This document shows positions 1 to 43,096 of a stretch of DNA of 43,096 bases, one piece after another; the first letter of the stretch is position 1; every line of letters begins with the position of its first letter. Source of the DNA: a virus. A program made the position numbers and the translations under genes. The notes beneath the pieces were generated by a model that saw only the letters and a list, made by a program, of their open reading frames with translations, ran no database searches and had not been told where the DNA came from. The DNA is taken from the IMG/VR virus record IMGVR_UViG_3300020000_000033, positions 1 through 43,096 of that record; one strand, given 5' to 3'.

Positions 1-144
1 TGAAAATACATCCTCAGGATGGTTGTGCGATAACGGATATCATGCGATAAAGCGACATCGAAACGCAAATGACAGGGAATTAACAATGTCATATGACCGT
101 GATATGCCGCTCATGAGAGCTCACGCACTCGCCTCACCCGAAGG
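1..144. repeat. Terminal direct repeat, left copy
   Basis: These 144 bases recur at 42953-43096 with a single difference (A at 19, T at 42971). The copy includes the leader and first codons of the gene starting at 86. The simplest reading is the overlap of a circular assembly; a short true terminal redundancy is possible. The mismatch would then be a population variant or read error. Confidence 0.95.
29..41 (+). promoter_or_regulatory. Intergenic TAACGGATA motif, site 1
   Basis: GATAACGGATATC lies about 45 bases upstream of the start at 86. It matches the intergenic family GGTAACGGATAAG except for A in place of the usual G before TAACGG. Two GCGATAA direct repeats (27-33 and 44-50) flank it. 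Function unknown; operator, promoter element or replication-protein site are all possible. Confidence 0.5.
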
Positions 145-679
145 GCTCACTGATGTGATCACTTTCGTGTTGTGCACAATACAGCAACCGCTGCAGTCCG
201 TCGGCCGTCAAATGGCCGACATCCGCGCCAACGGCGCCGACTCCAAATACCTTTTCGGCTCGAAGCGTGGCGGATACGAATACGCTGTGGCGCATGCCAA
301 TGTGCTGCATGCTGCAGTGACGAAAGCTGTCGAGGTTTCCGATACGGTCGGTGCCGTTGACGTCCTTTCGAATGTTCCCGGCCTTGGCATCGTCAAGGCT
401 AGCTTTGTGGCGCAAATCTGCGGGCTCGAGGTGGCATGTCTCGATACCCACAATCTGCGGCGCCTAGGCCTTGGTGAAGCTGAGTTTAAGCTTGCCAAGA
501 CCGTGAAGCACGCAACCAAGCTCGCAAAGATAGCGCGCTATGTGGGTGTTTGTGCGGATACTGGCGGTGCGCGGCATTGGTGGAATTCATGGTGCGAATT
601 CGTTGCCGGAACGCGAGCGAACAAGTCGCTCGTTTCGGGTGATGCGGTGAGCGCCTACCACGTAACTTGTTTGGCTTGA
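86..679 (+). CDS. HhH-GPD DNA glycosylase-like protein
   Basis: The 197-aa protein carries a helix-hairpin-helix motif at residues 97-106 (VPGLGIVKAS) followed by LDTHN at 119-123, the position of the catalytic Asp in the endonuclease III/MutY/AlkA superfamily (VDTH in endonuclease III). That suggests binding of damaged or modified bases in DNA. The Schiff-base Lys of bifunctional glycosylases (GVGRK) aligns with Val103, with Lys104 one place later, so lyase activity is doubtful. No C-terminal Fe-S cysteine cluster is evident. ATG at 86 is chosen over an in-frame ATG at 23 because AGGGA sits just upstream. It is first in a plus-strand run of small genes leading to the primase. Family assignment is good; substrate unknown. 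Confidence 0.65.
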   Translation: MSYDRDMPLMRAHALASPEGLTDVITFVLCTIQQPLQSVGRQMADIRANGADSKYLFGSKRGGYEYAVAHANVLHAAVTKAVEVSDTVGAVDVLSNVPGLGIVKASFVAQICGLEVACLDTHNLRRLGLGEAEFKLAKTVKHATKLAKIARYVGVCADTGGARHWWNSWCEFVAGTRANKSLVSGDAVSAYHVTCLA

Positions 680-682
680 AAG

Positions 683-692
683 GTAACGGAAT
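683..692 (+). promoter_or_regulatory. Intergenic TAACGGA motif, site 2
   Basis: AAGGTAACGGAATATG joins the motif directly to the ATG at 693. Here the AAGG part may double as a Shine-Dalgarno sequence, so this site would overlap the ribosome-binding region of the next gene. Confidence 0.5.
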
Positions 693-893
693 ATGTTGGA
701 CGAACTAGCCTATGAAGTGCGCAAAGTCACTTGCGAGCTCGCAGACGCCAACCGGCGCTGCGAGCAGCTGGAAAACCTGCTGCTCGATTTGCGCGAGTAT
801 TTCGAACAGCGTGCTGACGCAGACTGCGATGATCGCGGTTTCGTGGCGAACGAGGAAATGCGCATCATGATGCGCATAGGGGAGGAACTATGA
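693..893 (+). CDS. Small coiled-coil protein, unknown function
   Basis: This 66-aa acidic protein is almost entirely predicted helix, with heptad-like leucines (LADANRRCEQLENLLLDLREYF) typical of a coiled coil. No enzymatic motif or membrane segment is visible. Its start lies 13 bases after the glycosylase-like gene and its stop overlaps the next start as ATGA, so it belongs to the same coupled plus-strand transcript. The leader is the AAGGTAACGGA motif. I do not recognise a family; a small host-takeover or scaffold-like role is possible but unsupported. Confidence 0.6.
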   Translation: MLDELAYEVRKVTCELADANRRCEQLENLLLDLREYFEQRADADCDDRGFVANEEMRIMMRIGEEL

Positions 894-1102
894 CCTACAC
901 ACTGGCATCTCTGCAGAGCCGCCGATCGGCGGCTCATGAGGCAGGCGATATGGCCGCATATTGGGCATTCGACCTGCTCATCGGCCATGTGCTCGGCGAG
1001 CCCGCCATGTATACCCGCAATAATGCGGCGCTCGCATGCGCCATGCCTGACTATGTCGACGACGTCTTTGGCGTCCATGAGGAGCGGAGGAAGAACCCGT
1101 GA
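890..1102 (+). CDS. Hypothetical protein
   Basis: The 70-aa product starts MTYTLASLQSRR and has a mixed helical, mildly charged composition with no motif I recognise. AGGGGAGGA lies just ahead of the ATG, a strong ribosome-binding site. The start overlaps the preceding stop (ATGA) and its own stop TGA overlaps the ATG of the following membrane protein, so translation of the three is probably linked. It is likely an accessory early protein, but function cannot be told from sequence. Confidence 0.6.
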   Translation: MTYTLASLQSRRSAAHEAGDMAAYWAFDLLIGHVLGEPAMYTRNNAALACAMPDYVDDVFGVHEERRKNP

Positions 1103-1341
1103 TGCAGGACCATATCATACGCGCCCTGCTGTCATCGGGCACCAGCGCGATAGGCGCCTTCGTGCGCCTTTGGCTGCTGCTGATGGCGTGCGCCATCGGC
1201 GGACTGGCATGCCTGTACATATTCGCCTGGGGCGTGAGTTTCGGCGTGTCGCTCGTATTTGCGACGCTGGTTGTGGTGCCTGTTGGTGCCCTGCCCGCCG
1301 CAGTCGCGGCGGCCATTATCATTGCAGCCGTGAAATTTTGA
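1102..1341 (+). CDS. Small two-helix membrane protein
   Basis: The 79-aa protein has a short polar N-terminus (MQDHIIRALLSSG) followed by two long hydrophobic stretches, about residues 20-42 and 46-76, separated by a short glycine-containing turn. It should be an inner-membrane protein. ATG at 1102 overlaps the preceding TGA (TGATG); a GTG at 1099 would add one residue. GGAGCGGAGGAAG upstream is a good ribosome-binding site. Being far from the lysis cassette and on the other strand, it may act in early membrane functions such as superinfection control, but that is inference. Confidence 0.6.
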   Translation: MQDHIIRALLSSGTSAIGAFVRLWLLLMACAIGGLACLYIFAWGVSFGVSLVFATLVVVPVGALPAAVAAAIIIAAVKF

Positions 1342-1352
1342 GGGGAATGGAT

Positions 1353-1565
1353 ATGAGTTTCAAGACGGAAGTCATCGCTGATCGTTCCGGCCGGTGGGCC
1401 GGCAACGATCTATGCTTCGCCACCGAAGCTGAGGCGACAGCCTATGTGCGCGACCTGCAGTGGCGCTGGCTGACCGTCACCGATACCAGGACGGTTTCCG
1501 GTGACTGGCCGGTGACGCACAGGTGGAACGATGCCACGCAGCGCGCCGAGCGGATCCCCGATTGA
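1353..1565 (+). CDS. Hypothetical protein
   Basis: The 70-aa product begins MSFKTEVIADRSG. ATG at 1353 is preferred to the in-frame ATG at 1347 because AGGGGA (1341-1346) is then at normal distance. It is rich in aromatic residues and resembles small phage proteins with an alternating strand-helix pattern (ATEAEATAYVRDLQWRW then DTRTVSGDWPVTHRW). It is followed by an 87-base gap holding a strong hairpin before the primase-helicase gene. No function can be assigned. Confidence 0.55.
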   Translation: MSFKTEVIADRSGRWAGNDLCFATEAEATAYVRDLQWRWLTVTDTRTVSGDWPVTHRWNDATQRAERIPD

Positions 1566-1592
1566 CGATTGCCCGTTGCCTGCCCAATAGTG

Positions 1593-1624
1593 GAAACGGC
1601 CGCTCTTGGGGGAGCGACCGTTTC
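1593..1624 (+). terminator. Hairpin before the primase-helicase gene
   Basis: GAAACGGCCGCT (1593-1604) pairs with AGCGACCGTTTC (1613-1624), 11 of 12 positions, with an 8-base loop. No T-run follows, so it is not a classical intrinsic terminator. It may be an attenuator, an mRNA-processing site or a weak terminator 28 bases before the ATG at 1653. Confidence 0.45.
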
Positions 1625-1652
1625 AACATGCCTAAAGCGAAGGATTCCAGAC

Positions 1653-3800
1653 ATGTCGGACAGCACACAATCTAGCGCCTCGCCCGAAAACTTCAAGATT
1701 CGTTACCCTGACCATGCGTCACCCGACGCCAATACGGCGGTGCGTTTCCTGGTCGAGATCGCCAATCGTGGACCGATGACCGTGGTCGGCATGCCGGTCG
1801 GCGGCGCCAGCCCGCGCGCACGCACCTTCGATACCGCCGACCCCGACGCTGTCAGGGACATGCGATCGTTCATCGCCTTCCAGGAAACCCAGCCGCACAA
1901 CGTCTTCTATGTGGCCAATGACGCCACCCTGAAGTGCCTTCATGTACCGTCGACCGAAGACATCGCATTCATTCGCTCGATCGTGCTCGACTTCGACCCC
2001 GACAAGCTGAAACCGCTCGAGGCCGAACGCGAGCGACTACGCTTAGTCGCACATGACCTGATCCATGGTCCGTTGCAGCCACGCGCCATCGTCGACACCG
2101 GCGGTGGCATGCAGGCGGTATTCCAGCTGCTGGAACCCATTCCAGCCACGCCGGTGACCATTGCCGAGACCGAGCTCCTCATGAAGGCGCTCGCCCGCTC
2201 GCTGGGCGCCGATACCGCCACCTGCAAGGCCAAGAACCTGTTTCGCGTTCCCGGCACCAAGAATTGGCCGACACCAGCCAAGAAGGCCGTAGGGCGCGAA
2301 GTCAGCGTCAGTGGCCTGTGGCACCACGGCGGGCCGCGCTGCACGCTGACGGAACTGCGCGCGCTGACCACGGTACATGTGGAGGATGAGCGCCCATCGG
2401 CGCCGGTGGAGTTCGGCGACCTCAGCGAGCATGACGTCACCGCGGTGCTGGGAGAACCGTCAGCACTGCCTGGCAGCCTGCTCGACCTGCTGCGCGATCC
2501 GATCCTGCAGAAGGCGGTGCTGCGGCCGCCACCGCCCGAGGACACTTCGGGCGGTGACTTCTACCTCGCCTGCAGCCTGACGCGCTGCAGGCTGCCTCCC
2601 CGTGACGCAGCGCTGGTGCTGTCAGCCTATGGCCACAAGGTGCAGGTAGCGTTTCAGCAGGAACGACTATTCTCGTATGTGGTGCAGACCATCGAAAAGG
2701 CCGTCGCCAAGGTCCGCATCGAGGACCTGCTGACCGACTTCGAGGACGAGGCTGAGCATGTCGATGCCGAAGAGCGCAAGCGCGAACACCGTTCGAGGCT
2801 GAAACCGATCGGCGTCACCGAAGCGCTCGAAGGCCTGTTCGATGCCGAGCACCAAAGCCTGATTCAAGGCTTCATGCGCTGCGGCGAATTGGTCGTCATC
2901 TACGGCCGCCCCGGGTCGGGAAAGACCTTCGTCGCCTCCGACATGGCCTACCATGTGGCGCTCGGTCTCGACTGGAACGAACGGCCGGTGAAGCCTATGG
3001 CGGTGGTCTATATCGCGACGGAATCGCCGCTCGGCATACGCTATCGGCTAAAAGCTTTAGCAGACCGCTACGGCGTCGCCGATCAGTTCTTCCTGGTCAG
3101 CACCACCGTCAACATGTTTGATCCCCGGGTTGACCTGCAGCCGTTGATGAAGGAGATCACCGCGCTCGGCGTCGACATCGGCATGATCGTCATCGATACG
3201 CTCGCCAGGAGCATGGTCGGCGGCAACGAGAACAGCACCCAGGACATGTCGCGGCTGATCGCCAATGGCGACATCCTGCGCGACAAGTACGGCGCCGTGG
3301 TGGTGTGGGTCCACCATACCGGCAAGAACGAGGCGGCCGGGGCGAGGGGCTCCTCGGCTCTGGTCGCCGCGACAGATACCGAGATCGAGATCAGCGATTA
3401 CACGTTCAGGTCGACCAAGATGCGCGACCGCGACGACGTCGACTACAGGTTCGCCCTGAAGCAGGTGCCGGTGGGCACGATGCCAGACGGAGAAGCAGTT
3501 ACTTCCTGCATCGTCAACTGGATCAAGGGCGCCGGCGAGTTCGGCCAGAACACGCCCGAGAGCAACAACATGGCTGTGGTTGTGACGCTGCTGCGGCTGC
3601 GCGGCGAGATGATGACTCTCAAGGAGATCCTGGCCGAAGCCGAACTCACCGGCCGCAAATTCACGGTGCGGCAGAACAGCTTGTCACGAGCGTTGAACCG
3701 CGCCTGCGAGAGCGAGACTAATAACGTCTTCACCAGGGAACTAACTGATGAAAAATCTGGTGCCAATAAGCTTTATCGCTATGGACTCGTTAACTGGTAA
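1653..3800 (+). CDS. Fused AEP primase and RepA-like replicative helicase
   Basis: This 715-aa protein combines two replication activities. Residues 105-210 show archaeo-eukaryotic primase features: VLDFD (metal-binding D113, D115), TGGGMQ (149-154, Gln where many AEP enzymes have His) and RVPGTKNWP (198-206). Residues 410-580 form a RecA/AAA_25 RepA-like helicase: Walker A GRPGSGKT (418-425), Walker B MIVID (511-515), HHTGK (554-558) and ARGSSAL. The C-terminus (about 640-715) looks like a winged helix. It should prime DNA synthesis and unwind the phage genome. ATG at 1653 follows AAGGA; an upstream in-frame extension lacks a good start. The primase/helicase pair recalls plasmid RSF1010 RepB'/RepA, here in one chain. 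Confidence 0.85.
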   Translation: MSDSTQSSASPENFKIRYPDHASPDANTAVRFLVEIANRGPMTVVGMPVGGASPRARTFDTADPDAVRDMRSFIAFQETQPHNVFYVANDATLKCLHVPSTEDIAFIRSIVLDFDPDKLKPLEAERERLRLVAHDLIHGPLQPRAIVDTGGGMQAVFQLLEPIPATPVTIAETELLMKALARSLGADTATCKAKNLFRVPGTKNWPTPAKKAVGREVSVSGLWHHGGPRCTLTELRALTTVHVEDERPSAPVEFGDLSEHDVTAVLGEPSALPGSLLDLLRDPILQKAVLRPPPPEDTSGGDFYLACSLTRCRLPPRDAALVLSAYGHKVQVAFQQERLFSYVVQTIEKAVAKVRIEDLLTDFEDEAEHVDAEERKREHRSRLKPIGVTEALEGLFDAEHQSLIQGFMRCGELVVIYGRPGSGKTFVASDMAYHVALGLDWNERPVKPMAVVYIATESPLGIRYRLKALADRYGVADQFFLVSTTVNMFDPRVDLQPLMKEITALGVDIGMIVIDTLARSMVGGNENSTQDMSRLIANGDILRDKYGAVVVWVHHTGKNEAAGARGSSALVAATDTEIEISDYTFRSTKMRDRDDVDYRFALKQVPVGTMPDGEAVTSCIVNWIKGAGEFGQNTPESNNMAVVVTLLRLRGEMMTLKEILAEAELTGRKFTVRQNSLSRALNRACESETNNVFTRELTDEKSGANKLYRYGLVNW

Positions 3801-3809
3801 CGGATATAA
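3797..3809 (+). promoter_or_regulatory. Intergenic GTAACGGATA motif, site 3
   Basis: GGTAACGGATATAAG overlaps the stop of the primase-helicase gene and precedes a hairpin and the next gene. It matches the intergenic motif family closely. Confidence 0.5.
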
Positions 3810-3817
3810 GAATGGCA

Positions 3818-3839
3818 ACGGCGGGTGCTAGCCCGCCGT
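3818..3839 (+). terminator. Hairpin after the primase-helicase gene
   Basis: ACGGCGGG (3818-3825) and CCCGCCGT (3832-3839) form a perfect 8-bp GC-rich stem with a 6-base loop, between the motif at 3797 and the start at 3872. No T-run follows. It could attenuate transcription or stabilise the 3' end of the upstream message. Confidence 0.45.
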
Positions 3840-3871
3840 CACCCGAACAAAACGAACATTGGAGGTTCGAA

Positions 3872-4165
3872 ATGCCCACCAACACCAAAACACAAAACCG
3901 TCACCTTGTCGACCAGCTCGCAGATGTGCGAGCCATGATCAAGGTCTTCGAGGCCGAAGAGCGCGCGCTGCGTGACCGCATTCTCGAGACCGGCGATACC
4001 GTCGGTGACGAAAACGTCGCCATGGTCAAGGAGAGCGTCCGCAAGCTGCTCGACCGCCCGGCGCTGGAAGCCCGTTTCGGCAAGGCTGCCGTGGCGGAGT
4101 GCTGCAAGGAGTCGGCGGTGACCACGCTGTCGCTGTTCAAGAAGACCGTGGACGTGTTCGCATGA
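3872..4165 (+). CDS. Conserved phage hypothetical protein
   Basis: The 97-aa protein (MPTNTKTQNRHLVDQLAD) has an N-terminal helix with coiled-coil character (LADVRAMIKVFEAEERALRDRI) and a C-terminal part (ESVRKLLDRPALEARFGKAA) of a kind often seen beside phage DNA polymerases and nucleases. ATG at 3872 is chosen because GGAGG (3861-3865) is at ideal spacing; an in-frame ATG at 3812 would put the hairpin inside the gene. Its stop overlaps the next start as ATGA. It may assist replication or recombination, but no catalytic motif is visible. Confidence 0.65.
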   Translation: MPTNTKTQNRHLVDQLADVRAMIKVFEAEERALRDRILETGDTVGDENVAMVKESVRKLLDRPALEARFGKAAVAECCKESAVTTLSLFKKTVDVFA

Positions 4166-4407
4166 AACAGTACAACAACGGAATTTTCTGCGGGCCCTGC
4201 CACACCTGCAAGTGCGAGATGTGGCTGCCGATGGAGTTGTACGACGCCGCCATGTGCGGTCATGAGACGATCACCTTCTACTGCGCCTACGGCCACGGCC
4301 AGGTCTTCTTCTCCAGGAGCGGGAGCGATCTCGACGAGACCGGGAAGCTGAAGGCCGAGATAGAGACGCTGCGCTCCGAGATCGCGCAGCTGAAGCAGAC
4401 GGAATGA
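4162..4407 (+). CDS. Zinc-ribbon-like small protein
   Basis: The 81-aa product has cysteines CGPCHTCKC near residue 10, then MCGH and YCAYGH about 25-35 residues later, forming a likely zinc-binding ribbon, followed by a C-terminal coiled coil (LKAEIETLRSEIAQLKQ). Such ribbon plus coiled-coil proteins are common in phages and may bind nucleic acid or protein partners. The start overlaps the preceding stop (ATGA). Its stop is one base from the stop of the convergent DNA polymerase gene, with no room for a terminator between them. Confidence 0.7.
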   Translation: MKQYNNGIFCGPCHTCKCEMWLPMELYDAAMCGHETITFYCAYGHGQVFFSRSGSDLDETGKLKAEIETLRSEIAQLKQTE

Positions 4408-4408
4408 C

Positions 4409-6520
4409 CTACTTGCGATAGCGCTGGCCGCTCCAGCCTTCAGCCAGCAGCGGTATGCCGGCGCCCCACGCCGGCAATTCACTGAGCAGGTCAGTGAAGC
4501 GATCGACATCGACATCGCCGTCCGGGATCTCGCTGATCACCTCGTCGTGAATGCTCATCACCACCGGGTAGCCGGCCGCCTCGACCCGGTTCATGCCGTT
4601 GGCCAGCAGGTCGCGGGCGATCGCCTGCACGGCGTGCTGGAAGGTCAGGCCGGGGTAGAACGGGTAGCGCATCGACTTGCCCTTCTCGAAGGCCAGCACG
4701 GTGAGCATGTTCCTACGTTCACGCTTCTCTGACGGTAATGTCTTGTCGCTCCACGGTACTTCCAGGTGTTCCACCGCCGGAGTCGGGTAGGCGAGCCGTC
4801 GCCCGGAGGGGAGGGTGAGCCACAGAAAACCTTCGTAGCGTTTGAAGACGCATTTGCCGGCTGGGAAGTTGGTGCCCTTGTGCTCGATCGTCTGCCACGC
4901 TGCCGAGTGGAAGTCGCTCCACATGTCGACGATCGGCTTGTTGGCTCGGCGCCATGCCCGCACGGTCAGCCAGCAGGCCTGCCAGGCCTTGCGCGGCAGC
5001 CAGTCATTGTTGCCCTTGGCGACCACGTCGGCGTGGCGCTCGGCGGCCTGCTCGCGGTCCTCCGGTGCGGCTGCAGCCCACAGCGCCTCCCATATCTCGG
5101 CCATATCGATGTGATAGCTGCGCGCCATCCTGGCCAGCGCGTCGACACCGCCGCCGAATCCGAGCGCGAGCTCTGCCGTCTTGCCGGTCTGCCGCTGCTT
5201 GCCGGTGATGTCCTCGACAGGGATGTTGTAGATGCGGCTGGCCGCCAGCCGATAGACTTCGGCGCCCTCACCCGAATCCTGGAGGCGAAATTGCTCTAGC
5301 TTGCTGGCATCGCCGGCCAGCCATGCGGTGACACGGGCTTCGACGTTGACGTAGTCGCCTGATATCAGCGTTTTGCCCGGTGCGGCGCACATCACGCCTC
5401 TGAGACAGTCTGAAACAGCCGTGAGAGGATTGTCGTAGGCCCACTCGAGCAGGTCGGCGCGGCGGTGGCGGATCAGCGCGATGGCCTGGTCCTGGTCTGG
5501 CACGATGCCGCTGCCGCGCGGCAAGTTCTGCGGCTGCCACAGCTGGCCGCTCCAACGGCCACTGGTGGCACCGTGGAACAGCAGCAAGCCGCGGGCGCGT
5601 CCGTCGCCCCCTGCGCAGGCTTTCGCTGCTGTGAGTTTGCGGACGGAAGCTGACGAGGCTTCCTGCCATATCAGCAGCGCCTCGTGGCATTGCGGCGCCT
5701 TGTCCTGCTCCAGAAGCACGTCGATGACATTGTCGATCACGCCCTTGGCCAATGACTCCACCTCGAAACCGTGCGCCCTGATCCAGTCCTTGAGCCGTTC
5801 GGTCTGCGAGCAGCGCTCCACCGCGCCTTCGGTGAGCGTCTTTATTCGCGTGTCCAGCCTGCGCGTATGTTGCTCGACGATCGCCGCCATGTCGTCGACC
5901 AGGTCGAGGTCGAGCATGATGCCGCGGTCGTTGATCAGCTGGTCGAACCGCCACAGCAGGAACTCTTCGGGCGACAAGGGGCGCAGCTTGTGGCGTATCG
6001 CCCGCTCGACCACGACATCCTGTGCGCAGTATTCGGACAGCCGGTGGGTATCGCCGTCGTGCCAGTAGATGGCCTGGCGCGGCTCGCCCTTGCGAGGCTT
6101 GCGCGGCCGCGCCATCTGCATCATCAGCTTGCTGCCCTCGAGGTCCTTGCGCTCCGGCATGGCGAGCACCATGGCTGCCTTCTCGAGCGACCGCGGCAGC
6201 GCCTGCGCGGCGGCCTGCGCGGCGGTGTCGCGGTACTGGTCGAGATGTGGCACCGGCCAGCCATGGCGGGGGCCGAGAATGTGGTTTATCGCTTGCCTTT
6301 CAAAATTAACGTTCCAGCCGGAGATCTCGGCCTTGGACGCCACGGCATCGGCGATTGCCCGGGGGCAGGGTTCCCCAGGTAACCACACCGACACCGGGCC
6401 ATCGTCGACGGCCCAGGCGGCGCACAGGACCGAGGTGTGGGGGTTCTCGAAATAGCGGTAGGCGCCGGACTTCTTGAGGTCCACAGGCGAGCGGGTTTCG
6501 AGGTCGATCGACAGGATCAC
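4409..6520 (-). CDS. polA: DNA polymerase, family A
   Basis: The 703-aa protein is a pol I-type replicative polymerase without a 5' nuclease domain. The 3'-5' exonuclease has D6 and E8 (IDLET), GWNVNFE (68-74) and YCAQD (D168). The polymerase domain has motif A SGDYVNVE (D389), motif B RQTGKTAELALGFGG (443-457, K447) and motif C IHDE (657-660). All metal ligands are present, so it should be active and proofreading. It starts with GTG, overlapping the methyltransferase stop as GTGA, and is last in the 37-kb minus-strand block. Placement of the polymerase at the far end of a block that starts with terminase is unusual. Confidence 0.95.
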   Translation of the reverse strand: MILSIDLETRSPVDLKKSGAYRYFENPHTSVLCAAWAVDDGPVSVWLPGEPCPRAIADAVASKAEISGWNVNFERQAINHILGPRHGWPVPHLDQYRDTAAQAAAQALPRSLEKAAMVLAMPERKDLEGSKLMMQMARPRKPRKGEPRQAIYWHDGDTHRLSEYCAQDVVVERAIRHKLRPLSPEEFLLWRFDQLINDRGIMLDLDLVDDMAAIVEQHTRRLDTRIKTLTEGAVERCSQTERLKDWIRAHGFEVESLAKGVIDNVIDVLLEQDKAPQCHEALLIWQEASSASVRKLTAAKACAGGDGRARGLLLFHGATSGRWSGQLWQPQNLPRGSGIVPDQDQAIALIRHRRADLLEWAYDNPLTAVSDCLRGVMCAAPGKTLISGDYVNVEARVTAWLAGDASKLEQFRLQDSGEGAEVYRLAASRIYNIPVEDITGKQRQTGKTAELALGFGGGVDALARMARSYHIDMAEIWEALWAAAAPEDREQAAERHADVVAKGNNDWLPRKAWQACWLTVRAWRRANKPIVDMWSDFHSAAWQTIEHKGTNFPAGKCVFKRYEGFLWLTLPSGRRLAYPTPAVEHLEVPWSDKTLPSEKRERRNMLTVLAFEKGKSMRYPFYPGLTFQHAVQAIARDLLANGMNRVEAAGYPVVMSIHDEVISEIPDGDVDVDRFTDLLSELPAWGAGIPLLAEGWSGQRYRK

Positions 6521-7515
6521 GGCTCGACCTCATTGCCGAGCACGGTCCAGCCGTTCCGCGGCTTGCGTGCGTACATCTCCAGCTTCGGCAGCGTCGGGTA
6601 GCTGCGGTCGATCATGTCGAAAAAGGCATCCGGCTTCTCGGAGTGCTTGCCTACAGGGCTGTAGAGCACCGACGAGATCCGATCGGACTCGGCCGGCGCC
6701 GGTGGTTTCCCCTGTGTGTAGATCAGCACGATTTCATGGTCGACACGCGACCAGAACCCGGTTCCCATCTGCTTGCCTGGCCGCTCCTTCACCCACACCA
6801 TGTGCGAGCGGTACTCCAGCCCCCAATCTTCGAGGATGGTCTGCCCCACCCGCATCATCGACGTTGTCGTCCACATGTAGACGATGGCGTCCTTGGTCAG
6901 CTGCGGCTTAAGCGCGGCGACCTCAGCAGGCGTCTGGGTGGGGTAGTGGTTGTCGGGCGCCTTGTTGAGGCCAGTCTCCCGGCTCCATGGTTCCTGCCGC
7001 CACGCCGGGTCCAGCACCGCCACGACGTAATGCTCTGTCGGCATCACCATGGCCTTGCCGGCCAGCGATGCCATCTTGTCGATGCGGCGCTGCCCTTTGG
7101 TCTCGTTGGCGACCGCCGTATTCGACGCCTTATTGACGGCTTTGCGGGTCTTGTCGACGACATCGTCGAACTGCTGCTGTGACATGCCGGCGAGCGTGCG
7201 AGCCTTATTGGCGAGGTTCTTGTCGACACCGGAATCGGCCAAAGTGGGTTTTTCAGAAACCCGCTTTAAGCCGTGCTTGCCGCCGCCGCCCTTGGCTAGA
7301 CCAACTGTCGTCTTCTGCGCCTCGATCATCTCGCCGACTCGCCGCTCCGCCCGCAGTCGGATAACAGCAGCTTCGGCCTCCATGTCGAAGTTCTTGGCCA
7401 TGCGGGCGTAAGCCCGCATGGCCACGGCTTTATCGCGGATGTCCTTGACCTCGTCGATCGACGCAGCCTCGGCAATGGCGCGGCAGGCCGCATCGTATCG
7501 AACGAGCTCGGTCAT
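6517..7515 (-). CDS. MT-A70-like adenine methyltransferase
   Basis: The 332-aa protein has an N-terminal helical region (1-150) of a type often fused to phage MT-A70 enzymes, then the methyltransferase fold: VLDPAW at 167-172, AIVYMWTTTSMMRVG, and WVKERPGKQMGTGFWSRVDHEIVLIYTQG. MT-A70 enzymes methylate N6 of adenine in DNA or RNA using SAM. The catalytic tetrapeptide is DPAW here, not the usual DPPW; DNA bases near 7007-7018 confirm Ala. It overlaps both neighbours by four bases (ATGA) between a small protein and DNA polymerase, so methylation of newly made phage DNA is plausible. Confidence 0.8.
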   Translation of the reverse strand: MTELVRYDAACRAIAEAASIDEVKDIRDKAVAMRAYARMAKNFDMEAEAAVIRLRAERRVGEMIEAQKTTVGLAKGGGGKHGLKRVSEKPTLADSGVDKNLANKARTLAGMSQQQFDDVVDKTRKAVNKASNTAVANETKGQRRIDKMASLAGKAMVMPTEHYVVAVLDPAWRQEPWSRETGLNKAPDNHYPTQTPAEVAALKPQLTKDAIVYMWTTTSMMRVGQTILEDWGLEYRSHMVWVKERPGKQMGTGFWSRVDHEIVLIYTQGKPPAPAESDRISSVLYSPVGKHSEKPDAFFDMIDRSYPTLPKLEMYARKPRNGWTVLGNEVEP

Positions 7516-7745
7516 CCGTTCAGGCCTTTCAGCATCGACCCGATGCGCTCTTCGACGACTTCCTCAGGCGTCATGATCACTGCGTCGTCTTCACCGATCG
7601 TGCCGGTGAAGGTGACGTAGATGACTTCGTAGACCTGCCTGGTTGCCTCATCGACAAGTTGGAGTTCGACCGTCCAGTCCTGCGGGTCGGTCGGGTACTC
7701 GTCATTAGGCGCAGGTGCTTCAGTGAGGACAGCTATCCAACTCAT
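7512..7745 (-). CDS. Small acidic protein, unknown
   Basis: The 77-aa acidic product (MSWIAVLTEAPAPNDEY) has alternating hydrophobic strands (WTVELQLVDEATRQVYEVIYVTFTG) suggesting a small beta fold and an acidic C-terminal helix. The start at 7745 overlaps the ParB-like gene's stop as ATGA; a longer in-frame start at 7778 would overlap that gene further and is less likely. It sits between the ParB-like gene and the methyltransferase. Function unknown. Confidence 0.6.
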   Translation of the reverse strand: MSWIAVLTEAPAPNDEYPTDPQDWTVELQLVDEATRQVYEVIYVTFTGTIGEDDAVIMTPEEVVEERIGSMLKGLNG

Positions 7746-8638
7746 TTCGCCACCGGAAACGGCATCTTGTCGTTCCACTGGAAATCAGACTGCTTGCCCT
7801 TCTTGTTCTCGCGAACCAGGTTCCAGGCGATGATCAGCAGGGCGGCCCGATTGACGTCATTGACGCGGCCAGACGACACCGCAGCGACACCGGCCAGTGT
7901 CGCTCCCATCTTGTTCAAGGGCAGGTAGCGGCCGCTGAAGTTGGAGTTTGCCATCGCCTTGCCGAACTCAGCAGCCGCGTGGATGTCGATGTCGGCAAGG
8001 TGATAGAGGCTTCCAGCGATGAAGCCGGCCGGCCATTTGTGGTGGGTGTAGATGGCACGAGCCAGTGGCACCATGGCCAGGATGTTGGGGTATTGTGTCT
8101 GGTAGAGGTGCAGTATCTCAGGCGGCGCAAACGTCGTGCGCAGCTTGACGGAGTCTGTTTTGTAGAGGTGCGCCCACCGCACCGCTGCCGCGACGATCGC
8201 CGAATTCGGCACCCCGGCAATGGCGAGAAGATCGGAACCATCGCGGTTCTTGCCCTGGTCCATCGCCGAGAAGAAGTCGTCGTCGATGCCGAACACGATA
8301 TGCGTCTGGAACGGCTTGCCGGAGGCTATGCCGGCGAGCAGACGGTTCTGTCCGTCGCGCAGCAGGCTGCGGTTGGAGAACTTGATGGTGTCGCCGGTGA
8401 GCCGCCATTCGCCAGCCGATATGTCGCGGGCGTACTGGCCGATCTTCTTCGGCTTCTCCGGCCGGTTGTCGATGTTGTATTTCTCATGCAGGTAGGTCGC
8501 CATCGCAGGCGTGATCCAGAACACGCGGCTGTTGTCCGGCGGGTTGGCGATGAAGCGGTCGACCGCCTCGAGCGCCTTCTTGTCGGATTCCGGCAAGCCG
8601 GATGGGAACGGTATTACGGTTGCAGTCGTCATGGTCAT
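7742..8638 (-). CDS. ParB/sulfiredoxin-like DGQ(H/N)R-type protein
   Basis: The 298-aa protein contains RDISAGEWRLTGDTIKFS (71-88) followed by LLRDGQNRLLAGIASG (92-107). This is the hallmark of a widespread phage/ParB-superfamily domain usually written DGQHR, here with Asn for His. Related folds occur in ParB-type CTPases and in DNA-modification proteins. The C-terminal two thirds is helical and unassigned. AAGGAGG precedes the ATG at 8638. It is not followed by a ParA gene, so plasmid partition is unlikely; a role with the nearby methyltransferase in DNA metabolism is a guess. Confidence 0.65.
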   Translation of the reverse strand: MTMTTATVIPFPSGLPESDKKALEAVDRFIANPPDNSRVFWITPAMATYLHEKYNIDNRPEKPKKIGQYARDISAGEWRLTGDTIKFSNRSLLRDGQNRLLAGIASGKPFQTHIVFGIDDDFFSAMDQGKNRDGSDLLAIAGVPNSAIVAAAVRWAHLYKTDSVKLRTTFAPPEILHLYQTQYPNILAMVPLARAIYTHHKWPAGFIAGSLYHLADIDIHAAAEFGKAMANSNFSGRYLPLNKMGATLAGVAAVSSGRVNDVNRAALLIIAWNLVRENKKGKQSDFQWNDKMPFPVAK

Positions 8639-8736
8639 GCGCCTCCTTGGCGCTCTGGTTTCGGAACCCTATCGACGCCCGGGCTCCGGTGGGGCGAGAC
8701 CCGCCCAGGCGACATGCCTGAGCGGGGATTGGTCAT
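8635..8736 (-). CDS. 33-aa micro-protein in the overlap chain
   Basis: ATG at 8736 overlaps the stop of the upstream coiled-coil gene (ATGA), and its own TGA overlaps the ATG of the ParB-like gene (ATGA). The basic, proline-rich peptide MTNPRSGMSPGRVSPHRSPG and on has no recognisable fold. Without it a 94-base gap would stand in an otherwise gapless operon, so it may serve to carry ribosomes to the next start. Coding status is uncertain. Confidence 0.4.
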   Translation of the reverse strand: MTNPRSGMSPGRVSPHRSPGVDRVPKPERQGGA

Positions 8737-8975
8737 CCCTTGCCTCCCAGCCGCTTGCGGATCGCGTCGAGCTGCTTGCCGAAGTCGGCCTGCAGCGCGT
8801 CGATGTCGCGGTGGATGCCCTTGATGGTGGAGGCGACGCCGACCATCTGCTCGGCCACCGAGCCGACGATCGCCGGGCGCTCGGTGGTGACGGTGTTGCT
8901 CTTGATCGCCGCCAGGTCGGCGTCGAGCCTTTGGGCGAGGCTGTCCTGCAAGGTCTTGGTGTCGTGTTCGGTCAT
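8733..8975 (-). CDS. Small coiled-coil protein
   Basis: The 80-aa protein starts MTEHDTKTLQDSLAQRL at 8975 behind AGGAG. It is helical throughout, with two amphipathic stretches (LAQRLDADLAAIKS and IDALQADFGKQLDAIRKRL) that should form a coiled coil. It lies directly after the SSB gene in the minus-strand replication cluster. Possible role as a replication or recombination accessory factor is inference from position only. Confidence 0.65.
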   Translation of the reverse strand: MTEHDTKTLQDSLAQRLDADLAAIKSNTVTTERPAIVGSVAEQMVGVASTIKGIHRDIDALQADFGKQLDAIRKRLGGKG

Positions 8976-9001
8976 GTTCAATTCTCCTGTTTGATTGGGG
9001 T

Positions 9002-9601
9002 TCAGCCGAACACGTCGACTTCGGCGTCCTTGCCGTCGTCCTCGATGTCGACGATCCACTTGTCGGGATCGAACGGCTGGCGTCCGCCCAACGGTTCGCC
9101 ATCGCGGAACTTCTGGAAGGCGCGGATGCCGAAGCTGACGCCGCGGCCACCCGATGGGTTCTCGTAGGTGTAGGCGTTGAGGATGCCCTTGCCCCAGCAG
9201 CCGGCGTAGATCTCTTCGCGCGACGCCTGGACGTGCTTGGAGCGATAGAACACCTGCGGCTGGGCGTCCTCCTGGGCGGTGGGCCGGATGAAGAATTTGC
9301 CCTTGCCCATGCCGCCCCACAGTTCGCCGCTCTGCTTGGAGTGGGCCTGTGGGCCGTCGCCTTCGAGGATCGGGCTCTTGATCAGGCCCTTGTCGAAGTC
9401 GCGCTGCCCCTTGTCGCCCCACTTCTGGGCGACCACCCTGCGAATGATGTCGAGGAAGAACGGCCGGTGCTTGTCGTCAAAGATCAGCGTGCAGCCGTAG
9501 TTGAACTTGACGCCATCCATCGAGCGCTTTTCGAAGAGGGAATCGCAGAAGGACAATTGCCCTTCCGGCGTCGCGAAAGTACCACTGTTAGCCTGTGCCA
9601 T
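9002..9601 (-). CDS. ssb: Single-stranded DNA-binding protein, Enc34/DUF2815 type
   Basis: The 199-aa product matches the phage Enc34-like SSB family (DUF2815): GTFATPEGQLSFCDSLF at the N-terminus, DGVKFNYGCTLIF, and the late block YAGCWGKGILNAYTYENP then GRGVSFGIRAFQKFRDGEP. These OB-fold proteins coat single-stranded DNA during replication and recombination. The acidic tail (DIEDDGKDAEVDVFG) fits the usual protein-interaction tip of an SSB. It is placed beside the DUF2800 nuclease, the arrangement common in phages with this replication module. Confidence 0.85.
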   Translation of the reverse strand: MAQANSGTFATPEGQLSFCDSLFEKRSMDGVKFNYGCTLIFDDKHRPFFLDIIRRVVAQKWGDKGQRDFDKGLIKSPILEGDGPQAHSKQSGELWGGMGKGKFFIRPTAQEDAQPQVFYRSKHVQASREEIYAGCWGKGILNAYTYENPSGGRGVSFGIRAFQKFRDGEPLGGRQPFDPDKWIVDIEDDGKDAEVDVFG

Positions 9602-9607
9602 AATCAG

Positions 9608-10858
9608 TTACTCCAGTTCTTCAATGAGGTCGGCGACCGTGGCTGCGGCCGTGCGACCCGTGTTGGTGGTGCGGATGAGATCGGTCCCTGTGACGGGCCG
9701 GATGATGAGGTCGCCGAGATGTTCCTCGACGGCTCTCTTGCCGATGGCTTTCTCAAGGCCAGCGGGTGATTTCAGCTTGCGGTCGAACAGGCTGTCATCG
9801 TCGAGCGGTATGCGTGACCTGATCCGCCCGACGATGTCGGCCTCGCCGATGCCGGCGAACTTTCGGTGGCCGATCTTGTCGACCAGGACGTGGTGGTCGA
9901 ACTTCGTGCCCTGCACCGCCATCTCGTGCGCCAGGGCGCGCCGCTCGCGGATCCAGCCTTCCAGCTGCTCGAACATGTCGAGGTCGTTCTCGACGGCCTC
10001 GACGGTGTTCTGCACGAAGGTGTTTGACTTATAAGTCAAGCCATCCTGGCCGGCGATCTCCAAGGCCCGCTTGCGCAGCGCCGGACAGCCGCCCGCCGCC
10101 GGGCAGAAGGTGCACTGCGTCTCGCCGGGCACCAGGAAGTCGTCGACCCACAGATCGAGCAGGATGCTGTTCTCGCGGGCAGCGGCGTAGGTCTTCAGCG
10201 CCTCCGCGGCTAAGGTTACCCGCGGGACAAGGTCGATCGTCCAGTCCATCAGGTCGGCGACGTGGATCAGCTCCGAGCGGATGACGCCGTCGCGGTGCGG
10301 CAGCCTGGGCTGCACAATGGTGGTCCTGACCTTGCGCACCGGCACACCGTTGAGATCGGTGTTGACCAGCACGCCCAGCGCGTAGAGCCGCTCCTGCGGA
10401 TTGCCCGGCGCCTCGACGACCTTGCCCTTGCCGGTCTTCAGGTCGACGATCTCCAGCACCTTCTCGAACGGATTGTGCAGGACGGCGTCGGCGGTGCCGC
10501 CGATGTCCATCGGCAGCGCCATGCTCTTGAGGTCGAACTGCTGCTCGACGGCGTGCAGATTGTAGCCCTGCTTCAGCCGCTCGCGGATGTAGTCGACATA
10601 GACCCAGGCGCAGTCGAGCATGTCCTGGTCGACGTAGAAGACGTGGCGCTCGGTCTCTAGTTCGAAGCCAGCTTCGATCGGTTCCCTCTTTAGGAGCTTT
10701 TCGCTGACCTCATGGCAGGCGGTGCCCCACGCCGCCGCCTTGTTCTCCGGCCGCGCCGGGACATCCTCGCCGATGGCGAGGTTGCCCGGGCACAACCAAT
10801 TACGCTCGGTCGAGGACGCCGACCACTGTGCGTGCTTGCGGTCCTTATGCTTTCGCAT
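9608..10858 (-). CDS. DUF2800 PD-(D/E)XK nuclease, Cas4/AddB-like
   Basis: The 416-aa protein has nuclease signatures GGTADAV (D124), EIVDLKTG (E136, D139, K141) and a following Gln (Q155 in NPQERLYALG), i.e. a PD-(D/E)XK active site. Cys23 together with C249, C252 and C258 (CTFCPAAGGC) has the spacing of Cas4/AddB-type Fe-S clusters. Such DUF2800 proteins are thought to process DNA ends in recombination. It is preceded by a small gene overlapping by 14 bases and followed by SSB, supporting a recombination/replication role. Confidence 0.85.
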   Translation of the reverse strand: MRKHKDRKHAQWSASSTERNWLCPGNLAIGEDVPARPENKAAAWGTACHEVSEKLLKREPIEAGFELETERHVFYVDQDMLDCAWVYVDYIRERLKQGYNLHAVEQQFDLKSMALPMDIGGTADAVLHNPFEKVLEIVDLKTGKGKVVEAPGNPQERLYALGVLVNTDLNGVPVRKVRTTIVQPRLPHRDGVIRSELIHVADLMDWTIDLVPRVTLAAEALKTYAAARENSILLDLWVDDFLVPGETQCTFCPAAGGCPALRKRALEIAGQDGLTYKSNTFVQNTVEAVENDLDMFEQLEGWIRERRALAHEMAVQGTKFDHHVLVDKIGHRKFAGIGEADIVGRIRSRIPLDDDSLFDRKLKSPAGLEKAIGKRAVEEHLGDLIIRPVTGTDLIRTTNTGRTAAATVADLIEELE

Positions 10859-11045
10859 CTCGTTCCTCCTGTGCGATCACAATGGCGTCGACCAGATTGT
10901 CGTAGGCGCGATCTATGGCGAGCCATCGAGGGTCGCCTTTATGGCGAGCCGGCACACGCTGCAGCGCGAGCAGCAGTGATTCACGAATGACTTGCAGATC
11001 GGCGGCAGAGATTCTTATTGTCCACAGCCCCCCGTGATCACGCAT
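10845..11045 (-). CDS. Small helical protein
   Basis: The 66-aa product (MRDHGGLWTIRISAADLQVI) is predicted to be largely helical with no known motif. Start at 11045 overlaps the upstream gene by eight bases and its stop overlaps the DUF2800 start by 14 bases, which supports it being real. It lies among recombination genes; I cannot assign a function. Confidence 0.55.
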   Translation of the reverse strand: MRDHGGLWTIRISAADLQVIRESLLLALQRVPARHKGDPRWLAIDRAYDNLVDAIVIAQEERDAKA

Positions 11046-11703
11046 AGTCGCGCTTCCGGTTGAACGGATTATCGTTGATCGCGGACTTGATGGCGCCGAT
11101 CGCCACCGGCAGCTTGTCTTCAGGCACGTCGGACGCCTTGCGGACGCCGTCGCCGAGGTTCTTCTGCAGCAGTTGCGAGATGTCGGAGAACCCGAACGAT
11201 GCGCCGTAGCGCTGGACGTATTCGGAGAAGGCGTCGAGCAGGTCCTGGCGGGTCGCAGCGCCATTCTCCGGCTGGGCGTGCGGCATGGGCTTGGGTTTAG
11301 CCTTCACCGGCTCCGGCTTGGCTTCTGGCGCGGCTTCTGCTTTGGCCTGCCCGTCTTCGTGTACAACTCCGGGTACAGGTAGAACCACGCCGGCCGCCTC
11401 CCCAGCGGTATCTCCAGCACGCTCCGCGGTCTTTTCCTTACGCGGTCGCCCCCGGCGTGGCTGTGCCGGCTCCTTGGCCTCCGTGGCGGGCTGCTCGGCT
11501 TCCGACGGCCCTTGTGACGCCTCCAGCGTAACATCCTGTATAGAGGTCGTTAGGACCGGGTTTAGGGCCTCCTTTTTGGGCCCAGCGGCCCTGTCCGGCT
11601 CGGGTGCTGCTTGCGGCTGAACCTGCTTGAACTGAAATGCGGCGAGCAGCGCGCGAAACTCTTCGGCGCTGTCGGCCTCAAGATGCACGGAAATTTTCGG
11701 CAT
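11038..11703 (-). CDS. AT-hook-containing protein, unknown
   Basis: The 221-aa protein has a short ordered N-terminus, a long disordered Ala/Pro/Glu/Lys-rich middle (about 30-150) carrying RRGRPRKEK near residue 83, a canonical AT-hook core (GRP flanked by basic residues), and a folded C-terminal domain (ATRQDLLDAFSEYVQRYG through INDNPFNRKRDYA). The hook suggests binding to the minor groove of AT-rich DNA; the GC-rich genome offers such a tract at 42264-42350. AGGAG precedes the ATG. It overlaps the helicase gene by 26 bases. Related phage proteins with the same C-terminal block are known but not characterised. Confidence 0.6.
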   Translation of the reverse strand: MPKISVHLEADSAEEFRALLAAFQFKQVQPQAAPEPDRAAGPKKEALNPVLTTSIQDVTLEASQGPSEAEQPATEAKEPAQPRRGRPRKEKTAERAGDTAGEAAGVVLPVPGVVHEDGQAKAEAAPEAKPEPVKAKPKPMPHAQPENGAATRQDLLDAFSEYVQRYGASFGFSDISQLLQKNLGDGVRKASDVPEDKLPVAIGAIKSAINDNPFNRKRDYA

Positions 11704-13045
11704 ATTTTTCTCCTAGGGTGTGGGCAATGGACCGGGATAGATCGACGAGGCGGTCCTGGATGAGTTCGTCGATGGAGTCGGCCATGGCAACGACCTTCAC
11801 AAGGCATTGCCTGGGCTGATTGAGATTGGTGATGCGGGCGCCCATCTGGGCCATCTGAGCCGGGGTAAAGACGGTTTCGGCGAACCACATCTCGGCCGAC
11901 GCCGACAGGTCGATGGCCTCGCCGCAGGCAGCTATCTGCGCGAGGAAGACGCGGCAGCTGCTCTGCTCGGTGAACCACTTCACTTGCACCGTGCGGTTCT
12001 CGCCGGTCACGGAGCCATCGACCAGCACTGGCTGGAACTTGGCGAGACCTTCCCGCAGCAACGTGCCGACGGCCTGGTGCCAGTAGGCGATGACCAGCTT
12101 CTCACCCTCGTAGGCCTCGAAATATTCTTTCGCGGCCCTGACCACCGCATGCGCCTTGAAGGCGCCGGTGACGCGGCGGACGGCGGCAAGGTGTCTTTCC
12201 GCCGCGGCCCAGTCGCCGCGCTGCAGGGCGCGCACCGTGGCGTCGTGGTCGATCGCCGCCTCGAGTTCGACCTGCTCGCGGGCGGTGGGCGTCATCGGCA
12301 TGGTGTCCCAGAAGGCAGGGCGGATGCCGACGTCGGACTGCCGCCGGCGGATGAACCTGCCCTTGATGCGGCGTTGCAGTTCGTCGAGGTTCTGGCCGCG
12401 CACCACCACGGTGATAAAGCGGCGGCCGACCTTGCGCTGCGCCAGCACGCAATAGCGCTGCCGGAACTTGCCGTAGGAGGTGACATCGGGGAAGCCGGGC
12501 GACGCCTCGAGAATCTCGGGGAACAGCGCCTTCAGCGTCATGTAGAGGTCGCTCGGATCATGCGACATCGGCGTGCCGGTGGCGCACCAGACGCGGTCGG
12601 CCTTGGCTACCAAGGCTTTGGTCTGGATCAGCTTGTCGCCGTAGGAGACGCCGAAGGCGCGCTGCGTGCGCGCCGCACCGGGGTTCTTGGCATAGTGCGA
12701 TTCATCGAGGATCAGCAGCTTGTAGCGCTTCGCCAGCACGCCGGCGTAGCGGGTGCCGACGGCGATCTGCGACCACGGGACAATGGCAGGCGTCCTGCCC
12801 CATTTGTCCCACTGCTTCCACTGGTGCTGCCACACGCCGACGCCGGCGACGGTGGTGATGACGAGGACGTCGTCGAGGCCGAGCTCGCCGGAAGCAACGA
12901 TCATCTGTGGGGTTTTGCCCACCCTTTGCTCGTCAAAAAGGAGAGCATGGGAGGCGGTCGATTTGAGGTATTCGACGCCGATGCGTTGGTGGGGAAAAAG
13001 CGTGAGCAAAGCGAAATCCAGAGCGAGAGCAAGCGAAGGAGCCAC
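11678..13045 (-). CDS. SNF2/DEAD-like DNA helicase
   Basis: The 455-aa protein has superfamily 2 motifs: a Q-type FPHQRIGVEYL (17-27), Walker A DEQRVGKT (38-45), DEAH-box variant DESH (114-117), motif III ATGTPMSHDP and a C-terminal helicase domain (GEKLVIAYWHQAVGTLLREGL, IAACGEAIDLSASAEMWFAE). It should be an ATP-dependent DNA translocase. The start is GTG two bases after the preceding stop, with CTCCTTAAGG upstream; there is no better ATG. Compact SNF2-like helicases of this size are common in phages with this replication set. The usual C-terminal arginine motif (RxxRxGQ) appears altered to QMGARITNLNQPRQ. Confidence 0.85.
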   Translation of the reverse strand: MAPSLALALDFALLTLFPHQRIGVEYLKSTASHALLFDEQRVGKTPQMIVASGELGLDDVLVITTVAGVGVWQHQWKQWDKWGRTPAIVPWSQIAVGTRYAGVLAKRYKLLILDESHYAKNPGAARTQRAFGVSYGDKLIQTKALVAKADRVWCATGTPMSHDPSDLYMTLKALFPEILEASPGFPDVTSYGKFRQRYCVLAQRKVGRRFITVVVRGQNLDELQRRIKGRFIRRRQSDVGIRPAFWDTMPMTPTAREQVELEAAIDHDATVRALQRGDWAAAERHLAAVRRVTGAFKAHAVVRAAKEYFEAYEGEKLVIAYWHQAVGTLLREGLAKFQPVLVDGSVTGENRTVQVKWFTEQSSCRVFLAQIAACGEAIDLSASAEMWFAETVFTPAQMAQMGARITNLNQPRQCLVKVVAMADSIDELIQDRLVDLSRSIAHTLGEKYAENFRAS

Positions 13046-13047
13046 CC

Positions 13048-13533
13048 TTAAGGAGCGTTTCCGTTACTGTCAATCGCTATTTCCCATAATACTCGGGCGA
13101 CCCCACCGGAACCGATCGCATCACGCATCGCAACCAAGCGCGGGTCCTTCGTCGATTCCGCCCACGACTTGCGCGGGGCTATCTCTTTCACGCGCCGCCA
13201 CCCTGCGGCGCGCAGCGATGCGCCGGTTTCGTCGGCCTGGGTGTAGGTAACGCAACGGCGGTACCCCATCGCCTTGCCGGCACGCCAGGCCGCTCCGTAA
13301 AGCATGCTGTTGGCGTTGGCTGTGCCGTCGGTGCAGGTGCGCGACACTTCCAGCGTAAAGCCGTCGTCGAAGGCCCGCGCCACCGGGCGCCCGCACATGA
13401 CGACACCGACGAGGCGGTCGCCGTCCTGCAGGCCGATGGAGAACTTGTGCCCGCGCGGAGCGGCATTGTGGCGGTGGTACGCGAAGACGAAACCACAGGC
13501 GGTACGGAACGTGACGGGCACCAAACGCAGCAT
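13048..13533 (-). CDS. XF1762 family GNAT-like protein
   Basis: The 161-aa product matches the XF1762 family of phage/prophage proteins: FRTACGFVFAYHRHNAAPRGHKF, VGVVMCGRPVAR, EVSRTCTDGTANANSMLYGAAWRAGKAMGYRRCVTYT and GASLRAAGWR. The order is that of a GNAT acyltransferase fold. Some phage GNAT-like proteins (Mom) modify DNA bases, so DNA hypermodification is possible, but for this family it is unproven. ATG at 13533 overlaps the RusA stop (TGATG). Family call is firm, function open. Confidence 0.8.
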   Translation of the reverse strand: MLRLVPVTFRTACGFVFAYHRHNAAPRGHKFSIGLQDGDRLVGVVMCGRPVARAFDDGFTLEVSRTCTDGTANANSMLYGAAWRAGKAMGYRRCVTYTQADETGASLRAAGWRRVKEIAPRKSWAESTKDPRLVAMRDAIGSGGVARVLWEIAIDSNGNAP

Positions 13534-13946
13534 CAATCGAAAATCGTATCGACCGTTATCGCCAGCTGCGGCGCCTCCGAATAGCGCTTGAAAACCACCA
13601 GTTCGACGATCTGGGCGTCGTCGTTCCAGACGACGAGATTGAGGGCGTCGAGCATCTTGGCGAAGTTGTCGAGGTCGGGGCGGCCTGTCGGCCGCAGCCG
13701 GCCCGCCACTGCGTCTTCACGCTTCTTCTTCGGCCATGACGCGGCGATCGGCAGCAGCACCTCGAGGGTAACAGCCACCGGCCCTCCGGCCGGTGGCTGC
13801 CCATTCATCGCCGCCTGGGCTGCCAGGGCCAGCTTTCCCTCGAAGTTCACGGTCCTGTCGGGGGTGAAGGCGTGACCTGTCTTGGTGAAGCGGACGCGGC
13901 CCTTGGCGAGGGGTCGCCCGGTGACGGTGAATTGCACGATCCGCAT
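13533..13946 (-). CDS. rusA: RusA family Holliday junction resolvase
   Basis: The 137-aa protein has RusA signatures: TVTGRPLAKGRVRFTK at the N-terminus and GRPDLDNFAKMLDALNLVVWNDDAQIVEL at 89-116. D91, D93 and D109/D110 with K97 match the catalytic set that cuts four-way junctions. It resolves branched DNA during replication or before packaging. It is the first gene after the lysis cassette and is preceded, only six bases from the ATG, by a perfect inverted repeat of the GGTAACGG motif, which may control the whole replication block downstream. Confidence 0.9.
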   Translation of the reverse strand: MRIVQFTVTGRPLAKGRVRFTKTGHAFTPDRTVNFEGKLALAAQAAMNGQPPAGGPVAVTLEVLLPIAASWPKKKREDAVAGRLRPTGRPDLDNFAKMLDALNLVVWNDDAQIVELVVFKRYSEAPQLAITVDTIFD

Positions 13947-13951
13947 GCGGC

Positions 13952-13975
13952 ACCGTTACCCGACAAGGTAACGGT
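13952..13975. promoter_or_regulatory. Dyad form of the GGTAACGG motif
   Basis: ACCGTTACC (13952-13960) and GGTAACGGT (13967-13975) are perfect inverted copies around a 6-base centre. They fill the 32-base gap between the lysis cassette and RusA. A symmetric arrangement suits a dimeric DNA-binding protein; it could also fold as an RNA hairpin. Confidence 0.6.
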
Positions 13976-13978
13976 ATG

Positions 13979-14365
13979 TCAACGACCGCCGTTCATCCAG
14001 GCGCTGCTGCCGCCCCACATGTCCTGCGGGTTGCGCTGCGGCATGTACCGGCCGTTGTTGCTGGCGGCCAAGGCGATCATATGCGCCAGCCCATCGCGGC
14101 CCGCTGTGGGCGCCGGTGCCGCCGGCGCCGCAGGAGCGGGCATCGGCACCCAGTTGCGGCCGATCGCCCCGGCGGGTGCACCGGCCGGCACCTCCCAGCG
14201 ACCGCCGGCCTGCGTCTGCTGCGGCGTCCACGCACCGCCGGTGGCGCCGCGCAGTTCCGCCGGTATCTGGTTGTTCACCAGCTTCGGCGCGGTGGTCATG
14301 GCGTTTGGCTGCTTGACCGACGCCGGCCGGTCCTGCGTATTGCTGTTTTTCGGGTGGCTGCCCAT
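13979..14365 (-). CDS. Pro/Ala-rich protein at end of lysis cassette
   Basis: The 128-aa product is low in predicted structure: polar N-terminus, then PMPAPAAPAAPAPTAGRDG and a Gly/Asn/Met-rich tail (NNGRYMPQRNPQDMWGGSSAW). No signal peptide, lipobox or membrane segment is visible, so it is not an obvious spanin. ATG at 14365 overlaps the preceding TGA (TGATG); a GTG at 14368 is possible. It is the last gene before the RusA dyad. Function unknown. Confidence 0.55.
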   Translation of the reverse strand: MGSHPKNSNTQDRPASVKQPNAMTTAPKLVNNQIPAELRGATGGAWTPQQTQAGGRWEVPAGAPAGAIGRNWVPMPAPAAPAAPAPTAGRDGLAHMIALAASNNGRYMPQRNPQDMWGGSSAWMNGGR

Positions 14366-14541
14366 CACTGGCTCCTTTTACACGATTCGATCAGCGCCAT
14401 CTCGCGCGCCGCCGTGCGTTCGGCGTTGCCGCTGGCCACGAAGTAGAACACCGCCATGGTGATGATCTGCAGGATCACGATGGCCAGCAGGGCGGGGTGC
14501 CCTCGCAACTCCCCAACCATGCCGACCACCTTGTCGATCAT
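14365..14541 (-). CDS. Small one-helix membrane protein, holin candidate
   Basis: The 58-aa protein (MIDKVVGMVGELRGHPALL) has one hydrophobic helix at about 18-38 (LLAIVILQIITMAVFYFVASG) and a charged C-terminal tail (NAERTAAREMALIESCKRSQ). It lies two genes downstream of the GH19 endolysin, with ATGA overlap to the DUF3309 protein, so a holin or antiholin role is likely by context. Similar proteins accompany DUF3309 genes in related phages. Topology and function are not shown by sequence alone. Confidence 0.65.
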   Translation of the reverse strand: MIDKVVGMVGELRGHPALLAIVILQIITMAVFYFVASGNAERTAAREMALIESCKRSQ

Positions 14542-14696
14542 ATCCGGCCCAGCAGGAACAGGACCAGGATGATCACCAGCACCAGCCCGATCAGCCCGCT
14601 GGGGCCGTAGCCCCAATTCTGGCTGTGTGGCCACGTCGGCACAGACCCGATCAGGATGACGATCAGCACGATGATCAGGATGGTGGTCAGTGTCAT
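14538..14696 (-). CDS. DUF3309-like small membrane protein
   Basis: A 52-aa protein that is easily missed because of its length. It has two hydrophobic helices, residues 3-18 (LTTILIIVLIVILIGS) and 34-49, joined by VPTWPHSQNWGYGPSG, which matches the DUF3309 signature PTWPxSxxWGYGPSG. Start ATG 14696 overlaps the endolysin stop and its TGA overlaps the next ATG, both as ATGA. Position between endolysin and a second membrane protein makes it a good holin-system candidate. Confidence 0.8.
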   Translation of the reverse strand: MTLTTILIIVLIVILIGSVPTWPHSQNWGYGPSGLIGLVLVIILVLFLLGRI

Positions 14697-15274
14697 ATCA
14701 TGTCTCCCTCGATGCTCTCTTCGAGCGCGGTCAGGAACTGGTCGTGATACGCCGCGATCTCTCCTGCGCAGTCGTGGCCGTTGATGATGGTGCGGGCTTC
14801 GACGGGATCGTCGGTGTAGTCGTTGAAGAACTGTCCCAGCTTAGCCCCGGTGAACCAGCCCTCCGCCATTCCTCTAAACATAACGCGCGCTGCGATGAGG
14901 CTGTCCAATGCCACGTCGGGGTGTGCGACAAGATCACGGTCGTCAATGAGTCCAAGGGCCGTTGATGCATTGCGGTAGTTCCCTTCCCAAGTGAGCTGTA
15001 CGTAGCCCCTGCCGATGTAGGGGTAGTAGTCCTTCTCCTTCAGGTAGCTGTCGCTACCGTACTCGGTGACCGGCCACATTCGCATGGCGGTCTCCTTGTA
15101 GGTCGTGGCCAGCATGTAGGCGAGCCAGCGGATATCCTTCATAGGCGTCCCGGTCTGCTGGTTCTCCCATAGCGCTAGAATGACGGATTGACCGTCGACC
15201 TGCTGCTGCGAGAGAGCGCCTTCGAACAGCACCCCCCTGACGTAGTCGAAGTAGGTATCGCGGTCGAACCTCAT
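14693..15274 (-). CDS. GH19 chitinase-like endolysin
   Basis: The 193-aa protein has the glycoside hydrolase 19 core: ATTYKETAMRMWPVTEYG (57-73, with E61 as likely general acid) and YYPYIGRGYVQLTWEGNYR (83-101), then a helical tail (FRGMAEGWFTGAKLGQFFNDYTD). Phage GH19 proteins cleave peptidoglycan for host lysis. No signal peptide or SAR helix is visible, so export should depend on a holin. ATG at 15274 overlaps the stop of a 28-aa membrane peptide (ATGA); an in-frame GTG at 15292 would add six residues. Confidence 0.85.
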   Translation of the reverse strand: MRFDRDTYFDYVRGVLFEGALSQQQVDGQSVILALWENQQTGTPMKDIRWLAYMLATTYKETAMRMWPVTEYGSDSYLKEKDYYPYIGRGYVQLTWEGNYRNASTALGLIDDRDLVAHPDVALDSLIAARVMFRGMAEGWFTGAKLGQFFNDYTDDPVEARTIINGHDCAGEIAAYHDQFLTALEESIEGDMI

Positions 15275-15357
15275 CGCGTGAACCCGAACCACAGGAGTGC
15301 CGCGACGATCGCGACGATCGCCAGCGTCAGCAGCGCATTTGCCGATATCCTGTTCAT
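15271..15357 (-). CDS. 28-aa single-helix membrane peptide
   Basis: MNRISANALLTLAIVAIVAA and a short end (LLWFGFTR) form a lone transmembrane helix with positive charges at both ends. ATG 15357 overlaps the preceding stop and TGA 15271-15273 overlaps the endolysin ATG, both by ATGA. Tight coupling directly upstream of the endolysin makes it a candidate pinholin-like or lysis-regulating peptide. Its size makes coding status less certain than its context suggests. Confidence 0.55.
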   Translation of the reverse strand: MNRISANALLTLAIVAIVAALLWFGFTR

Positions 15358-15539
15358 TGGGGCGGCGTGGGGGCCCTACCGTTCGGCTTGGAGACCTCGG
15401 GAGGGTTCGCCGGGGTCTCCTGCAGCGCGGCTACCTGCGCCTCGAGTTCCTGCACCCTGGCGTTGGCGATCATCAGCTGGACCTGCAGGTCGCCGATCAG
15501 CATGCGGATGTTCTGGTTGAGGATGTCTTGCGGGTTCAT
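15354..15539 (-). CDS. Small coiled-coil protein upstream of lysis genes
   Basis: The 61-aa product starts MNPQDILNQNIRMLIGD; residues 14-40 form a coiled coil (LQVQLMIANARVQELEAQVAALQ) followed by a disordered Pro-rich tail. It has no membrane segment. It overlaps the 28-aa membrane peptide by ATGA and abuts the preceding gene. Possibly part of the lysis or fibre-assembly group; unknown. Confidence 0.6.
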   Translation of the reverse strand: MNPQDILNQNIRMLIGDLQVQLMIANARVQELEAQVAALQETPANPPEVSKPNGRAPTPPQ

Positions 15540-15758
15540 TCAGTCGCAGCCTTCTGTGGTGGTTGGAGTGCCGGCGGCCAGCACGGTGCCACCGTCCTCG
15601 ACGTAGCGCAGCCAATCGCCGACCTGACTGTCGTCGGTTAGGTGCCACTCGACGTCGTTCTCGTCGGTGCAGATTATGCGGTTGGCATCGCCCGGCTTGG
15701 CGATGCCCTGCATCTCCGGCGGGGGAGGCGGTGCGTATCGGCAGGAGACATAGGGCAT
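15540..15758 (-). CDS. Hypothetical protein after tail fibre
   Basis: The 72-aa product (MPYVSCRYAPPPPPEMQGI) has a Pro-rich segment, then a short beta-rich part (NRIICTDENDVEWHLTDDSQVGDWLRYVEDGG). It starts four bases after the fibre gene. Such small proteins next to fibres sometimes assist assembly or cap the fibre, but nothing in the sequence demonstrates it. Confidence 0.6.
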   Translation of the reverse strand: MPYVSCRYAPPPPPEMQGIAKPGDANRIICTDENDVEWHLTDDSQVGDWLRYVEDGGTVLAAGTPTTTEGCD

Positions 15759-15761
15759 GGT

Positions 15762-17099
15762 TCACATCCTCGCTTGGGCAATACCGCCAATGCTATTAGC
15801 AGAATACACGCCTGTCGCTGTGGACTGCATATAGACGCGGCAGCTCAACGCGCTCGCCGTATCAAATATAAAGTTGCTCACGTTGCTCGACGAACCGCCA
15901 CCTGCGGATGCAACGGCCGGTACTACCCGCATTGTCACAGCGAACGGCCAGGTAATGCCAAAAAACTGGCTGGCGGCAGCCGCTTGCGAAATCATGCTGA
16001 TATTCGTTCGCTGGTAGTACCGCTGGCACGCCGCCAGTTCCTGAGCCTCGTCGGGCATCTGAAATGGCGGCGCAAGTCCGGTGTTGTTGGGGTCGAGGTA
16101 GAGGCCGACATAGCTGATCGCCATGTTCTTGTTAATCACCCCCGCGAGATTGGCCATTCCAACCACGCCAACCGTGCCGTCGCTGCTCCAGCCTTCGACC
16201 CCGACCACACCGGACCCGGCGGCGCTGATAAAACGAACGGTCATGCCAGCGGTGTTGTCCTTGGCCCATGTTCCACCCGGAGGCACGGGGATCGGGATGA
16301 CGAAATTATCTCCCGTTGTCGTCAGGTTGATGCCCTTGACGAAGTTGTAGGTGCCGGTCCCGTTGGTCACGGCAACCGCGTACAAACCCGGTATGGCTGC
16401 GGAAGCACCGAAGCACAGCACGGCAGGCTTGGCGTTGGCTGTTCCCCAGCCGAAGTCGGCGACATTGACACCCTCTATGAACTGCACGATCTGGCCGTAA
16501 TCGCCAGTGGCCAACGATGGCTTGGCCGTCGCATAAGACTGCGCGTAGAACCACCCACCAGACGCACCTGTCCTGATGGCTTGCGCCCCGGCGATATTGC
16601 TGACCAAAAGCCACTGGTCCACAGCATAGCCACCGGTAAGAACGCCGCTGGTCGTCTCCTGCGCGATCTGGAAAGACGGATTGACGAGGCGGTTGCGGCT
16701 TTCGGCGGTGTTGGCGACCTTGCCGGCGAGCAGCGTGTCGATCGCCGCCTTGGTGTAGCCCAGCACCCACGACCCCAGCGTGCGGACGTAGTTCTGCGCA
16801 TCGGGCGCATCGGGGAACGACGCCGGCCCGGTGGCTCCGGTCGGCCCGGTCGGTCCGGCCGGGCCGGTCGCGCCGATCGGCCCCTGCGGTCCGGGCACCG
16901 TGCTGTCAGCGCCGGTCGCCCCGGTGTCGCCCTTGGCTCCGGGCGGGCCCGGAATCAGCTCGGTGGCCCTGCTCTGGCTGATCTCGACCAGGCCGATGTC
17001 GACCGGCGGCGCCGACGCCGGCGTCGTCGGCTGCGCCGTCAGCGCATTGAACTCGCTGACGATGCGCTCGCCGGGATAGGTGATGACGACCTTGGTCAT
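15762..17099 (-). CDS. Collagen-like tail fibre protein
   Basis: The 445-aa protein has a short N-terminal region, a Gly-X-Y collagen-like stretch at 51-92 (GPPGAKGDTG, then GPQGPIGATGPAGPTGPTG, interrupted near 63-69), a linker typical of fibres (AQNYVRTLGSWVLGYTKAAIDTLLAGKVAN) and a beta-rich C-terminal part from about 140 (NRLVNPSFQIAQETTSG onward) likely to bind the host. Collagen-like repeats trimerise and are frequent in phage fibres. ATG at 17099 overlaps the preceding stop as ATGA. Likely receptor-binding; the receptor is unknown. Confidence 0.75.
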   Translation of the reverse strand: MTKVVITYPGERIVSEFNALTAQPTTPASAPPVDIGLVEISQSRATELIPGPPGAKGDTGATGADSTVPGPQGPIGATGPAGPTGPTGATGPASFPDAPDAQNYVRTLGSWVLGYTKAAIDTLLAGKVANTAESRNRLVNPSFQIAQETTSGVLTGGYAVDQWLLVSNIAGAQAIRTGASGGWFYAQSYATAKPSLATGDYGQIVQFIEGVNVADFGWGTANAKPAVLCFGASAAIPGLYAVAVTNGTGTYNFVKGINLTTTGDNFVIPIPVPPGGTWAKDNTAGMTVRFISAAGSGVVGVEGWSSDGTVGVVGMANLAGVINKNMAISYVGLYLDPNNTGLAPPFQMPDEAQELAACQRYYQRTNISMISQAAAASQFFGITWPFAVTMRVVPAVASAGGGSSSNVSNFIFDTASALSCRVYMQSTATGVYSANSIGGIAQARM

Positions 17100-18103
17100 A
17101 GCGGTGGCTCGAACAGGACGGAAACGACGCCGACGACGGCGGCTTGCGCGGTAGGCGTGACGGCGACCTCGTAGAAGCCGGCGGGATCGTAATGGGTGAA
17201 GCGCACCGTCCACGTCACCGCGCCGATGGTGATGCGGTCGCCGGCCTCGAGATCGGCGAGCAGCGCGATGCGGTCGGTGCCGGGCTGCGACAGCGCCGAG
17301 ATCTTCAGATTGCCCTGCGTGATGTTGGAGTGGACGATCTGGCCGGTGGTCGGGTTGTCCGCGGTCGCCGGCTTGACGTAGGTCCAGTTGTCGGTGGTCA
17401 CCGGCAGCGGCGGCTCGATGACGCCGGATACCGCCACATTGCCTTCGCACAGCGTGGTGGCACCGGCCGACGTCGAGGCGACCATGCTCCACCAGCAGGC
17501 GGCCGGCAGGGCGTTGACCTGCGCCACCGCCAACGACAGCTTGACTTGGTTGTCGCTGAGCACGGTGACGCCGAACGGCACCAGCGCGGCACCGCCCCTG
17601 CCGGCGTAGACGGTGGCGGTGATCGTGGTCTGAGCCATGTCGTAGGGCGAGCCCTTGCCGGCGTCGGCCCACAGCGTGACGTCGATATCGACAGGCGAAT
17701 CGTAGTCGAAGGTCAGGTCGACGGTATCGATGATGTCCTCAGGGATGACATCGAGGCCGGCCGCGGCGACCGTTGCCAGCGTGCCCAGCGCCAGCAGCGC
17801 CGGCTCGCCGTTCCAGGTGCCGAGCAGGCGCAGGCGGTAGCCGTTGGCGTCGGAGATGTCGCCGCCGGGGATGGTGGCGCGGGCGCGGCCATTGGCGATG
17901 TTGGTGGCCGGCATGAAGTAGGTGCTGGTCCGCGCGGTGCTGCGCCCGGTCAGCTGCAGCTGCGCGCCGAGATCGCTCGAGTATGGCTGGCCGTCCTGCC
18001 CGTAGAAGGTGACGTTGAGCCTGGTGTCGAGGCCCATCGGCGCGCGGAATGACAGCGGCGACGGCTCGACGCTGTTGAGCACGCAGGTCTTGTTGACGAT
18101 CAT
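17096..18103 (-). CDS. Beta-rich tail-associated protein
   Basis: The 335-aa protein begins MIVNKTCVLNSVEPSPLSFR. It is composed of alternating strands with repeated beta-sandwich-like segments (LNVTFYGQDGQPYSSDLGAQ; VDLTFDYDSPVDIDVTLWAD; DRITIGAVTWTVRFTHY) and no helical domain. Placed between two fibre proteins and overlapping both by ATGA, it is probably a structural fibre or baseplate-type component. Family not recognised. Confidence 0.65.
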   Translation of the reverse strand: MIVNKTCVLNSVEPSPLSFRAPMGLDTRLNVTFYGQDGQPYSSDLGAQLQLTGRSTARTSTYFMPATNIANGRARATIPGGDISDANGYRLRLLGTWNGEPALLALGTLATVAAAGLDVIPEDIIDTVDLTFDYDSPVDIDVTLWADAGKGSPYDMAQTTITATVYAGRGGAALVPFGVTVLSDNQVKLSLAVAQVNALPAACWWSMVASTSAGATTLCEGNVAVSGVIEPPLPVTTDNWTYVKPATADNPTTGQIVHSNITQGNLKISALSQPGTDRIALLADLEAGDRITIGAVTWTVRFTHYDPAGFYEVAVTPTAQAAVVGVVSVLFEPPL

Positions 18104-19662
18104 GCCTTCGCCTCCAGCGCCTCGATGCGGGCCATGGCCTCCTGCAGCGCCTTGGTGAGACCGACGACGACAGCCATCAGGTTGGGGATCTGCACCTCGT
18201 CGCCGTCCTTCTTGCCGCTGGCGGCGCCCTCGAACAGGCTTTCCTGCAGCTCGTGCGCCATGAAGCCCCACCGCGGGGTATCGTCCTCCGTCCAGACCTC
18301 GTAGGCCTTCTGGGTGTAGCGGATCGGGTTGAGCTTCTTGACCATCTCCCAGGTGCTGGGCAGCGGCTGGACGTCCTTCTTGATGCGGTAGTCGCAGACG
18401 TAGGTGAGGTTGCCGATGATGCTGCCATCGGCATAGGCGGTCAGCACCGAGCCGTTCCACTGCAGATTGACGAAGTAGTTGCCGTAAATGCCGGTCGAGC
18501 CACTTTTGCCACGGATGCCCTTGCCGGCGTAGACGCCGCCGACTGCCGCCTGCAGACCGCTCTGCGCCTGCAGGTTGCCAGCGGTGTCGATGCGCCATTC
18601 CTCGGCGGCGGAAAGGGCGCCGTTCGGCCGGAAGTAGATCGAGCCGCCATTGGCAGCGGCCAGTATGCAATTGATGTCAGTGGACTGCAGGATGCTGTCG
18701 AAATTGACCTGGCCGCCGAACGTCACAGCGTGGGTGGCCCTGTTGATGGCCATCTCGGCGAAGGCAACCGTTCCGGGATTGTCGTAGCTGTAGAGGTAGA
18801 AGTCGCTGCCGACGCGGTCCGTCGCGGTCTCGGGGTTACCGTTGCCGAGATCGATGCGCCAGCGGGCCTTGGTCGCCATGCTGCCGACGATGTAGCTGTA
18901 TCCGCCGGACGCGCTCTTATCGAGAGTGAGCGCTACCGTGCCGACGTTGTTCTGCACCGAGAAGAACTGGCGCTGCGGCGCCAGCGCGTACTTGTTGGTG
19001 ATCGTGGCGACGTCGTTGGACGACACCGCAAATGCGCCGTTGGCGTAGGAGACCCAGGTGCCGAACCCCGGATCGATCGCCCGCCACGCAGTGCCGTCCC
19101 AGCTGAGATTGCTGGTGAGGACGCCGTTGTTGTTGATGCGGCCGCCGTCGTCGATGACGAAGACGTCGCCGACGGCATCGCCGGTGGTGTTGGGGGCGAC
19201 GCTGCGGTTCATCACCAGCCGGTTGGAAGTCTTCGACGGCTCGCTGTGCCGCGCCACCCACGACACGTCGGCATAGGTCCATGTGATGCCGTTGACGCCG
19301 CTCAGCGCGGTGAAGTTGAGGCGGCCGTCGAGATCGGCGCCGTGGATGGCGCGGGCGTGCTCCGCAGGGGCCGGGTTGTCGACGTAGTGCTTGGTGGCGG
19401 CGTCCTGGTCCGCTGTCGGGTCGGCCAGGTTGGTGATCTTCTTGCCGCCCCACGGGATGTCGGCCGTCGGCGTGCCGCGGCCATCGCGCAGGATGCCCAG
19501 GCTGAGGCCATTGGCGAGATCCTGGTCGTGGATATCGTGGCTGGACGCCAGGATCTTGATGTTGGCGGCGGCGTCGCCCTTCCAGATGTCGGCGCCGGTG
19601 CCGGTGCCGCCGGGACCGCCGCCGCCGGTGCGATAGAAATTTCCCGATGAATCGAACGGCAT
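18100..19662 (-). CDS. Tail fibre with C-terminal S74-like chaperone domain
   Basis: The 520-aa protein has a fibre N-terminus (IPWGGKKITNLADPTADQD then AATKHYVDN), a long beta-rich shaft and a C-terminal intramolecular chaperone of the peptidase S74 type: CDYRIKKDVQPL at 423-434, LNPIRYTQKAYEVW, GFMAHELQESL, then a terminal coiled coil (VVGLTKALQEAMARIEALEAKA). S74 domains guide trimerisation then cut themselves off with a Ser-Lys dyad in SDxRxK. Here the Ser is Cys423 (codon TGC, 18394-18396) with Lys428 kept. Cleavage may be lost or use a thiol. ATG at 19662 follows GGGAGA. Confidence 0.8.
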   Translation of the reverse strand: MPFDSSGNFYRTGGGGPGGTGTGADIWKGDAAANIKILASSHDIHDQDLANGLSLGILRDGRGTPTADIPWGGKKITNLADPTADQDAATKHYVDNPAPAEHARAIHGADLDGRLNFTALSGVNGITWTYADVSWVARHSEPSKTSNRLVMNRSVAPNTTGDAVGDVFVIDDGGRINNNGVLTSNLSWDGTAWRAIDPGFGTWVSYANGAFAVSSNDVATITNKYALAPQRQFFSVQNNVGTVALTLDKSASGGYSYIVGSMATKARWRIDLGNGNPETATDRVGSDFYLYSYDNPGTVAFAEMAINRATHAVTFGGQVNFDSILQSTDINCILAAANGGSIYFRPNGALSAAEEWRIDTAGNLQAQSGLQAAVGGVYAGKGIRGKSGSTGIYGNYFVNLQWNGSVLTAYADGSIIGNLTYVCDYRIKKDVQPLPSTWEMVKKLNPIRYTQKAYEVWTEDDTPRWGFMAHELQESLFEGAASGKKDGDEVQIPNLMAVVVGLTKALQEAMARIEALEAKA

Positions 19663-20402
19663 TATGGTGATCTCCCGTAGCCAATCATCATCCTGGCCAG
19701 AGCGTCCCGTGCCGCAGCGGCGGCAGCGGGCTCTAGCGGGCGGGCAGCCGGTGGCAGCTGCGGCTTGAACAATGGCCGCACCAGTCTGGCGGTCTTGGCG
19801 GTCCCCGAAACAATCGGCGGCACCCCGAAATGCGCAAGCGCCAAGTCGATCGGCACAGTGGTGGTGAGCGGCACTTGGCTGGCGCTGTGGACGGCGCTGC
19901 CGACCCGGCTCAGTTTCGGCTCCCCCGTGGGCGCCGGCACTGGCGGCGTCTCCCCAAACATGCGGTTCCAGCCCCTGCCGGCCCACTCGCCGAGCTTGGC
20001 GCCACCGGCACCGAAGGCGGCGCCTTCGCCGGCGCCCTTGAGGACATCCCAGCCCGGCACCCAGCCTTCCTGATGGCCGTAGGCCGATGCCGCGCCTTCG
20101 GCGGCACCGGCCAGCGCGCCGACACCCATGCTGCCTACCCGGTAGGGCGACGCGGCCACGGCGGCTGCGATATCGATTGGCGTCTCGACCCAATCGCTCG
20201 TGCGCTCGCGTGACCGCGCGGTATGTTGCTGCGCCTCCTCGCCGCCCAGCTTGTCGGCGTATCCGCGCGTCATCGAATCAGCGGCGATGCGCATGGCGTC
20301 GTCGACCGGCGTGAGCCAGCCGACCTCGCCCTCCGGGGTGGCCTGCTTGTCCCGTTTGAAACCGCCACTGGTGGCAGCTTGCTTATCGCGCTGGAATGGC
20401 AT
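19662..20402 (-). CDS. Putative internal virion/ejection protein
   Basis: The 246-aa protein starts with two copies of a F-x-RDKQA motif (MPFQRDKQAATSGG, FKRDKQATPEG), then has a Gly/Ala-rich hydrophobic middle (VGSMGVGALAGAAEGAASAYG and VLKGAGEGAAFGAGGAKLGEWAG) like membrane-inserting segments of podovirus ejection proteins, and an Ala/Pro-rich tail. It follows the larger internal-protein-like gene and overlaps the fibre start by one base (TAATG). A role in forming the DNA-delivery channel is inference from composition and order. Confidence 0.5.
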   Translation of the reverse strand: MPFQRDKQAATSGGFKRDKQATPEGEVGWLTPVDDAMRIAADSMTRGYADKLGGEEAQQHTARSRERTSDWVETPIDIAAAVAASPYRVGSMGVGALAGAAEGAASAYGHQEGWVPGWDVLKGAGEGAAFGAGGAKLGEWAGRGWNRMFGETPPVPAPTGEPKLSRVGSAVHSASQVPLTTTVPIDLALAHFGVPPIVSGTAKTARLVRPLFKPQLPPAARPLEPAAAAAARDALARMMIGYGRSP

Positions 20403-20405
20403 CGC

Positions 20406-21806
20406 TCACTGCCTCACCCACTTGCCGCCTTTGACAATCCACTTGCCGCTTTCATCGGAGCCGGTGTCGCCCTCCTTATCGATCTTCGGATCGAAGACAG
20501 GAGCGCCACTCGTGTCGCCACCGCCCGCCGCTGCCGTCTCACCGGCCACCGCATCTGGATTGGTGTATTTGTATTCCCCGACGTCCTCCCCGGTGATGCC
20601 CTTGATCCGGTCCGACTGCGTGAGGCGCTCCTTCTGCAGCCGGTTGATCATGTTGGAGATCGTTTGCCTCTTGAGCGTGAGCGTCGAATTCGGGTCCGCC
20701 ATGATTTCCATGAACCGCTGTACGTCCTTGTCGGAATCGGTGCCGGACAACTGCACCGCCATCTGCGAGATAGCGTTGGACTTCATGATCTGGTCGAAGC
20801 GCTTGGTGGCTTCGGCGGTCTTTTTATAGGCGTCGGGTTGCCAGGATTCCGGCAGCATACCGGACGGGCTGAGAACCGTGCGCCCGACCTCCCCAAATTC
20901 GGTGACGTCGGGCGCCAGTTCCATGGCGCGGTTCAATGCATCGAGCCCGACGTCGATAGTGGTGAGCTTCGTCTTGGTGTCGGTCGAGCGTTTTTCCTGT
21001 TCTGCCGCCGTGAACTGGTTGGGATCGATTAGCTCGATATCCTTGTTCTTGAGGTTAACGTGGTAGAGGCCGGGGTTCTTGGCGATGGGGCTGCCCGCCC
21101 CGTATTGGGCGGCAATTTCCGGCGTTACCGGACCCCACTGGTCAGGCCCAGCCGCCGCGCGCTTGGCCTTGAGATCCGCCAGAGCACTGTCATAGCCGGC
21201 CTGATCGATCGTACCTGCCTTCAGCGCCGCACCAAGTTTGGCCTCATCCGGCGATAGAGCGGCGTCCTGTTCAGCCTGCTTGGCCGCTGTCTCCGCTGCT
21301 CGTTTTTCGGTGCTGATCGTCTGCCCGTACTCCCGTGCGTCGATCTTTTGTTCCCGCCCAGCCGCGCGGTTCTCTTCGTCCGTTTTTTCCTTCACCCGCG
21401 TGGCGGCGTCCTCCACGCTCCAACCACGCTCGCGCAGCGCGAGCCGTTCGGCCTCATCCCTCGTCGCCTTGGTGTCTTCCTGCGCCCAGGTCCGCTCCTG
21501 GTATTTCATGGTGGTCTCGGGATCGAGGCCCATCGCCTCGCCGATCTCGTCGGGAGCCAGCCCACCGGCCAGCAATTCGGCGAAGCGGGCGCGGCCCTTG
21601 GCTTCGTCATTGGCGATGCGGCCTTCGCGGATGGCGCCGGAAATGGTGTCGGCGATGTTGGCGGCGCCCTGCCACGGGCTCTTGACCTCGCGCGGCTTCA
21701 TCGCCGCGTTGGCGGCCTGCATCTCGGCGCGGCGCGCCGCGAGAGCCTTCAGCGTCGAGCCCTGCGTGGCGTCGCGGTAGGCGGAGGTGAAATCGATCGT
21801 CGCCAT
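20406..21806 (-). CDS. Putative internal virion protein
   Basis: The 466-aa protein (MATIDFTSAYRDATQGSTLK) is mostly helical and highly charged, with long coiled-coil stretches (TKATRDEAERLALRERGW; AAETAAKQAEQDAALSPDEA) and a Gly/Asp-rich C-terminal end with GKWIVKGGKWVRQ. It lies between the tail lysozyme and the Gly-rich protein in the position of podovirus ejection proteins. Start ATG 21806 overlaps the preceding TGA (TGATG). Function is assigned by composition and gene order only. Confidence 0.6.
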   Translation of the reverse strand: MATIDFTSAYRDATQGSTLKALAARRAEMQAANAAMKPREVKSPWQGAANIADTISGAIREGRIANDEAKGRARFAELLAGGLAPDEIGEAMGLDPETTMKYQERTWAQEDTKATRDEAERLALRERGWSVEDAATRVKEKTDEENRAAGREQKIDAREYGQTISTEKRAAETAAKQAEQDAALSPDEAKLGAALKAGTIDQAGYDSALADLKAKRAAAGPDQWGPVTPEIAAQYGAGSPIAKNPGLYHVNLKNKDIELIDPNQFTAAEQEKRSTDTKTKLTTIDVGLDALNRAMELAPDVTEFGEVGRTVLSPSGMLPESWQPDAYKKTAEATKRFDQIMKSNAISQMAVQLSGTDSDKDVQRFMEIMADPNSTLTLKRQTISNMINRLQKERLTQSDRIKGITGEDVGEYKYTNPDAVAGETAAAGGGDTSGAPVFDPKIDKEGDTGSDESGKWIVKGGKWVRQ

Positions 21807-22564
21807 CAGGCCAGCCTTCCCGAGTTCAGTCGCTGCATCAGCAGCGCCAATGAATTCCGATAATCCGCGCCGCCGCCCTCTGCGACGATCGCCATCGAGT
21901 TCGCCGGCGCCGATTGGTAAGCCTGCATCTGCGGTGCGTTGCCGCCCTCGCCGAGCACCGGGGCGCCCGCCCCGGCCATGCTGCCGAGCGCGCTGGCCAC
22001 GGCCTTGCCGTATTTGTCCTTGCCGGCTGCCGGCGGCGGTGACGCACCGGGCTGGGTGGTCGGTGCGCCGGGCGCGACATAGCCGCCGGTGCCGACCTGC
22101 GCGTTCGGCGGATGCTGCGCATGCGGAGGTGGCCCCTGCAGGGCATAAGGGCTGGCCGGTGCTGCGCGAGACCCCGAATATTTGGCCGTTCGTGCGACGG
22201 CATGTTTCGTTGCGGGGCGCTCCCATTGGTTCACGAAGGCCACCGCCGCGGAGTTCCTGTCCGGCGCCGCCATGACCTGCTTCCAGGCGGCGGCTTCCGG
22301 CCCGGCGTTCTCCCGCATGAAATAATCAAGCTGCGTGTCGAGGTCGTCGGCAGACGTGCCCCTGCTGCGCGCAAAGTCATGCAGCCGGACACGGCGCGGC
22401 CCGTTCCACTGGGCGAGGCCATAAGCGTTGCCGTTGTCCCCTGGGATGCTGGTGTCCAGGCCGCTTTCGTCCTGGAAGTTCATCACCACGCCTTCGGCGA
22501 CGTGCTGCGGCACGCCCCGCTGCACCAGGCCGGCGACGACCGCGTCGGGGGATACCCTGGCCAT
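21806..22564 (-). CDS. Virion tail lysozyme (phage tail lysozyme domain)
   Basis: The 252-aa protein has an N-terminal phage-tail lysozyme domain: LVQRGVPQHVAEGVVMNFQD then ESGLDTSIPGDNGNAYGLAQ and WNGPRRVRLHDFA; the Glu in FQDESGLD is the likely catalytic acid, and GNAYGLAQWNG is diagnostic. The rest (from about 115) is a disordered Pro/Gly/Ala-rich tail. Virion-borne enzymes of this kind locally open peptidoglycan during DNA entry. Overlap with neighbours by TGATG at both ends supports co-translation with ejection proteins. Confidence 0.8.
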   Translation of the reverse strand: MARVSPDAVVAGLVQRGVPQHVAEGVVMNFQDESGLDTSIPGDNGNAYGLAQWNGPRRVRLHDFARSRGTSADDLDTQLDYFMRENAGPEAAAWKQVMAAPDRNSAAVAFVNQWERPATKHAVARTAKYSGSRAAPASPYALQGPPPHAQHPPNAQVGTGGYVAPGAPTTQPGASPPPAAGKDKYGKAVASALGSMAGAGAPVLGEGGNAPQMQAYQSAPANSMAIVAEGGGADYRNSLALLMQRLNSGRLA

Positions 22565-23724
22565 CAATGCCTCCGGCGCAGCATGGCATAGTCGACATAG
22601 TCGTAGCCGTCTTCCCCGTTCATGTGGACGGCGTCGGGGTGGACCGCCCTGGCCTCGTCGGCCATGACGCCGACATGGGTGGTCTCCATGTCGTGCCAGT
22701 AACGGAAGGTGTAGAGCGGCACGCCGGCGAGGCTGGAGCCGATCGGCTGGATGTCGGTCTTGGCGCGGCGGTCGGACAGCCACGACGCCCACGGCATCGC
22801 GCCGGCGACGGCCTGGCCGACACCGAACATGCCCTGCATCTTGTTCTGGTACTGCTCGGAATCGGCGTTGAACCTGTCGTAGATCATCTGGCCGATGTTG
22901 ACCGGCTGCGTCGTGGACCCCTGGTAGGGCTGGATTTGCGGATTGTTGATCGGGGCAAGCCCGGCCAATATCGCCATCTCGTTGTAGTCCTGGTTGCGCA
23001 GCCCGAGCCGCTCCGCCAGGTCGGCCTGGCGGGTGGCGTTCTGCCGGTCGGCGGCGGCACCGCCCATGTCGAAGCGCTGGCCGGCGACCTGGTTGTAGGC
23101 GGCCTGCGCCTTGCGCGATTCGTCGCCGCTGGCGAGGAAGGCCTCGCGCGTCGCATTGGAGAACTGGTCGCCCTGCGCCATCTTCATGGAGCCGTAGCCC
23201 TGGCTGCCGGGGTCCATGCCGCGCGCCGCCATCTGCACGTCCTGCGCCTCGTTCTGCGGCTGCGCGTAGCGCTGGTAGCGCTGCATCATGGCGTCCTCGA
23301 CCGCCTTGCGGTCGGTGGCTTCCTGGTCCTGGCGCAGGTCCTGCACGCCGGGGCCGGCATTCCAGCCCTGCAGCCCGGTGGTGTCGACGGACTTCGACAG
23401 CAGGCCCTTCATGCGTGCCGACTGGCTGACGCCGAGCTCACCCATGTTGCCGCGCATCTGGGTGTTGAGATCGAGGATGTGCTGCTCAGCAGGACTGAGG
23501 CTCACCGTCTGGGTGTAGGTCGGCTGGTCGATGTACTGCTTCGAGAACGGGTCGTATATTTTTGTCGATCCCGTCTGCGCAATATTCTTGCTGCCGTACG
23601 GATTGACCTCGTTGAAGTTCTGGGTCCAGACGTTCTGGGCATTCGCGAACTTGTTGGATGCGTTCTGTGCCCCAGCGGTTTCCCAGGGATCAGGCGCTTT
23701 AGGCGCTTTGAACATGCCGCCCAT
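22564..23724 (-). CDS. Virion protein with short S74-like C-terminal domain
   Basis: The 386-aa protein starts MGGMFKAPKAPDPWETAGAQ, is helical and Gln/Ala/Asn-rich through about 300, then ends in a 70-residue S74-like module: SDRRAKTDIQPIG (S317, K322), YTFRYWHD, THVGVMADEARAVHPDAV and YDYVDYAMLRRRH. The Ser-Lys pair is intact here, unlike the fibre at 18100. Proteins of this type occur beside internal virion proteins of podoviruses. A long C-terminal coiled coil is absent, so cleavage would release only about 70 residues. Start at 23724 lies inside the previous gene's end (26-base overlap). Confidence 0.7.
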   Translation of the reverse strand: MGGMFKAPKAPDPWETAGAQNASNKFANAQNVWTQNFNEVNPYGSKNIAQTGSTKIYDPFSKQYIDQPTYTQTVSLSPAEQHILDLNTQMRGNMGELGVSQSARMKGLLSKSVDTTGLQGWNAGPGVQDLRQDQEATDRKAVEDAMMQRYQRYAQPQNEAQDVQMAARGMDPGSQGYGSMKMAQGDQFSNATREAFLASGDESRKAQAAYNQVAGQRFDMGGAAADRQNATRQADLAERLGLRNQDYNEMAILAGLAPINNPQIQPYQGSTTQPVNIGQMIYDRFNADSEQYQNKMQGMFGVGQAVAGAMPWASWLSDRRAKTDIQPIGSSLAGVPLYTFRYWHDMETTHVGVMADEARAVHPDAVHMNGEDGYDYVDYAMLRRRH

Positions 23725-24190
23725 GATCTATCTCCGTAATGGCCGCCTGGTTGTGTGCGTATCCCGGCAGGAACCTGCAGTCGCCCTTCAGCATGCCGAA
23801 GACCACCGCGTCGCGCTTGCCGTCGAGCGCCAGCCGCATGCGACCTTCCATCTTGAAACCCATCCGCACGACGTTGCGCAGCGAGCGCATGTTGTCGGGA
23901 GCGACCAGCGCCGTCACCCGCACCACGCGGCTGAACAGCGCGGTGAAGACGGCTCGTAGAACTCTACGAGTGACGCAGCGCGGATCGACGACGGCGGTGT
24001 TGAACTCCGCCTCGAACGGGCTGGAGAAGTTGCACAGGATGACGCCGGCGACGCGACCCTCGTCGTCGCGCGAGGTGGCGCAGAACCAGCGCGGCTCGGG
24101 GAACGGCCAGAACCTGGCGTAGTCGACGCCGGTGCCCGCCGACAGGATGTCGGCGGCTTCGACGCTGAGCGGGGCGAAGGAGACGTTCAC
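23699..24190 (-). CDS. GNAT-like acetyltransferase fold protein in tail module
   Basis: The 163-aa product shows a GNAT-like pattern: GRVAGVILCNFSSPFEAEFN (central strands), then RRVLRAVFTALFSRVVRVTAL and APDNMRSLRNVVRMGFKMEG, where N-MRSLRNVVRMGF matches the N-x-x-S-xx-xx-x-x-GF end of GNAT folds. Such proteins recur between tail and internal virion genes of podoviruses; the substrate is unknown. The start is GTG at 24190, overlapping the preceding stop (GTGA). No cofactor-binding Q/RxxGxG/A is obvious, so enzyme activity is uncertain. Confidence 0.6.
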   Translation of the reverse strand: MNVSFAPLSVEAADILSAGTGVDYARFWPFPEPRWFCATSRDDEGRVAGVILCNFSSPFEAEFNTAVVDPRCVTRRVLRAVFTALFSRVVRVTALVAPDNMRSLRNVVRMGFKMEGRMRLALDGKRDAVVFGMLKGDCRFLPGYAHNQAAITEIDHGRHVQSA

Positions 24191-26013
24191 GGCCCAAATT
24201 CCCCGACCTCGTAGACCACGTCCCAGCCTGACACCGCCAGCGTCGCATTGGACAGCCGCGCGGTCAGCCTGACGGCGCCGACATGGCCGACCGGCGAGAC
24301 GCCGTTCCAGATCGTGATGGCGCGGTCGCCGGTGGCCCAGTAGTCCACGTCCCAGGTCGCCAGGTCCCACAGCGCGCCGTCGGCGGTGTCGCCGATAGCA
24401 GGCGTGTTGCTGATTTCCGAAAAATCATAGTCGACCTTGATGTCGATCGCCGGATGCACGTCGCCATTGCTGCGGATATAGGTCTTGATCGCCTTGAAGT
24501 GCTTGTCGGCCGCCGTCTTGTAGTCGCTCCACGCCATCTGCACGTCGACCTTGATCGGCTGGCCGTTGTCGTTGAGGTGGATCGGGTGCATCTCGTAGAC
24601 GCTGCCCGCGTCGTCGCCGAAATAGACGAACGGGTCGATCCACGACCAGCAGCGCGCCGGGATGGCCGACCACGACGTCCACACCGCCTTGGGCATGTGG
24701 CGGACCATCTGCCGGTAGCGGTTGGGGGCGCCCTGCGGCTGGTTGCAGAACATCCGCCCGGTCGACGGGTTGAGGAAGGTCTGCCAGCCGAAGTCGCTGC
24801 GATAGGCGATGGCGTTGGCGAGGAAGGTCGACGTGACGTTGCGCTCGGACTGGCCAAGCTGCTCGGTCTCGGCCTTCATCATGACCGACAGCGGCACCAG
24901 GCCGGTCGAGATCAGCACGTAGAGCTCGCCGCCGTACTGGGTGATCGCGTGCTTGCTCATCGGGCTGTCGAACCGGAAGATGCCCTTGAGCGCGAAATTG
25001 GTGTCGGGGTCGGTGCCGCCGTAGACGACGCACTCGCCGTTGCTCGAGAAGATCACCAGCAAATCGTCCATGCCGGCGCCGCCGTCGGTCGTCCATGTGG
25101 CCATGGCGCGGATGTGGCCGCCGCGCCGGAACACCGCGTTGAGGGGCAGGAATTTCACCTCGCCGGACTTCTGCTGCAACGGCAGGTAGTAGACCGCCAA
25201 ATTGGAGGAGTCGGCGAAGAACAGCCGGTTCATGTGGCTGACGACGATCTGGAAATTGTTCGGCGCGATCCAGGTGGCGGCGGGCGGCGCGGTGACGATC
25301 TCCTTGATCATGCCGGTGGTCGGGTCGAGCAGCACGCCGGACGCCTGCGTCGCACCGCCGGAGGTGTCGACATTGAGCGTCAGATTGTTGCCGGTGATGT
25401 TGGTGATGGTGCGGTAGCCGTTGGCCTTGACGGTGCCGGTGCCGGCCGCACCGGAAACCAGCACGATCTGGCCGACATGGAACTTGGCGATGTCACCGGC
25501 CAGCACCGTGCAGACCGCCGATGCGGCCGACGTCAAATTGGTCGCGGGGATGTTGCCGATCGCGTCGGCGGTGAGATCGCCGTTCCACGACCAGACGCCG
25601 TCGGCGCCGTTGACCATGACGGTGTAGTCCTTCTCGCCGAGATTGCTGAAGGACGTCCAGTGCCAGTCGTCGGAGGTGAAGCCGGCCTTGATGAGGTTGC
25701 CGTTCTGGGCATTCCATATTTCGTGGTTGGACGCCGCGGCCATGGCGTTAGGCGTGCCGTAATACGGGATCAGGCACCACACCGGCTGGGTGCCGCGCGT
25801 CGCCTTCTTGATGAAGCCGGAGCGGCACTTGATCGAATCGTCCTCGATCACGAAGTTGTCGAGCAGCGTCGCGGTGCTGTTCCCCCCGGTCGAGAATTGC
25901 GTCGCCGCCGACAGGCCGTTCAGCGGCGGCAGCACATGCTCGGTCACCGAGCGCTTTTTCTTGGCCAGCGCCGGCACTGCCTTCCCAGTGTAATGGGTGG
26001 CCAGCATCCTCAT
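24187..26013 (-). CDS. Tail tubular protein B-like / stabilisation protein
   Basis: The 608-aa protein (MRMLATHYTGKAVPALAKKK) is beta-rich, with propeller-like repeats (GADGVWSWNGDLTA; ECVVYGGTDPDTNFALKGIF; QYGGELYVLISTGLVPLSVM) and many Trp. Size, composition and position directly after the small connector protein fit the tail nozzle/stabilisation proteins of short-tailed phages. It should form the distal tail tube. Start at 26013 overlaps the connector stop as ATGA; ATG at 26007 is an alternative. Assigned by composition and order. Confidence 0.7.
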   Translation of the reverse strand: MRMLATHYTGKAVPALAKKKRSVTEHVLPPLNGLSAATQFSTGGNSTATLLDNFVIEDDSIKCRSGFIKKATRGTQPVWCLIPYYGTPNAMAAASNHEIWNAQNGNLIKAGFTSDDWHWTSFSNLGEKDYTVMVNGADGVWSWNGDLTADAIGNIPATNLTSAASAVCTVLAGDIAKFHVGQIVLVSGAAGTGTVKANGYRTITNITGNNLTLNVDTSGGATQASGVLLDPTTGMIKEIVTAPPAATWIAPNNFQIVVSHMNRLFFADSSNLAVYYLPLQQKSGEVKFLPLNAVFRRGGHIRAMATWTTDGGAGMDDLLVIFSSNGECVVYGGTDPDTNFALKGIFRFDSPMSKHAITQYGGELYVLISTGLVPLSVMMKAETEQLGQSERNVTSTFLANAIAYRSDFGWQTFLNPSTGRMFCNQPQGAPNRYRQMVRHMPKAVWTSWSAIPARCWSWIDPFVYFGDDAGSVYEMHPIHLNDNGQPIKVDVQMAWSDYKTAADKHFKAIKTYIRSNGDVHPAIDIKVDYDFSEISNTPAIGDTADGALWDLATWDVDYWATGDRAITIWNGVSPVGHVGAVRLTARLSNATLAVSGWDVVYEVGEFGP

Positions 26014-26432
26014 ATGGCGCGGCTCTCGTTGTCGTCGAGGTCGAGTACCTTGGCGTTGACCCGTGCCGCCAGCTTGTTCATGCGCACCGTGTAGTCGCGC
26101 AGCTGCTCGGCGAACTCCAGGCCCTTGGCTTGCAGGAAGCGGTATTTGAGGCCGTTGATGGCGAGCCGGGAATCGAACAGGACGATGTCGGTGTCGAGCG
26201 TCGGGAACAGCTTCGGGTTGCCGGCCGTATCGGTGACCCAGCAATCGTCGCCGAGCGTGTAGCAGTACGGCTCCTCGAGCAACGCCTCATCGGCGACGGC
26301 GTTGAGCAGCGACCCCATCTGGACGACGTCCTGATCGTTGGAGCCGAACACCGGCGACGGCGTCTTCACCTGCGTGATGCCGATCTCCAGCGACGCTTGG
26401 TAGACGATCCTGCCGACGGTCATCAGCGCCAT
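26010..26432 (-). CDS. Head-to-tail connector/adaptor
   Basis: The 140-aa protein is helical (MALMTVGRIVYQASLEIGI, GSLLNAVADEALLEEPY, LINGLKYRFLQAKGLEF-like block, YTVRMNKLAARV) and resembles small P22 gp4/tail tubular A-type adaptors that bind under the portal. It lies just upstream of the nozzle-like gene and downstream of the capsid cluster, exactly where such adaptors occur. ATG at 26432. Identity of fold is likely, specific homologue not certain. Confidence 0.65.
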   Translation of the reverse strand: MALMTVGRIVYQASLEIGITQVKTPSPVFGSNDQDVVQMGSLLNAVADEALLEEPYCYTLGDDCWVTDTAGNPKLFPTLDTDIVLFDSRLAINGLKYRFLQAKGLEFAEQLRDYTVRMNKLAARVNAKVLDLDDNESRAI

Positions 26433-26433
26433 G

Positions 26434-26973
26434 TCACGCCACCCGCATCTTCAGCGTATCGATCATCGAATTCTGCGCCGAGATGGTGGCGCGCATGTCG
26501 ATAAGCTGCGCCCTGGCCTCTTCCAGTTCGGCGTTGCGCTCCTGCAGCATGGATTCGTATTTGCCGAACTGCTTCTGCATGTCCATCAGCCTCTCCGCAC
26601 GGAGAGCCAGCTCCGCCAAATTGCCGGGCAGATCGCGACGCCCCGCGAGACGGGCCAGTTCCTCGACCGTGTAGATGCCGCGCGCCGCGAAGGTCTCGAC
26701 CTGGGCGGGCGACAGCGCCGGCCACATCACCAGGGGATAGCCGTTGTCGCCGATCGACGCATCGCGCGTCTTCAGGCTGTTCTTGAAGGCGTCGTATTCG
26801 GCCGGGTAGCTGGAGAAATCTTCCGATGTCGCGGCGCGGTTCAGCTTCAACAGCGGCGGCTTCTCGATCTGGATCATGGTGGTGTCGATGAACAGCGGCA
26901 GTCCATCAGGACTCGTAGTCATGCTGTCGGCCCAGCCCTGGTAGAAGTGGATCAATGCCGGAAAATCGGACAT
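26434..26973 (-). CDS. Conserved protein between capsid and adaptor genes
   Basis: The 179-aa protein starts MSDFPALIHFYQGWADSM behind GGGAG. The middle has YPLVMWPALSPAQVETFAAR then GIYTVEELARLAG, a small helical pair like a helix-hairpin-helix, and the last 60 residues are a coiled coil (LMDMQKQFGKYESMLQERNA and on). Similar proteins are often found right after capsid genes in this phage type. It may be a minor capsid or assembly factor. In this genome it is separated from the capsid gene by a plus-strand homing endonuclease. Confidence 0.6.
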   Translation of the reverse strand: MSDFPALIHFYQGWADSMTTSPDGLPLFIDTTMIQIEKPPLLKLNRAATSEDFSSYPAEYDAFKNSLKTRDASIGDNGYPLVMWPALSPAQVETFAARGIYTVEELARLAGRRDLPGNLAELALRAERLMDMQKQFGKYESMLQERNAELEEARAQLIDMRATISAQNSMIDTLKMRVA

Positions 26974-27004
26974 TCAATTGCTCCCTGTTGATGGTACAAA
27001 GCGC

Positions 27005-27034
27005 GACGGGCCGGCGGTGGAACGCCAGCCCGTC
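27005..27034. terminator. Hairpin beside the homing endonuclease gene
   Basis: GACGGGCCGGCG (27005-27016) pairs with CGCCAGCCCGTC (27023-27034) at 11 of 12 positions with a 6-base loop. It lies between the start of the 26434-26973 gene and the start of the plus-strand endonuclease. No T-run is present on either strand. It may mark the edge of the inserted element or attenuate read-through. Confidence 0.4.
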
Positions 27035-27066
27035 ACTTGACGCACCAGACCTGTAAGGAGGTTGGC

Positions 27067-27480
27067 ATGTCCGATGCTCAGCATACGACGCGAAATTATA
27101 TCGCGTGGCGCCAAATGCGTCGCCGCTGCGATTATCCCCGTGACAAGGACTACCACCGCTACGGTGGTCGCGGCATCAAGGTCTGCGATCGCTGGCAGAC
27201 CTATGGAAACTTCCTCGCCGACATGGGTGAACGCCCCGCCGGGATGACCATCGATCGCATCGATCCAGATGGCGACTACGAACCCAGCAACTGCCGCTGG
27301 GCCACACGAAAGCAGCAAGCGGCCAACCGCAAACAGACAAGTCGATATCTCACGTTCAATGGTATGACCCGCTCTGTGAAGGAGTGGGCTGCAATATTGA
27401 ACGTTAGCACGACAGTAATTCATATGCGTCTGCTTCGCAATTGGCCGCTTGATAGAGTATTAGGTTCCGCTGACCACTAG
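27067..27480 (+). CDS. HNH/His-Me-type homing endonuclease-like protein
   Basis: The 137-aa protein has the sequence pattern YGGRGIKVCDRWQTYGNFLA, then MTIDRIDPDGDYEPSNCRWA and TRKQQAANR, a family typical of free-standing phage endonucleases of the HNH/His-Me group, and a C-terminal NUMOD-like helix-turn-helix (FNGMTRSVKEWAAILNVSTT, then VIHMRLLRNW). It should cut DNA at intron-less sites and spread itself. It is the only plus-strand gene in the minus-strand virion block and its last 21 bases overlap the capsid gene's end. AAGGAGG (27055-27061) gives a strong own ribosome-binding site. Clear mobile gene; target unknown. Confidence 0.75.
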   Translation: MSDAQHTTRNYIAWRQMRRRCDYPRDKDYHRYGGRGIKVCDRWQTYGNFLADMGERPAGMTIDRIDPDGDYEPSNCRWATRKQQAANRKQTSRYLTFNGMTRSVKEWAAILNVSTTVIHMRLLRNWPLDRVLGSADH

Positions 27481-28428
27481 TTTACCTTGCATTGCGCGGT
27501 TGGATAGTGTGAGAGCCCCCATGAAACCTATATGTTTAGTAATGGCATCCATGTCAGGCGACTGGTCAGGCAGGTCCAGCGTCTCGAAGTTGTAGCCGCT
27601 GTAGATCTCCAGCTTCAGGTACTTGGTGTTCAGGAAGTAGGCGGCGCCGGCCGGCGCGACGGAGATGCCCGTGGCTGCGCCGTCGAAGACGATGGTCGCC
27701 GACTTGTACTTGAGGGTCTCGAAGCCGAGCCCGCCCAGCTTGGAATCGGTATAGCGCTGGTTTTCCTGCAGGCCGGATTCGTAGGTGGCGTAGACTTCGG
27801 CGTCGGCGATGATCAGGTCGGGATGCTCGGTGCCGCGCACCAGCTTCATCCACAACGCATTCATCGCCGCCTTGAGGGCCGGATACTGCAGCCCCGTCGC
27901 GCGGGCGACCGCCTGGAACTGGTTCATCCAAAAAGTCCAGGGTGTAGTATTAATACCGCCGACCGTGCCGACGCCGTTGTCGGTGACCATCGCCTTGAGG
28001 CCGACAAACGACTTGGCGACGGAACCGTCGCCGTAGATGCACTTTGTGATGTTGTTCGACATCGTCGCTTCGGCGTTGCTGATCTTGCCTTCGAGCAGGT
28101 TGAGGATGCGCTCCTTGCCCCTGTTCTTGGCGAGATCCGGGCCGGAGAGCGTCACCGAAGCCACGGCGTTGGCCGGCGCGTAGTCGGCCTCGCTGATGGT
28201 TTCCTTGACGGCCCGGCTCAGCAGCTCAGTACCTAGATACCACGCGAAGGTTTCCTCTGCGTAGACCAGTGGCGTAGCGATCGCCTTGCCGCCCTCGACG
28301 ACGCGGATACGGTTGCCCTGCTTCAGCTGGGCAAGCACCGCGTTCGAGTTGGAGACGTTGTCGGCGAAGTCCTTGTGGTAGTTGTTGAGTGTCGTGGCAA
28401 CAAGTTGGGTTACAGTTGGTTCAGCCAT
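27460..28428 (-). CDS. Major capsid protein
   Basis: The 322-aa protein (MAEPTVTQLVATTLNNYHKD) has the composition and length of a phage coat protein: N-terminal helix, then beta-rich domains (GKAIATPLVYAEETFAWYLG; DLIIADAEVYATYESGLQEN; AGAAYFLNTKYLKLEIYSGY). It follows an acidic scaffold-like protein, which supports the assignment. HK97-type fold is expected. GGAG lies before the ATG. Its last codons are overlapped antisense by the homing endonuclease, so the C-terminal residues may have been altered by that insertion. Confidence 0.85.
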   Translation of the reverse strand: MAEPTVTQLVATTLNNYHKDFADNVSNSNAVLAQLKQGNRIRVVEGGKAIATPLVYAEETFAWYLGTELLSRAVKETISEADYAPANAVASVTLSGPDLAKNRGKERILNLLEGKISNAEATMSNNITKCIYGDGSVAKSFVGLKAMVTDNGVGTVGGINTTPWTFWMNQFQAVARATGLQYPALKAAMNALWMKLVRGTEHPDLIIADAEVYATYESGLQENQRYTDSKLGGLGFETLKYKSATIVFDGAATGISVAPAGAAYFLNTKYLKLEIYSGYNFETLDLPDQSPDMDAITKHIGFMGALTLSNRAMQGKLVVSGT

Positions 28429-28450
28429 GTGGGCTCCAGGGTCCTACCCC

Positions 28451-29590
28451 TCAGAAGCCGACCTCTTCCGCCGAACTGTCGAGCACGTCCCGCAGGCTGC
28501 GCTTGGCACCATTGGGCGCCGGTTTTGACACCGGGACCGTCATGCCGCGGACATTGGAGCGCACCGCGCTCTGTGCCCTCTGCACATTGGATTGCTGGTT
28601 CAACTGGGTCTTGAGTTGCGCTTCGAGGCCGCTGCGGACGGGGTTGATCACCGCGTCGTAGCATTGCTGCATGGAGAGGTTCGGATTGGCCCGATAGTGC
28701 TCCATGATGACCGGAAGGAAGTGATCGAAGTACGGGTGCGCGAGCGACCCGTCCGCGTTCTTCTGGTCGGCAAATGCGTCGATCTCTGCTCTCTTTGACC
28801 CGACCTGGGCGGCTTGCATCGCCTGGTCTCGCCGTTGAATTTCGCTTTCCAGCGCCTGTAGGCGTGCTGAAGTCTGGCCGAGCGTGTCGGCTAGTTTCTT
28901 GGTTGCCGGGTTGGCGAGGTCCTCTTTCGAGAGGCCGCCGACCGGCGTGGGTGAGAGGCCAAAGACCGCTGCTGGATCAATCTGCATGCGTTGCGCCAGG
29001 TCGAACAGCAGCGTGACCCGGTCCTCAAGCTGCGGCGACAATGCCCGCTTGTGGAACCCTGCCCACTGGTAGACCGCCTCGATCGGCGACCTGCCTTCTG
29101 CTCTCAGCGATTCCGCGATCTGCGGATCGTTGAAGACTGGCGTAACGGCTTGCACGAACTGGTTGCTGAACGCGGTAGCCTGTACGCGCTTCTGATAATC
29201 GCCTTCCATCTCTGAGTGGCGCTTGAGGAGGAAGTTCTGTCCCTCCGGCGGCAGCTTCTCGAAATTTGCGCGATCCTCTGCGCTCCAGTTCGCCGGCGCC
29301 TGCGCTGCTTCGCCCGTTACCGGGGCTGGGTGCGGCGGTTCGACTTCTGGGGTTGGTCCGTCTTCCTCGGGGCTGGGTGGCTCCGTAGCCTCTGCTTCAC
29401 CCGTCTCCTTTGCAGCGTCGGCTGCAATGAATCTTCCATACTGGTCCCTGGGGCGGCCCTCCGGCGCGGAGGGCTCCTCGTCAGGGGCATCGTCGTCACT
29501 GGCTTCCACGACATCGTCGTAGGCGTCTTCCGCGATCTCGCGCAGCGACAGCGGCTTGTCCTGGTCTTCGGCGTCACCTGGCTTTGGCAT
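28451..29590 (-). CDS. Scaffolding protein
   Basis: The 379-aa protein is acidic and Pro/Glu/Asp-rich at the N-terminus (to about 110), helical and coiled-coil in the middle and C-terminal parts (SARLQALESEIQRRDQAMQA; LEAQLKTQLNQQSNVQRAQS), with no catalytic motif. Position just ahead of the capsid gene and this profile fit an internal scaffold lost during maturation. MPKPGDAEDQ at 29590 is chosen; an upstream in-frame extension is Ser/Arg-rich shadow sequence. It overlaps the preceding gene by 17 bases. Confidence 0.75.
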   Translation of the reverse strand: MPKPGDAEDQDKPLSLREIAEDAYDDVVEASDDDAPDEEPSAPEGRPRDQYGRFIAADAAKETGEAEATEPPSPEEDGPTPEVEPPHPAPVTGEAAQAPANWSAEDRANFEKLPPEGQNFLLKRHSEMEGDYQKRVQATAFSNQFVQAVTPVFNDPQIAESLRAEGRSPIEAVYQWAGFHKRALSPQLEDRVTLLFDLAQRMQIDPAAVFGLSPTPVGGLSKEDLANPATKKLADTLGQTSARLQALESEIQRRDQAMQAAQVGSKRAEIDAFADQKNADGSLAHPYFDHFLPVIMEHYRANPNLSMQQCYDAVINPVRSGLEAQLKTQLNQQSNVQRAQSAVRSNVRGMTVPVSKPAPNGAKRSLRDVLDSSAEEVGF

Positions 29591-29828
29591 TGCGTTCCTC
29601 GATGCGCTTGCGCTTGTCGAAAGCCGCCTGCGGGATATCGCGGCGGTCGACGGCGTCGACGGCCTGCATGTCGCGATCACGCTGCCGCCACGATGAAATG
29701 GATTCGCCCGTCACCGGGCTCTCGAAGCTATCCATACGACTGACGCGCGGCGAAGGGAAACCCCCTGGTGCCGGAGCGCTCCAGCGCTTCGGCACCACTT
29801 CGCCATTGCGGAACACGTAAACCGTCAT
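29574..29828 (-). CDS. Small basic protein upstream of scaffold
   Basis: The 84-aa product starts MTVYVFRNGEVVPKRWSAPA and has a basic C-terminal helix (AAFDKRKRIEERNAKAR). The N-terminal piece reads like the phage pattern YxxRNGxxVxK, common in small structural or head-accessory proteins. ATG at 29828 overlaps the preceding gene by four bases. No function can be stated. Confidence 0.6.
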   Translation of the reverse strand: MTVYVFRNGEVVPKRWSAPAPGGFPSPRVSRMDSFESPVTGESISSWRQRDRDMQAVDAVDRRDIPQAAFDKRKRIEERNAKAR

Positions 29829-30046
29829 ACGTCGATGGCCTCCCTGGCCCACAGCCATGCCGTCTCCAGATGGACGCCGGCCTGCCGCATCTCGCGGGTG
29901 CCGTATTCGCCCGACTGCGTACCCTCCAGCATGTGCAGGGTCGTCTCCATCTGCTCGAAGGCGGCTTCCAGCGCCGCCTGGCGCACACGGCGGCGCTCGG
30001 CGTTCTCGGCCGCGTGGCCCTGCTGCGGGTTGCCGTGCGGCCTCAT
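29825..30046 (-). CDS. Small helical protein in head cluster
   Basis: The 73-aa protein (MRPHGNPQQGHAAENAERRR) is predicted helical from residue 12 on (VRQAALEAAFEQMETTLHML), with a Glu/Trp-rich tail. Start ATG 30046 overlaps the previous stop as ATGA; the upstream in-frame extension is not used. Likely head-accessory by position only. Confidence 0.6.
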   Translation of the reverse strand: MRPHGNPQQGHAAENAERRRVRQAALEAAFEQMETTLHMLEGTQSGEYGTREMRQAGVHLETAWLWAREAIDV

Positions 30047-30459
30047 AGGCTGATCTTGACGTCCTTCATCTCGACCGAGCCGCCGGCCCGCAGATTGCGT
30101 TCGTGCTGGCCTAGCCAATCTTTGGCTCCGACCAGTTCCATCGGGCTGTGAATGCTCTTGAGCAGGTCCTCGCGGCTCTGCCATGGACAGCCTGTCGGAT
30201 AGGGTTCATCCAGCGCCAGGTTCAGGCTGTCGTCCCCCTCCACCGAAAAACCGCCGTTGACGACCGTGGCGAACGTCCCCGGCGGCACCATCGCCGCAGC
30301 TTTCGCTTCCCACGTCTTGGGCAGGTATTCATGCGGTGAATTGGGCACGCCGTGCAGGTTGCTGGTCGACGCCGGCGACGGTGAGTTCGGCCAATAGGTC
30401 GACTTGGTCGCGTCGCCGGTCGGATAGCCCTGCGTCGCCTCATTGGGGAAGTAAGCCAT
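30043..30459 (-). CDS. Virion-cluster protein with PKT and PYPTG motifs
   Basis: The 138-aa product (MAYFPNEATQGYPTGDATKS) contains EYLPKTWEAKAAAM (about 44-57) and DEPYPTGCPWQSREDL (about 83-98). Both elements recur in adjacent proteins (see 30470, 31068 and 31995), which suggests a shared docking or structural peptide. Low overall structure otherwise. Located between small head proteins and beta-rich accessory proteins, so it is probably a virion component. Confidence 0.6.
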   Translation of the reverse strand: MAYFPNEATQGYPTGDATKSTYWPNSPSPASTSNLHGVPNSPHEYLPKTWEAKAAAMVPPGTFATVVNGGFSVEGDDSLNLALDEPYPTGCPWQSREDLLKSIHSPMELVGAKDWLGQHERNLRAGGSVEMKDVKISL

Positions 30460-30469
30460 GCTGCGCCTC

Positions 30470-31066
30470 TCAGGTGAAAGTGAAGTTGGAGCCGTTCGAC
30501 CTGACGTCGTGGTCGACGACCTTGACCACCACCGTGCCGGGCGTCGAGCGCGGGTCCTGCAGCACCGCCATCTTGGTGGCGCTGATATAGCGGCTGTACG
30601 GCGTGTAGACGCCGCCCGTCTCGACCCACGACCACTGCGTGAACTTGGTGCCGGTTATCGTCACCCAGATCGGCGCGCCGCCGGTTGCGGCGGTGTTCGG
30701 CGACAGCGACGTGATGGTCGGGTCGTCGGTCGGGCTGACCGGCGGCGGCCCGTAGGGCTCGTCGTCGCTGATCCAGCCGCGCGGCACGCCGACGTCCTGC
30801 ACGATGGTGGTGCCCATCAGCGTCGCCTTCTCGGCCTGCGTCTTCGGCGAGTAGGCGTCTGTCGACGACGCCGTCGACAGACTCTGGTCGTCGCCGAAGG
30901 CGCCGCCGGTGAAGGCGATCGTCGGAACGTAAGCCGGCTGATAGGCGCTGCGCGGTAGCACCACCGTCGGGAAGCGCCGCCAGTTCACCTGCGGGTCGAT
31001 CGAGCGCAGGGAGAGGCCGCTGTCGGCGGCACCGGCCTTGTCGAGGTCGTGAGCGGTCTGGGCCAT
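30470..31066 (-). CDS. Virion accessory protein with IPT/TIG-like Ig domain
   Basis: The 198-aa protein has SSTDAYSPKTQAEKATLMG (about 67-85), DEPYGPPP, and a C-terminal IPT/TIG-like immunoglobulin domain (DPTITSLSPNTAATGGAPIW, VTITGTKFTQWSW, TVVVKVVDHD). Ig-like domains commonly decorate phage heads or fibres. The PKT motif is shared with its neighbours. Likely exposed on or anchored to the capsid. Confidence 0.6.
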   Translation of the reverse strand: MAQTAHDLDKAGAADSGLSLRSIDPQVNWRRFPTVVLPRSAYQPAYVPTIAFTGGAFGDDQSLSTASSTDAYSPKTQAEKATLMGTTIVQDVGVPRGWISDDEPYGPPPVSPTDDPTITSLSPNTAATGGAPIWVTITGTKFTQWSWVETGGVYTPYSRYISATKMAVLQDPRSTPGTVVVKVVDHDVRSNGSNFTFT

Positions 31067-31067
31067 G

Positions 31068-31742
31068 TCAGGCTTCCCTCCTCGCCTTTTTCAAGTCTTC
31101 GTTTTCCGGGTAATACCCGTGAACCCGGTAGAATTCCTCGCGCGGATCCGGTGGGTTGCCGGTCGGATAGGGTTCGCGCGGGTCCATGTTGAGGTCTCCG
31201 GCGGCGGTGTTCTCGACGCGGAAGCTGGCGTCCTGGGCCGGCACATGTTCGCCGGGTTTCGGATCGGCGCGATCCGGCTCCATCGCCTTGCGCATGACAT
31301 CCGAGCCTTGCCCTATCGTCTCAGAGCCCTGGTTGGCTGATGTGGAGAGGTCCTCCTCGGAGACATCCGACGTGGTCGCAGCGTCGTCATCGGTCAGGTC
31401 GCCCGGCGTGCTGTCAGGCTTCGCCGTCTTGTAGGGCTCCTTGCCCTTGCCGGTCGTCGACTGGTCAGTGTCGCCGTAGTCGGGCTCGTCCTGCGGCTCT
31501 TCGACGGCGTCCTGGTAGTCGTCGGTGATGTCCTTCGTCTTGGTGACATCGCCGCGCTTGATCCTGACGCGCTTGGCGCTGACGTCGACGTTTTCGACGG
31601 TAAGCGTGCGGTCGCCATCGACAGTGAAGTCGACGACCTCGCCGCCGATCTTGACCTCGGTCGTGGTCTTGGTGAAACCGGAGCCCGTGACGGTCAGCGT
31701 ACCGTCTCTCAACGTTGCTTTTTCAATCGATAGTTCAGCCAT
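31068..31742 (-). CDS. Virion accessory protein, IPT/TIG-like plus acidic tail
   Basis: The 224-aa protein starts with an Ig/TIG-like domain (IEKATLRDGTLTVTGSGFTK, VKIGGEVVDFTVDGDRTL), followed by a long acidic disordered linker (about 75-165) and ends in DPREPYPTGNPPDPREEFYR, which aligns with DEPYPTGCPWQSRED of the protein at 30043. The ATG at 31742 is used (a GTG at 31745 adds one residue). Probably a surface or connector protein of the head. Confidence 0.6.
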   Translation of the reverse strand: MAELSIEKATLRDGTLTVTGSGFTKTTTEVKIGGEVVDFTVDGDRTLTVENVDVSAKRVRIKRGDVTKTKDITDDYQDAVEEPQDEPDYGDTDQSTTGKGKEPYKTAKPDSTPGDLTDDDAATTSDVSEEDLSTSANQGSETIGQGSDVMRKAMEPDRADPKPGEHVPAQDASFRVENTAAGDLNMDPREPYPTGNPPDPREEFYRVHGYYPENEDLKKARREA

Positions 31743-31766
31743 CACGGGCTCCTGTTAGGTTAGAGA

Positions 31767-31925
31767 TCAGCGGCTCTGGCCGCCCTGGCCACCTTGGCCG
31801 CCCTGGCCGGGACGATCGCTCTGCTGACCGCCCTGACCGGGCTTCTCGCTGCCCTGGCCGCCCTTCTGCGAGCCTTCGCCACCACCGCGTTTATCGGTAT
31901 CGCGTTCCTGGTTTTCAGTACCCAT
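31767..31925 (-). CDS. 52-aa Gly/Gln-rich micro-protein
   Basis: ATG at 31925 is preceded by AAGGA (11-base spacing) and the frame stays open to TGA at 31767. The peptide MGTENQERDTDKRGGGEGSQ continues with KGGQGSEKPGQGGQQ and GGQGGQGGQSR. It is hydrophilic, low-complexity and without a fold. It fills the otherwise empty stretch between the giant tailspike-like gene and the TIG-like gene. Such Gly/Gln-rich short proteins are seen in phage structural clusters; coding status moderate. Confidence 0.55.
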   Translation of the reverse strand: MGTENQERDTDKRGGGEGSQKGGQGSEKPGQGGQQSDRPGQGGQGGQGGQSR

Positions 31926-31994
31926 AATACCTATTCCTTCTTCACGCAGCAGGATTGCCGCCTACCTCAATCCGCTACCGTAGTCCCCGTTCCG

Positions 31995-34900
31995 TCACAG
32001 CCCCCTCGCAGAGCGGTAAGTGTTGATCGCAGCGTAGAGCGTAGCCGCCTCGCCAGACGTCAATCCGCCACCGAAGTGCATGATGCTCTGCGTTTGGGCG
32101 GCCGACGCGGTCGAGCTGGAGTCGGCGAGGAAATACATGTTGCCGCTGAACGGAGCAGAGCTGACCGTCGCTCCGGTATGAATGCTTGACCCATTCTTGT
32201 AGATAGCCACGGCATTTGACGCCGTGCGAGAAGCCAGATTGTGGCCACGGCCATCCGAGATCGTGCCAGCGACCGATACGGTGGACCCGTTGTTAAGACG
32301 GAAAGCGAACTGGTCGGAACTGTTTCTGGCGTTGATGCGGGCATTGGTATTGCCGGCAGCATTGGAGCCGCTTTGCTGATTGGTCTCCATCCACAGGCCG
32401 ATATGGGCGCTGTTCTGCAAGAACGACGTGGTAGTGTCGGTGCCGGGGTTGAACTGCGTGTTGAGAAAGGTGTTGAGCGCCCCTGCTGACGTGGCCCCGA
32501 TGGGGGCCGCCGTGCGGAACGTCACGCCGCCATTGACCAGCAGATTGTGGTGGTTGCCAATGAAGTTGAGGCAGCCGTCGGCGTCGTTGCCATTCACCGT
32601 CTTCAACGAGGTATCATAGAAGCCGACGAACTTGGCGAGACCGATGCCCTTGAGCGCGATCATCAAATTGTTGATCGCGGCCTGGTCCGGGCCACCTGGC
32701 GTCGCCGACATGCGGGCGATCAGCGCCGTCGTCTCGGACTCCAACGTGACGCTGGAGACCGTGAAGGCCCATGCGCTGGTGCCGGTGAGACCGGCGAACG
32801 GCATGCCGTCGACATCGACGAACGCCGTAGCGTCTACCTCGACGTAGTAACCAGCCCCGGCGATCATGTCCGCAGTCGGGTTCATCGTCACCGTCTTGGC
32901 AGATATTGCTGCCGTGGTTCCGGGCGTGAACGTCTGCACCGTGCTGTTGTCGCTGGTCTTCTTCAGCCTGACCGTGCCACCGCTGCCGGGGAACACGTTC
33001 TCAGAGAACGTCAGCACGAGGTTGTCACTGGGTAGCGCCGACGTCGAGCCGCTGGCCGGCGACTTCGAGACCGGCGTCGGTGCCGTCATCGCCGTGGTGA
33101 CGGCGAACAGCGCCGAGGTGTTGCCGATATACAGTTGCCCATTGACGACGGCACTGGAGGTGCCGGAAGCCTGCGCCAGTTCGTACTGCACGCGCTGCCC
33201 CGGGTTGATCGTGCTGGCAGCATTGGTGAACGGCAGGACTACTGTGGTGCCATCGCTGGCGAAGATGCGGTAACGGTCACCGGCGGTGACGCGCGCCGCC
33301 GACAGTTTGATCGGCGTGCCATTGTCGATTCCGGTGATCGACGCTGTGATCGCGCTGAGCACGTCAAGCTGATTGGTATCGGCGTTGACGCCCGCCATCG
33401 ACCACGCCGCCGGCGTGAAGTCGGGGAATGGCGCGTTGATAGTGCCGGCCATCGGCAGGGTCTCGAAGTTCGCAGGCCACGTCACCGCACCGCCGCCGGC
33501 GCCGACACCGTATGCACCATAGATCGGGTTGGAGACAGCCGGCTTGCTGGTGCCTGCGTTCCACGGACGGTTGGTGAAGGTGGCGATGACGTTGCCTTCG
33601 GTCAGCCCCTTGAACGAGGTGCCGAAGAAGTTCTCCTCGTAGGAGCCGCATAGCGGGAACGAGCTCCCAAGGCCGCCGTCCTCCGCCGACTTGTCTCCGT
33701 CGTCCATCTGGTCGGTGTAGAGCGTATTGACGACGACGTGGTGGTCGTAGGGGCCACCGCCCGTGACTGCGGCTACGGTGGTGCTGCAATGGAAATTGTT
33801 GGTGTAGACGCCCCTGCTGTCGCCGTAGACGTTCCGGTCACGCGCCACGGTGATGTTAACGCCGGTCAGTCCCGCCGAGGCCGTGAAGATCAGCGCCGGC
33901 GGAGTGGATGTCGAGTAGATGCCAGGGTCGGTGATGATGACGCTGCCGTTGACGACGGAGCCACCGGCAACGGTGAACGTCCCGGCCGGCTGTTCCTGCA
34001 TCGAGGCGAGGGACTGGAAGCCCAGCGCGAAGGTGCCGTTGGCACCGCCGGAGCCGCCGCTGACGAAAGTGACGGTGCCAAGACCGACATAGGTCTGTGA
34101 TGAGATCGCGATGCCTGGATTGCTGCGGCGCGGCGTGATTGACCACGCCGTCGATGCGTAGGTCGCGCTGAGCAGCGGGGTGTCTGACGGCACCGTGGTG
34201 GTGATCGTCTTGGCGAAGTCGTCGACCGCCGCAATGTTGAAGACGTTGCGCGTTCCGACGCTGGTGGTTGTTCCCACCGTCAGGAAGAAACTTTCGTCGA
34301 GCGGCACCTGCGACAAATCAGGCGAACCATTGAGATGAATGATCTTGTTGTCGCCGCCGCCAACGCCGTCGCCGCTGTAGAAGCCGATGCCGGTCTTGGC
34401 GATGGCTGGATTGTTGAAGCTGGAGTTACGGTCGTAGGCGACCGTCACGTAGGCGATGCCGCTGGCCTCGTCGCAGTTGTCGACTAGCACGGCGAGACCG
34501 TCGGTGACGCCGGTGAACAGGCAGCCGATAATCTGGCTGTTCTTGAACTTGGTCTCCGGGTGGTAGCTGACGCGGTCCATCTTGGCGCATGAAGCGCTGT
34601 TGCGCAGCTTGCCGCCGAAGGTCACCAGCCCCTTGTAGAGGATGTTCTGGAAGTGCTGCCCTTCCACCCAGGCGCCATTGTACGAGTGCATCGAGGTGTG
34701 GTTCTGGACCGTCTCCTGCCCGTTGCCCCAGAACGGGCCGCTGAAGCACCACGACAGTTCGACATCGGAGCCGGTGAACGACGTCGCGCCGTTGCCCATG
34801 TCCATCATGCGGGTTTGCGTCAGCTTGTTGACGTTGCCCGACGGGATGTTGCTGCCGCGCATGGTGATGGCATTGATGTCGTGGACCCAGCACTCGTCGA

Positions 34901-36146
34901 CGAGGATGCCGGCGACGCAGGAGGTGCCGGCATAGCGGCCCATGGTCTGCGGCCAGCTGTTGGCGTAGCCGGTCTTGTGGATGGTGTCGGAGCGGAACTC
35001 GCAGCGCCACGCCGCGATGTTGGAATTGGTGATGCCGACGCCGGCACCCTGGAACTCCCAGCAGGCGATCTCGCTGTCGTCCACCGCTGGCGCGTTGGGT
35101 TTGGGCAGATAGAACCTGACGTTCTCGAAGCGCACCTTACTGGCGGCATTGAACAGGTTGCGGCCCTTGATGACGCCATTGCCGGTGCGGTGCGAATAAT
35201 TCGTCACTGCCGCCGGGAAGCGGTGGGATCGGACAGTGACGAGGCTGGCGTAGTTGACGACCCATGACGGTGCGGCATGCTCGCCGTCCCTGAGCAGGAT
35301 GGTCTTGCCGCCGGCCGAGGTGATGGCGGCGAACGGCCATGCGTCGCCAGGTGCCATCGAGTAGGCGTTGGCCGTGGCGGAGATGGTGACCTGAATGACA
35401 CCAAGCGCCGTCGTACAGGTCAGCGTGGCCGCTGCTGGCGCAGTCGAGCAGACAATGCGTCCACTCGCCACCGACCATCCAACACCGCCGGTCACCGCTG
35501 TGATGTTGACCTCGTTGCCGTCGTTGTCGATGGCCTTGGCGCCCCCCGTGCCAGCCGCCGTCAGCGCGCCAAATGCGATGGTCTGGTTGGCAATGCCGCC
35601 CGAGGATACGATTGTTCCTGTCGTTGGCAGCGAGGTGCTGGTTCCGACCGAGTTGGTAGCGGTCACGAGACAAGTGATTGTCTTGCCCAGATCGAGCGTG
35701 GTGAGCAGATAGGTGTCGCCGATCGCCGCCGGGATGTCGACGCCATTGCGCTTCCACTGCTTGGTGATCGTGGGGGTAGGATCGCCAGTGACGGTGCCGC
35801 TGGTGCAGGTCAGCGTCGAGCCTACGGTCTCTATGCCGGTGATGTCTGCCTCGACCGTGAAAGATGGAATGCTACTGACGCCGCCGCCACCATCGATATT
35901 CGGCACCGTCAGTGTCGCGTCGGTCTCTACCGGCGGCGTCGTCGATACGGCGCCGCTGCCGCCCCCTCCTGTCGGATACGGCTGCCACGCCTGCAATGTC
36001 ATCACCGACGCAAAGACGAAGTTGGGGTCGGCCGGAACGGCGGCATTGGCGCCGCCCACCGCGCCGGCCTTCTCTTCGGAGGTCTTCGGCAGGTAAGCGT
36101 CGGTGCTGTTGGCGTCAGCAGACGTCCGCATGTAATAGGTGACCAC
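31995..36146 (-). CDS. Giant tailspike/tail-fibre-like protein
   Basis: The 1383-aa protein begins with TDAYLPKTSEEKAGAVGG (about 15-32) and QPYPTGGGG, shared with three neighbouring proteins. It has an Ig/PKD-like part (about 90-180: GIETVGSTLTCTSGTVTG), a long region of short strands with right-handed beta-helix character (about 270-760: RFENVRFYLP, ITNSNIAAWRCEF, ILVDECWVHDINA, FKNSQIIGCLF), an SbsA/Big_5-like Ig domain (PTPVSKSPASGSTSALPSDN, VLTFSENVFPG), and a C-terminal beta-rich domain (about 1180-1383). Beta-helix spikes often bind or cut host polysaccharides. GTG start at 36146 follows GGAGA. It is placed in the head cluster next to portal, which is unusual for a spike. Confidence 0.7.
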   Translation of the reverse strand: MVTYYMRTSADANSTDAYLPKTSEEKAGAVGGANAAVPADPNFVFASVMTLQAWQPYPTGGGGSGAVSTTPPVETDATLTVPNIDGGGGVSSIPSFTVEADITGIETVGSTLTCTSGTVTGDPTPTITKQWKRNGVDIPAAIGDTYLLTTLDLGKTITCLVTATNSVGTSTSLPTTGTIVSSGGIANQTIAFGALTAAGTGGAKAIDNDGNEVNITAVTGGVGWSVASGRIVCSTAPAAATLTCTTALGVIQVTISATANAYSMAPGDAWPFAAITSAGGKTILLRDGEHAAPSWVVNYASLVTVRSHRFPAAVTNYSHRTGNGVIKGRNLFNAASKVRFENVRFYLPKPNAPAVDDSEIACWEFQGAGVGITNSNIAAWRCEFRSDTIHKTGYANSWPQTMGRYAGTSCVAGILVDECWVHDINAITMRGSNIPSGNVNKLTQTRMMDMGNGATSFTGSDVELSWCFSGPFWGNGQETVQNHTSMHSYNGAWVEGQHFQNILYKGLVTFGGKLRNSASCAKMDRVSYHPETKFKNSQIIGCLFTGVTDGLAVLVDNCDEASGIAYVTVAYDRNSSFNNPAIAKTGIGFYSGDGVGGGDNKIIHLNGSPDLSQVPLDESFFLTVGTTTSVGTRNVFNIAAVDDFAKTITTTVPSDTPLLSATYASTAWSITPRRSNPGIAISSQTYVGLGTVTFVSGGSGGANGTFALGFQSLASMQEQPAGTFTVAGGSVVNGSVIITDPGIYSTSTPPALIFTASAGLTGVNITVARDRNVYGDSRGVYTNNFHCSTTVAAVTGGGPYDHHVVVNTLYTDQMDDGDKSAEDGGLGSSFPLCGSYEENFFGTSFKGLTEGNVIATFTNRPWNAGTSKPAVSNPIYGAYGVGAGGGAVTWPANFETLPMAGTINAPFPDFTPAAWSMAGVNADTNQLDVLSAITASITGIDNGTPIKLSAARVTAGDRYRIFASDGTTVVLPFTNAASTINPGQRVQYELAQASGTSSAVVNGQLYIGNTSALFAVTTAMTAPTPVSKSPASGSTSALPSDNLVLTFSENVFPGSGGTVRLKKTSDNSTVQTFTPGTTAAISAKTVTMNPTADMIAGAGYYVEVDATAFVDVDGMPFAGLTGTSAWAFTVSSVTLESETTALIARMSATPGGPDQAAINNLMIALKGIGLAKFVGFYDTSLKTVNGNDADGCLNFIGNHHNLLVNGGVTFRTAAPIGATSAGALNTFLNTQFNPGTDTTTSFLQNSAHIGLWMETNQQSGSNAAGNTNARINARNSSDQFAFRLNNGSTVSVAGTISDGRGHNLASRTASNAVAIYKNGSSIHTGATVSSAPFSGNMYFLADSSSTASAAQTQSIMHFGGGLTSGEAATLYAAINTYRSARGL

Positions 36147-36155
36147 CGCCGTCTC

Positions 36156-38468
36156 CTACTGCATCGGCCCCGGCGGGGGCCCCTGGTTGACGGTGCCGGG
36201 TCGCGGTCCGGCGCCGTTGGGGCCGCCGGAATCCGGTCCCGACGGCCTCTGCGGCGAGCCGACGCCTGGTGGTGCGCCCATCGGCGGCGCACCGAGCATC
36301 GGCGGCGGCGCCACCGCCATCGCTGCTTCCATCTGGTCCTTGAACTGGTCGAGGAGCTCGATCACGCCGCGGCTGTTGCGCACCGGATGCAGGAACATCC
36401 TGAGCAGCTCGAGGCTCAGCTGGATGACCTGCGGTGGCGGCAGAATGCCGGTCTGCAGCATCTGGCCGGCCCCCATCATGACCGCCTGCACCGATTGCAT
36501 GACCTGCGCCATCGACTGCTGCTCGGTCTGCTCGTCGACCTCGACGGTGGAGTCCGATTCGATATCGATGGCGCAGGTGCGAGCGAAGTCCGAGCGTAGG
36601 ATGGCCAGGATGGCGGGAGTGACTTCCTCCCCGGTCATCGCAGTCAGCGTCTCGGCGTCGAAATTCTTGGCGATGATCTCGGCCTGCAGCCGCATCAGGT
36701 CTCTGGCGAAATTTGCAGCAGCGTTCTTCTGGTCCTGCAGCCGGACCACGCCCATCGAGCCCTTGATGCGCTGCGCCGTGGCGGTTTCCGACGCCTTGGT
36801 GGCGCCGCGCATGATGTCGGAGATGCCGGCGATCTCGTAGATGGCCTGCTTCTGCGCCTCACGGGCGATCAGCAGCTTGTCGAGCGCCTGCATCCAGATC
36901 TCGATCGGCACCATCCAGATGTGGTTCTGCAGGCCGCCGTTGATCATGTCGACGCCGTCGACCGGGATCATCTTCTGGTCATCGGCGGCCAGCAGGCCGG
37001 CGATGTCGGACGAGGCGGAATTGTAGGCACCGCGCACCTTGATCTGCTTGGTCAGGTTGGAGATGCGCACCGACGTCGTCTCGAGGTCTTCGGCGAGCCT
37101 GGCGTAGAGGTCGTAGAACGGCTTCGGGATGCGGCTGTCGGAGGTCGACACCGCCAGCATCGCGCCGGGCGTGCAGAAGAAGCCGCCCAGCTGCAGGCTG
37201 TCGGGGTCGATGCGCAGGTCGAGGCCGCCGGCCTCGCGCATGAACCAGATGATGCGCGGATCGGCGGGGTCGGTGCGGTCCCAGATCTCCCAGACCATCG
37301 CCTTCCTGATGGCATTGCCGAGCTTCTCGGCGGTCTTGGTGTAGCCGCCGCCGGACGGCGGTGACTTGGCCGCCGATTCCTCGGTCCACTTCAGCAGGGT
37401 CTCGATCTTGCCGTCGGCGACGATCTTGTCGAACTCCGGCATGCCCTCGAATTCGCGGGTCAGTTCCTCCTTGGTGAAGAGGTGGCGGAAGGCCTCCCAT
37501 TTCTTGTCGACGTCCTGGCGCACCGGGTCGCAAAGGTAATCTTCCCAGTAGACATACTCGATGTCGGTGGTTTCCCAGACCTTGACCATCTCCGGCGGCG
37601 GCGCCGGCGCATCGGGCGGCAGCATTTCGGCCATGCCGGGCGTCTGCATCTTCTGCATCTCGACCAGCTTCGGCTTCCAGCGGACGCGGCAGATGCCGCG
37701 GCCAGGCAGCAGCACGTCCTTGACCGCCGTCTTGACGGCCTCGTGCGAGGCCTCCTCCTGGACGACGATCTCCAGCGCCTTTTCCATGACGGCGGCGGCG
37801 GTGTCGATGTCCTCGGGGTCGGGACCGGGCTGCGGCACCTCCATCATCGGCGGCGGCATGCCGGCGCCGGGCGGCATCGGCAGCGGGCCCATCCCAGGCG
37901 GAGCCATCCCGGGCGAAGCCATCCCGAGAGGACCCTGCGGTGGCGGGCCCATCTCGGGCGGCCCCAACGGCGGCGGGACGGGAGGCTGCCCCACGCCGCC
38001 GGGAGGCATCATCGGGGGCATTGGACCCGGGGTGATCGGCTGTGACAAGCTAGGTTGCCCCAAACCCGTGCCTGGCGGCATCATAGGCGGTGGTGGCGCC
38101 GGGATCATCTTGCGGGCCTGGATGAAGCGGCTGCGCACCACCGGCGTCGGCGGCTTGGCGTAGACCGCCGGCAGCATCACCTCGGTGTTCGGGTACAAAA
38201 TGTTGAAGTGCTGGCCGCCCGCATTCCTTGCCGACCGCGGGCTGGACGTGCCCGGGCCGTCATTGCGGTAGATGCCGACAATTTCCCGTCCTCTGCGACG
38301 CCAGTTCTGCTCGGCGCGCTCGGCGTCGGACAGGCACTGTTCCCAGTAACGTCTGTCGACCTCGCGATCGTCGCCCTCCTTGCCCTCGATCGGCGCAGCA
38401 TTCGGCTTGCCGGTCTCGGCCTGCGAGGGTTCGGTCGGTTGCGGCTTGAGGTCGGGGTCAACGGCCAC
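36156..38468 (-). CDS. Portal protein
   Basis: The 770-aa protein carries portal features: an N-terminal region (RRYWEQCLSDAERAEQNWRR), a middle beta part (CRVRWKPKLVEMQK; DIEYVYWEDYLCDPVRQDVD), and long C-terminal helices (FARDLMRLQAEIIAKNFDAE; MAQVMQSVQAVMMGAGQ). It forms the dodecameric DNA entry ring and binds terminase and the adaptor. Two features stand out: a Pro/Met/Gly-rich insert at about 122-210 (MMPPGTGLGQPSL, GPPPQGPLGMASPGMAPPGM) and a similar Pro/Gly tail after about 705. Start is GTG directly after the preceding stop. Call is firm; insert role unknown. Confidence 0.8.
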   Translation of the reverse strand: MAVDPDLKPQPTEPSQAETGKPNAAPIEGKEGDDREVDRRYWEQCLSDAERAEQNWRRRGREIVGIYRNDGPGTSSPRSARNAGGQHFNILYPNTEVMLPAVYAKPPTPVVRSRFIQARKMIPAPPPPMMPPGTGLGQPSLSQPITPGPMPPMMPPGGVGQPPVPPPLGPPEMGPPPQGPLGMASPGMAPPGMGPLPMPPGAGMPPPMMEVPQPGPDPEDIDTAAAVMEKALEIVVQEEASHEAVKTAVKDVLLPGRGICRVRWKPKLVEMQKMQTPGMAEMLPPDAPAPPPEMVKVWETTDIEYVYWEDYLCDPVRQDVDKKWEAFRHLFTKEELTREFEGMPEFDKIVADGKIETLLKWTEESAAKSPPSGGGYTKTAEKLGNAIRKAMVWEIWDRTDPADPRIIWFMREAGGLDLRIDPDSLQLGGFFCTPGAMLAVSTSDSRIPKPFYDLYARLAEDLETTSVRISNLTKQIKVRGAYNSASSDIAGLLAADDQKMIPVDGVDMINGGLQNHIWMVPIEIWMQALDKLLIAREAQKQAIYEIAGISDIMRGATKASETATAQRIKGSMGVVRLQDQKNAAANFARDLMRLQAEIIAKNFDAETLTAMTGEEVTPAILAILRSDFARTCAIDIESDSTVEVDEQTEQQSMAQVMQSVQAVMMGAGQMLQTGILPPPQVIQLSLELLRMFLHPVRNSRGVIELLDQFKDQMEAAMAVAPPPMLGAPPMGAPPGVGSPQRPSGPDSGGPNGAGPRPGTVNQGPPPGPMQ

Positions 38469-39182
38469 TTAGCCGAGCCCCAGCAGTCTGCGGATGGCGT
38501 TCGGGTCTATGCTCGGCTGGCCGTACATACCCTGCGGCCGGCCCTCGCCCATGAGCGGATCAGAAAAAGCCGGGGGCGGAGGCGGCCGGGTGGTGCCTAT
38601 GTGCAGCCCGTTTTGAGGCGCGGTTTGCATCATATTATTGTCCTGCGGAAACTGCGGCGAAACGGGAGGCGCCGACGGCACCGGCGGCACGTAGCCGATT
38701 CCCGACATGCCCATGCCCTGCGGCGCACCGGCACCCATCGGATCGGGCGGCCGCGGCGGCGACACCGCGAGGTCCGGCGAGAAGGACGGCATCGGCGGCG
38801 TCGGGATGCCTGATCCGATGCCTGGCGGTGGTGACGGCATCAGTGAATTCGGCTCCGACGTCGGCGAGCGAGTCGGCCGTGCCGCCGGGATCGGCGCGGA
38901 CGAAGGCAGCGAGAAATTGCTCTTGCGCTTGGTCGAGGAGGTCTTGCGGCGGTCGGTGCTGGCGGGAGCGGCCTTGCCAGCGGGAGCCGCAGCCTTGGCG
39001 GCGGGCTTGTCGTGCATGTGGCGCTGCGCGGTGGAATTGCCGTAGCCCGACGCGATGTTGGTCTTGCGGACCGCCTCGTCGCGGTCCTTGTAGCGGGCCA
39101 TGTTCTTCTTGAGGAGGGCGTTGTAGTCGCCGCCGCCGGCCTTGTCCTTTTTCTTGCCGGAAAGGCTGAACGGACTGGCCAT
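38469..39182 (-). CDS. Basic, Pro-rich protein between TerL and portal
   Basis: The 237-aa product starts MASPFSLSGKKKDKAGGGDY, has a basic, Ala/Lys-rich first third (KAAAPAGKAAPASTDRRKTS) and a Pro/Gly/Met/Ser-rich remainder (PSPPPGIGSGIPTPPMPSFS) resembling the portal insert in composition. No fold or catalytic motif is visible; likely a disordered head protein that may contact DNA or portal. Its stop is followed immediately by the portal start. ATG at 39182 follows GAGGA. Confidence 0.6.
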   Translation of the reverse strand: MASPFSLSGKKKDKAGGGDYNALLKKNMARYKDRDEAVRKTNIASGYGNSTAQRHMHDKPAAKAAAPAGKAAPASTDRRKTSSTKRKSNFSLPSSAPIPAARPTRSPTSEPNSLMPSPPPGIGSGIPTPPMPSFSPDLAVSPPRPPDPMGAGAPQGMGMSGIGYVPPVPSAPPVSPQFPQDNNMMQTAPQNGLHIGTTRPPPPPAFSDPLMGEGRPQGMYGQPSIDPNAIRRLLGLG

Positions 39183-39195
39183 GGCGGGGATCCTC

Positions 39196-39215
39196 GTCAA
39201 GCTGTGGGGCTTGAC
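39196..39215. other. Small hairpin upstream of the Pro-rich protein gene
   Basis: GTCAAGC (39196-39202) and GCTTGAC (39209-39215) form a perfect 7-bp inverted repeat with a 6-base loop in the 88-base gap after the terminase C-terminal frame. CTTGAC, which resembles the alphaproteobacterial -35 consensus, occurs on each strand here, but no convincing -10 follows. Role undecided. Confidence 0.35.
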
Positions 39216-39270
39216 CGGAATCAGATACCACATCCAGCGATAATCGCAATTCGTACCGTGGTACAGGAGC

Positions 39271-39744
39271 CTAGTGGAGGTCTTTCAGCTTGAAGACATT
39301 GGCGATGAGATACGGGTTCTTGTCGTCGGTCTTGGTTATGCGGGCGCCAAAGGGGCGTGACAGGCAGGAATAACGCAATTCGTCGACCGCGTGGTCCTCG
39401 GCGTCCGAATCGAGATCCTCCGGGTTGTAGGGGTCGTGCTGCATCATCGGCAGGGTTCTAATCAAGTGCCTGCACGTTTCAAACATGAACAACATTGGAT
39501 TGCCGTCAGCATCACCTTTCAATCTATAGCGGACCTGGTCCCAGCCACCCATTCTTTTGTCGGCGGATTTTCGGGTGTTGTCGGCGCGGCGGAAAGGAGC
39601 GCCATGACGAGCGAGGGTTTCAGCGATCGAGGGGCCAGAGATAACCGCAAACGCCGACGGGTCCAGGACGCCATAGGCCATCTTGAGACGTCGTCCGCCC
39701 TGCGTTTCCCTGTGGACGATGCCATGCGCTACCTCCTTCGCCGT
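39271..39744 (-). pseudogene. terL: Terminase large subunit, C-terminal nuclease part in a shifted frame
   Basis: This frame continues the terminase large subunit: TAKEVAHGIVHRETQGG, MAYGVLDPSAFAVISGPSIA, FRRADNTRKSADKRMGGWDQ, then DLDSDAEDHAVDELRYSCLS. It supplies the later nuclease acids (Asp in VLDPSAF and in HAVDELRY). It is in the -1 frame relative to 39729-40685; joining the two at the ATA codon 39744-39746 restores VGLHITAKEVA as in intact homologues. The frame is open back to 39861. The first in-frame ATG (39681) has no good ribosome-binding site. Either a disabling deletion, a programmed frameshift, or a sequence error. Confidence 0.75.
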
Positions 39745-40685
39745 ATGTGCAAACCTACGTTCGCCTTCTCGCAGCCATACCACTCGGCGTAGCGGATGAT
39801 GGCGTGGCGCTTCAGAATACGACCGTTGTGGGGAGTGTCGTCTTGAACGTGCGCATACCATCCCACCGAGAAGGGCTTGGCGGAGCCCCAGTCCATGGCG
39901 CGCCAGCGGATCCAGTGGTCGGGGATGTCGAACGGCTCGATGACATGCCGGTCGCGCGAAAACTCAGGGAAAAAGGCTCCTTCGATAACGGTCCAGTCGC
40001 CGAGTAGCCAGGCCCGAACCAGTTCAGGGCTACCCACTGCCTTAAGACGGTTGACGTAGCCGGGATCGCTGTCGAGCAGCGCAGGATTGTCGCGAAGCTT
40101 GGCGGGGATGAAGGTTCTGGTGAGACCCGATTCCGGGTCCGTCGTGATGGCGTATTCACCGGGGTCAATGATCCACTCCTTGACCCAGCCGTGGCCTGCA
40201 CCGCCGGGGTTGCAGGTGGCGCGGAATTGCGGCCTGATGCCCTTGCTGCTCCTGAGCGTTCCCAGCAGCTTGAAGACGGGGTCGGGTTGCGAAAACTGAG
40301 TGAGCTCTTCCACATATACCCGGGTGAGCGACCAACCCTGGTAGTTCTCGGCATCGCGATCGTTTTCGAGGTAAGCGCAATTCAGCCGGGCACCGTTTGC
40401 GAAGCGGAATACGTTGCCCTTTTCCGCGTAACGCGCCGCGTTGCCATACATCCGGATCGCCGTGGCGATAGTGTCCTTGAGATCCTCCCGGGATCGCCGC
40501 ACGATCAGACCGACTGCGTCCGCACCGTGATCCTCCGCGTGAATCCAGAACTCGCCAAGCGAAGCGTAAGTCTTGCCGCCGCCGCGAGCGCCACCGTAGA
40601 CAACGATATCCGTCGGGCATTTAAGGAACGCCAGCTGCGGCCCCGCCTGCGGGACGAAACCGAGCCGGACTGAGACAGCGGTCAT
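39729..40685 (-). CDS. terL: Terminase large subunit, N-terminal ATPase part
   Basis: The 318-aa frame carries the packaging ATPase: Walker A GGARGGGKT (31-39), Walker B TRVYVEEL (121-128), the coupling motif ATCNPGG (157-162) and the first nuclease Asp in MDWGS (D265). It ends after VGLHIRRRR at a TAG, about 160 residues short of typical terminases; the missing part is in the frame at 39271-39744. ATG at 40685 overlaps the micro-gene's stop as ATGA; a GTG at 40694 adds three residues. The codons before the stop (CGG CGA AGG AGG) are rare-type arginines. Packaging needs both halves, so expression of a joined product is of interest. Confidence 0.85.
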   Translation of the reverse strand: MTAVSVRLGFVPQAGPQLAFLKCPTDIVVYGGARGGGKTYASLGEFWIHAEDHGADAVGLIVRRSREDLKDTIATAIRMYGNAARYAEKGNVFRFANGARLNCAYLENDRDAENYQGWSLTRVYVEELTQFSQPDPVFKLLGTLRSSKGIRPQFRATCNPGGAGHGWVKEWIIDPGEYAITTDPESGLTRTFIPAKLRDNPALLDSDPGYVNRLKAVGSPELVRAWLLGDWTVIEGAFFPEFSRDRHVIEPFDIPDHWIRWRAMDWGSAKPFSVGWYAHVQDDTPHNGRILKRHAIIRYAEWYGCEKANVGLHIRRRR

Positions 40686-40798
40686 CGCATCCACGGCATC
40701 GGTATGAGGCGGTCGAGATCACGGCCCAGTCTGGCGTTCATCCTGGCCAGCCGCTTGGCGATCCTGCGGAGCAGCTTCTTGCGCTTCTTCGGGGTCAT
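40682..40798 (-). CDS. 38-aa highly basic micro-protein between terS and terL
   Basis: MTPKKRKKLLRRIAKRLARM, then NARLGRDLDRLIPMPWMR. Nearly half of the first 20 residues are Lys or Arg and the segment should form a basic amphipathic helix. ATG 40798 overlaps the TerS stop and its TGA overlaps the TerL ATG, both as ATGA, so it is embedded in the terminase operon. DNA or RNA binding, or a coupling role in packaging, is possible. Short length keeps confidence moderate. Confidence 0.6.
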   Translation of the reverse strand: MTPKKRKKLLRRIAKRLARMNARLGRDLDRLIPMPWMR

Positions 40799-41289
40799 TG
40801 TATCCGCTTCGGCGTGAACTGCCGCTGCCACTCTTCCGGGGAAAGAGATATTTCATTGGTCGGCTCGCGCGCCGGCTTGGACAGGATGTGCAGCTCGATC
40901 TCGGTCTTGTCCGCAAGGTGCCCCATCATCTTGCCGATGCCCATGACGGCCTGCACCGCGGGTCCGTACTGGCTCTTTTCCATGGCCTCGAGATAGACCC
41001 GCTCGAGGCGGGCGCACAGATTGTCGATGGAGTAGTCCAGCCGCTCGACCTGCTTCCTGCGCAGCGCATCGATGTACCTGACGAAACGCGGCTTCGACTC
41101 GATGCTGTCGTCACCGACCGACACCGCCGCGTAGCCGGCCTTCTGGAAGGCCGCCTTGCGGGTCATGCCGCCGACAAGGTTCTGCGCCAGCTTCATCTCG
41201 CGATCGGACAGGACGTCGTGCTTCGCCCGCTTCTTCTCGCGCAGTTCGCGCATCGGCGGCGCGTTGTGGGCACCGAAAGTCTTCTTCAT
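40795..41289 (-). CDS. terS: Terminase small subunit
   Basis: The 164-aa protein has an N-terminal helix-turn-helix-like region (LSDREMKLAQNLVGGMTRKA, AFQKAGY), a central helical part (PRFVRYIDALRRKQVERLDY) and a C-terminal segment with PEEWQRQFTPKRIQ that may contact the large subunit. This matches the plan of phage small terminases, which recognise the packaging site. It directly precedes the large subunit. ATG at 41289 overlaps the stop of the preceding 44-aa membrane peptide (ATGA). Confidence 0.75.
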   Translation of the reverse strand: MKKTFGAHNAPPMRELREKKRAKHDVLSDREMKLAQNLVGGMTRKAAFQKAGYAAVSVGDDSIESKPRFVRYIDALRRKQVERLDYSIDNLCARLERVYLEAMEKSQYGPAVQAVMGIGKMMGHLADKTEIELHILSKPAREPTNEISLSPEEWQRQFTPKRIQ

Positions 41290-41420
41290 GGCAGCACCAT
41301 CAGGAACAGCAGCACCAGCACGGCCTGCAGCACGGCGCCGGCGATGGCGCCGCGGCAGAAGGCCTGCACCGTCGGCTCCGCCTCCCTGTCCCAGTCGTAG
41401 CGGAACCTTGTCCCGTGCAT
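41286..41420 (-). CDS. 44-aa membrane micro-protein, first gene of minus-strand block
   Basis: MHGTRFRYDWDREAEPTVQA is followed by FCRGAIAGAVLQAVLVLLFLMVLP, one transmembrane helix. ATG 41420 has AGGAT upstream and lies 14 bases from the GTAACGGATAAG motif on the same strand. TGA overlaps the TerS ATG. As the leading gene of the long minus-strand transcript it may set translation of TerS. Role unknown; candidate for early membrane action or a holin-like peptide. Confidence 0.6.
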   Translation of the reverse strand: MHGTRFRYDWDREAEPTVQAFCRGAIAGAVLQAVLVLLFLMVLP

Positions 41421-41433
41421 TGTATTGATCCTG

Positions 41434-41445
41434 CTTATCCGTTAC
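41434..41445 (-). promoter_or_regulatory. GTAACGGATAAG motif between the divergent operons
   Basis: On the minus strand GTAACGGATAAG lies 14 bases before the ATG at 41420, in the 55-base gap that separates the minus-strand block from the plus-strand regulator operon. Any transcription start for both directions must lie near this spot, so it is a strong candidate operator or promoter part. Confidence 0.55.
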
Positions 41446-41475
41446 ATACATGCGTACAGACGCAAAGGCAAGGCA

Positions 41476-41703
41476 ATGGACAAGACCGACTTCATGGCCA
41501 TCATGAACCTGGCGCTCACCGACCTCAGGGTGGTCGACCCCGACACTGTCGGGGTTGTCATGCTGACCCTGCACCGGACGGAGTCCGGCGCGCTGCACGT
41601 GCAGTTCGGCTCCAACGTCGACCAGGGCCTGGTGGCGGAGGTGCTGTACGCGCTGATGGACGAGGACTTGCGGGCGCACCGGCCCAAACGAAAGATTACA
41701 TGA
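41476..41703 (+). CDS. Small hypothetical protein, first plus-strand gene
   Basis: The 75-aa product (MDKTDFMAIMNLALTDLRVV) has an alpha/beta pattern with HRTESGALHVQFGSNVDQGL and a basic tail. ATG at 41476 follows AAAGGCAAGG; a TTG further upstream is less likely. It is the first gene of the divergent plus-strand operon with the XRE regulator and KTSC protein. Function not recognised. Confidence 0.6.
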   Translation: MDKTDFMAIMNLALTDLRVVDPDTVGVVMLTLHRTESGALHVQFGSNVDQGLVAEVLYALMDEDLRAHRPKRKIT

Positions 41704-41704
41704 C

Positions 41705-41968
41705 ATGGCAAGACGCTACATAGCAGGCTCCCTTACAGGGAGTGACTTCAGACACATCCGGCTGGGCCTGCTGATGACGCAGCGGGAACTCGCCCGCGCG
41801 CTCGGCTACCGGCACAAGGTCCGCATCTCGGAGTTCGAGCGTGAAACCAATCCGGTGCCGATCCCGATTCCAATACAGGAAGAGATGATCCGGCTCTACG
41901 AGAGCGGCGGCACCGGCACACCTGGGGCCACAGCAGCACGGCCGTGGGTTCGGAAGGACGCTGCATGA
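41705..41968 (+). CDS. XRE-type helix-turn-helix regulator
   Basis: The 87-aa protein has an XRE HTH core: IRLGLLMTQRELARALGYRH then KVRISEFERETNPVP (about residues 18-52), with the second helix at LMTQRELARAL and recognition helix at HKVRISEFER. It should bind DNA as a dimer. It is the only classical regulator seen in the genome and sits next to the divergent promoter gap with its GTAACGGATAAG motif, so it is the natural candidate to bind that motif. The C-terminus is short and disordered. Confidence 0.75.
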   Translation: MARRYIAGSLTGSDFRHIRLGLLMTQRELARALGYRHKVRISEFERETNPVPIPIPIQEEMIRLYESGGTGTPGATAARPWVRKDAA

Positions 41969-42156
41969 GCACGGCCATCGCCTCGATCGACTACGACGAG
42001 TACGAGGAGATACTGACCGTCCGCTTCACTGACGGCAGCGTCTACACGTACTGGAATGTGCCGCAGGAGGTGTATGGCGAGTTCCTGTATGCCAGCTCCG
42101 CGGGGACTTATTTCAATGCCAATATCCGGGACAATTACAATTACCGGCGGAAGTGA
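41965..42156 (+). CDS. KTSC domain protein
   Basis: The 63-aa protein matches the KTSC domain: AIASIDYDEYEEILTVRFTD, GSVYTYWNVPQEVYGEFLYA and SSAGTYFNANIRDNY. These short domains are widespread in phages and bacteria; they are sometimes fused to nucleic-acid enzymes, but their biochemical role is not established. ATG at 41965 overlaps the regulator's stop as ATGA. It is the last gene before the repeat-rich non-coding region. Confidence 0.85.
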   Translation: MSTAIASIDYDEYEEILTVRFTDGSVYTYWNVPQEVYGEFLYASSAGTYFNANIRDNYNYRRK

Positions 42157-42164
42157 GCCTTGTT

Positions 42165-42176
42165 AGGTAACGGATG
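42165..42176 (+). promoter_or_regulatory. GGTAACGGATG motif, site 6
   Basis: AGGTAACGGATG lies nine bases after the KTSC stop. It opens the non-coding region and matches the family at TAACGGAT. Confidence 0.5.
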
Positions 42177-42202
42177 TTTGAGTTTCTCAAGTTGCGCGAA
42201 GT

Positions 42203-42236
42203 CCGGGGGGGGCCCGCGCGTCTGTACACCCCCCGG
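42203..42236. other. CCGGGGGG / CCCCCCGG inverted repeat
   Basis: CCGGGGGG (42203-42210) and CCCCCCGG (42229-42236) form a perfect 8-bp stem around an 18-base loop. CCCCGGTTG is repeated at 42231 and 42252. It could end transcription from the KTSC operon, though no T-run follows. Confidence 0.45.
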
Positions 42237-42263
42237 TTGCGACGACCCCCACCCCGGTTGTGC

Positions 42264-42350
42264 CAGTATACTTCAACTATAGTTCATGTATTGATGTAGT
42301 ATAGTTCTTCAACTATACTTACGTATACTATTGACATACTGTATAGATCG
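42264..42350. other. AT-rich tract with palindromes
   Basis: This tract is strikingly AT-rich for the genome. AGTATAGTT (42298-42306) and AACTATACT (42311-42319) are a perfect inverted repeat around CTTC; AACTATAGTT (42274-42283) is a 10-bp palindrome; CTTCAACTATA occurs twice. It would melt easily, as a DNA-unwinding element, or contain operators. A TTGACA at 42331 lacks a good -10. Confidence 0.55.
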
Positions 42351-42357
42351 TTGCAAA

Positions 42358-42370
42358 GTAACGGATAAGT
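42358..42370 (+). promoter_or_regulatory. GTAACGGATAAGT motif, site 7
   Basis: The 13-mer GTAACGGATAAGT is identical to site 8 at 42928-42940. It stands between the AT-rich tract and the GC repeats. Confidence 0.55.
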
Positions 42371-42412
42371 ATTGAGCAAGTATTGATTTGGAACGGCATG
42401 CCTGGCGGCAGC

Positions 42413-42551
42413 GTCCGACCTCGAGGTCGAGCAGCGTCCGACCTCGAGTCCGACCTCGAGTCCGACCTCGAGTCCGACCTCGAGTCCGACCTCGAGGTCG
42501 AGCAGCGTCCGACCTCGAGGTCGAGCAGCGTCCGACCTCTAGGTCGAGCAG
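42413..42551. repeat. 12-bp and 23-bp GC-rich tandem repeats
   Basis: GTCCGACCTCGAG begins at 42413, 42436, 42448, 42460, 42472, 42484, 42507 and 42530 (last copy CTCTAG). Spacing is 23, 12, 12, 12, 12, 23, 23. The longer unit adds GTCGAGCAGC and creates the palindrome CGACCTCGAGGTCG. Reading frames across it encode only simple Arg/Ser/Glu/Leu repeats and are not considered genes. Iterons, a packaging signal or a variable minisatellite are possible. Confidence 0.85.
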
Positions 42552-42660
42552 CATGCGGCGCCACAAGCAAACCCGCTACAGCTGCTCGAGCTCGAGCCGC
42601 ACTGTGGGGAGCGGAACATGGGGCAAGCGGCATTGGGGCGCCTGATAGGCACCGGCCGTA

Positions 42661-42689
42661 GGGTTTTAATTTTTAGGGTTTGGGTAGGG
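42661..42689 (+). other. Four GGG tracts, possible G-quadruplex
   Basis: GGG at 42661, 42676, 42682 and 42687 with loops of 12, 3 and 2 bases could fold as a quadruplex on the plus strand. The long first loop weakens it. No other function seen. Confidence 0.3.
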
Positions 42690-42725
42690 AATCAGGCGGA
42701 CACGGAAGGTGGCGCCTGTCGGACA

Positions 42726-42744
42726 TTGTGTCCCATAGACACAA
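42726..42744. other. TTGTGTC / GACACAA inverted repeat
   Basis: A perfect 7-bp inverted repeat with a 5-base loop (CCATA) lies just before the GTCCGTCAT repeats. It is followed by AAATTT. Possible operator or weak terminator. Confidence 0.4.
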
Positions 42745-42750
42745 AAATTT

Positions 42751-42907
42751 GTCCGTCATTTTGGTCTTGCCGTCCGTCATTGTCCGTCATTTGTCCGTCA
42801 TTGTTGATTTCATTGGGAAAAATGACGGACAAATGACGGACAAGGCCCAAAAAATGACGGACAAAATGACGGACAAGGCATAAAAATAAGACCTGTTTGT
42901 CCGTCAT
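42751..42907. repeat. Nine copies of GTCCGTCAT/ATGACGGAC
   Basis: Reverse copies start at 42751, 42772, 42782, 42793 and 42899; forward copies at 42822, 42833, 42854 and 42866. Pairs are spaced 10-12 bases, about one helical turn, an arrangement typical of iterons bound by an initiator. A frame through them reads repeated Met-Thr-Asp-Lys and is not considered a gene. Confidence 0.85.
42780..42843. repeat. Hairpin A: 23-bp perfect inverted repeat
   Basis: Positions 42780-42802 and 42821-42843 are perfect reverse complements with an 18-base loop. Its right arm shares 42821-42833 with hairpin B, so the two structures exclude each other. Confidence 0.85.
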
Positions 42908-42925
42908 TTTTCCCAATGAAATCAA
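42804..42925. repeat. Hairpin B: 30-bp perfect inverted repeat
   Basis: Positions 42804-42833 and 42896-42925 are perfect reverse complements with a 62-base loop that contains two further ATGACGGAC copies. Such a long perfect dyad in a compact phage genome is unlikely by chance. Confidence 0.9.
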
Positions 42926-42927
42926 TG

Positions 42928-42940
42928 GTAACGGATAAGT
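42928..42940 (+). promoter_or_regulatory. GTAACGGATAAGT motif, site 8
   Basis: It begins two bases after the end of hairpin B and is identical to site 7. It lies 54 bases before the site-1 copy at 42981-42993. Confidence 0.55.
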
Positions 42941-42952
42941 TGCATAATTAAT

Positions 42953-43096
42953 TGAAAATACATCCTCAGGTTGGTTGTGCGATAACGGATATCATGCGAT
43001 AAAGCGACATCGAAACGCAAATGACAGGGAATTAACAATGTCATATGACCGTGATATGCCGCTCATGAGAGCTCACGCACTCGCCTCACCCGAAGG
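42953..43096. repeat. Terminal direct repeat, right copy
   Basis: Same 144 bases as 1-144 except T at 42971. It contains a second copy of motif site 1 (42981-42993) and the first 59 bases of the HhH-GPD gene (ATG at 43038), cut off by the window end. Confidence 0.95.

Follow-up and report, generated by a model that had tools for sequence, protein, structure and literature searches.

The non-coding region upstream of the rightward genes of the phage genome analyzed here carries a conserved element, composed of opposed short repeats and hairpins, which we infer to be probably the replication origin of the phage, or the core of this origin, of the iteron type. The layout of the element was kept among related viruses while the repeated word was changed, and similar repeat clusters were found beside the genes for related helicases in other phages and plasmids.

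The window, that is, the whole stretch of DNA analyzed, is a virus record of 43,096 bases and looks complete. Its ends overlap by 144 bp (1-144 corresponding to 42953-43096) with one mismatch (A at position 19 and T at 42971), pointing to a map that is circular or else terminally redundant with variation. The leftward genes comprised the structural genes and most of the replication genes, including those for terminase, portal, major head protein, tail fibres, DNA polymerase (PHROG 17), a Gp2.5-like single-strand binding protein, an exonuclease and a second helicase. A leftward reading frame of 1383 aa (31995-36146) had only weak matches to virion proteins (PHROG 26223 and 12736). The short rightward set included genes for an XRE-type regulator, a KTSC protein, a 197-aa protein (86-679) and a primase-helicase. 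Approximately 1 kb of non-coding DNA was located between the KTSC gene and the gene for the 197-aa protein, with the array near the right end (Table 1). A dispersed intergenic motif, GTAACGGAT, was seen at 31, 3798, 42168, 42359, 42929 and 42983 of the window, and also in related contigs as GTAACGCTTT (L007) or GTAACGGTT (L006, L013, L018 and L021); it may be bound as an operator by the conserved XRE protein.

Table 1. Positions of the element and of the genes discussed with it, numbered from the first base of the window
Feature	Position	Strand	Remark
Non-coding region	42157-43096	.	between XRE/KTSC genes and rightward early genes; runs on as 1-85 because the record ends overlap
Hairpin H1, CGGACA-TTGTGTC-CCATA-GACACAA-AAATT-TGTCCG	42720-42755	+	same form in 9 of 9 family members and in L090
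F unit 1, GTCCGTCAT	42751-42759	+	exact copy
F unit 2	42772-42780	+	exact copy
F unit 3	42782-42790	+	exact copy
F unit 4	42793-42801	+	exact copy
R unit 1, ATGACGGAC	42822-42830	-	exact copy
R unit 2	42833-42841	-	exact copy
R unit 3	42854-42862	-	exact copy
R unit 4	42866-42874	-	exact copy
F unit 5	42899-42907	+	exact copy
Hairpin A, left arm	42780-42802	+	23 bp, pairs with 42821-42843
Hairpin A, right arm	42821-42843	+	pairs with 42780-42802
Hairpin B, left arm	42804-42833	+	30 bp, pairs with 42896-42925
Hairpin B, right arm	42896-42925	+	pairs with 42804-42833
Core motif TTGATTTCATTG, left copy	42804-42815	+	unchanged in L006, L018 and L070; L013 with a single change
Core motif, inverted right copy, CAATGAAATCAA	42914-42925	-	sequence
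XRE-type regulator	41705-41968	+	conserved; synteny marker of the family
Primase-helicase	1569-3800	+	putative array reader; RepA-type (AAA_25) helicase domain, N-terminal part weakly RepB_primase-like, predicted helical C-terminal end

All nine exact copies of the unit were located within 42751-42907 and none elsewhere in the 43,096 bases. The spacings of 21, 10, 11, 29, 11, 21, 12 and 33 nt were close to whole helical turns, confirming what a previous sequence-only reading of this DNA had described. Its two hairpins, A and B, were likewise found to be perfect and to have part of an arm (42821-42833) in common. The most frequent 9-mer reached 4 copies in 500 dinucleotide-preserving shuffles against the nine observed, and the longest perfect stem was 10 bp at maximum in 100 such shuffles, compared with 30 bp in the window. 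The single-stranded DNA of 42715-42940 was predicted to fold with -63.4 kcal/mol (z = -9.8), a value equaled by none of 200 shuffles, and the local G+C content was 41% against 64% in the whole genome. The minimum-energy fold of the single strand contained hairpin A and not B. Pairing is possible between any F unit and any R unit, and the alternatives are hence not limited to A and B. A second tandem array, of 12- and 23-bp GTCCGACCTCGA-type repeats, was seen 200 bp upstream of the element (42405-42555); at the matching place in L006 (2394-2805) there were a CTCGAG run and ten different 23-bp repeats.

Relatives having the region were found via the primase-helicase, the 197-aa protein and the XRE protein, and the portal added one more. 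The array was present in the same non-coding region of eight related virus contigs, each with its own unit word, namely GTCGCGCAC in L006, TCCGCTCAA in L013, GTCGGGC in L018, GTGCTCTC in L021, GCGCCGCT in L048, TCCTTGTG in L051, GTCACGCT in L263 and AGGTCACA in L007; the units were near-identical inside one array and the words differed between phages. The element was syntenic with the rightward genes, including that for the primase-helicase, in nine contigs. Lack of conservation in related phages had been named as grounds against the sequence-only reading; the comparison revealed the element to be conserved. The order of F-block, spacer with the core, R-block and F was kept in all members except L007. 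Counted from the 5' end of H1, the units started at 32F, 53F, 63F, 74F, 103R, 114R, 135R, 147R and 180F in the window, and at 33F, 54F, 65F, 76F, 105R, 116R, 126R, 138R, 150R, 183F and 195F in L006, whose primase-helicase is 75% identical to that of the window. All nine oriented sites of the window were thus matched within 3 nt in L006 despite the different words, as were eight in L013, seven in L263 and five in L018, while random placement was expected to give approximately 1.2-1.7 matches (p from <1/20000 to 0.002 for these four contigs). The order, and not the absolute distances, was kept in L021 (3/9), L048 (0) and L051 (0).

Stems between F and R units were long in all members. Apart from the 30-bp stem in the window, their perfect lengths were 10-23 bp, and the units that paired in them varied among the members. 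The core-to-core hairpin B was clear in the window, L013, L018 and L021, whereas L006, L048 and L051 did not show it clearly; in L013 its extension carried a compensated change (TTGATATCATTG/CAATGATATCAA). In several relatives the best fold combined an A-like hairpin and a short B-like hairpin simultaneously. Since the paired units vary and core-to-core B is clear in some of the members only, the mutual exclusion of exactly these two hairpins is a property of the window genome and not of the family, and the idea of a switch between the two found no specific support.

The region gave no match at the DNA level in the named phage collection. When viral and genome contigs were searched with DNA patterns for the core plus GACAA/TTGTC and for H1, nearly all matches were due to chance, with no new close member, and neither a prophage nor a host was found by the core and H1 patterns. 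The core pattern detected a distant helicase phage (L070/L086) having a GGGACAAA array with an exact copy of the core. The core is not claimed to be an IHF site, as WATCAANNNNTTR fits L021, L048, L091, L267 and L299 by eye, and not the copies in the window. Bidirectional arrays of the GAGCCC type with the core AATGATATCAACCACTTAG were also seen in L267 (approximately 281-560) and L299 (approximately 241-560), contigs with related portals, in which they directly follow a coding region and lie outside the XRE/primase-helicase context.

A third hairpin of the element, H1, had been overlooked in the earlier reading. It is composed of an outer stem, an inner stem, a loop, the inner stem, a 5-nt bulge on the 3' side and the outer stem, and the first F unit begins with its 3' outer arm. 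With H1, the element starts earlier than had been described. Throughout the family the loop was small and the bulge, of 4-6 nt, was confined to the 3' side. Scanning for this shape gave a single occurrence in the window and detected it at the corresponding place in L006, L013, L018, L021, L007, L048, L051 and L263, as well as in L090, a Methylobacterium plasmid-phage, directly downstream of the helicase gene. When nine sequences were compared (the window, L090 and seven of the relatives), 2-4 Watson-Crick types and no broken pair were seen at each of the 13 pair positions. The shape was found in none of 400 shuffles of the region, a figure that serves as a guide and not as a strict probability because the shape parameters were set after the first examples had been seen; the recurrence of H1 at the same place is the stronger argument. 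The outer stem in L018 had its own compensated word, CTGACA/TGTCAG, unlike the array word of this contig. As this word is matched on both arms, the pairing is maintained separately from the copying or homogenization of units. The one-sided bulge and the varying loop are ill-suited to a dimer on duplex DNA and thus favor a folded single strand, either DNA or RNA. An intrinsic terminator or promoter was rejected as an explanation for H1, A and B, as the scan remained at the shuffle level and no T-run follows H1.

The array is located approximately 1.7 kb upstream of the primase-helicase start, counted across the joined ends. The DxD and RVPGTxNWP motifs of this protein are presumably those of archaeo-eukaryotic primases. 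The helicase domain was assigned to AAA_25 (PF13481, E = 1.9e-36), and its best match among solved structures was RSF1010 RepA (1g8y, E = 1.4e-8). The N-terminal part matched RepB_primase (PF16793) at a sub-threshold level (E = 0.14; 12.5 bits against a cut-off of 24.3). The AlphaFold model, with a mean pLDDT of 48, was too poor for a fold search, and its C-terminal helices were of low confidence. The C-terminal helix was RQNSLSRALNRA in the window and RQESLRTALNRA in L006; co-variation of this helix with the unit word was suggestive only (n = 5). Few members carried both the array and the full primase-helicase on one contig (window, L006, L007, L021 and L048).

Repeat clusters were also found beside such helicase genes elsewhere. 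By raw counts of a scan, a cluster of short repeats began at a distance of approximately 100 bp or less from the end of the gene in 7 of 14 named phages and plasmids with such a helicase (Roseobacter phages CRP-831 and CRP-406, Serratia phage Smarc2, and plasmids of Caenibius, Klebsiella, Methylobacterium and E. coli). An eighth was recognized by eye in Vibrio phage 1.076.O, and metagenomic L010 and L086 gave two further clusters adjoining helicase genes. The clusters beside distant helicase genes used other short words and were often located downstream of the gene. No array was found by scan or eye at the other 6 of the 14 loci (Jerseyvirus, Corynebacterium, Caulobacter and three others). In Smarc2 (L097, 5300-5375), a very G+C-rich hairpin, CTCTCCCCATCCCCC...GGGGGATGGGGGAGAG, was seen in a cluster of CCATCCC repeats just after the helicase gene.

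An array of operators or enhancers for early transcription, in which a regulator binds the duplex units and the hairpins are a by-product of opposed sites, is an unlikely explanation. The rightward genes do lie downstream of the array, there is an XRE gene close by, and helical spacing would suit any cooperative DNA-binding protein. However, the helix region of the XRE protein (RISEFER) was near-constant among phages with unrelated unit words, and this regulator was rejected as the reader of the words. The sole promoter-like match in 42100-43096 was more than 400 nt upstream of the array, and the number of such matches was at the shuffle level; the form of H1 and the frequent downstream position of the other helicase-adjoining arrays also argue against operators. 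It is quite improbable that the plus strand is transcribed into a leader or small RNA, possibly a switch, containing H1 and A/B. H1 has a strand polarity that agrees in direction with the downstream genes throughout the family, its pairs vary on both arms and every member had a strong RNA fold, but pair-preserving changes are equally compatible with single-stranded DNA, and helical-turn spacing and the swapping of words are unexpected for RNA. No Rfam family was matched at the gathering score, and the matches listed were miRNA models far below the threshold.

A partition, packaging or terminal signal is very improbable. The distance from the array to the repeated record end is 27 bp, but the array was internal to the contig in relatives, and hence the break is not tied to it; moreover, the terminase and portal genes are located beyond the regulator genes, and none of the scanned proteins was recognized as a partition protein. 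Functionless repeats, selfish or passively homogenized by recombination that spreads one word through the inverted array, would account for identity within arrays and differences between phages as in concerted evolution, but are hardly credible given the unit positions kept within 3 nt in several relatives and the separate H1 word of L018.

We return to the replication origin, the probable reading, which is supported by the position of the element upstream of the syntenic rightward genes including the primase-helicase, the layout kept while the word changes, the presence of H1 in nine family members and L090 with preserved pairs in the nine sequences compared, the repeat clusters adjoining such helicase genes elsewhere, and the match to RSF1010 RepA together with the precedents of SaPI/SCCmec and pRN1. 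Four roles had been proposed from the sequence alone: conservation, position and the link to a RepA-type primase-helicase favor the origin or single-strand initiation site among them, and not the packaging site or riboregulator. The 9-bp units would be iterons, i.e., double-stranded sites for the phage initiator, which is most likely the C-terminal domain of the primase-helicase, and the unit word of each phage lineage would be recognized by the initiator of that lineage. The opposed units around the core would set helicase rings facing both ways. The A+T-richer array would then open, and H1 and hairpins of the A/B type would form in the single strands and provide the primase part with places to land or to prime; we regard the chances as about even that the hairpins are used in this manner after opening. 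Several facts stand against an origin, namely the array is upstream of the gene, whereas in SaPIs, SCCmec and the distant phages it directly follows the gene, the G+C skew of the genome has no clear turning point, the primase match is sub-threshold and six helicase loci lack an array.

To our knowledge, the origins of most environmental phages are unknown. The combination of opposed short repeats beside a RepA-type primase-helicase and a one-sided bulged hairpin provides a signature that can be searched for in contigs, and the family represents a natural experiment in which the initiator and nine binding sites would shift specificity together in a fixed geometry. We tentatively raise the possibility of a class of phage origins with a fixed three-dimensional scaffold (F-block, core, R-block and F plus the bulged H1) in which the iteron word is replaced as a whole. 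The signal recognized by a PrimPol/RepA-type primase-helicase might be folded single-stranded hairpins built from the iterons, and the use of each other's origins by related phages might be barred by the private word.

Among known systems, the replication of the Sulfolobus plasmid pRN1 needs a stem-loop conserved in shape and not in sequence, and the authors suggested such a stem-loop also for phages (BIP-1) (PMC4234260). H1 similarly keeps its structure while the sequence varies (13 positions in nine sequences), and a replication protein joining primase, helicase and winged-helix domains is a feature of pRN1. In contrast, the pRN1 protein combines an AEP primase with an SF3 helicase and a winged helix, whereas an AAA_25/RepA helicase with a weak primase match was found here; the pRN1 stem-loop is directly downstream of the gene, unlike the element at 42720-42925, upstream of 1569; and the account of pRN1 describes no array of short units, while the stems here are built from iterons. 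Primases fused to RepA helicases and winged-helix domains have been described (PMC5862659).

The initiator helicases of SaPI and SCCmec read iterons with the C-terminal domain (PMC7581432). SaPI/PICI origins resemble the present family in having element-specific short iteron words in sets with conserved organization (PMC6092414). They differ in that the origins of SaPI/PICI and SCCmec lie immediately 3' of rep, whereas the array is upstream in the window family and directly downstream in the distant phages, and in that PICI origins flank an AT-rich region (PMC6092414). As far as the descriptions consulted extend, neither an inverted layout that forms hairpins nor a bulged hairpin of the H1 type is given for SaPI, PICI and SCCmec. 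In the V. cholerae PLE, iterons with inverted sub-repeats in a non-coding region also drive satellite replication, but the initiator is RepA_N and not a primase-helicase (PMC7145576).

The oriV of RSF1010 (IncQ) employs RepA, RepB' and RepC, with the hairpins ssiA and ssiB as single-strand initiation sites for the primase (PMC4434180, PMC4234260). Its RepA helicase is related to that of the phage, but its 20-bp direct iterons are read by the separate RepC, whereas the units here are of 9-11 bp in both orientations, and no RepC-like iteron binder was matched among the proteins scanned. The ssi of RSF1010 spans 40 nt and has its GTG start on the 3' side of a simple hairpin; no GTG directly follows the inner stem of H1, where the sequence is AAATTTGTCCG. 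The statement in the sequence-only reading that no element of this design had been described was too strong, given the closeness of the pRN1-type stem-loop and the PICI/SaPI iteron origins. As far as the cited descriptions extend, opposed short iterons and a bulged hairpin are combined in none of these origins, and the element is thus new in its combination and known in its kind.
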